Below are positions 1-37,006 of a DNA stretch of 37,006 nucleotides, one piece after another. Positions within the stretch are counted from its first letter, which is position 1; each line of letters begins with the position of its first letter. This DNA comes from Gammaproteobacteria bacterium (GTDB lineage Bacteria; Pseudomonadota; Gammaproteobacteria; Thiohalomonadales; Thiohalomonadaceae). The position numbers and the translations under genes are program-made. The stretch is taken from positions 1 to 37,006 of the forward strand of contig JAPHSX010000035.1 of assembly GCA_026196575.1 (NCBI GenBank), given 5' to 3'. The notes beneath the pieces are model-generated. The model was given only the letters and a program-made list of their open reading frames with translations. It was not told the DNA's origin and ran no database searches.

Positions 1-168
1 CTCTTCTCCGAGGTGGTCAATCTGCACCCGGTGGCGATCATCGTGGCGATCCTGGTGTTCGGTGGGTTGTGGGGGTTTTGGGGGGTCTTCTTCGCCATCC
101 CGCTGGCGACCCTGGTAAGCGCCATCCTGGTGGCCTGGCCGCATTCCGGCGGGGCGGCGGCGGAGTGA
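1..168 (+). CDS. AI-2E/PerM-family permease, C-terminal end (partial)
   Basis: The window opens inside this gene; 55 codons remain before the TGA at 166-168. The visible tail has a conserved hydrophobic stretch ([21 protein letters not shown]) followed by a second short hydrophobic segment and a small Ala-rich end. The pattern G-x-L-x-G-x-x-G-x-x-x-A-x-P near the last membrane segment is typical of the AI-2E transporter (PerM/YdgI) superfamily of eight-helix membrane proteins. Family members export diverse small solutes or act as Na+(Li+)/H+ antiporters, so the substrate cannot be told from this fragment. The assignment rests only on the C-terminal motif. Confidence 0.65.
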
Positions 169-214
169 CCACGGGGGCGCCAGGCGCCGTTTGAGTGCGG
201 TTATTAACAGCCTG

Positions 215-565
215 TTAATTGATGGCACAGTACTTTTGGGCATTAACCCTGAGAACCTGTTCGCGCACCACCCGCCATTTTCCGCCCTGCTCCTGATGCA
301 GGGTGATCTCCTTCGCCACCTCGATGCACTGTTTGGCGTGCTCCTTCATCTGTTCCAGTACGCTAAAGGTGATCAGCCGTGGACGTTCGCTAAATACCCT
401 GGGATCGCGATGGCTCAGACTGTATAACAACTTTTTTTAGGTTCTTAGGAAGTTAAGCACATGCTCCGAGACCAGTGACATATGGGCATCCAGGTTCCAG
501 GTAGCAGCACTGCAGGCGAGGTCATTGAGCCACTGTTTGACGACAGCATTATTTTCCGTGTTCAT
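215..565 (-). pseudogene. Decayed NTF2/SnoaL-like small protein gene
   Basis: Reading on the minus strand from the ATG at 565-563 gives 42 residues beginning MNTENNAVVKQWLNDLA and containing WNLDAHMSLVS, then an in-frame TAA at 439-437. The same frame continues without another stop to 215 and includes SERPRLITFSVLE and GGKWRVVREQVL. The two halves look like the start and the end of a SnoaL/NTF2-like protein of about 120 residues. In such proteins an AHMSLVS-type segment leads into a central part and a GKWRVVQE-type strand closes the fold. Here the middle appears to be missing, and a stop plus an A-run sits at the join. An alternative is that only the 71-codon TTG-initiated 3' part is expressed. 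The family call comes from pattern memory. Confidence 0.45.
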
Positions 566-653
566 GGGCTACCATTGTTACTTACCGGTGGATATATCGG
601 GCCGGCGTGGGGGCTCGCAGTACGCTGACTTTTTCCCCGCAGGCGGGCACCCC

Positions 654-674
654 ACGGGTTTTGCGCAAACCCGT
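654..674 (+). promoter_or_regulatory. Inverted repeat in pdhA leader
   Basis: ACGGGTTT and AAACCCGT pair around a TGCGC centre, forming a near-perfect hairpin about 40 bases upstream of the pdhA start. It has no T-tract, so it is not an intrinsic terminator. It could be an operator or a leader structure. I see no convincing promoter in the rest of 566-714. Confidence 0.25.
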
Positions 675-714
675 TCCTCGGCAAATCGAATCGATGTGTT
701 GCAAGGAGGTCACC

Positions 715-1707
715 ATGAACACTGCTGACAAAACCCGGCTACTGCGCGAGATGCTGTTCGCGCGCCGCTTTGAAGAGCGCTGTTACGAGGCCTATGTGGA
801 GCGCAAGATTGGCGGTTTTCTTCACCTCTATCCGGGACAGGAGGCGTGCTGTCACGGCGTGTTGGAGGCGGCCCGTCCGGGGCGCGACTATGTGATCACC
901 GGCTACCGCGACCATATCCACGCCATCAAGTGCGGCACCGATCCCAGAGCGGTGATGGCCGAGCTCTTCGGCAAGGAGTCAGGCTGTTCCCGGGGGCGCG
1001 GCGGCTCGATGCACATCTTTGACGTGGCGCACCGTTTCATGGGGGGGTATGCCCTGGTGGGCGGCCCCTTTCCGCTGGCCGCCGGCATGGCCAAGGCGAT
1101 CAAGCTGAAGGGGGATGACGATATCGCCATCTGTTTCCTCGGTGATGCCGCCAACAACCAGGGGGCCTTTCACGAGGCGCTCAACATGGCCTCGCTGTGG
1201 CGGCTGCCGGTGCTCTACGTCACCGAGAACAACCTCTACGGCATCGGTACCCACATCGAGCGCTCCTCCGCGGTGACGGAGCAGTACCGGCGCGCCGCGG
1301 CCTACGCCATCCCCGCAAAACAGGTCGATGGGCAGGATATCGAGCTGGTCTATGCGGCGGCGCAGGAGGCGGTGGGGCATGTGCGCGCCGGCAAGGGACC
1401 CTATCTGCTGGAGCTGATGACCTACCGCTACCGCGGCCACTCCATGTCCGACTCCAACGCCTATCGCAGCAAGGAGGAGGAGCAGGCGTGGGGCCGGCGT
1501 GACCCCATCACTATCCTGCGCGACCGGCTGATCGCGGCTGGCGAGTTGACGGCGGAGGGGTATCAGGCGCTGGAGCGGGCGATTATCGAGGAGATCGAGA
1601 ACGAGATCATTCCCTTCGCCGAGGAGGCGCCGCAACCCGACCCGGTCGAGCTGGAGCGCTATGTCCTGGCAGAAAATGACCCCTGGGTGATGGGAGGTGC
1701 CAGCTGA
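715..1707 (+). CDS. pdhA: Pyruvate dehydrogenase E1 component, alpha subunit
   Basis: This is the thiamine-diphosphate-dependent alpha subunit of a heterotetrameric E1, which decarboxylates pyruvate and passes the acetyl group to lipoyl-E2. The protein has 330 residues, normal for the family. The ThDP/Mg motif starts at about residue 143 as GDAANNQGAFHEALNMASLW and ends with ENN; the usual GDG is GDA here. The loop YRYRGHSMSDSN, corresponding to the phosphorylation loop of eukaryotic E1 alpha, is present. The ATG at 715 is chosen because AAGGAGGT lies directly upstream (703-710); the frame stays open to 607 but has no such site. The TGA overlaps the ATG of pdhB (TGATG), so the two are translationally coupled. 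A branched-chain or acetoin E1 alpha is possible, but the neighbouring E2-E3 favours pyruvate. Confidence 0.9.
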   Translation: MNTADKTRLLREMLFARRFEERCYEAYVERKIGGFLHLYPGQEACCHGVLEAARPGRDYVITGYRDHIHAIKCGTDPRAVMAELFGKESGCSRGRGGSMHIFDVAHRFMGGYALVGGPFPLAAGMAKAIKLKGDDDIAICFLGDAANNQGAFHEALNMASLWRLPVLYVTENNLYGIGTHIERSSAVTEQYRRAAAYAIPAKQVDGQDIELVYAAAQEAVGHVRAGKGPYLLELMTYRYRGHSMSDSNAYRSKEEEQAWGRRDPITILRDRLIAAGELTAEGYQALERAIIEEIENEIIPFAEEAPQPDPVELERYVLAENDPWVMGGAS

Positions 1708-2684
1708 TGGCCGAGATCAGGTACTGGGAGGCGATCCGCCGCGCCCACGACGAGGAGATGGCGCACGACCCGCTGGTGATTGCCTTGGGCGAGGATATCG
1801 GCCTGGTCGGCGGCACCTACAAGGCGACCTCCGGCCTCTACGACAAGTACGGCCCGGAGCGGGTGATCGACACCCCCATCGTCGAGGGGGGCTACACCGG
1901 GCTTGGCATCGGCGCCTCCTTCCTCGGGGTGCGGCCAATCATCGAGCTGATGTCGGTCAACTTCGCCTGGCTGGCGATGGACCAGATGTTCAACTCCGCC
2001 GCCAAGGTGCGTTACATGTCGGGCGGCCAGCTGAGCGCCCCGGTGGTGTTCCGCTCCCCCGGCGGTTGCGCCCACCAGCTCGGTGCCCAGCACTCGGCGC
2101 GCATGGAGAAGGTCTTCATGGGGGTGGCCGGGCTGCGCGTGGTCACCCCCAGCAATCCCCGTCAGGCCTACGGGCTGTTGAAGAGCGCGGTGCGCTGCAA
2201 CGACCCGGTGTTCATCAACGAGCACGAGCTGATGTACAACATAAAGGGGGAGGTACCGGACGAGGAGTACTTCCACCCGCTGGAGGGCTCGGAGGTGGCG
2301 CGTGAGGGCAGTGATGTGACCCTGTTCGGCTACAACATCTCGGTCTACTGGTGTCTGGCGGCCGCCGGGAAGCTGGCCGAACAGGGGATCAATGCCGAGG
2401 TGATCGATCTCTACGCCCTGGCGCCGCTGGACCGTGCGGGGATCAGGCGCTCGGTGAGCAGGACCCACCGTGCGGTGATCGTCGAGGAGGCGGAGCCGGC
2501 GGTGGGCGTCGGCGCCGAGGTGATGGCGATCATCAACGAGGAGTGTTTCTTCGAGCTCGATGCCCCACCGCTGCGGATCTCCGCAAGGAGTGTCCCCATC
2601 CCCTATAATCGCGCCCTGGAAAAGGCGGCCATCCCCAATGCCGGGGATGTGGTGCGTGCCGTGCTGAATATGTTCGGCAAATAA
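1707..2684 (+). CDS. pdhB: Pyruvate dehydrogenase E1 component, beta subunit
   Basis: The beta subunit pairs with PdhA to complete the E1 active site. It has 325 residues, the standard length. Typical features are LGEDIG near residue 27, the segment VDTPI-like VIDTPIVEGGYTGLGIGAS, MDQMFNSAAK, the FRSPGG strand, HSARMEKVF, and the C-terminal domain with IDLYALAPLD and VEEAEPAVGVGAE. It starts on the ATG that overlaps the pdhA stop. It is followed after 42 bases by the E2-E3 gene, with a possible AAGGATC ribosome site at 2714. All three genes read as one operon. This heterodimeric E1 type differs from the single-chain AceE typical of enteric bacteria. Confidence 0.9.
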   Translation: MAEIRYWEAIRRAHDEEMAHDPLVIALGEDIGLVGGTYKATSGLYDKYGPERVIDTPIVEGGYTGLGIGASFLGVRPIIELMSVNFAWLAMDQMFNSAAKVRYMSGGQLSAPVVFRSPGGCAHQLGAQHSARMEKVFMGVAGLRVVTPSNPRQAYGLLKSAVRCNDPVFINEHELMYNIKGEVPDEEYFHPLEGSEVAREGSDVTLFGYNISVYWCLAAAGKLAEQGINAEVIDLYALAPLDRAGIRRSVSRTHRAVIVEEAEPAVGVGAEVMAIINEECFFELDAPPLRISARSVPIPYNRALEKAAIPNAGDVVRAVLNMFGK

Positions 2685-2726
2685 TCATCGCTCTGCTGTG
2701 CGGTGTGGTGAATAAGGATCCTAAAA

Positions 2727-5396
2727 ATGGCTGAACCGTATGTGATCAAGATGCCACAGCTCTCCGACACCATGACCGAGGGGGTGGTGGCGAGCTGGGA
2801 GAAACAGGTCGGCGACAAAATCGCGCGCGGCGATATTGTCGCCACCATCGAGACCGACAAAGCGATCATGGATGTGGAGGTGTTCCGCGAGGGTTATCTC
2901 TCGGGGCCGCTGTGTGCCATTGATAGCACCGTCCCGGTGGGTGAGGCGCTGGCCTATCTGGTCGAGAGCAGCGAACAGGTCGTGCGCGAAACCGCGCCTC
3001 CTGGCCAGGGTGCCGCCGCGGTGCCAGACAAGGAGCCAGCTACGCCCCACACGGCCGTGACGCCGGCCGCTGCGGCAGCGGCCGGTGGCGAGCCGGCGCC
3101 GCGTCCGCCCGGCCAGCGAGCCACCCCCTACGCCCGCCAGCTGGCGGGTAGCCAGGGGATCGATCTTACGACACTCAAGGGCAGCGGTCCTGAGGGTGAA
3201 ATTACCGCCGCCGATCTCAAGGGGGCGCAACCCCAACCACTCCCCGGCGCGCTGCGCGCCGAGCCCCGGGTAGCCGGCAACGGCCGGCCGATGAACGCGA
3301 TGGAGCGGGCGATCAGCGCCTCGATGAGCGCCTCGCTCACCATGCCCACCTTTCATGTCACGGTGCATGCACAGCCCACGGCACTGCTCGCGGCGGCGAA
3401 GCAGGTGGGGGTATCGCTGACGGTGGCCATCGCCAAGGCCTGTGCCGAGGCGATCAAGGCGCACCCCGCCATCAACTGGTGTTACCAGCCGCCCGACCGG
3501 CTGGTCGAACGTGACAATGTCGACATCGGTCTGGCGGTCACCGCCGAGGGTAATGGCCTGGTGGTGCCGGTGCTGCACGGTTGCGAGTCGCGCCCCCTGG
3601 CGCAGCTGAACGCGGAGTGGCAGGGGCTGGTGGCGCGCGCCCGCCAGCGCCGCCTTACGCCCGATGAATACGCCAACCCCACCTTTGTGGTATCGAATAT
3701 GGGTATGATGGGGGTTTCGTATTTTGATGCCATCCCCACCCCCGGCACCGCCGCGATCCTGGCGATCGCCGCCGCGGGCCGGGAGGGCATGCCGCTTACC
3801 CTCACCGCCGACCACCGTGTGGTCAATGGTGCGCAGGTGGCCCTGTACCTCAATACCCTGAAAGAGCTGATCGAGAGGCCCGAGAGCTGGATGGAAACTG
3901 AACAACAACAAGGCCCGCGGCTCCCCGCGGGGGAGTGGCAGTACGACGTGGTGGTGATCGGCGGCGGTCCCGGTGGTGAGGATTGCGCCCGTGAGCTGGC
4001 CGGCCATGGCCTGAAGGTCGCCATGGTCAACGATGCCCCATTTCCCGGCGGCGAGTGCCTGTGGCGTGGCTGCATCCCCTCCAAGGCGTGGCGCGCGGCG
4101 GCGGATCGCATCCGCGACCGCGCCTTCGACGCCACCATGGGGGTGGAGGGAACCCATGGCAACATCACCCTGGACTGGGCACGGCTGGAGTCGCATCGTC
4201 GCGGCATCCTCGAGGAGCGCGGCCGCATGGCGCTCAACACCGACAAGGGGGTGAAGATCAGCGTGCTGCAAGGTTTTGCCTCCTTTGTCGATGAGCATCA
4301 CCTCTTTATCGATATCTCCGGCAACTCCGGGGAACCGCACCACCGCGCCCGGCCCGGCGACGGCTCGCAGGGCGAGACGCTCTCCTTCGGCTGTGCGGTG
4401 ATCGCCACCGGCGCACCGCCCTTTGTACCGCCGATCCCCGGCGCCAGGGAGGGGATCGCCGCGGGTGGGGTACTCACCTCCGATACGGTGTGGAGCCTGC
4501 CAAAAATACCGGGGCGCCTCGGCATTGTCGGCGGCGGGGCCATCGGCATGGAGATGGCGCAGATCTTCCAGGATTTCGGTAGCGAGGTGCTGCTGCTGGA
4601 GCGCCACGAGCGGGTGCTGGCCGAGGTGGAGCCGGAGATCGCCAAACACCTCATCGCCGCCCTCGGTGAAGAGCCCAACCTCACCCTCAAGACCAATGCC
4701 GCCACCAGGGGGGTCGAGGGGGAGCCCGGCAGGATGACCCTGTTGTATGAGGATGGCGCCGGTGCGCAGCGCTTCGACTGTGACTATGTGCTGATGGCCA
4801 CCGGCAAGCGCCCGCTGCTAGAGCCGCTAAAACTTGATGCGGCCGGCGTGGAGGTGGTGGGCGGCGTGATCCGGGCCGATGCCCACTGCCGTACCTCGGT
4901 GCCGCATATCTATGCGGTGGGCGATGTGATTGGCGGCCTGATGCTGGCCCACACCGCCGCCCAGCAGGGGCGCGTCGCCGCCGCCACCATTCTCGGCGAG
5001 GAGCTGGCCTATGACGAGGCCAGGGATGCGGGCGTCATCTTCACCCGCCCCGAGGCGGGCTTTGTCGGCCTTACCCTGGAACAGGCGAAGGGGCGCGGTA
5101 TCGATGCCGCGGAGGTGAAGGTGCCGCTCAGCATCGATGCCAAGGCGATGATCACCGGTGAGCGCCACGGTCTGATCAAGATCGTCGCCGACAAGGTCAG
5201 CCACAGGGTGGTAGGGGTGCATCTGTTGGCCGACCACACCGACACCCTTATCGGCGAGGCGGTGATGATGGTCGCGGGTGAGCTGACGCTGGAACAGGTG
5301 GCCCGCGCCATCCATCCGCACCCCACCCAGACCGAGATCTTCGGGGAGCTGGCGCGCCGCCTGCTCTCGCGGTTGCGGCGCAGCAGGAGGCGCTAG
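2727..5396 (+). CDS. Fused dihydrolipoamide acetyltransferase (E2) and dihydrolipoamide dehydrogenase (E3)
   Basis: One 889-residue reading frame carries two enzymes normally made separately. Residues 1-80 are a lipoyl domain with the modified lysine K45 in ETDKAIMDVE. An Ala/Pro linker follows, then a peripheral-subunit-binding domain (about 131-165). The E2 catalytic domain (about 185-388) resembles the cyanobacterial/plastid style (MPTFHVTV, FVVSNMGMMGVSYFDAI). Its active-site motif is DHRVVNG at 362-368, with Asn367 where DHRxxDG enzymes have Asp. From about 405 an E3 begins: FAD motif GGGPGG (412-417), redox pair C444/C449 in GGECLWRGCIPSK, NAD motif GGGAIG (602-607), and the C-terminal dyad H865/E870 in HPHPTQTE. 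No frameshift separates the halves. It completes the pyruvate dehydrogenase complex with PdhAB. Confidence 0.9.
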   Translation: MAEPYVIKMPQLSDTMTEGVVASWEKQVGDKIARGDIVATIETDKAIMDVEVFREGYLSGPLCAIDSTVPVGEALAYLVESSEQVVRETAPPGQGAAAVPDKEPATPHTAVTPAAAAAAGGEPAPRPPGQRATPYARQLAGSQGIDLTTLKGSGPEGEITAADLKGAQPQPLPGALRAEPRVAGNGRPMNAMERAISASMSASLTMPTFHVTVHAQPTALLAAAKQVGVSLTVAIAKACAEAIKAHPAINWCYQPPDRLVERDNVDIGLAVTAEGNGLVVPVLHGCESRPLAQLNAEWQGLVARARQRRLTPDEYANPTFVVSNMGMMGVSYFDAIPTPGTAAILAIAAAGREGMPLTLTADHRVVNGAQVALYLNTLKELIERPESWMETEQQQGPRLPAGEWQYDVVVIGGGPGGEDCARELAGHGLKVAMVNDAPFPGGECLWRGCIPSKAWRAAADRIRDRAFDATMGVEGTHGNITLDWARLESHRRGILEERGRMALNTDKGVKISVLQGFASFVDEHHLFIDISGNSGEPHHRARPGDGSQGETLSFGCAVIATGAPPFVPPIPGAREGIAAGGVLTSDTVWSLPKIPGRLGIVGGGAIGMEMAQIFQDFGSEVLLLERHERVLAEVEPEIAKHLIAALGEEPNLTLKTNAATRGVEGEPGRMTLLYEDGAGAQRFDCDYVLMATGKRPLLEPLKLDAAGVEVVGGVIRADAHCRTSVPHIYAVGDVIGGLMLAHTAAQQGRVAAATILGEELAYDEARDAGVIFTRPEAGFVGLTLEQAKGRGIDAAEVKVPLSIDAKAMITGERHGLIKIVADKVSHRVVGVHLLADHTDTLIGEAVMMVAGELTLEQVARAIHPHPTQTEIFGELARRLLSRLRRSRRR

Positions 5397-5576
5397 GCGT
5401 CTGTCCGGCAGCCATCGAAATGGTTACGATTATATGGTCGGGCAGGAGGCGCTCGCGCTGGACGATATCGCCGGTCGCGGCTACTGTGATCGTGTATGGT
5501 TCATACACGGTGGCGGCGCAGAGTGGGTGGAACCGCGCCGGGTGGAAGGGGTGAGTTGATGGCGCGGGTCTGTTAA

Positions 5577-5939
5577 ATGCCGAGAATGTCAACCAATAAG
5601 CTGCAGCCTGGCATGGTGCTGGGGGCCGATGTCAAGGATTTGAGCGGCCGTTTGCTGCTGAATGCCGGCACCGAGGTGCAGCAGCAGCACCTCAAAGTGC
5701 TGCGTACCTGGGGCGTCTCGGGTGTCGAGGTGGTTGGCGAGGGCGGGGAGGAGCCCGCCGTGGGGGATAGCCACACCGTCGCCGCTGCGCTCTCGCCCGA
5801 GGCGCTCACGGCGATAGAGGGCGAAATCGAGAAGCGGTTTGTTGCGGTTACGTTGTCACACCCGGTGATGGTTGCGCTGGTGGCGTTGGTGCGGGACGAC
5901 CTGACGATGCACTACTTCGATGAGGCGCTATTCAAATGA
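5577..5939 (+). CDS. Conserved small protein preceding an HDOD protein
   Basis: A 120-residue protein whose first 60 residues follow a recurrent pattern: LQPGMVLGADVKDLSGRLLL, then NAGTEV, then HLKVLRTWGVSGVEVVG. Similar segments occur in small proteins beside, or at the N-terminus of, HD-GYP and HDOD signalling proteins; their biochemical role is unknown to me. The rest is Gly/Ala/Glu-rich and then helical, with no recognisable catalytic motif. The start could be the ATG at 5577 or the one at 5586; neither has a strong ribosome site. The TGA overlaps the ATG of the HDOD gene (ATGA), which argues that this is a real gene and a functional partner. It may act as a sensory or scaffold module. 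Confidence 0.7.
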   Translation: MPRMSTNKLQPGMVLGADVKDLSGRLLLNAGTEVQQQHLKVLRTWGVSGVEVVGEGGEEPAVGDSHTVAAALSPEALTAIEGEIEKRFVAVTLSHPVMVALVALVRDDLTMHYFDEALFK

Positions 5940-6787
5940 CGCCCATGACAGTGGAGGGGCTGATTGCGCGCTGCCATGCCATTACCTCATTGCCCCTTAT
6001 TTATCAGCGGCTCGATGAGGCGATCAACGACCCCTATAGCGACCTTTCGCGCATTGCCGCCATCCTCTCCGAGGACTCCGCGCTCTCGGCACGGCTGCTG
6101 CGCCTGGCCAACAGTGCCATGTTCAGTTTTCCCTCCAGGGTGGAGACGGTGAGTCGGGCTATCACCATTGTCGGCACCAAACAGTTACGTGATCTGGTGC
6201 TGGCGACCAGTGTGATTGAACTCTTCCGCGATATTCCCCAGGAGGTGGTCAGTATGGAGTCGTTCTGGCGCCACTCCATCGCAACGGGGATCTGTGCCCG
6301 CGTTATTGCCACCTGTCGGCGCGAGGCGAATGTCGAACGATTTTATGTGCTCGGTCTGTTGCACGATATCGGCCGGCTGATTATCTATTTGCAGCTGCCG
6401 GAGGCATTTGGCCGGGCAATCGGGCTCGCGGCCGAGAAACGGCTCCCGCTCTATCAGGCGGAGCGGGAGCTGTTCGGCTTTGATCATGCCGCAGTGGGCC
6501 AAGAGTTAATGAGAAAATGGAAGTTGCCAGCCGCCCTGCAAGAGGGGGTGGGGTGTCACCATGCGCCGCAGTTAGCGGCACGTTACCCGGAAGATGCGGC
6601 AACGGTGCACATCGCCGATATTGTGGCAAACGCCTTCAGGATGGGAAGCAGCGGTGGCTCGACGGTACCGCCGTTTGTGGAGCAGGCATGGGAGCGTCTC
6701 GGTTTGACGGTCGACCAGTTGCCGCTTATCGCCGAGCAGTTGGCGCTGCACTATCGCGTTGCGGTCGATATCTTCATGGAGCACTAA
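5936..6787 (+). CDS. HDOD-domain signalling protein
   Basis: A 283-residue protein made almost entirely of an HDOD domain, a relative of HD hydrolases used in bacterial signalling and regulatory complexes. The N-terminal part (SLPLIYQRLDEAINDP, then SEDSALSARLLRLANSAMF) is the diagnostic HDOD start. The HD-like core is VLGLLHDIGRLIIY at about 138-151, and HHAP lies near residue 207. Many HDOD proteins lack hydrolase activity and act as adaptors, so activity should not be assumed. It overlaps the gene upstream and lies seven bases before the GGDEF-EAL gene, so the three probably form one c-di-GMP-related signalling operon. Confidence 0.85.
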   Translation: MTPMTVEGLIARCHAITSLPLIYQRLDEAINDPYSDLSRIAAILSEDSALSARLLRLANSAMFSFPSRVETVSRAITIVGTKQLRDLVLATSVIELFRDIPQEVVSMESFWRHSIATGICARVIATCRREANVERFYVLGLLHDIGRLIIYLQLPEAFGRAIGLAAEKRLPLYQAERELFGFDHAAVGQELMRKWKLPAALQEGVGCHHAPQLAARYPEDAATVHIADIVANAFRMGSSGGSTVPPFVEQAWERLGLTVDQLPLIAEQLALHYRVAVDIFMEH

Positions 6788-6793
6788 ACGGTC

Positions 6794-8743
6794 ATGGCAG
6801 ACAGGATGGATGACAATGACAAAGAGTTGCACTACCTGCGCCGGCGGGTAGAGCATCTTGAGGAGGTCAATCGCTGGCATGTGGATGCACTGGGGATGCT
6901 GACTTTAATGGAGGAGGTGCATGGCGATGCCTCCTTGCTGCGTGACCCGCTGAAGATATTTGCCTCAACCCGACAGTATCTGAAACGGGTCGTTGATTTT
7001 CCTTCTAGCGCCTTCTTTACCGTCAATGAAGCAGATTCTAGCTTTCGCCTGGCCGATACCGATGTGGCCGCCGATATCTACAACCTGCATGGCATCACCG
7101 ACCACTTGATCGACACGGGGAAATTTGCCTGGGCCATTAATCAGAATCGTCCCGTCGAGGTGCGCAGCAGCCTCTCGCCGCATCGCATCATTCTGCATGT
7201 GCTTACCACCAAGACGCGGGTGCGCGGGATGTTCTTGGGGATCGTGAGTGACGAGCAGTTGGTCATCTCCTCGCCCATGCAGAATTTGATCTCGGTCATT
7301 CTCAATAACAGCGCCTATGCCCTGGAGAGCGCCGCGCTCTACCAGTTGATCAATGACCACAATCAGAGTCTGGAAAAACTGGTCGTGCAGCGTACGCGAG
7401 AGCTGGAGTTTCAGTATGCGCACGATAGCCTGACAGGACTGCCCAACCGCTTGCTGTTTCAGGATCGGCTGGAACAGGCGATGGAGCGTGCCCGTGGCGG
7501 CGCGGGGTTAGTGGTGGTCATGATCATCGACCTGGATATGTTCAAGCGTATTAACGACACCCTGGGGCATGCGGCGGGTGATCAGCTGTTACGGGTGGTG
7601 GCCGAGCGGCTGAAGTGCGGTCTGCGCGATAGTGATGCGCTGTCCGGTTTTGACACGGGTCGCTTGCAGTTAACCTTGGCCCGTCTGGGTGGTGACGAGT
7701 TTGCCATACTTCTCTCCGAGATCGATACCATTGATACGATCCCTCATGTCATTCGGCGCGTCGTTGAGTCGCTGTCACAAAATATTGCACTGAATGGCGA
7801 GGAGATCTACACCACCTGCAGTATCGGCATCAGTGTCTACCCCAAGGATGGTGAGGATACCGATACCCTGCTGAAAAACGCCGATGCGGCGATGTATCAC
7901 GCCAAACGGTTGGGGCGTAACCACTATCAGTTCTACGAGCAGGAGATCAACGAGGCCTCGTTCCACCACCTGAAGCTGGAAAACCAGCTGCGTTTTGCCA
8001 TTGAACGCGAGGAGTTCTTTGTGCTCTATCAGCCAAAGATCGATCTGCGCAGTGGCCGAGTCTGCGGGGTGGAGGCGCTGGTGCGTTGGGATCACCCGGA
8101 GCTGGGTGTGGTCTCGCCCGTGGAGTTTATCCCGATCGCCGAATATACCGGGTTGATCACCATCATTGGCGAGTATGTATTGCGGACCGCCTGTGAGCAG
8201 GTGCGTGACTGGTTGCACGAGGGTTTTGACGATTTCCGCATGGCGGTGAACCTGTCGCCGCAACAGTTCCGTCAGCACGATTTGCTGGAGCGCATGCTTG
8301 CCATTATCAACGAGGTGGGCATCGAGACGCGTTACCTGGAGGTGGAGATCACCGAGGGGGTGATTATGGAGGACGTGGCGGCGGCGATCGTGACGATGCA
8401 ACGCCTGCATGAACTTGGCATCGCCCTCTCGATTGATGACTTTGGCACCGGCTATTCGTCGCTTAGCTTTCTCAAGCGTTTTCCTATCGACACCCTCAAG
8501 ATCGACCGTTCCTTTGTCAACGATATCACCACCGACAGCGCCGATGCCTCGATCGTCATCGCCATAATCGGCATGGCCCACAATATGGGGTTGAAGGTCA
8601 TTGCCGAAGGGGTGGAGGGCGAGTCACAACTGATCTTTCTGCGGGCGCTCAAGTGCGATGAGATCCAGGGGTATCTCATCAGCCCCCCGGTCAGCGGCGA
8701 TAAATTCCGTGATTTCTTTCTCCGCCAACGGCTGATTCCGTAG
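6794..8743 (+). CDS. GGDEF-EAL dual-domain c-di-GMP enzyme with N-terminal sensor region
   Basis: A 649-residue cytoplasmic protein with no membrane segment. Residues 1-35 are likely coiled coil. About 40-190 look like a GAF-type sensory fold (including LDTGKFAWAINQNRPVEV-like text), followed by a linker helix. The diguanylate cyclase domain (about 205-385) keeps an intact GGDEF at 299-303. An RDSD sequence at 278-281 resembles the allosteric I-site, but about 14 extra residues separate it from ARLGGDEF. The phosphodiesterase domain keeps EAL at 427-429, DDFGTGYSS (548-556) and KVIAEGVE (601-608), so both activities could be real. It is the last gene of the operon and converges with the LysR gene 15 bases later. 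Confidence 0.9.
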   Translation: MADRMDDNDKELHYLRRRVEHLEEVNRWHVDALGMLTLMEEVHGDASLLRDPLKIFASTRQYLKRVVDFPSSAFFTVNEADSSFRLADTDVAADIYNLHGITDHLIDTGKFAWAINQNRPVEVRSSLSPHRIILHVLTTKTRVRGMFLGIVSDEQLVISSPMQNLISVILNNSAYALESAALYQLINDHNQSLEKLVVQRTRELEFQYAHDSLTGLPNRLLFQDRLEQAMERARGGAGLVVVMIIDLDMFKRINDTLGHAAGDQLLRVVAERLKCGLRDSDALSGFDTGRLQLTLARLGGDEFAILLSEIDTIDTIPHVIRRVVESLSQNIALNGEEIYTTCSIGISVYPKDGEDTDTLLKNADAAMYHAKRLGRNHYQFYEQEINEASFHHLKLENQLRFAIEREEFFVLYQPKIDLRSGRVCGVEALVRWDHPELGVVSPVEFIPIAEYTGLITIIGEYVLRTACEQVRDWLHEGFDDFRMAVNLSPQQFRQHDLLERMLAIINEVGIETRYLEVEITEGVIMEDVAAAIVTMQRLHELGIALSIDDFGTGYSSLSFLKRFPIDTLKIDRSFVNDITTDSADASIVIAIIGMAHNMGLKVIAEGVEGESQLIFLRALKCDEIQGYLISPPVSGDKFRDFFLRQRLIP

Positions 8744-8758
8744 CCGCCTTTGGCGCCA

Positions 8759-9655
8759 CTAGCCGCCGCGCAGCTGCTTGATAAACGCCTCGGCAACCGT
8801 GTTGTTCAGGTTGGAGCGGGTGCGTGCGATCCACAGTGTGCGTTTGATGCGCAACCCCTCAACCTTGACGTGAAACAGCTCCCCCTGCACCAGCGCTTCC
8901 GCCACCGCGAAGTGCGGCAGGAAGCTGACATGCTTGCCGTGTCCCAGCATCTCGACGATGGTGTCGGTGGAGCCGACCTCCATCTTGATCGAGAGCTTCG
9001 GGATGCCGATAGCCAGTAGCGCCTTGTCGAGGATGATGCGCATCGAGGACTGCGCCTCGCGCAACACATAGTTGAGCTGGCTCACTTCGCTCAGCGGGAT
9101 AGGCTCGCTGCCCCACAGCGGGTGGTGGGGGCCGCAGACCAGTACGATCTCATCGTCGAGCCACTTCTGCACCAGGATCTCCGGGTGTTCCGGCGCCTGT
9201 TCCAGCAGGGCGAGATCGGCCAGCCCGGTCGCCAGGTGGGTTTGAATGCTGCGGGTGTAGCCCATGCGGCTCTCGATATGGTAGTCGGGATAGCGCTCGG
9301 AGAAGGCGAGCAGCAGTTGCGGCAGCAGATGCTCACCGATGGCGAAGGTGACCTCCAGACGCAAGCGGCTCTGGCCGCTTTGCAGGGAGTTGAGATCATC
9401 AAGTAGGGTGGCCTGATGGTTCAGTACCAGCGTGGCGTAGCTGTAGACCTGCACGCCCGCCGGCGTCAGCTCCAGCCGGCGCCCCTCGCGCCGCATCAGC
9501 GGCACGCCGTAGCAGGTCTCCAGCGCACGCAGCCGCTTGGTCACGGCGGGTTGGCCGATGTGCAGTGAGCGTCCGGCCTCCTCCACGCCGCCCCGTTCAA
9601 CGACGGCACGCAGGGTGGCCAGGCACTTCAAATCGGGGAGGTTCTTATATTCCAT
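8759..9655 (-). CDS. LysR-family transcriptional regulator
   Basis: A 298-residue regulator with the N-terminal winged helix-turn-helix of LysR proteins (about 9-65: LATLRAVVERGGVEEAGRSL, IGQPAVTKRLRALE, LTPAG). The C-terminal effector-binding domain (about 92-295) has the usual two-lobe pattern, for example LADLALLEQ and HGKHVSFLPHFAVAEAL. It is divergent from the SLC13/NhaD transporter pair with a 223-base gap, the classic arrangement for a LysR protein that controls its neighbours and itself. The inducer is unknown. Its 3' end faces the GGDEF-EAL gene with no terminator visible between them. Confidence 0.88.
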   Translation of the reverse strand: MEYKNLPDLKCLATLRAVVERGGVEEAGRSLHIGQPAVTKRLRALETCYGVPLMRREGRRLELTPAGVQVYSYATLVLNHQATLLDDLNSLQSGQSRLRLEVTFAIGEHLLPQLLLAFSERYPDYHIESRMGYTRSIQTHLATGLADLALLEQAPEHPEILVQKWLDDEIVLVCGPHHPLWGSEPIPLSEVSQLNYVLREAQSSMRIILDKALLAIGIPKLSIKMEVGSTDTIVEMLGHGKHVSFLPHFAVAEALVQGELFHVKVEGLRIKRTLWIARTRSNLNNTVAEAFIKQLRGG

Positions 9656-9675
9656 TCGGGAATGTTACTATCTTC

Positions 9676-9690
9676 TTATTCATTTGAATA
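9676..9690. promoter_or_regulatory. Candidate LysR operator
   Basis: The arms TATTCA and TGAATA (9677-9682 and 9685-9690) form a short dyad, and T9676 to A9688 fits the T-N11-A pattern used by LysR proteins. It lies about 20 bases upstream of the lysR start, suitable for autoregulation. A second dyad (GAAC-TTCC around GGAA-T-GTTC, 9775-9796) lies nearer the SLC13 gene. Neither is proven. Confidence 0.3.
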
Positions 9691-9878
9691 GCCACCCCGC
9701 AGTAGGCACTATGCCATGCTGATTCGGCGGCCACTCCTCTCCCGGACGCGTCCCTCCTGTACGTTGAGCATTGTGAACTTCCAAAGCGGAATGTTCATGG
9801 GGGCGATTTGTTCCGCAGAAATGCCGTCGAAAACCCTTTTACCCTGCTGTACCGCTAGCAAAGATAAGGAGCCGCTGC

Positions 9879-11864
9879 ATGACCGCCCTCGCCGATGAAG
9901 AGCAGACCAAAACCACCAGGATGCCTCCCACACTCAAACAGTGGATCGCGGCCGGCGTCTTTGCCCTGCTCGCCTTCTACCTTGCCTCGGTAGTGCCTAC
10001 TGTGGAGATCGCCTGGGTGAGCGCCCTGCTGCTGCTCACCATCTACCTCTTCGCCTTTGAGGTGGTGGGGGTCGACGTGGCGGCCGCCTCGGTGATGGTA
10101 CTGCTGGGGCTGACCTCGCTGTTCGCCCCGGCGATGGGTCTGCAGCAGGGGCTGGTCGATACCAAGCACCTGTTCGACGGTTTTGCTTCCAATGCGGTGA
10201 TCTCGATCATCGCGGTGATGATTATCGGCGCCGGTCTGGACAAGACCGGCCTGATGGGCAAGGTGGCCAACTTTATCCTCAAGATAGGCGGCACCACCGA
10301 GGGGCGCATCATCCCCATCATCTCCGGTACCGTTGGCTTTATCTCCTCGTTCATGCAGAACGTCGGTGCGGCGGCACTGTTCCTGCCGGTGGTGTCGCGT
10401 ATCTCGGCCCGCTCCGGCCTGCCGATGTCGCGCCTGCTGATGCCAATGGGATTTACCGCCATTCTCGGTGGCACCGTGACCATGGTCGGCTCCTCGCCGT
10501 TGATCCTGCTCAATGACCTCATCCTCACCTCCAACAAGGCGCTGCCCGAGACGCAGCAGATGGACACCTGGGGGCTCTTCTCCGTGACCCCGGTCGGGAT
10601 GGCGCTGGTCGCCACCGGTATTATCTATTTCGTGTTGGCGGGTCGTTTTGTGCTGCCCAGCAGCAAGGGTGAGGACTCCACCTCGGGTCAGAATGCGCAG
10701 GATTATTTCAAGCAGCTCTATGGTGTGGACTACAGTGCCTACGAGGTGATCGTCACCGCCGAGAGTCCTATCGTCGGCAAGAATCTTGATGAGATAGAGC
10801 AGGGTTACGCCGTGCGTATCGTCGCCATCGAGAAGGGGGACGGCCTGCGTTTTGGCGCGCAGGGTATCGATCGCGGCACCGGCATCGAGGCGGGTACCGT
10901 GCTGGGTGTGCTGGCGGATGATAAATTCTTTGCGCGTTTTGTCGAGGAGACCAGGGTCACCAACAAACCCGAGCTTGATCTCTTCGCCGAGGCGCTGACC
11001 GCATCAAAATCGGGGATCGCCGAAGTGGTTATTCCGCCCGGTTCCAGCCTTATCGGCAAGACCGCACGCGAGTTGTGGATGCGCAAGAGTTACGGTCTGT
11101 CGCTGATGGCGCTCAACCGTGGCGGCGAGACCATTACCCGTGAGGGCGGGGGCGTGCGCGAGATCCCGTTCCAGGCCGGTGATACGCTGGTGGTACACAC
11201 CACCTGGGCCGACCTGGCCCGTCTGGAGAGTAACCGTAATTTCGTGGTGGTGACCACCGAGTACCCGCACGAGGAGCTGCGTCCGCACAAGCTGGGTTGG
11301 GCCGGGCTGTTCTTCGGCATCGCCCTGTGCCTGATCCTGTTCACCGATCTGCTCCTCTCCATCGCCCTGCTTACCGGCGCCATGGGGATGATCCTCTCCC
11401 GGGTGCTGACCATCGAGGAGGCCTACAAGGCGGTGAGCTGGAAGACGGTCTTTCTGCTTGCCTCGCTGATCCCGTTGGGGCTGGCGGTCGAGACTACCGG
11501 CACCGCCAAGTGGATCGCCGAGCAGGTGGTGGTGATGGTCGGTGGTGCCGCGCCGTGGGTGATCCAGGCGTCCATCGCCGTGCTGGCCACCTTCTTCACC
11601 CTGGTGATGTCCAATGTGGGCGCCACTGTGCTGCTGGTGCCGCTGGCGGTCAACATCGCCCTGCAGGTGGGGGCTGATCCGGCGGTCTATGCCCTGACCG
11701 TGGCGATTGCCACCTCCAACTCCTTCCTCATCCCCACCCACCAGGTGAATGCCCTGATCATGGGGCCGGGCGGGTACCGTGTGCCCGACTTCATGAAGGC
11801 GGGCGGCATCATGACGGTGCTGTTCCTGGTGGTGATGATGGTGATGATGAACCTCATTTTTTAA
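9879..11864 (+). CDS. SLC13-family anion permease with internal RCK_C (TrkA-C) domains
   Basis: A 661-residue inner-membrane carrier. The first half has several hydrophobic helices (FALLAFYLASVVPTVEIAWV, VISIIAVMIIGAGLD and others) with the re-entrant motif SFMQNVGAAALFLP. A soluble insert follows (about 285-465) with two TrkA-C-type units: ESPIVGKNLDEIE...VLGVLADD and GSSLIGKTARELW...FQAGDTLVVH. The second half returns to membrane helices with MSNVGATVLLVPLAVNIA and SNSFLIPTHQVNALIMGPGGYR, an ArsB/NhaD/SLC13-like repeat. Such carriers usually move di- or tri-anions or sulfate, often with sodium; the substrate here is unknown. AAGGAG (9866-9871) precedes the start. It is 32 bases from nhaD and probably co-transcribed with it. 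Confidence 0.85.
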   Translation: MTALADEEQTKTTRMPPTLKQWIAAGVFALLAFYLASVVPTVEIAWVSALLLLTIYLFAFEVVGVDVAAASVMVLLGLTSLFAPAMGLQQGLVDTKHLFDGFASNAVISIIAVMIIGAGLDKTGLMGKVANFILKIGGTTEGRIIPIISGTVGFISSFMQNVGAAALFLPVVSRISARSGLPMSRLLMPMGFTAILGGTVTMVGSSPLILLNDLILTSNKALPETQQMDTWGLFSVTPVGMALVATGIIYFVLAGRFVLPSSKGEDSTSGQNAQDYFKQLYGVDYSAYEVIVTAESPIVGKNLDEIEQGYAVRIVAIEKGDGLRFGAQGIDRGTGIEAGTVLGVLADDKFFARFVEETRVTNKPELDLFAEALTASKSGIAEVVIPPGSSLIGKTARELWMRKSYGLSLMALNRGGETITREGGGVREIPFQAGDTLVVHTTWADLARLESNRNFVVVTTEYPHEELRPHKLGWAGLFFGIALCLILFTDLLLSIALLTGAMGMILSRVLTIEEAYKAVSWKTVFLLASLIPLGLAVETTGTAKWIAEQVVVMVGGAAPWVIQASIAVLATFFTLVMSNVGATVLLVPLAVNIALQVGADPAVYALTVAIATSNSFLIPTHQVNALIMGPGGYRVPDFMKAGGIMTVLFLVVMMVMMNLIF

Positions 11865-11896
11865 GTTACGACAAGTCACAACGAGAGAGAGCGATA

Positions 11897-13321
11897 ATGA
11901 AAAAGATCCTTGCGACACTTACCGCCCTGCTGGCGCCGCTACTGCTCCCCGCCGTGGCCCTTGCCTCGGGGGGCGGAGCGGGACACGAGCCGCTCGATCT
12001 GACCGGCAGCGGCGTGGGCTTTATCGCTATCGGCATCTTTGCCTTCGCCTATCTGCTAGTGATGGCCGAGGAGTTCACCCATCTGCGCAAGTCCAAGCCG
12101 GTGATCCTCGCCGCCGGTATCATCTGGGCGATGATCGGCGCGCTCTACATGAATCACGGCATGTCGGAGCTGGCAGAGAGTGCTGTGCGTCACAATCTGC
12201 TCGAATATGCCGAGCTGATGCTGTTCCTGCTGGTGGCGATGACCTACATCAACGCCATGGATGAGCGCTCGGTGTTCGATGCCCTGCGCTCCTGGCTGAT
12301 CCAGAAGGGCTTTGGTTTTCGCAAGCTGTTCTGGCTCACCGGTCTGCTCGCCTTCTTCATCTCGCCGGTGGCAGACAACCTCACCACCGCGCTGCTGATG
12401 TGCGCCGTGGTGCTGGCGGTGGGTGGCGACAATACCCGCTTCGTCACCCTCGCCTGTATCAATATCGTGGTTGGCGCCAACGCCGGTGGCGCCTTCAGCC
12501 CCTTTGGCGATATCACCACCCTGATGGTGTGGCAGAAGGGGATCGTCGACTTCTGGGGCTTCTTCGCCCTGTTTATCCCCTCGCTGGTCAACTTTGTGGT
12601 ACCGGCCGCGATCATGCACTTTGCGGTGCCGAACGAGCAGCCCTCGGCGGGTGGCAAGGCGGTGGTGATGAAGCGGGGCGCACGGCGTATCATCGCCCTC
12701 TTTCTGTTGACTATCGCCACCGCGGTGGTCTTCCACAACTTTCTCGGCCTGCCGCCGGTGATCGGCATGCTTACCGGCCTCGGTTATCTGCAGCTGTTCG
12801 GCTTCTTCCTCAAGAAGACCGCGCACAAGGATGAGAACCGTCGTGACGTGAGGCACGAGGGGGAGATGGGTGACATCGTCCCCTTCGATGTCTTTAACAA
12901 GATTGCGCGGGCCGAGTGGGACACCCTGTTCTTCTTCTATGGCGTGGTGTTGTGTGTCGGCGGTCTCGGTTTTCTCGGCTATCTCGCGCTGGCGTCGGAT
13001 GTGATGTACAACCAGTGGGGCGCCACCAACGCCAATATTACCATCGGCGTCCTCTCCGCCATCGTCGACAACATCCCGGTGATGTTCGCGGTACTCACCA
13101 TGAACCCCGAGATGTCCCAGGGGCAGTGGCTGCTGGTGACCCTCACCGCCGGTGTCGGTGGCTCACTGCTCTCCATCGGCTCTGCCGCCGGGGTGGCACT
13201 GATGGGTCAGGCGCGCGGCAAGTACACCTTCTTCAGTCATTTGAAGTGGACGCCGGCCATCGCCGCCGGCTACATCGCCAGTATCGCCACCCACTTCTGG
13301 ATTAACGCCACGCTGTTTTAA
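11897..13321 (+). CDS. nhaD: NhaD-type sodium/proton antiporter
   Basis: A 474-residue inner-membrane protein. It begins with a signal-like segment (MKKILATLTALLAPLLLPAVALA) and then has about a dozen hydrophobic helices. Family-typical segments include MAEEFTHLRKSKPVILAAGI, ELMLFLLVAMTYINAM, FISPVADNLTTALLMCAVV and NAGGAFSPFGDITTLMVWQKG; conserved Asp and Thr residues in these segments are important in NhaD. The second half includes WDTLFFFYGVVLCVGGLGFLGY and SAIVDNIPVMFAVLTMNP. NhaD exchanges cytoplasmic Na+ or Li+ for protons, mostly in marine and halophilic proteobacteria. It follows the SLC13 gene closely, suggesting that sodium brought in by that carrier is expelled here. A strong terminator ends the unit. 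Confidence 0.9.
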   Translation: MKKILATLTALLAPLLLPAVALASGGGAGHEPLDLTGSGVGFIAIGIFAFAYLLVMAEEFTHLRKSKPVILAAGIIWAMIGALYMNHGMSELAESAVRHNLLEYAELMLFLLVAMTYINAMDERSVFDALRSWLIQKGFGFRKLFWLTGLLAFFISPVADNLTTALLMCAVVLAVGGDNTRFVTLACINIVVGANAGGAFSPFGDITTLMVWQKGIVDFWGFFALFIPSLVNFVVPAAIMHFAVPNEQPSAGGKAVVMKRGARRIIALFLLTIATAVVFHNFLGLPPVIGMLTGLGYLQLFGFFLKKTAHKDENRRDVRHEGEMGDIVPFDVFNKIARAEWDTLFFFYGVVLCVGGLGFLGYLALASDVMYNQWGATNANITIGVLSAIVDNIPVMFAVLTMNPEMSQGQWLLVTLTAGVGGSLLSIGSAAGVALMGQARGKYTFFSHLKWTPAIAAGYIASIATHFWINATLF

Positions 13322-13341
13322 GAGGCGGGCTATCCCCCCGA

Positions 13342-13367
13342 AAAAAGCCCGGCTAGCCGGGCTTTTT
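13342..13367 (+). terminator. Intrinsic terminator after nhaD
   Basis: A perfect 26-base palindrome with a GCCCGGCT/AGCCGGGC core, preceded by an A-run and followed by five Ts. It starts 20 bases after the nhaD stop. The A- and T-runs make it potentially bidirectional. Confidence 0.9.
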
Positions 13368-13673
13368 GCTGAAGGTTCCCTCGTAAATAATTTGCCGCAC
13401 AATTTAGCGGTCAGGGCTTGAAATGGGGGCATATATCACCCACCATGATAATCGTTTAGTAAATTACTCAACTAATAACCATTCCATCGAACAGTGAGTT
13501 GGACACTTCTGCGTGGTGCGGTGTTGAATGGTAGAATCGTCACACTTTTTTGAGTCGGCAGCTGCCGTTTTATTCGTCACGATAAGGTACAATGCCCCGG
13601 TTAAGGTGCCGATAAGTGACCGTATAAGAATGGCATCTCATTGAAATATATGAAGAAAAGCGAGAGTGCATGT
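13368..13673 (+). other. Non-coding leader upstream of the GltD-like/PFOR operon
   Basis: About 300 bases without a credible gene and clearly richer in A/T than the flanking genes. It contains a 12-base palindrome CGGCAGCTGCCG (13556-13567) and a possible -10 TACAAT at 13588-13593 with a poor -35. I found no clear FNR or other regulator box. It presumably carries the promoter of the pyruvate:ferredoxin oxidoreductase operon. Confidence 0.4.
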
Positions 13674-15341
13674 ATGACCGCTAAGGATATGACCGCAAGC
13701 CTGAATCCGGACAAGTATGCCCAGGGTACCGGTGCGCTACGCTCCCGACGTCCCGTGTACATGGATTATCTGCCCCCCTGCAACCATGCCTGTCCGGCGG
13801 GGGAGGATATTCAGGGTTGGCTCGATCTGGCACAGGCCGGCAACTACCATGCCGCCTGGCAGAAACTGCTGGAGAACAACCCCTTCCCGGCGATCCACGG
13901 CCGGGTCTGTTACCACCCCTGCGAGACCGCCTGTAACCGCGCCTACACCGATAACGAGGTGAGCATCCACGCGGTGGAACGCTTTCTTGGCGATCTGGCG
14001 ATGGAGCAGGGGTGGAAGCCCGAATACAAGGCGCGTCCTGGCGGCAAGCGGGTGCTGGTGGTCGGTGGCGGTCCCAGCGGCCTCTCCGCCGCCTACCACC
14101 TCACCCGTCTCGGTCATGAGGTGGAGATCTACGAGGCCGGTCCGGTGGCCGGTGGCATGATCCACTTCGGCATTCCCGCCTACCGCATGCCGCGCGCCGA
14201 GCTGAAACAGGAGATCAGGCGGGTGGCGGAGATGGGGGTGAAGATCCACCTCAACCACCGCGTGGATGACGTGCAGGGGGAGATGGCCGCCGGCAACTTC
14301 CAGGCCGCCTTTATCGCTGTTGGTGCCCACCTCTCGAAGAAGATCGATATCCCGGCGCGCGATGCCAAGGGGATGATGGACGCGGTGAGCTTCCTCAAGA
14401 GCGTGGAGAACGGCGAGCCGGTACAGCTCGGCCGCCGCGTTGCCATCTACGGCGGCGGTAACACCGCGATGGACGCCGCCCGTGTCGCCAAGCGCATGGG
14501 GGTGGATGAGGCGATGATCATCTACCGCCGCGACCGCGACAACATGGCCGCCCACGACTTCGAGGCCGACGAGGCGCTGGAGGAGGGGGTCAAGATCAAC
14601 TGGCTGCGTACCATCAAGGAGATCGATGGCGGCACCATTGAGGTCGAGGTGATGGAGATGGGTGAGGACGGCCGCCCGGTCCCCACCGGCCGTTTCGAAA
14701 AGCTGGAGGCCGATTCACTGATCATGGCGGTGGGCCAGGAGACCGATACCGGTTTTCTCGGCCGTGTTCCCGGTATTGAGTTCGGGCGCGACGGCACGGT
14801 GGTCGTCGGCAGTAATATGATGACCGGCGCCGCGGGGATCTTCGCCGGCGGTGACATGGTGCCGAGCGAGCGCTCGGTCACCATCGCCACCGGTCACGGC
14901 AAGAAGGCGGCGCGCTACATTGATGCCTGGCTGCGTGGCGAGCGCTATCTGCCCCACCCTAAACACCCCATCGTTGAGCACGACAAGCTGCAGATGTGGT
15001 ATCGCACCAGTGCGCCGATGACCCTGCAGCCGCACCTGCCGCTGTCACAGCGCCTCGGCGGTTTCGAGGAGATCCTGAAGGGGATCTCGGAGAAGGACGC
15101 CCTCTACGAGGCGAAGCGCTGCCTCTCCTGCGGCAACTGCTTTGAGTGTGACGGCTGCTACGGCTCCTGTCCCGAGGACGCCATCATCAAACTCGGACCG
15201 GGCAAGAAGTATCGTTATGACTACAGCCTCTGTACCGGTTGCGGCGTCTGCCAGGAGCAGTGCCCGTGCCACGCCATCGAGATGATCCCGGAGAGCGCCG
15301 CGGCCCACGTCACCGGCAGCGCCCCGGAAAACAAGAGATAA
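13674..15341 (+). CDS. GltD-like FAD/NAD(P) iron-sulfur oxidoreductase with C-terminal ferredoxin domain
   Basis: A 555-residue protein related to the small subunit of glutamate synthase (GltD). The N-terminal iron-sulfur region has C36, C40, C79, C83 and C87 (CNHAC; CYHPCETAC). An FAD motif GGGPSG sits at 131-136 and a second nucleotide-binding motif, YGGGNTAMDAARVAKRMG, near 260. The end carries a cysteine-dense ferredoxin part (CLSCGNCFECDGCYGSCP, then CTGCGVCQEQCP). No gltB is nearby; PFOR starts five bases after the stop. The protein is therefore probably an NAD(P)H:ferredoxin-type electron carrier for PFOR rather than part of glutamate synthase. The ATG at 13674 is preferred (GAGAG just upstream); the ATG at 13650 is an in-frame alternative. 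Confidence 0.8.
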   Translation: MTAKDMTASLNPDKYAQGTGALRSRRPVYMDYLPPCNHACPAGEDIQGWLDLAQAGNYHAAWQKLLENNPFPAIHGRVCYHPCETACNRAYTDNEVSIHAVERFLGDLAMEQGWKPEYKARPGGKRVLVVGGGPSGLSAAYHLTRLGHEVEIYEAGPVAGGMIHFGIPAYRMPRAELKQEIRRVAEMGVKIHLNHRVDDVQGEMAAGNFQAAFIAVGAHLSKKIDIPARDAKGMMDAVSFLKSVENGEPVQLGRRVAIYGGGNTAMDAARVAKRMGVDEAMIIYRRDRDNMAAHDFEADEALEEGVKINWLRTIKEIDGGTIEVEVMEMGEDGRPVPTGRFEKLEADSLIMAVGQETDTGFLGRVPGIEFGRDGTVVVGSNMMTGAAGIFAGGDMVPSERSVTIATGHGKKAARYIDAWLRGERYLPHPKHPIVEHDKLQMWYRTSAPMTLQPHLPLSQRLGGFEEILKGISEKDALYEAKRCLSCGNCFECDGCYGSCPEDAIIKLGPGKKYRYDYSLCTGCGVCQEQCPCHAIEMIPESAAAHVTGSAPENKR

Positions 15342-15345
15342 GAGT

Positions 15346-18300
15346 ATGAGCGATCAGAACAAACCGAAGCAGGTTACCGTTGACGGCGGCAACGCCGTGG
15401 CCCACATCGCCTACCGGGTGAGTGATATCTGCTCCATCTACCCGATCACCCCGTCGTCCGACATGTCGGAGCTCTCCGACCTGTGGGCCACCCAGGGGTT
15501 GAAGAACATCTGGGGCCAGGTGCCGCAGGTGATCGAGATGCAGAGTGAAGGGGGTGCCGCCGGCACCGCCCACGGCGCACTGCAGACCGGCGCCCTCACC
15601 ACCACCTTCACCGCCTCACAGGGGCTGCTGCTGATGCTGCCCAATATGTACAAGATCGCCGGTGAGTTGACCTCGACGGTGTTCCATGTGGCGGCCCGCT
15701 CCATCGCCGCGCAGGCGCTCTCCATCTTCGGTGACCACCAGGACGTGATGGCCGCGCGCATGACCGGCTTCGCCATGCTCGCCTCCAACTCGGTGCAGGA
15801 GGCGCACGACTCGGCGCTGATCTGCCACGCCGCCACTCTCAAGGCGCGGGTGCCGTTTATCAACTTCTTTGACGGCTTCCGCACCTCGCACGAGATTAAC
15901 AAGATCTCCCTCATCACCGATGCGCAGATCCGCACCATGATCGACGAGGAGATGGTCTTCGCCCATCGCCGTCGCGCGCTCAATCCGGACAACCCGTTTA
16001 TTCGCGGTACCGCGCAAAACCCCGATGTCTACTTCCAGGGACGCGAGAGCTCCAACTCCTTCTACAATGCGATCCCCGAGATCGTCCAGCAGACCATGGA
16101 TCAGCTGGCCACGCTCACCGGCCGCCAGTACCACCTGTTTGATTACCACGGTGCCGCCGATGCCGAGGAGGTGGTGGTGATGATGGGCTCCGGCGCGCAG
16201 ACCGTCGAGGAGACCATCGACCGGCTCAATGCCGACGGGCGCAAGCTGGGTCTGGTTATCGTGCGTCTGTTCCGTCCCTTCAGCATGCGGCATCTGCTGG
16301 CGGCGCTGCCCAGGAGCTGCAAGAAGATCGCCGTACTCGATCGCACCAAGGAGCCGGGCAGCGCCGGTGAGCCGCTCTATCAGGACATCATCACCGCCCT
16401 GGCCGAGGGCATGGCTGAGGGAATGATCGATGCCATGCCGCGTGTCATTGGCGGCCGTTACGGCCTCTCCTCCAAGGAGTTCACCCCGGCGATGGTGCGC
16501 GCGGTGTTCGACAATCTGGCGAGTGACACACCGAAGAACCACTTCACCGTGGGAATTAACGATGACGTAACCCACACCTCGCTGGAGGTAAAACCGGATT
16601 TCGAGATCGAGCCCGACAACGTCACCCGCGCCATGTTCTTCGGCCTCGGCTCCGACGGTACCGTCTCGGCCAACAAGAACTCGATCAAGATCATCGGCGA
16701 GAGCACCGACCTCTACTGTCAGGGCTACTTCGTCTACGATTCGAAGAAGGCGGGGTCACAGACCACCTCGCACCTGCGTTTCGGTCCCGACCCGATCAAG
16801 GCCCCCTACCTCATCACCTCGGCCAACTTCATCGCCTGTCACAAGGCCAATTTTATCGATCAGGTGGAGATGTTGCACAACGCCGCCGACAAGGCGGTGT
16901 TCCTGCTCAACAGCCCGGTGCCCGCCGACAGGGTGTGGGACGAGCTGCCTGAACCGGTGCAGCAGCAGATCATCGACAAGCAGATCGCCTTCTATGTCAT
17001 CGACGCCACCACCGTGGCGCGCGAGGCGGGGATGGGGCGGCGCATCAACACTATCATGCAGACCTGTTTCTTTGCCCTCTCCGGGGTGTTGCCGCGTGAG
17101 GAGGCGATCGCCAAGATCAAGGCGGCGATCGAGAAGACCTACATGCGCAAGGGCGCCGATATCGTGCAGCTCAACTTCAAGGCGGTGGACGCCTCGCTGG
17201 ATCACCTGCATCAGGTCAAAGTCCCAGCCAGGGTCAGCTCCGCCAGGGGGATGAAACAGGCGGTCTCCGACAGGGCCCCCGCCTTCGTCAAGGAGGTGAC
17301 GGTGCCGATGCTCATCGGTCGTGGTGACAGCCTGCCGGTCTCCATGATCCCGGTCGACGGCACCTATCCCAGCGGCACCGCCCGCTGGGAGAAGCGCAAC
17401 ATCGCCGACTTCATCCCCAAGTGGGAGCCGGAGGTCTGCATCCAGTGCGGTAACTGCTCCTTTGTCTGTCCGCACAGCGTGATTCGCGCCCGCTTCTACG
17501 ACGAGGGCATCCTGGCCAATGCACCGGCCACCTTCGAGTCGGCACCGGTTACGGCGCGCGGTTTCCCCGACGCGCGCTACACCCTGCAGATCTATGTCGA
17601 GGACTGCACCGGTTGCGGCCTCTGTGTCGAGGCCTGCCCGGCCTACGATCAGCAGGATGCGTCGCGCAAGGCGATTAACATGACCGACAAGGGGCCGATC
17701 TTCGAGGCCGGCAAGGCGAACATCGAGTTCTTCGACTCCATCCCGGTGAACTCGCGCGCCACCGTCAACTTCGCCTCGGTGCGCGGTGCCCAGTTCCTCG
17801 AGCCGCTGTTCGAGTTCTCCGGTGCCTGCGCCGGCTGCGGCGAGACCCCCTACGTGCGCCTGCTCACCCAGCTGTTCGGTCCGCGCCTGCTGGTGGCCAA
17901 CGCCACCGGCTGCTCCTCCATCTACGGCGGCAACCTGCCGGCTACCCCCTGGAGCGTGAACAAGGAGGGGAGGGGGCCGGCCTGGTCCAACTCGCTGTTC
18001 GAGGACAACGCCGAGTTCGGGCTGGGGATGCGTGTTTCCGCCGATCAGCAGATGGCGATGGCCAAACAGCTGCTGGCGGGGATGAGCGATCACTTCGATC
18101 AGGCCTTCATCGATTCGCTGATGGACACAGACCAGCAGATCGGCACCCAGATGCACCAGCAGCGCATGCGGGTGCATGAGCTGAAGCGGCGTCTGGAGAC
18201 GATCGACGACCCGCGCGCCCGCTCGCTGCTCACCGTGGCCGACCACCTGGTGCGCCGCTCGGTGTGGCTGGTGGGCGGCGACGGCTGGGCCTACGACATC

Positions 18301-18924
18301 GGCTCCTCCGGTCTCGACCACGCGCTTGCCTCCGGGCGCAACATCAATGTGCTGGTGCTCGACACCGAGGTCTACTCCAACACGGGTGGTCAGGCCTCCA
18401 AGTCGACCCCGATTGCCGCCACCGCCAAGTTTGCCGCCGCCGGCAAGGCGGTGACCAAGAAGGATCTGGCGCTGCAGGCGATCTCCTACGGTAACGTCTA
18501 TGTCGCCCGCGTCGCCTTTGGCGCCAACCCGCAGCAGACGCTACAGGCGATGCGCGAGGCGGAGGCCTATCCGGGGCCGTCGATCATCCTCGCCTACAGC
18601 CCCTGTATTGCGCACGGCATCGATATGCGTGACGGGCTGTCGCAGCAGGTGAAGGCGGTGGACTCTGGCTACTGGCCGTTGATTCGCTACAATCCGCAGC
18701 TGCGCAAGCAGGGCAAACGGCCCTTCATCCTCGACTCCACCCGTCCGACCATCAAACTGGAGGAGTTCGCCTACAATGAGCAGCGCTACAAGCTGCTACA
18801 GAAGAACAATCCGGTGGAGGCAGCGCGCCTGATGAAACTGGCGCAGGAGTCGCTGGATCTGCGCTGGCAGACCTATGAACATATGGCCGAGCAGGAGCCG
18901 GCCAAGTTCCAGCCGGTGGGTTAG
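15346..18924 (+). CDS. nifJ: Pyruvate:ferredoxin (flavodoxin) oxidoreductase, single-chain NifJ type
   Basis: A 1192-residue enzyme that interconverts pyruvate plus CoA with acetyl-CoA, CO2 and reduced ferredoxin. The N-terminal domain has YPITPSSDMSEL and the IEMQSEGGAAGTAHGAL loop. A 2[4Fe-4S] domain lies at C698, C701, C704, C708 and C754, C757, C760, C764. The proximal cluster ligands are C828, C831, C856 and C1087, with exactly the spacing of the Desulfovibrio africanus enzyme. The ThDP motif GDG begins at 978, and EVYSNTGGQASKSTP follows. All three clusters and the cofactor site look intact. It is co-transcribed with the GltD-like flavoprotein. Direction (oxidation or reductive carboxylation) cannot be read from sequence. 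Confidence 0.95.
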   Translation: MSDQNKPKQVTVDGGNAVAHIAYRVSDICSIYPITPSSDMSELSDLWATQGLKNIWGQVPQVIEMQSEGGAAGTAHGALQTGALTTTFTASQGLLLMLPNMYKIAGELTSTVFHVAARSIAAQALSIFGDHQDVMAARMTGFAMLASNSVQEAHDSALICHAATLKARVPFINFFDGFRTSHEINKISLITDAQIRTMIDEEMVFAHRRRALNPDNPFIRGTAQNPDVYFQGRESSNSFYNAIPEIVQQTMDQLATLTGRQYHLFDYHGAADAEEVVVMMGSGAQTVEETIDRLNADGRKLGLVIVRLFRPFSMRHLLAALPRSCKKIAVLDRTKEPGSAGEPLYQDIITALAEGMAEGMIDAMPRVIGGRYGLSSKEFTPAMVRAVFDNLASDTPKNHFTVGINDDVTHTSLEVKPDFEIEPDNVTRAMFFGLGSDGTVSANKNSIKIIGESTDLYCQGYFVYDSKKAGSQTTSHLRFGPDPIKAPYLITSANFIACHKANFIDQVEMLHNAADKAVFLLNSPVPADRVWDELPEPVQQQIIDKQIAFYVIDATTVAREAGMGRRINTIMQTCFFALSGVLPREEAIAKIKAAIEKTYMRKGADIVQLNFKAVDASLDHLHQVKVPARVSSARGMKQAVSDRAPAFVKEVTVPMLIGRGDSLPVSMIPVDGTYPSGTARWEKRNIADFIPKWEPEVCIQCGNCSFVCPHSVIRARFYDEGILANAPATFESAPVTARGFPDARYTLQIYVEDCTGCGLCVEACPAYDQQDASRKAINMTDKGPIFEAGKANIEFFDSIPVNSRATVNFASVRGAQFLEPLFEFSGACAGCGETPYVRLLTQLFGPRLLVANATGCSSIYGGNLPATPWSVNKEGRGPAWSNSLFEDNAEFGLGMRVSADQQMAMAKQLLAGMSDHFDQAFIDSLMDTDQQIGTQMHQQRMRVHELKRRLETIDDPRARSLLTVADHLVRRSVWLVGGDGWAYDIGSSGLDHALASGRNINVLVLDTEVYSNTGGQASKSTPIAATAKFAAAGKAVTKKDLALQAISYGNVYVARVAFGANPQQTLQAMREAEAYPGPSIILAYSPCIAHGIDMRDGLSQQVKAVDSGYWPLIRYNPQLRKQGKRPFILDSTRPTIKLEEFAYNEQRYKLLQKNNPVEAARLMKLAQESLDLRWQTYEHMAEQEPAKFQPVG

Positions 18925-18943
18925 TATAAACAGGGCACGTTAG

Positions 18944-19071
18944 GTGTAATGCCGATCAGTAAAGCGTCACGTTTATCTGTGGGAGCGGCATCTTGCCGCG
19001 AAGTGGTGCAAAAATCGCGGCTGGAAGCCGCTCCCACAACTCTTTTCTTTCTTAACTGACTGGCATTACAC
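18944..19071. repeat. Nested inverted-repeat element with REP-type core
   Basis: Outer arms of 17 bases (18944-18960 and 19055-19071) match at 15 positions as inverted repeats beginning GTGTAATGCC. Inside lies a second hairpin, 18978-19001 against 19015-19038, each arm of the form TGTGGGAGCGGC-n6-GCCGCGA. The inner unit belongs to the same family as the REP copies at 36204-36298. The sequence TTAGGTG occurs at both outer edges (18940-18946 and 19073-19079). It looks like a small non-autonomous palindromic element in the PFOR-M48 intergenic gap. Confidence 0.75.
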
Positions 19072-19126
19072 ATTAGGTGCCCCTTTTTAACCCGGATGTT
19101 TTCGTCTACGGAGAGGAATCACGACC

Positions 19127-19927
19127 ATGAGCTTACGGTTATTTTCTCTTGTTTCGCTCGCTATCGCGGTGATGATTGGCAGTGGCTGTGCCACCAGTCC
19201 CACCGGACGGAGTCAGTTAATGCTGGTCTCGGAGGGGCAGGCCATCGCAGCCTCGCAACAGGCCTACCTCAATACCGTTACGGAGTTGAACAAGGAGGGG
19301 AAGATCGTCACCGATCCGGCGGTGGTGCGGCGGGTGCAGGGGATCACCAACAACCTGGTTGCCCAGGCGAAGGTGATGCGCCCGGAGAGTGCCAAGTGGG
19401 CCTGGGAGGTGAAGGTGATCGATGAGCCCGAAGAGGTGAATGCCTGGTGCATGGCCGGCGGCAAGATGGCGATCTATACCGGGATGCTTAACAAACTGAA
19501 GCCGACCGACGATGAGCTGGCGCAGGTGATAGGCCATGAGATCTCCCACGCCCTGGCCAACCACACCGCCGAGCGGATGTCGGTGGCGATGGCCTCCTCG
19601 CTGGGTGTCACCCTCCTTGGGGTGGCCACCGAGAGCAACGAGCTGGCGATGACGGCCGGGGTGGTGGCGGCCAAGCTGGCGCTGGAACTGCCCAACAGCC
19701 GCGAGGGGGAGAGCGAGGCCGATGCGATCGGCATCGAGCTTGCCGCCCGCGCCGGTTATGACCCGCGTGCCGCCGTTACCCTGTGGCAGAAGATGGGACA
19801 GGTCGGTGGCAGCGCGCCGCCGCAGTTTCTCAGCACCCATCCCAGTCCGGCGAACCGCCGGCAGCGGCTGCAGAAACTGGCCGAAAAACTGATGCCGCTC
19901 TACGAACGGGCGCGGGCACAGCGCTAA
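19127..19927 (+). CDS. M48-family zinc metalloprotease, lipoprotein
   Basis: A 266-residue envelope protease of the LoiP/BepA-like group. It has a lipoprotein signal peptide: a hydrophobic stretch LFSLVSLAIAVMIGSG followed by Cys21. The zinc motif is HEISH at 137-141, with the third ligand probably E197 in the ESEADAIG motif. The sequence FLSTHPSPANRRQRL near the end is typical of M48B/C peptidases that act in outer-membrane protein quality control. GGAGAGG precedes the ATG at 19127. Flanking palindromic repeats isolate it from both neighbours, so it is probably a single-gene unit. Confidence 0.88.
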   Translation: MSLRLFSLVSLAIAVMIGSGCATSPTGRSQLMLVSEGQAIAASQQAYLNTVTELNKEGKIVTDPAVVRRVQGITNNLVAQAKVMRPESAKWAWEVKVIDEPEEVNAWCMAGGKMAIYTGMLNKLKPTDDELAQVIGHEISHALANHTAERMSVAMASSLGVTLLGVATESNELAMTAGVVAAKLALELPNSREGESEADAIGIELAARAGYDPRAAVTLWQKMGQVGGSAPPQFLSTHPSPANRRQRLQKLAEKLMPLYERARAQR

Positions 19928-20050
19928 ACGCATTATTCGCCCATGCTGGGCGGCACAAACGGCTAGCAGGCTGTTGAAATGCGCTCAAACGAGTGCGAGA
20001 GAAGGTAAAACGGGGTAACCACGCCCCTCTTCCAAGAGGGTGTCAGCACT

Positions 20051-20176
20051 GTAGGGTGGGCATCGCCCACCTCTATACCCCCCTTTCCCAAGATGGTATC
20101 AGTGGGCCGTGCCCACCCTAATAAAAATATGATCTGGGGGTGGTTTTGGTGTTTGGTGGGCAATACCCACCCTGCA
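20051..20176. repeat. Cluster of GGGTGGGCA palindromic repeats
   Basis: Three imperfect palindromes built from GGTGGGC/GCCCACC occur at 20051-20071, 20102-20121 and 20155-20176, with ordinary sequence between them. A related partial copy lies at 30124-30141. The unit resembles a dispersed short repeat often seen between proteobacterial genes. There is no T-tract, so it is not a normal terminator. The rest of 19928-20184 shows only a small hairpin (CGCCCA/TGGGCG, 19938-19952). Confidence 0.6.
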
Positions 20177-20184
20177 TTAGCCGA

Positions 20185-20994
20185 TTAGGCGGCGACCGGA
20201 CGGGGGTGAGGGCGGTGGGGTTTGCCCGGGTCATCCTCCTGCGCCAGCAAATATTGCAGTACATAGTCACCGCTACGCACTCCCTGGCGGTTGAGGCCAT
20301 CAAGGCCGAAGAAGAGGTTGAACTCCAGCAAATAGCAGTGGCCCGCCACCACTGCGATATCAAACCCGGCATGGTCGATGCCAAGACGCGTCGCCACCTC
20401 GCGCACCAGCTCCAGCGCCGCCGGCGGGATTAAATCAAAATTGATCACTCCGCCCTTGGCAACGTTAAAGTGAAAACCATCGCCCTGTTCGCGCCAGTAG
20501 GCGGTCACTATCTCGTTACCAATCCAAACCACCCGCAGGTCACGGCTGATCGGCAGGTATTCCTGCAGGTAGAGCACGGTGTTCTGTTCGGCGTAGCGCA
20601 GCAGGTCGCGGCGTGACTCAATCATAAATACGCCGTTACCCATGGAGCTGCGCACCTCCTTGGCGACAAAGGGGAAGGTGAAGAGTTCCAGGGCATGGTC
20701 AATGGAGGCCGCGGTGCTGGGCAGGATCTCGGTCCATGGCACATGGTTGGGCGCCACGCTCATAAAGGCGCGGGTCTGCTCGATTTTGTCGTGTCCCAGG
20801 TGATAGGCGGCGATGCTGGGAAAGATTCGTTGCTTCAGCCCGTAGACGAGGCTGTTGACCTGCCAGTATTCAGGAAAGATCACCCAGTCTGCCTCTTTGA
20901 CCGTGGCGAGTTCGCGAAAGTAGAGTTCAGGCTTAATAGGGTGCGCCCCGGGGATATCCAGGCTGCGCAAGGCATTGAAGGAGACGAGCCGCAT
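20185..20994 (-). CDS. ATP-grasp domain protein of unknown substrate
   Basis: A 269-residue protein with a RimK-like ATP-grasp layout. Supporting segments are FPFVAKEVRSSMGNGVFMIES (ATP-binding lysine and glycine-rich loop), VLYLQEYLPISRDLRVVWIG, and the Mg-binding end CYLLEFNLFFGLDGLNRQG with E and N residues in the expected ExN pattern. ATP-grasp enzymes form amide or thioester bonds by activating a carboxylate with ATP. No partner peptide or biosynthetic gene lies beside it, so the substrate is unknown. It is transcribed alone, divergent from the MotY gene. Close relatives are annotated only as ATP-grasp or RimK-like proteins. Confidence 0.75.
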   Translation of the reverse strand: MRLVSFNALRSLDIPGAHPIKPELYFRELATVKEADWVIFPEYWQVNSLVYGLKQRIFPSIAAYHLGHDKIEQTRAFMSVAPNHVPWTEILPSTAASIDHALELFTFPFVAKEVRSSMGNGVFMIESRRDLLRYAEQNTVLYLQEYLPISRDLRVVWIGNEIVTAYWREQGDGFHFNVAKGGVINFDLIPPAALELVREVATRLGIDHAGFDIAVVAGHCYLLEFNLFFGLDGLNRQGVRSGDYVLQYLLAQEDDPGKPHRPHPRPVAA

Positions 20995-21177
20995 ACGGGT
21001 GACACGACAAAACTCCGGATTGGAGCGAGCCGAATTTATGCCTGCCGGTAGTGGCCGTCAAGGGGAATTTTTCGCGCTGAAGCGGCCAGCTGTTTTCAGG
21101 GTGTGAGGTAGCACCCTAAAGTCCTGGCCGTAGCTGCCGATGATATGGGCACGGCTGTTATTCTACGGAGGGCCTGC

Positions 21178-22044
21178 GTGTCCCGTTCCATATTGCTCAT
21201 GTTGCTGTTGTTGTCGTTCGCGGGCAGTGCCTCCGCGGCACTTCAGCGCTATGTGGCGAGTGAACATGAGTCGCGCTGGTTCACCTCATCGTCCAGGCTC
21301 TACTGCTCCTTGAGTCACGAGATCCCGATCTACGGCAAGGCGGTGTTTGAGCGGCATGCCACCGGCACGCTGGGAATGCGGCTGGAGGTAAAGCGGCAAC
21401 CGCGCGAGGTGGGTGTGGCGCGTCTGGTGTCGCGGGCCCCAAGCTGGAAGCATGAGGCGCGCGACCGCGACCTGGGGCAGGTCTCCTACAGGGCGGAGCG
21501 CACCCCCTTTATGCTGCGGCAGATAGAGTCGCGCCGTCTCCTCTCCGAGCTGGAGCAGGGGATGTTTCCCACGCTGAGTTATCAGGACTGGTCGGATGGC
21601 AGGGACGAGGTGCAGGTCTCCCTCTCCGCAGTCAATATTCGTGCCTCACTGGGCGAGTTTCTCGATTGCCTTGCCATGCAGCTCCCTTACAGCTTTGACC
21701 ACGTCAAGGAGAGCAAGGTCTATTTCGCGTTTGATAGCAGCCTGCTCGACAGCACGGCAAGGCGACGTCTGGATGAGCTGGCCGACTATCTGCTGGCGGA
21801 TGAGTCGGTAAGCGGGGTGGCGATGTACGGGCGCACGGATAGCCGGGGGGTGAGAAGTTATAACGATGTGCTGGCCAGACGCCGTGCCGAGGCGGTGCGT
21901 GATTACCTGCTAAAGAGGGGGGTGAGCGCCGACAAATTTACCATCAAGTTGAGGTCCTTCGGCGAGTCCAGGCCCGTCGCCTCAAACCGCACCGCCGCCG
22001 GTCGCGCCCTCAACCGCATGGTTGAGGTGAGTCTGCTTCAATAG
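21178..22044 (+). CDS. motY: MotY-like flagellar stator-associated protein (OmpA C-terminal domain)
   Basis: About 288 residues, exported (SRSILLMLLLLSFAGSASA signal peptide). The N-terminal half matches the MotY-specific domain: YVASEHESRW, CSLSHEIPIYGKAVF, LLSELEQGMFPTLSYQDWSD and the FLDCLAMQLPYSFD segment. The C-terminal half is an OmpA-type peptidoglycan-binding domain with YGRTDSRG and LARRRAEAVRDYLLKRGV. MotY forms the T-ring that anchors stators of sodium-driven motors in Vibrio, and homologues serve proton motors in Pseudomonas. The GTG at 21178 is chosen because GGAGGG (21167-21172) sits directly upstream; the in-frame ATG at 21145 lacks one. No other flagellar gene is nearby. Confidence 0.85.
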   Translation: MSRSILLMLLLLSFAGSASAALQRYVASEHESRWFTSSSRLYCSLSHEIPIYGKAVFERHATGTLGMRLEVKRQPREVGVARLVSRAPSWKHEARDRDLGQVSYRAERTPFMLRQIESRRLLSELEQGMFPTLSYQDWSDGRDEVQVSLSAVNIRASLGEFLDCLAMQLPYSFDHVKESKVYFAFDSSLLDSTARRRLDELADYLLADESVSGVAMYGRTDSRGVRSYNDVLARRRAEAVRDYLLKRGVSADKFTIKLRSFGESRPVASNRTAAGRALNRMVEVSLLQ

Positions 22045-22070
22045 TCATCCCTTGATGCTATCGGTATAAT
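22042..22070 (+). promoter_or_regulatory. argG promoter
   Basis: A perfect -10 TATAAT (22065-22070) with TAGTCA (22042-22047) 17 bases upstream as the -35. It overlaps the end of motY and lies about 58 bases before the argG start. Confidence 0.6.
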
Positions 22071-22127
22071 CGCCCGATTCTTTCTCTGGCGGTGCCTTGG
22101 CGGTGCCCTGTTGACTCGGGAGTTTCC

Positions 22128-23345
22128 ATGTCTGACGTGAAAAAAGTGGTGCTGGCCTACTCTGGCGGCCTCGATACCTCCATCATCCTCAAGTGGTTGC
22201 AGGATGAGTACCACTGCGAGGTGGTCACCTTTACCGCCGATATCGGCCAGGGCGAGGAGGTCGAACCGGCACGCGCCAAGGCCAAGGCGGCCGGGGTCAA
22301 GGAGATCTACATCGACGACATGCGCGAGGAGTTCGCCCGCGACTTCGTCTTCCCGATGTTCCGCGCCAACGCCATCTACGAGGGGGAGTACCTGCTCGGC
22401 ACCTCCATCGCCCGCCCGCTCATTGCCAAGCGGCTGATTGAGATTGCCAAAGAGACCGGCGCCGACACCATCTCCCACGGTGCCACCGGCAAGGGGAACG
22501 ACCAGGTGCGCTTCGAGCTCGGCGCCTACGCCCTGATGCCCGAGGTGAAGGTGATCGCCCCGTGGCGTGAGTGGGACCTCAACTCCCGTGAGTCGCTGAT
22601 GGCGTACGCCAAGGAGCACGGCATCGCCATCGACTACGCCAAGCAGAGCAAGAAGTCCCCCTACTCGATGGATGCCAATCTGCTGCACATCTCCTACGAG
22701 GGCGACATCCTCGAGGACCCGTGGAACGAGCCGGAGGAGGATATGTGGCGCTGGACCGTCTCCCCGGAGCAGGCCCCCGATGTCCCCACCTATGTCGAGC
22801 TGAGCTACGAGCGGGGCGACATCGTCGCCATCAACGGTGAGGCGATGAGCCCCGCCACGGTGATGGAGTACCTGAACAAGGTCGCCGGCGCCAACGGCAT
22901 CGGCCGTGATGACATTGTCGAGAACCGCTACGTCGGCATGAAGTCACGCGGCTGCTATGAGACCCCTGCCGGCACCGTAATGCTCAAGGCACACCGCGCC
23001 ATCGAATCACTCACACTGGATCGCGAGGCGATGCACCTCAAGGATGAGCTGATGCCGCGCTACGCCAAGCTCATCTATAACGGTTACTGGTGGAGCCCCG
23101 AGCGCGAGATGCTGCAGGCGGCGATCGACAAGAGCCAGCAGCATGTCAACGGCGTGGTGCGGATGAAGCTCTACAAGGGTAACGTCTACGTCGCCGGGCG
23201 CAAGTCCGAGCACGATTCGCTGTTTGATACCAGCATCGCCACCTTCGAGGATGATGCCGGTGCCTACGACCAGAAAGATGCGGCTGGCTTCATCAAGCTC
23301 AACTCGCTGCGCCTGCGTATTGGCGCCAAACGTAACGCCAGATAG
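22128..23345 (+). CDS. argG: Argininosuccinate synthase
   Basis: A 405-residue enzyme that joins citrulline and aspartate with ATP in arginine biosynthesis. It has the PP-loop signature [18 protein letters not shown] at the N-terminus, [44 protein letters not shown] and [17 protein letters not shown], all hallmarks of ArgG. The start at 22128 is chosen by family alignment ([14 protein letters not shown]) and a GGGAG site upstream; the frame is open for 12 more codons without support. It has its own promoter and terminator and so is probably monocistronic. Confidence 0.97.
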
Positions 23346-23368
23346 CGGCAAAAACGGGTCAGCAAGAG

Positions 23369-23404
23369 AACCGGACACGCGACAACGGTGTCCGGTTTTT
23401 TTTT
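23369..23404 (+). terminator. Intrinsic terminator after argG
   Basis: Stem AACCGGACAC / GTGTCCGGTT with a nine-base loop followed by a run of about nine Ts. It lies between the convergent argG and EncFtn-like genes. Confidence 0.92.
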
Positions 23405-23438
23405 CGTCCGGAAAAGGAGCGCTCTCGCCCCAGTGTTC

Positions 23439-23726
23439 TCAGCCGTGCGCAATGGGCGTGTCGGTGAAGAGGTAGTCGCGCAGCTCCTTGTCAAAGCCCG
23501 GATCCCGGCGGCGGATCCACTCCAGTACCATCGCCGCATGCTCCTTCTCCTCGTCGCGATTGTGGGCGAGGATGGCGCGCAGCTCCTTGTCCTTGCAGGC
23601 ATCGACCCGCTGGTTGTACCAGTCTACCGCCTCCAGCTCCTCCATCAGCGAGACAATGGCCCGATGCATGTCGCGCGTTTCGTTGCTCAGCTCTTCAATT
23701 GGTTCGTGATAACCCTCGTTTGACAT
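23439..23726 (-). CDS. Encapsulated-ferritin-like protein (EncFtn family), no cargo tail
   Basis: A 95-residue helical ferroxidase-like protein very close in sequence to the Rhodospirillum rubrum encapsulated ferritin. RAIVSLMEELEAVDWYNQR and AILAHNRDEEKEHAAM contain the metal ligands, here E30, E60 and H63, and the entry-site residues E29, E32 and W36. These proteins form ring decamers that oxidise Fe(II) for storage inside an encapsulin shell. Unlike the classic cargo, this one ends at TDTPIAHG with no C-terminal targeting peptide, and no encapsulin gene is adjacent. AAGGAAC precedes the ATG at 23726; the longer upstream frame has no family match. The OsmC gene lies upstream on the same strand. 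Confidence 0.9.
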   Translation of the reverse strand: MSNEGYHEPIEELSNETRDMHRAIVSLMEELEAVDWYNQRVDACKDKELRAILAHNRDEEKEHAAMVLEWIRRRDPGFDKELRDYLFTDTPIAHG

Positions 23727-23963
23727 CGTTGTTCCTTTTTCTGTTGTGTGAATGGTGTACGGCTCAAGGCTTGATGGTGCCCCTGTGCGTCGGTGCAGGC
23801 AAGGGCGGGGCCAATTGGCTAAGTGTAGGTCGGCCAGTAGCGAGGTGCAAAGCGCGCCACTGATCACGGTCGCGGCGCGGTAGGTCAGGCCTCATCCTGT
23901 GTTCCTCGGACCGGAGTGAAGGGGTGCTGTTTGCAGCCAACTTCACTCAAGCCAGACTGGTCC

Positions 23964-24395
23964 CTAGGTATTGTGCAATTCAGTATTCAGGGTGATTGTC
24001 ACGCCAGCCAGGGCCTGGGAGACCGGGCATCCGGTCTTGGCCTGCTCGGCCAGCTCTTTGAATTGTGTGTCCCCTATGCCGGGAACATCGCCTCTGGTGC
24101 TAAGGTGAAGTGTGGTGATGCGAAAACTGTCGCCTACCTTTTCGAGAGTGACAGCAGCGGTTGTTTCGATGCTGATGGCCGTGAACCCGGCGCCTTCCAG
24201 AATCAGCGAGAAGGCCATGGAAAAACAGCCCGCACTTGCCGCACCAATAAGCTCTTCGGGGTTGGTGCCCCGCTCCTCTCCAAAGCGTGTAGCAAAGGAG
24301 TAGGGACCACTGTAGGCGCCGCTCTGCACGGACATTTCACCGTGTCCTTGTTTGAGTGTTCCTTTCCAGATCGCATGTGCGTGGCGTGTGGGCAT
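23964..24395 (-). CDS. OsmC-family peroxiredoxin
   Basis: A 143-residue thiol peroxidase of the OsmC group, which reduces organic hydroperoxides. The two catalytic cysteines are present: C57 in GAASAGCFSM and C123 in TGCPVSQAL. The glutamate of the NPEELIGAA segment is also conserved. AAGGAGAG precedes the ATG. OsmC proper fits better than Ohr because of the TNPEELI/AGCFSMA motifs. It is on the same strand as the EncFtn-like gene, 237 bases away, which suggests a shared theme of iron and oxidative stress. Separate transcription seems likely, however. The gap 23727-23963 shows a hairpin (GAGTGAAG/CTTCACTC, 23914-23948) but no T-tract. Confidence 0.93.
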   Translation of the reverse strand: MPTRHAHAIWKGTLKQGHGEMSVQSGAYSGPYSFATRFGEERGTNPEELIGAASAGCFSMAFSLILEGAGFTAISIETTAAVTLEKVGDSFRITTLHLSTRGDVPGIGDTQFKELAEQAKTGCPVSQALAGVTITLNTELHNT

Positions 24396-24577
24396 GACAT
24401 TCTCTCCTTGTTCGCAGGTCTGTCTACGGTCTCTCTAGTGTTGACCATAATCACCCTATTGCAAGATGGGTGTCGAGTGCCGTGATCCGGGTCAATCAGG
24501 AGAACATGCGCGAGTTAACAGAGAGGGGCAGGAAAAAGCGGGGGCAACTCCGGGGCCGATACCCGCGCTATCGCGGC

Positions 24578-25264
24578 TCAGGCCGTGGCCTGTTGCGGCA
24601 CCGGTGCGGTGATCTTTTGCCGTGCCGCTGCCCTCTGGTCGATGAGGTTCTTAAGGGCGATGAGCAACCCCAGTCCGATGAAGGCACCGGGGGGCAAAAT
24701 GGCCAGCAGGAAGCCCTGATAGTCGTCGATCACGGTGACGCTGAGCCAGCGGGCCGCCTCGCCGAACATCATGTGGGCCTGGGAGAAGAGGGTGCCCCGA
24801 CCGACAAGTTCACGCAGTGTGCCGAGCAGCACCAGGATCAGGGTAAAGCCGAGGCCCATGGTGAGGGCGTCGAGCAGTGACCTGCTGACGCTGTTGCGGG
24901 AGGCGAAGGCCTCGGCCCTGCCGAGGATGGCGCAGTTGGTGACGATGAGCGGGATGAAGATGCCGAGTACCTTGTAGAGGTCGTGGAAGAAGGCGTTCAT
25001 CGCCAGCTCGACCGCGGTGACGAAGGAGGCGATCACCAGCACGAAGACCGGGATGCGGATCTCCGGGCGTACCAGATTGCGGATCAGCGAGACGGTGACG
25101 TTGGAGCAGAGCAGCACCAGCAGGGTAGCCAGCCCCAGCCCCAGGCCGTTAATGGCGGTGGCGGTGACGGCGAGAAGCGGACAGAGGCCGAGCACCTGCA
25201 CCAGGGCGACGTTGTTGCTCCACAGGCCGTTACGGCTGATCTCTGCGTAGCTGATGTCGGACAT
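24578..25264 (-). CDS. rnfE: Rnf complex subunit RnfE
   Basis: A 228-residue integral membrane subunit of the Rnf ferredoxin:NAD+ oxidoreductase, homologous to RnfA and NqrD. It has six hydrophobic helices. The [18 protein letters not shown] segment carries the conserved cysteine that, with its counterpart in RnfA, binds an iron-sulfur centre in the membrane. [20 protein letters not shown] is the second conserved cysteine loop. It starts on the ATG that overlaps the rnfG stop (TAATG) and is the last gene of the operon. No rnfH or nth gene follows. Confidence 0.95.
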
Positions 25265-25971
25265 TAGTCGCTCTCCGCTTTTTGTTGATCGGGGTGTTGA
25301 TCCCGGTGTTGATCCGGGTGTTGATCATCATGTTCATCATCGTCGTCACTATCGGGCGCCTCGGCAAACAGCGCCTCGCGATGTTGCTGATAATAGCGCA
25401 GGGTCTGGTAGACGGCTTCCACCACCGCGCGCGGGGTGACGGTGGCGCCGGTAAACTGGTCGAACTGGCCGCCGTCCTTCTTCACCTTCCACCCCTTCTC
25501 CTCGGGGTTGTGTAGTGACTTGCCGCTAAAGCCGAGGATCCAGTCGGAGCGCTCGGCCTCGATGCCATCGCCTAGCCCCGGGGTCTCCTTGTGGGACACC
25601 ACCCGCACCCCGGCCAGGGTGCCGTTGTAACGAATGCCCACCAGCAGGCGGATGTTGCCGCTGTAGCCGCCGTTCGATCTGGTGGCGAGTACCGCGGCCA
25701 CCGGCTGGCCGCCGAGGCGGGCGCGGTAGACCTTGACCCCCTCATTGCCCCCCGGCAGGGCGGGGTCAGTGACGGTGATGAGGTCGCTGTCGAGGTCGTT
25801 GTCGTGCTCCGTCGGGGCGATGATTTGGTGCAGGTTGCGCAGCAGCGACTGGCGCTCATTTTCGGCGATGCGTGCGGCGGTTCCCTTGAAGGTGAGGGCC
25901 ACCAGGCCGGTGCCGACCACCGAGAAGAGGCCGAGGATAAGGGCCCCGATCACCATATTGCGCCATGGCAT
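25264..25971 (-). CDS. rnfG: Rnf complex subunit RnfG (FMN protein) with Asp/His-rich tail
   Basis: A 235-residue subunit with one N-terminal membrane helix ([20 protein letters not shown]) and a periplasmic FMN-binding domain. The covalent flavin motif is TGATVT (174-179), with T179 the probable attachment site. [22 protein letters not shown] and [10 protein letters not shown] are typical of RnfG/NqrC. The C-terminus is longer than usual. It ends in a repeat of the form D-Q-H-P/R (about 216-230) encoded by 12-base tandem repeats. The gene overlaps rnfE and lies three bases after rnfD. Confidence 0.95.
25283..25342 (-). repeat. Five 12-base tandem repeats within rnfG
   Basis: On the plus strand the unit is TGTTGATC followed by four variable bases, at 25283, 25295, 25307, 25319 and 25331 (the last is TGTTCATC). 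The repeats keep frame and encode four-residue units rich in Asp, Gln and His at the RnfG C-terminus. Copy number may vary by slippage. Confidence 0.85.
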
Positions 25972-25974
25972 AGG

Positions 25975-26982
25975 CTAAACCTGCCCGAAGACCCGCGGAC
26001 GGGTGTAGTAGTCGAGGGTGGGGGCGACCATGTTCATCAGCAGCACGGCGAAGGCGACCCCGTCCGGGTAGCCGCCCCAGCTGCGGATGACGAACACCAG
26101 CACGCCTGCACCGGCGCCAAACAGCAGACGGCCGCGGTTGCTGGTGGCACCGCTCACCGGATCGGTGGCGATGAAGAAGGCGCCAAGCATGGCTCCGCCG
26201 GCGAAGAGGTGAAACAGCGGGCTGGCGTAGGCGCCGGGGTTGATGAGGTGAAAGAGGCCGGCAGTGACAAACAGGGTGCCGAGCATCGCCACCGGCACAT
26301 GCCAGCTGATCACCCGTTTGAACAGCAGCCACAGGCCGCCGAGCAGGATCATGCCGTTAACCAGCTCCCAGCCGCGCCCGCCGAGGTGACCGAATAGCTG
26401 GGTGGCCATGATTTGCTCCAGCGCCACCCCCATGTTGAGCCGGGTCTTGAGGGTGTCGAGGGGGGTGGCGCCGCTGAGGGTATCGAGGCCGCCGTCGCCA
26501 AGGATGGCACCGGCGCTCATCGCCAGGGTCACGCTGCCCTCGCGCAGCTCCGCCGGGGAGAGCCAGCTGGTCATCTCGCGGGGAAAGGAGATGAGCAGCA
26601 CCACATAGCCCACCATCGCCGGATTGAAGGGGTTGAAGCCGAGGCCGCCGTAGAGCTGTTTGGCGAAGATGATGGCGAAGGCAACCCCCACACTGGTGAG
26701 CCACCAGGGGGCGAGCGGTGGCAGGGCGAGGGCCAGCAGCAGTGCGGTGACCACGGCGCTGCCATCGAGCAGGGTGGGGACGATGGGGCGGGCGCGTAGC
26801 CACAGCACCAGCGCCTCGCTCAGCAGGGCGACGCTCGTGGCGATCGCTACCGTGAAGAGGATGCCGCCGCCGAAGAGCCAGGCGTGAACGCCCAGCGCGG
26901 GCAGTAGCGCCAGCATGACCTGGAGCATCACCTTGTTGAGCACGGCCGGGCCGTGCAGATGGGGTGAAGTGATAGTGGACAT
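25975..26982 (-). CDS. rnfD: Rnf complex subunit RnfD (membrane FMN protein)
   Basis: A 335-residue polytopic subunit homologous to NqrB and a candidate for the ion path. About nine or ten hydrophobic helices are visible. The covalent FMN motif is SGATPLDT, with T173 as the attachment site. FGGLGFNPFNP-type text appears as YGGLGFNPFNPAMVGYVVLL, and TDPVSGATSNRGRLLFG is the conserved C-terminal loop. The length is normal. It sits between rnfC (six bases upstream) and rnfG (three bases downstream). Confidence 0.95.
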   Translation of the reverse strand: MSTITSPHLHGPAVLNKVMLQVMLALLPALGVHAWLFGGGILFTVAIATSVALLSEALVLWLRARPIVPTLLDGSAVVTALLLALALPPLAPWWLTSVGVAFAIIFAKQLYGGLGFNPFNPAMVGYVVLLISFPREMTSWLSPAELREGSVTLAMSAGAILGDGGLDTLSGATPLDTLKTRLNMGVALEQIMATQLFGHLGGRGWELVNGMILLGGLWLLFKRVISWHVPVAMLGTLFVTAGLFHLINPGAYASPLFHLFAGGAMLGAFFIATDPVSGATSNRGRLLFGAGAGVLVFVIRSWGGYPDGVAFAVLLMNMVAPTLDYYTRPRVFGQV

Positions 26983-26988
26983 GGACGG

Positions 26989-28674
26989 CTACGTATCCTC
27001 TGTGCCGGGGCGTGCGTGATTTGCCCCCTCAACGGCAGGTTGTCTGTCGCCCTCCGCGGCGCGGGTGTCGGCGCGGCGCGCCTCTATCTCGTCGACCTTC
27101 CGCTGCTGCTCGGGGGTGAGGTTGTCGGTGTTCTTTGGTGCCACCTCGGCATTTTCCCGCTTCGCCTTGGCGCGCTCCATCGCTGCCTGGATGGCGGCCT
27201 TCTTGGTCTCTTCGTTGCCATCTTGCTGTACCGCCTGTGCCTTCGCCTTGTGGCGGGCGGCCTTCTCCGCCTTCTCGCGTTCCTTGCGGAACTCACGGAA
27301 CGCGTGGCGTTCACGGGCCAGGTCGGCGGCCTGACGCTCACGCTCCTGGCTCCAGATCTCGGTCTTGGCGTAGCGGTAGAATTGTACCAGCGGCAGCCTG
27401 GAGGGACAGACATAGGCGCAGCAGCCGCACTCGATGCAGTCAAACAGGCTGTAGTCCTGCACCTTGTCGAACTCCTTGGCACGGCTGTGCCAGTAGAGCT
27501 GTTGTGGCAGCAGCTGCGCCGGGCAGACCCGGGCACACTCGCCGCAACGGATGCAGGGCATGGCGGGGGCGGGGGGCGGCAGCTCGGCCTCACTGGCTAG
27601 CAGCAGACAGTTGCTGGTCTTGATGGTGGGTAGTCTGGTGTCGTGCAGGGCGAAGCCCATCATCGGCCCGCCCATCAGCAAGCGGTAGCGCCCCTGGGTG
27701 CCACCGGCCTGTTCCAGTAGCCAGTCGATGGGGGTGCCGATGCGCGTCTCGATATTTTGTGGTTGCCGTGCCCCTTGTCCGGTAATGGTGACGATGCGGC
27801 TGATCAGTGGCTCGCCCCGCTCTACCGCGCGATGCACCGCGGCGGCGGTGGTGACGTTGTGACACACCACCCCCACGTCGAGCGGCAGCCCCTGCGAGGG
27901 GACCTCCTTGCCGGTCAGCACCTTGATCAGCTGCCTCTCGCCGCCGGTGGGGTAGCGGGTCGGCACCAGCACCACCTCGATCTCCCGCTCGCCCATCTCG
28001 TCAAGGGCGCGGCGCAGGGCGGCGGCCGCCTCGGGTTTGTTGTCCTCGATGCCGATGAGGCAGTAGCGTGCCTGCAGCGCGTGGCGCATGATGCGCGCCC
28101 CCTTCACCACCTCCTGCGGGCGCTCGCGCATCAGCATGTCATCGCAGCTGATGTAGGGCTCGCACTCGGCACCGTTGAGGATCAGCGTCTCGATGGCGGT
28201 GCGCCCGCCGGGGTTGAGTTTGATGAAGCTGGGGAAACCGGCGCCGCCGAGGCCGACGATGCCGGCATCGCGAATGAGATTGCGAAGCTCGCCGTGGTCG
28301 AGCAGTTTGTAATCCGGGTGGGGCGTCAGCGCACACCACTCATCGGTGCCATCGGTGTCGATGACGATGCAGGGGGCGGTGAGGCCGGAGGGGTGGGGCA
28401 CGGCCCGCTCCTCGATGGCGACCACGGTGCCGGAGCTGCTGGCGTGGATGGCGGCACTCACATGGCCCTCGGGATGGGCCAGCAACTGCCCCTTGAGTAC
28501 CCGCTCGCCCACCGCTACCAGTGGCTTGGCCGGCAGGCCGATGTGTTGCTGCAGCGGCAGCACCAGTTGCGGGGGAGTGGCGGCGGTGCGGATCGGCTGC
28601 CCGGTGGAGAGTGCCTTGTGTCCCTCCAGATGCAGTCCGCCATGGAAGCGCCATAACGTGCGGTTGCCGCTCAT
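26989..28674 (-). CDS. rnfC: Rnf complex subunit RnfC (NADH/FMN and iron-sulfur subunit)
   Basis: A 561-residue peripheral subunit that binds NADH and FMN, related to Complex I NuoF and NqrA. The N-terminus [14 protein letters not shown] is typical. [16 protein letters not shown] is the nucleotide-binding loop, and [19 protein letters not shown] follows. Two [4Fe-4S] sites are at C374, C377, C380, C384 and C413, C416, C419, C423. From about 435 to the end there is a long charged Ala/Lys/Glu/Arg tail, probably helical, as in many gammaproteobacterial RnfC. The ATG at 28674 overlaps the rnfB stop (ATGA); the frame is open farther upstream but is inside rnfB. Confidence 0.95.
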
Positions 28675-29246
28675 GACGGCTGCGCCTCTGTGGTGGTGGT
28701 AGTGGCACCGGCATCCGTACTGGGGAAGGGCCACTTCCAGCTGGCCGGTTCGGCCGGCAGGGGCACCATTGCGATGCAGTCCACCGGGCAGGGCTCGACG
28801 CAGAGGGCACAGCCGGTACATTCCTTGGCGATCACGGTGTGCATCTGCTTGGCGGCGCCGAGGATCGCATCCACCGGGCAGGCCTGAATGCAGAGGGTGC
28901 AGCCGATGCAGAGCTGCTCGTCAATTACCGCCACGGTCCTGGGTCTCTCCTCGCCGACCTCCGCATCCAGCGGCTTGGGGTCGACGCCGAGCAGGTCGGC
29001 CAGCGCCAGGATCACCGTCTCGCCGCCGGGGGGGCAGCGGTTGATATCGGCCTCGCCGTTGGCAATGGCCTCGGCGTAGGGGCGGCAGCCGGGGAAGCCG
29101 CACTGGCCGCACTGGGTCTGTGGCAGGATGGCGTCGACCTTGTCAAGGATGGGGTCGGACTCCACCTTGAAGCGTACCGCGGCGTAGCCGAGCAACAGAC
29201 CGAAGGCGGCGGCCAGGGCCACCAGCGCCAGAATCGACGTCAGCAT
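28671..29246 (-). CDS. rnfB: Rnf complex subunit RnfB (iron-sulfur subunit)
   Basis: A 191-residue subunit with one N-terminal helix ([22 protein letters not shown]). A four-cysteine cluster site follows (C46, C49, C54, C71; [10 protein letters not shown]), then two ferredoxin motifs (C113, C116, C119, C123 and C143, C146, C149, C153). RnfB is the entry point for electrons from ferredoxin. The tail has a run of threonines. The ATG at 29246 overlaps the rnfA stop (TGATG); a GTG one codon upstream is also possible. Confidence 0.95.
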
Positions 29247-29827
29247 CACCCCTTCACCAGTCCGGCAAAGCCCATGAAGGCCATCGACATCAGCCCGGCG
29301 GTGACCAGCGCAATGGCCGGGCCACGGAACACCACCGGCACATCGGCCACGGCAATGCGCTCGCGCATCGCGGCAAAGAGGATCAGCACCATCGAGAAAC
29401 CGGCGGCGGCGCCAAAGCCGTAGACTGCCGATTCGAGAAAGCCGTGTTCCGTCTGGGTGTTGAGCAGCGCCACCCCCAGCACCGCACAGTTGGTGGTGAT
29501 GAGTGGCAGGAAGATCCCCAGCACCTGATAGAGTAGCGGCGAGGTTTTGTGCACCACCATCTCGGTAAACTGCACCACCACCGCGATGACCAGGATAAAG
29601 GCGATGGTGCGCAGGAATTCCAGCCCCAGCGGCGCCAGCAGATACTCATTGACCAGATAGGAGCAGATGGAGGAGAGGGTGAGGACGAAGGTGGTGGCAA
29701 GCCCCATCCCGGTGGCGGTCTCCAGCTTGCGCGAGACCCCCATGAACGGGCACAACCCCAGAAACTTCACCAGGACGAAGTTGTTGACCAGCACGGTGCT
29801 GATGAGGATGAGGGCGTATTCGGCCAT
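29246..29827 (-). CDS. rnfA: Rnf complex subunit RnfA
   Basis: A 193-residue, six-helix membrane subunit, the same length as E. coli Rsx[33 protein letters not shown] is essentially the family consensus in its opening part, and [14 protein letters not shown] holds the second conserved cysteine. The start at 29827 (MAEYALILI) fits the family and has AAGGT just upstream; the frame extends 12 codons further without support. It is the first gene of rnfABCDGE, all overlapping or nearly so. The complex couples ferredoxin:NAD+ electron transfer to sodium or proton pumping, or drives ferredoxin reduction for SoxR, nitrogenase or carbon fixation. Confidence 0.95.
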
Positions 29828-29912
29828 AAATACCTTCATATCGGGGTTTTGCCGGGCCGGCAAAGTCTACCCAAGCCGTGGGAAACTACAAGCGGCGGGC
29901 GGTAGAGGCGTG

Positions 29913-29941
29913 ATTTTACAGGATAGGTAGGGTGATGACAC
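29913..29941 (-). promoter_or_regulatory. Probable rnf operon promoter
   Basis: On the minus strand, GTGTCA (29941-29936) and TAAAAT (29918-29913) are spaced by 17 bases. They resemble sigma-70 -35 and -10 boxes about 85 bases upstream of the rnfA start. Confidence 0.5.
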
Positions 29942-29997
29942 GGGATTTAAAGGGGCAGCAGGGCGAGAACGCACTACTTTTTATATGAAAATTACGC

Positions 29998-30095
29998 GGT
30001 GTAAGTGATTGATAGCAGGTTCGCCGTGAATACCTCCCTGCAGGCTCGACCGCCGCATCCCTGCGGCAGACGACCTGCTATCAACCACTTACACC
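29998..30095. repeat. 98-base palindromic element with 23-base terminal inverted repeats
   Basis: The ends 29998-30020 and 30073-30095 are inverted repeats with 22 of 23 bases matching (GGTGTAAGTG...). The 52-base middle contains a second short hairpin (GCCGCA/TGCGGC). No coding capacity. It looks like a MITE or REP-like dispersed element in the gap between rnfA and higB. The rest of that gap (29828-30190) holds the rnf promoter and the higBA control region. Confidence 0.7.
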
Positions 30096-30149
30096 ACATC
30101 CAGATATGAGTATGCGCTCACCCTGGGTCATCGCCCACCCTGCAACTAA

Positions 30150-30184
30150 TAACGTTTGACGTTAATAACGTGTTGCGCTACTAA
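30150..30184 (+). promoter_or_regulatory. higBA promoter with embedded operator palindrome
   Basis: A perfect inverted repeat TAACGT-TTG-ACGTTA (30150-30164) overlaps a good -35 TTGACG (30156-30161). A weaker -10 TACTAA lies 17 bases on (30179-30184). TAATAACGT is repeated just downstream. This suits autorepression by HigA. Confidence 0.55.
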
Positions 30185-30190
30185 TGGCGC

Positions 30191-30472
30191 ATGATAAGGA
30201 GCTTCAAATCCAGGGAAACGGAGCAGCTATTCCATCGTGAGGCCTCTCGCCGCTTGCCTGCAAATATCCAGCAGGTGGCGCTGCGTAAACTTCGCATGCT
30301 TGATGCTGCAACCATACTGGATGATTTGAGGATTCCCCCGGCCAACCGTCTGGAGGCATTGCGAGGTAATCGCAAAGGCCAACACAGCATACGCATCAAT
30401 AACCAATGGCGTATCTGTTTCAGCTGGAAAGACGGTAACGCCTACGACGTAGAAATTGTTGATTACCACTAG
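30191..30472 (+). CDS. higB: HigB/RelE-family toxin
   Basis: A 93-residue mRNA-interferase-type toxin. ETEQLFHREASRRLP at the N-terminus, the central LRMLDAATILDDLRIPPANRLEAL, and the C-terminal HSIRINNQWRICFSWKDGNAYDVEIVDYH match the HigB branch of the RelE/ParE superfamily, including the conserved R-x-N-x-Q-W-R-I strand. Such toxins cut mRNA at the ribosome. The gene precedes the antitoxin by nine bases, the toxin-first order characteristic of higBA. It sits in an accessory island beside integron-like genes, where such pairs are common stabilising elements. Confidence 0.92.
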   Translation: MIRSFKSRETEQLFHREASRRLPANIQQVALRKLRMLDAATILDDLRIPPANRLEALRGNRKGQHSIRINNQWRICFSWKDGNAYDVEIVDYH

Positions 30473-30481
30473 GAGTCAACC

Positions 30482-30781
30482 ATGGCAAAGAGAAAGCTCA
30501 ACCCCATACACCCCGGCGAGATCCTACTCGAAGAGTTTCTCAAGCCGATGGAGATCAGTCAGTACCGGCTGGCCAAGGATATCCATGTCCCGGCACGCCG
30601 CATCAATGAAATCGTGCATGGCAAGCGAGCCATCACGGCAGACACCGCACTGAGGCTGGCCCGTTACTTTGGCAACAGTGCAGAGTTCTGGAGTAATTTA
30701 CAGAGTGCCTATGAGCTGGATGTGGCGCGTCAGGAGATTGGTGGGAAGTTGGAGAAAGAGATTGAGCCGGTGGCGGCATGA
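30482..30781 (+). CDS. higA: HigA-family antitoxin
   Basis: A 99-residue Xre-type DNA-binding antitoxin. NPIHPGEILLEEFLKPMEIS is the family start. The helix-turn-helix lies at about 26-60 (QYRLAKDIHVPARRINEIVHGKR), and ADTALRLARYFGNSAEFWSNLQ is the conserved helix pair. It neutralises HigB and represses the operon, probably through the palindrome at 30150-30164. The ribosome site AGGAG lies at 30471-30475, overlapping the higB stop. The length is normal and nothing looks damaged. Confidence 0.93.
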   Translation: MAKRKLNPIHPGEILLEEFLKPMEISQYRLAKDIHVPARRINEIVHGKRAITADTALRLARYFGNSAEFWSNLQSAYELDVARQEIGGKLEKEIEPVAA

Positions 30782-30877
30782 AGGGATCTGGATTTGCTCT
30801 GAGCCACAGTGTTTATTTCCGTGTGTTTTTACACTGAGCCTAAATATCCTAAATATGGCTAAATAGACACCGCAAAA

Positions 30878-30909
30878 CCAAAAAGCGTAATGTCAAAACC
30901 TGACCCCTT
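30878..30909 (+). repeat. Direct copy of the island-flanking repeat
   Basis: The sequence begins CCAAAAAGCGTAATGTCAAA and ends in CCTGACCCCTT. It is a diverged direct copy of the repeat at 30947-30981, about 70 bases upstream of it, in the spacer after higA. The spacer 30782-30946 shows no gene. Confidence 0.75.
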
Positions 30910-30946
30910 TACGTGCTTTATCGATTTTGAATGGTTCTAAGGGGAT

Positions 30947-30981
30947 CGCCAAAAAGCGTAATGTCAAGACCTGGCCCCGTT
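30947..30981 (+). repeat. Left inverted repeat flanking the HNH-NYN island
   Basis: A 35-base sequence starting CGCCAAAAAGCGTAATGTCA and ending CTGGCCCCGTT. It matches the reverse complement of 32629-32662 at all but two substitutions and one single-base gap. It ends seven bases from the HNH stop codon. Confidence 0.8.
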
Positions 30982-30987
30982 CTCCTC

Positions 30988-31827
30988 CTATTTCTGGAAT
31001 CCCACACTGGTCGTTTCATCCCGCAACAAAATTACTTCATCGTCGTTTGGCGTTTCGGGAAAGTCAATTCTCGGGATCACGCCAAGGTCCAGGTCAATCT
31101 GTTCTAATTGATCTGGCCCGATACTTTTGTTCGGTACCAGCTGAGGTAAGTTAAGCGACACGTCGGCTGGGCGTTTCCATAGCACCCAGAATCCGAACGG
31201 TAAGAATTTCAGAATGTGGCCGAACAACACACCACGTCTTCCCAATGAAATCTTTGCGGAGTTCTTGACTACCACTTGCCTCCGCCCTGGGTAAATCCAG
31301 AAATAGATGTCTAGTTCTTCTGGAAGTGGTTCGTTCTCATTGAGAAAGTAATGACGGAGTGCGTTCGGGAATGGTGCGGATAGAAGACCACTCGTAGCCT
31401 CTTCCACTGCAGTCGCAGCCAGGACATGTCCAATAACCGACCTTGCTACCTTTTGCGGCCTGATAAACACTGAAACATGACGAGGAAGTACTATCCGCTT
31501 TTCTTTTGTTGACAGAGCGATATTAGTTGCTTCATTGGTTAACCGTACGAGTTCTGGATCGTACCTGGTTCCTAGCCTGTACGAGTTGCACCGCTCACAA
31601 AGAGTACGGAAATGCGCTCCACCCTGCGAAAAGGTCTTTGGCGCTTTTGAGTTTGGTACGACTCCTGTATGAAGTATTTGCAGCACGACGTCCCTGTTAT
31701 TGTTACAGCCCTCAGGGGGGACATGATCTCTTGTCAGCTTCCCATATTCACCACAGATCACGCAAAAGCCTTGCTCCGGTCCACGTGTAAGAACACGCTT
31801 AGCTAGTTGTCTGGAGAAATTTCCCAT
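30988..31827 (-). CDS. HNH-type zinc-binding protein (putative endonuclease)
   Basis: A 279-residue protein with an N-terminal treble-clef/HNH-like motif: C22-x2-C25, D34-H35 (GKLTRDHVPPEG) and C77-x2-C80 followed by N81 (LCERCN). The rest, about 85-279, has no motif I recognise; it includes ALRHYFLNENEPLPEELDIY and KFLPFGFWVLWKRP. HNH domains nick or cut DNA, and proteins of this layout are frequent in mobile and defence loci, but the target is unknown. Base composition is clearly more A/T-rich than the housekeeping genes. The ATG lies 13 bases after the end of an attC-like core, as expected for the next gene in a cassette array. Confidence 0.75.
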   Translation of the reverse strand: MGNFSRQLAKRVLTRGPEQGFCVICGEYGKLTRDHVPPEGCNNNRDVVLQILHTGVVPNSKAPKTFSQGGAHFRTLCERCNSYRLGTRYDPELVRLTNEATNIALSTKEKRIVLPRHVSVFIRPQKVARSVIGHVLAATAVEEATSGLLSAPFPNALRHYFLNENEPLPEELDIYFWIYPGRRQVVVKNSAKISLGRRGVLFGHILKFLPFGFWVLWKRPADVSLNLPQLVPNKSIGPDQLEQIDLDLGVIPRIDFPETPNDDEVILLRDETTSVGFQK

Positions 31828-31833
31828 TTTGCG

Positions 31834-31881
31834 TTCTAACGGCGCATTCAGCGGCTTGTCCGCTGCAATGCATTGTTACGC
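31834..31881 (-). other. attC-like integron recombination site
   Basis: Read on the minus strand: R'' box GCGTAAC (31881-31875), spacer AAT, arm GCATT-G-CAGCGG, loop ACAAG, arm CCGCTG-AATGC, spacer GCC, and R' core GTTAGAA (31840-31834). The arms pair over 11 bases with a single extrahelical G. That is the layout R''-L''-L'-R' with unpaired central spacers known for attC sites. The total of 48 bases is shorter than commonly described attC sites (about 57 and up). The NYN stop codon TAA lies inside R''. R'' is exactly complementary to the core GTTACGC at 32621-32615 ahead of the same gene. Confidence 0.75.
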
Positions 31882-32598
31882 GACATTTTTTGCCCTAATA
31901 TATATGTGCACATGCATAGAATCTTCCCCAAAGGTTCTTTCCTGAACTTCTAAATAATCCAGGTATCTCACCAACTTTCCGAGCTTATCGTATCCGTAAT
32001 TTCGTGGATCGAACGAAGGCGTGTTCTTATTGATATAGCTTCCAACTGCCGACAGCGGCGCCCAACCGTCATCCCTAGATACCGCATCTATTGCCGACAT
32101 GACAATCGCCTTTAGTTCAGGGTTCTTAGATTCATCAGATTTGTCCGACTCTTTAAGCTGGCGCAATATTTCTGTATATACAAACTTGTCACAAGCAGAA
32201 ACAAATGGCTCTGGAGTTTTCTTTTCGCCAAATCCATACACTACCAATCCGCTCTCCCGCAGTCTGTTTGCCAGCCGCGTAAAGTCGCTATCTGAGGATA
32301 CGAGGCAGAAGCCATCTAACTTACCTTCATGAAGCAGATCCATTGCATCAATAATCAAGGACGAATCTGTTGCATTTTTTCCTTGCGTATAGCTAAATTG
32401 CTGAACAGGTTGTATTGCATGTTTGTGTAGATGTGCCTTCCACCCTTTCAGATTGGTTGTCGTCCAATCACCATAAGCTCTTTTGACGCTTGCCACTCCA
32501 AGCTTTGAAATTTCCGCCAGCAACTCGGCACAAACTGATGCTTGTGCATTATCCGCATCTATGAGCACGGCCAGCTTATTGTTTCCATTTTCAGCCAT
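31876..32598 (-). CDS. NYN-domain (PIN-like) ribonuclease with C-terminal OST-HTH/LOTUS domain
   Basis: A 240-residue protein. The NYN nuclease fold spans about 8-145, with the acidic set D14 and D16 (VLIDADNA), D78 and D84 (ATDSSLIIDAMDLL) and D103/D105 (LVSSDSDFTRLANRLRESG); all appear intact. This group includes LabA/MARF1-type proteins. After a short charged linker (about 148-162) comes an OST-HTH-like domain (about 163-238; MSAIDAVSRDDGWAPLSAVGSYI, YGYDKLGKLVRYLDYLEV), thought to bind RNA. The predicted role is RNA cleavage, perhaps in stress or phage defence. The gene is A/T-rich for this genome. It is framed by integron cassette boundaries and lies upstream of the HNH gene on the same strand. 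Confidence 0.85.
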   Translation of the reverse strand: MAENGNNKLAVLIDADNAQASVCAELLAEISKLGVASVKRAYGDWTTTNLKGWKAHLHKHAIQPVQQFSYTQGKNATDSSLIIDAMDLLHEGKLDGFCLVSSDSDFTRLANRLRESGLVVYGFGEKKTPEPFVSACDKFVYTEILRQLKESDKSDESKNPELKAIVMSAIDAVSRDDGWAPLSAVGSYINKNTPSFDPRNYGYDKLGKLVRYLDYLEVQERTFGEDSMHVHIYIRAKNVA

Positions 32599-32614
32599 TT
32601 AGATACCCCTTGCT

Positions 32615-32621
32615 GCGTAAC
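32615..32621 (-). other. Integron cassette 5' core GTTACGC
   Basis: On the minus strand GTTACGC sits 17 bases before the NYN start codon. Recombination between its G and TT would define a cassette of 781 bases ending at 31840. The seven bases are the exact reverse complement of the R'' box GCGTAAC of the attC at the gene's 3' end, as expected when a circular cassette re-forms its own site. Confidence 0.6.
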
Positions 32622-32628
32622 GAACACA

Positions 32629-32662
32629 AACGGGGCCAAGTCTTGACATCACGCTTTTGGCG
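32629..32662 (-). repeat. Right inverted repeat flanking the HNH-NYN island
   Basis: A 34-base sequence, inverted relative to 30947-30981 and nearly identical to it. It lies just outside the NYN cassette core and ahead of the metG 3' end. Together the two copies bracket 1647 bases. The remaining gap to metG (32663-32747) shows nothing further. Confidence 0.8.
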
Positions 32663-32747
32663 TCACCTTAAAGCCCCTCATGGTGATGCTTATTGATTTC
32701 CAATTGGACACCGGGGGAACACGGTCGCTCCTTTCCCTTTCTGCCCG

Positions 32748-34793
32748 TTACTTAACCCGCATTCCCGGCTCAGCCCCTTCGTCGGGGTTGAGGATGAAGA
32801 GCTCCTTACCGCCGGGGCCGGCAGCGAGTACCATCCCCTCGGACATTCCGAACTTCATCTTGCGCGGGGCGAGGTTGGCGACCATGACGGTGAGCCTGCC
32901 CTCCAGCTCTTCCGGCTTGTAGGCGGATTTAATGCCGGCGAAGACGTTGCGTGTTTCACCGCCGATATCCAGGGTGAGCTGCAGCAACTTGTCGGCCCCC
33001 TCTACATGTTGTGCCTTGACGATGCGGGCGATGCGCAGGTCGATCCTGGCGAAGTCGTCGTACTGGATGGTTTCGGCCACCGGTTCGATATTGCTCGGCG
33101 CCTTTGTTGCCGGTTTGGCCGGGGTGGTGTCAGTCTTCTCCAGGTGCTGTTTGGAGGCCTCGCGCATCGCTTCGATCTTGTCGCTTTCGACACGGGTCAT
33201 CAGCGGGGTGAATTTGTTGATGTGGTGGCCGGTGAGCGGTACCTCGTAGTTGCTCCAGCTCATCGGCTTGATGTTGAGGAACTCTTCGGCCTTTTTGGCA
33301 GTGACCGGCAGCACCGGTTTGAGGTAGGTCATCAGCACATGGAACAGGTTGATGCCCATGGTGCAGATGTCGTGCAACTGCTGCCCCTTGCCCTCTTCCT
33401 TGGCGACCACCCACGGCTTCTGTTCGTCGATATAGACATTGGCCTTGTCGGCGAGGGCCATGATGGTACGCATGGCGTGGCCGTATTCACGCCGTTCGTA
33501 GTGCTGGGCGATGGCTGTCCCGGCGGCGGTAAATTCGCGCTGCAGGTCGGGTTCGGCGAGGTCGCCGGCGAGCTGGCCGTTGAAGCGCTTGTCGATGAAG
33601 CCGGCGCAGCGGCTGGCGATGTTGACCACCTTGCCCACCAGGTCGGCGTTGACCCGTGCCTGGAAGTCCTCAAGGTTGAGGTCGATGTCATCGATGCCGC
33701 TGCCCAGCTTGGCGGCGAAGTAGTAGCGCAGGTACTCGGGGTTGAGGTGGTCGAGGTAGGTGCGCGCCATGATGAAGGTGCCGCGTGATTTCGACATCTT
33801 GGAGCCGTTGACGGTAAGGAAGCCGTGGCAGTAGACGGCGTTGGGGGTGCGAAAACCGCTGCCGGTGAGCATTGCCGGCCAGAACAGGGTGTGGAAGTAG
33901 GCGATATCCTTGCCGATGAAGTGGTAGAGCTCGGCCTTGCTCTCCTTGCTCCAGTAGGCGTTAAAGTCGTAGCCGTCGGTTTTGTTGCAGAGGTTCTTGA
34001 AGCTGGCCATGTAGCCGATGGGGGCGTCGAGCCAGACGTAGAAGAACTTGCCGGGGGCGTCGGGGATCTCAAAGCCGAAGTAGGGGGCGTCGCGGGAGAT
34101 GTCCCAGTCCTGCAGTCCGGCGTCGAACCACTCCTTGAGCTTGTGGGCGATCTCCGGCTGCAGGTGATCCCCCTTGATCCAGTACTGCAGCATCCCCTCA
34201 AAATCGCCGAGCTTGAAGAAGTGGTGCTCCGACTCCTTCTCGATAGGGGTGGCCCCGGAGATGGCGGAGACCGCATTCTTCAGCTCGGTGGGGGAGTAGG
34301 TGGCGCCGCACGCCTCGCAACTGTCGCCGTACTGGTCCTCGGCGCCGCACTTGGGACAGGTTCCCTTGATGAAGCGATCCGGCAGGAACATCGCCTTCTC
34401 CGGGTCGTAGGCCTGGGTGATGGTGCGGGTGGCGATGTGGCCGCCGTCGCGCAGCCGCTGGTAGATGAGGGTGGCCAGCTCGCGGTTCTCGGGGCTGTGG
34501 GTGGAGTGATAATTGTCGAACGCGATGGCAAAATCGGCGAAATCGGCCTGATGTTCGCGGGCCACGCGGGCGATGAGCTCTTCCGGCTCGATCCCCTCGT
34601 TCTGGGCGCGCAGCATGATCGGGGTGCCGTGGGCGTCATCGGCGCAGACGTAGGTGCAGTCGTGGCCGCGCATCTTCTGGAAGCGGTTCCAGATGTCGGT
34701 CTGGATATACTCCACCAGGTGGCCAAGGTGAATCGGGCCGTTGGCATAGGGCAGGGCACTGGTAATGAGGATCTTGCGTTTTGTCTGGGCCAT
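32748..34793 (-). CDS. metG: Methionyl-tRNA synthetase
   Basis: A 681-residue class I aminoacyl-tRNA synthetase that charges tRNA-Met. The HIGH-like motif HLGH is at 22-25 and KMSKS at 332-336. Between them lies a zinc-binding insert with CPKCG and CEAC pairs, typical of the E. coli-type enzyme. The C-terminal 100 residues (from about 578; [20 protein letters not shown], then [19 protein letters not shown]) form the EMAP/Trbp111-like tRNA-binding and dimerisation domain. The length matches the dimeric bacterial form. It diverges from apbC, an arrangement common in proteobacteria. No terminator is evident after the stop. Confidence 0.97.
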
Positions 34794-34937
34794 ATCGGTT
34801 TATCCGCATCCGCGCTCTTGAAAAATTGTGCATACAGTACCAACTATGGGGTGGCCCCGCTAGCCGTCGGCCCTGGGCGCATAGGCCATAGGAGGTAGGG
34901 TTATTCCCGTTAACTTTGCTATGATGGCGGCCTTTTA

Positions 34938-34966
34938 TTGTCACGGTTTGTCCGTTTAGCGATAAT
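34938..34966 (+). promoter_or_regulatory. apbC promoter
   Basis: TTGTCA (34938-34943) and GATAAT (34961-34966), each one mismatch from the sigma-70 consensus, are separated by exactly 17 bases. Transcription would start near 34973, giving a leader of about 60 bases. This supports the downstream ATG at 35033. Confidence 0.7.
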
Positions 34967-35032
34967 ACCCGAATTGTTTTGTCAGAAATCAGCGGCCGCG
35001 CCCCGCGCCGGCAGCTACTAGGAGTAATTGAG

Positions 35033-36127
35033 ATGTCAGACGTGTCACGATCGCAAGTTGAAACCGCCCTCAAGGGCTATGTCGAACCTTACATGGGCAA
35101 GGACGTGGTCTCCGCCAAGTGCGTCAAGGAGGTCGAGATCGACGGTGACAAGGTCAAGGTCACCCTCTCCCTGGGGTTCCCCGCCGCCGGCTATCATGCC
35201 GAGCTGGCGGCCAAACTCAAGGAGCTGGTCGAGGCGGTGGCGGGCGTGGCCAGCGCCGAGATTGCGATCACCACCAACATCGTCTCCCACGCCGCGCAGA
35301 AGGGGGTAAACCACATCAAGGGGGTGAAGAACATTATCGCCGTGGCCTCCGGCAAGGGTGGTGTGGGCAAGTCCACCACCTCGGTCAACCTGGCGCTAGC
35401 GCTGGCCGCCGAGGGGGCCACCGTGGGCATTCTCGATGCCGATATCTACGGCCCCAGCCAGCCGCGCATGCTCGGTCTCTCCAACAAGAAGCCCGACTCC
35501 CCGGATGGCACCCGCCTGGAGCCCATCGTCAACTACGGCATTCAGTCGATGTCTATTGGCTACCTCATTGGTGAAGATACCCCGATGATCTGGCGCGGCC
35601 CGATGGTCACCCAGGCGCTGGAGCAGCTGCTTAACGATACCAACTGGCGCGAGGTGGATTATCTGGTGATCGACCTGCCGCCGGGCACCGGTGATACCCA
35701 GCTGACCCTGGCGCAGAAGGTGCCGGTCTCCGGCTCCATCATCGTCACCACCCCGCAGGATATCGCCCTGCTCGACGCCCGCAAGGCCTACAAAATGTTC
35801 GAAAAGGTCTCGGTGCCGGTGCTCGGCGTGGTGGAGAACATGTCGACCCACATCTGTTCCCAGTGCGGTCACGAGGAGCAGATCTTCGGTGAGGGCGGCG
35901 GACAGAAGATGGCGGATGACTACGGCATCAACCTGCTCGGTTCGCTGCCGCTCGATATCTCCATTCGGGTGGAGACCGATGCCGGCAAGCCCACCGTGGC
36001 CGTTGATCCAGAGAGTCGCATCTCGCAGATCTACCGCGACATCAGCCGCAAGACCACCGCCAAACTGGCGATGCAGGCGAAGGACTATAGCGCCAAGTTC
36101 CCCAAGATCGTGATTGCCAACGATTAA
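35033..36127 (+). CDS. apbC: Iron-sulfur cluster carrier ApbC/Mrp (P-loop ATPase)
   Basis: A 364-residue MinD-like ATPase that binds and delivers [4Fe-4S] clusters. The N-terminal 90 residues are a MIP18/DUF59 domain. The deviant Walker A GKGGVGKSTT is at 107-116, followed by LDADIYGPSQPRMLG. The cluster-binding CxxC is C275/C278 in THICSQCGHEEQIFGEGGG. The ATG at 35033 is chosen for AGGAG at 35020-35024 and family alignment. It has its own promoter and terminator. The role fits a genome rich in iron-sulfur enzymes such as PFOR and Rnf. Confidence 0.95.
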   Translation: MSDVSRSQVETALKGYVEPYMGKDVVSAKCVKEVEIDGDKVKVTLSLGFPAAGYHAELAAKLKELVEAVAGVASAEIAITTNIVSHAAQKGVNHIKGVKNIIAVASGKGGVGKSTTSVNLALALAAEGATVGILDADIYGPSQPRMLGLSNKKPDSPDGTRLEPIVNYGIQSMSIGYLIGEDTPMIWRGPMVTQALEQLLNDTNWREVDYLVIDLPPGTGDTQLTLAQKVPVSGSIIVTTPQDIALLDARKAYKMFEKVSVPVLGVVENMSTHICSQCGHEEQIFGEGGGQKMADDYGINLLGSLPLDISIRVETDAGKPTVAVDPESRISQIYRDISRKTTAKLAMQAKDYSAKFPKIVIAND

Positions 36128-36170
36128 TGGGTGGCCGCCGGGCATGGCTGCCCGGCCGGCAACACTATAT

Positions 36171-36204
36171 AATGGCGGCTCCCTTTTGGGGGCCGCCATT
36201 TTTT
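36171..36204 (+). terminator. Intrinsic terminator after apbC
   Basis: Stem AATGGCGGC / GCCGCCATT, with inner CCC/GGG pairing around TTTT, is followed by Ts. A second hairpin without a T-tract (GCCGGGCA/TGCCCGGC, 36137-36156) lies just upstream. Confidence 0.9.
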
Positions 36205-36298
36205 GTGGGAGGCCCGTCCCGGGCCGAGAGGTCTGGTGGGATTGTTCGCGGCGGGACGCCGCTCCCACAGGTGGTGTGGGAGGCCCGTCCCGGGCCGA
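36204..36298. repeat. REP-type palindrome cluster
   Basis: Two identical 24-base units (36204-36227 and 36275-36298, TGTGGGAGGCCC...GGGCCGA) flank an inverted unit (36245-36269) that reads TGTGGGAGCGGC...GCCGCGAA on the minus strand. The middle unit matches the arms of the element at 18978-19038. This is the common REP form: a conserved head, a GC stem and a CGA end. Confidence 0.8.
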
Positions 36299-36346
36299 AT
36301 AACATGCACTATTTTATGAATTTGAGTCAGTGGGAATGGAACGCAG

Positions 36347-36913
36347 ATGAGTATCAAAGCCGACAAGTGGATCCGCCGCATGGCCGAGAACGAGGGGATG
36401 ATCGAGCCGTTCGAGCCGGGTCAGGTACGGCAGCTGAACGGCGAGCGCATCGTCTCCTACGGCACCTCCAGCTACGGCTACGACGTGCGCTGTGCCGACG
36501 AGTTCAAGATCTTCACCAATATCAACTCGGCCATCGTTGACCCGAAGAACTTCGATGAGAACAGCTTTGTCGATGTAAAGTCGGATGTCTGCATCATCCC
36601 CCCCAACTCCTTCGCCCTGGCGCGCACCGTGGAGTACTTCCGCATCCCGCGCTCGGTGCTCACCGTCTGCCTCGGCAAGTCGACCTACGCCCGCTGCGGC
36701 ATCATCGTCAACGTCACCCCGCTGGAGCCCGAGTGGGAGGGACATGTGACGCTGGAGTTTTCCAACACCACCACCCTGCCGGCCAAGATCTACGCCAACG
36801 AAGGGGTGGCGCAGATGCTCTTCTTCGAATCCGATGAGATCTGCGAAACCTCCTACGGTGATCGCGGCGGCAAGTATCAGGGCCAGACCGGGGTGACCCT
36901 GCCCAAGACCTGA
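36347..36913 (+). CDS. dcd: dCTP deaminase
   Basis: A 188-residue trimeric enzyme that converts dCTP to dUTP in thymidylate supply. [66 protein letters not shown] and the C-terminal [12 protein letters not shown] match the family. The glutamate in the [12 protein letters not shown] segment is the catalytic residue in known Dcd enzymes. The length is normal. A REP cluster lies between apbC and this gene. No clear promoter was found in the short gap after it. Confidence 0.96.
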
Positions 36914-36939
36914 AGCACACCGTTGTCCGGAGGGCTTGC

Positions 36940-37006
36940 GTGAAAAAAGTCATAATGCCGGGGTCCTCTCCCCGACTGCTGCTTGGGGGGCTGCTCTGCC
37001 TCACGC
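36940..37006 (+). CDS. Start of an exported protein (partial)
   Basis: A GTG at 36940 preceded by GGAGGG (36929-36934) opens a frame that runs off the window: KKVIMPGSSPRLLLGGLLCL. The basic start followed by a hydrophobic stretch looks like a signal peptide or membrane anchor. Too little remains to name it. Confidence 0.5.
   Translation, partial: MKKVIMPGSSPRLLLGGLLCLT

Follow-up and report, generated by a model that had tools for sequence, protein, structure and literature searches.

A predicted NYN/OST-HTH ribonuclease gene very probably carried as a single-attC integron gene cassette between metG and rnfA

The window, a 37,006-nucleotide stretch of a genome from the gammaproteobacterial family Thiohalomonadaceae (assembly GCA_026196575.1, contig JAPHSX010000035.1, here C20), contains an rnfA-metG interval (29864-32747) that proved to be extra DNA when compared with ten same-family relatives: the metG-rnfA gap measures ~50 to 300 bp in those ten genomes and 2.9 kb in the window. 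The chromosomal placement of this island rests on its neighbors metG and rnfA, the assembly consisting of 74 contigs. The island holds the NYN cassette described below, an HNH-type gene, three REP-like repeats, and a HigB toxin-HigA antitoxin pair (30191-30781, plus strand; Pfam HigB-like, 1.6e-22; TIGR02607 HigA, 2.1e-34) at which no attC was found. A large inverted repeat, GGTGTAAGTG.TTGATAGCAGGT (minus strand, 29990-30100), adjoins HigBA.

The NYN gene (31876-32598, minus strand) is codirectional with metG, which ends 150 nt upstream of it, and encodes a 240-aa protein in which Pfam identifies an NYN (PIN-like) ribonuclease domain (3.9e-39) and a C-terminal OST-HTH/LOTUS domain (2.9e-17), both of them clear. 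The conserved acidic active-site residues are present as well, with D14, D16, D78, D87, D103, and D105 invariant in 29 aligned NYN sequences. An AlphaFold model with a mean pLDDT of 75 has structural counterparts in two solved OST-HTH domains of bacteria and, with an E value of about 1e-3, in the NYN domains of MARF1. The protein thus shares two domain types with the MARF1-type NYN plus LOTUS/OST-HTH ribonucleases, and the NYN part of its model matches MARF1, although it is bacterial, only 240 aa long, and equipped with a single OST-HTH domain. The product is probably a MARF1-like RNase, and an RNA-binding ribonuclease is our best guess for it; such a protein would bind RNA through OST-HTH and cut it through the NYN active site, much as MARF1 does. 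A scan with a simple consensus yielded no sigma-70-like promoter upstream of the gene. Since the cassette leaves no room for a promoter of its own and metG is codirectional, metG read-through would be the likeliest source of expression.

The TAA stop codon of the NYN gene is contained in the R'' box, GCGTAAC (31881-31875, minus strand), of a 48-nt attC site (31834-31881, minus strand), the R' core of which, G|TTAGAA(C) (31840-31834, minus strand), forms a second core 3' of the hairpin. Since an Rfam search of the 28- to 35-kb region matched no relevant family, we built an attC covariance model (R1) from 22 aligned attCs, which were taken from arrays adjoining integron integrases in unrelated gammaproteobacteria and did not include the window site. 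This model scored the site at 32.5 bits, with E values of 6e-6 for the 37-kb window, searched with filters off, and 4.4e-4 for the 2.74-Mb genome; these E values are rough owing to a short calibration, which does not affect the bit scores. The runner-up in the window reached 8.6 bits, leaving a single attC in the 37 kb. The window site, GCGTAACAATGCATTGCAGCGGACAAGCCGCTGAATGCGCCGTTAGAA, agrees closely with the consensus of the 22 attCs, GCCTAACAAnnCnTTCCAGCGGAC...GCCGCTGAAnTCnGnCGTTAGGC. Folded as single-stranded DNA, the site pairs its boxes and forms a hairpin stem with one bulged G (-12.0 kcal/mol; z, -2.8), such that the R'', L'', L', and R' boxes and an extrahelical base are recognized by model and fold together. 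The attC-like hairpin with one extrahelical G that had been described over the NYN stop codon is therefore confirmed, in the region and against the whole genome, by a model of our own making.

A looser position-weight scan also places this site first in the window, like the covariance model, whereas a strict handwritten attC regular expression did not recover it, its R' being GTTAGAA and its terminal loop nearly absent. The attC is short because the variable terminal structure is almost absent, which in turn makes its recombination activity uncertain; recombination by an integron integrase at this attC is a tentative prediction from sequence.

The opposite end of the proposed cassette carries a left core, G|TTACGC (32621-32615, minus strand; crossover between 32621 and 32620), which, as had been claimed, matches the R'' box exactly as its reverse complement, so that a circular form of the element would regenerate its own attC. 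Between the two crossover points lie 781 bp (32620-31840, minus strand), the size given earlier, filled by one compact open reading frame that runs from 16 nt after the core through the R'' box; the core does precede the NYN start, albeit with a core-to-ATG gap of 16 nt rather than the 17 first reported. In a control set of 1,689 open reading frames of at least 100 aa each, an exact NNNNAAC/GTTNNNN end match near the stop codon occurred in 8 (0.5%), and a core/R'' match with R'' over the stop codon occurred in only 2, namely, the window NYN gene and a homologue from a Kiritimatiellae metagenome-assembled genome (MAG).

That homologue (locus L046; 60% identity) has the core GTTAGGC and the R'' box GCCTAAC, with a 16.8-bit attC after the gene and another of 29.4 bits upstream by the covariance model; its cassette has the architecture of the window cassette, and only the letters of the boxes differ. 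Another NYN homologue (69% identity), from a Victivallales MAG (L032), starts 11 nt past the end of a 20.4-bit attC. Homologues in Billgrantia, Halomonas, Oceanobacter, KSB1, Alteromonas, and Spirochaeta carry an R''-like GYGTAAC or GCCTAAC over their stop codons; no complete attC was recognized there. In the NYN gene tree, which is patchy, the window protein groups most closely with Halomonadaceae (90%) and with a Desulfobacteraceae MAG (88%; MAG contigs may be misbinned), and the gene is absent from the same-genus genome. We found no flanking DNA common to the window and the compared NYN homologues.

These data also bear on whether the site might be a plain intergenic hairpin or terminator that resembles attC and lies opposite a coincidental core match. 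Such an explanation would suit a site that is single and short and that folds with a modest z-score of -2.8. However, the covariance score stands well above all else in the window, core and R'' are matched, no terminator-like site is called there, and homologues carry attCs of their own, so we regard an ordinary hairpin as very improbable. Given the independent attC model, the core/R'' pair, the insertion between metG and rnfA, and the cassette homologues in other phyla, the cassette reading proposed in the initial annotation is supported, the defense or stress role attached to it being the part that is not. We put the probability that the NYN gene truly represents a cassette of integron origin at roughly 0.9, a figure that covers its identity and neither its insertion route nor its function.

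The HNH-type gene (30988-31827, minus strand; 279 aa) starts 6 nt past the attC and has a weak Pfam HNH_5 match below the cut-off. No attC of its own was found in the window. In another draft genome, G382, an HNH homologue with 57% identity across the N-terminal 71 aa begins ~13 nt past a 21.7-bit attC, and on a Vibrio alginolyticus plasmid a further homologue sits among attCs. Because these homologues adjoin attCs, the HNH gene very probably represents a second cassette, from which the attC has been lost. Neither this probable second cassette nor the REP repeats bordering the pair featured in the initial annotation. The HNH cassette of G382 is itself interrupted by a different repeat, GGGGTCAG, and attCs are scattered in that single draft genome over contigs C4, C21, C30, C46, C58, C85, C103, and C142, reflecting an array that the assembly broke apart or else numerous stray cassettes. 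We also considered NYN and HNH as a conserved two-gene system and rejected it, the HNH gene that follows NYN on a Klebsiella plasmid being not recognizably related.

Integrons are known to store phage defense genes (PMC12409362), but we found nothing that supports the suggestion that the NYN cassette has a defense or stress function. Neither NYN nor HNH matched any PADLOC model, and no conserved defense neighborhood was seen around the NYN gene. Both proteins match PHROG families, and no relatives of either were found in viral contigs. The cassette may serve stress, regulation, or phage defense, the last being only a possibility. It is also conceivable that NYN, HNH, and HigBA together form a mobile defense or toxin locus to which the attC is incidental, as the presence of HigBA within the same island and the known storage of defense genes in integrons might suggest. 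We consider this improbable, given the lack of PADLOC matches for NYN and HNH, an NYN-HNH pairing that is not conserved (the Klebsiella plasmid gene precedes an unrelated HNH protein), and the absence of flanks common to the window and the NYN homologues.

Returning to the cassette itself, the locus combines one attC with the lack of an integrase, contig C20 having no match to an integron integrase (IntI). "No integrase in view" was thus a correct description of the window; it does not extend to the genome, in which a profile search found two IntI genes above the family cut-off on other contigs, C17 and C29. The covariance model further located a seven-attC array on C4 and additional stray attCs on C70, C31, and C7; next to the C4 array is an open reading frame similar to the N-terminal extension carried by the C29 integrase. 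Given the two IntI genes and the other attCs, the window cassette may have been mobilized in trans by a host integrase. The C17 integrase was considered as the source and rejected, its surroundings being phage-like genes and atypical attC-like repeats rather than a classic array.

A single attC lacking an integrase is termed a SALIN in the usage of PMC12690207, and the window locus is a SALIN by that convention; a CALIN needs two attCs, which is also the default threshold of IntegronFinder 2 (PMC9024848), so that the window site would go unreported under default settings. Like other SALINs and CALINs, the locus pairs attC with cassette genes and no nearby intI, the host integrase genes being elsewhere in the genome, but it differs from typical cases in having two probable cassettes, one recognizable attC, and REP repeats at the borders of the pair. 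The cassette is a known type of element, and the modest surprise lies in its cargo and the spread of that cargo. It represents a natural single-attC chromosomal cassette outside any integron in a host that encodes integron integrases, and single-attC orphan cassettes of this kind are likely undercounted because the standard tool reports a locus only from two attCs upward. The cargo adds a predicted RNA-binding ribonuclease to those known from cassettes. Predicted RNases and toxins of the HEPN and RelE types likewise occupy single-gene integron cassettes (PMC3710099), whereas we found no description of NYN-OST-HTH as an integron cassette gene in the literature searched. A broader proposal, that NYN-OST-HTH constitutes a cassette family dispersed by integrons among Pseudomonadota, Kiritimatiellota, Lentisphaerota, and perhaps more phyla and acts as an RNA-targeting defense or dormancy gene, is speculative, and we think it unlikely.

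How the cassette entered the island is less clear than what it is. No attI or attC lies upstream of the left core, and a REP repeat begins 12 bp away, so insertion at an attG site and a truncated array both fit. An integron integrase would act in trans on the folded single-stranded attC, and the circular cassette would enter a secondary, attG-like G|TT site or a small array; an array would later be trimmed, bounded by REP repeats, and leave one attC, formally a SALIN. Insertion at the left-core G|TT would imply the empty-site junction TGTGTTCG|TTAGAACGC. Within the genus, metG has a different neighborhood and no strict empty site turned up, and the short metG-rnfA intervals of the ten relatives are too diverged for the G|TT junction to be read. 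Cassette insertion at attG sites has been described by Loot et al. (2024), as cited in PMC12444791 and PMC12901181. Compared with the work as it is represented in those two papers, the window likewise has a cassette edge at a chromosomal G|TT without attI, but it is a natural case in which the exact empty site was not found and the route is one that we infer.

The REP-like repeats, which a genome-wide pattern search located, offer another route. One copy (30956-30976, minus strand) lies directly after the HNH stop codon, where a second attC would be expected, a second copy lies at 30885-30905 (minus strand), and a third (32634-32654, plus strand) lies 12 bp outside the left core. The genes could accordingly be real cassettes from an array fragment moved here by REP/RAYT-linked recombination or rearrangement rather than by an integrase. 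Such a route is compatible with the REP copies that flank the cassette pair, with those located inside the C4 array and next to the attCs of C7 and C31, and with a RAYT gene in the host genome. A left edge exactly at the core G|TT is, however, unexpected from REP recombination alone, and the REPs may have arrived later; we judge this route rather unlikely.

Several observations concern the repeats and integrases of the host genome more generally. RAYT-type REP repeats (GGGGTCAGGTCTTGACATTACGC) cluster at its attC loci. Of 10 copies, 7 lie within ~1 kb of an attC (C4:19693, C4:21572, C7:36521, C31:61448, and window positions 30885, 30956, and 32634), and these fall in 4 of the 5 loci other than the RAYT gene itself, although attC neighborhoods make up only ~0.6% of the genome by our own post hoc estimate. 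A Y1_Tnp (RAYT-like) gene at C31:121886-122803 (L218:1130-1981) is flanked by inverted copies of the GGGGTCAGGTCTTGACATTACGC-type REP and is likely the parent of the host repeats. At C17:7711-9600 (L096), the integron integrase adjoins phage-like recombination genes, and the C17 array is atypical in that its modules have matching GTTA/TAAC boxes and small open reading frames that begin inside the attC-like repeat. The integrase N-terminal extension is duplicated (L190:4710-5294 and L097:1-226), being fused to the full C29 integrase and truncated near the C4 array. Finally, many class-wide IntI matches have open frames of 430 to 520 aa, compared with the 315 positions of the family model.
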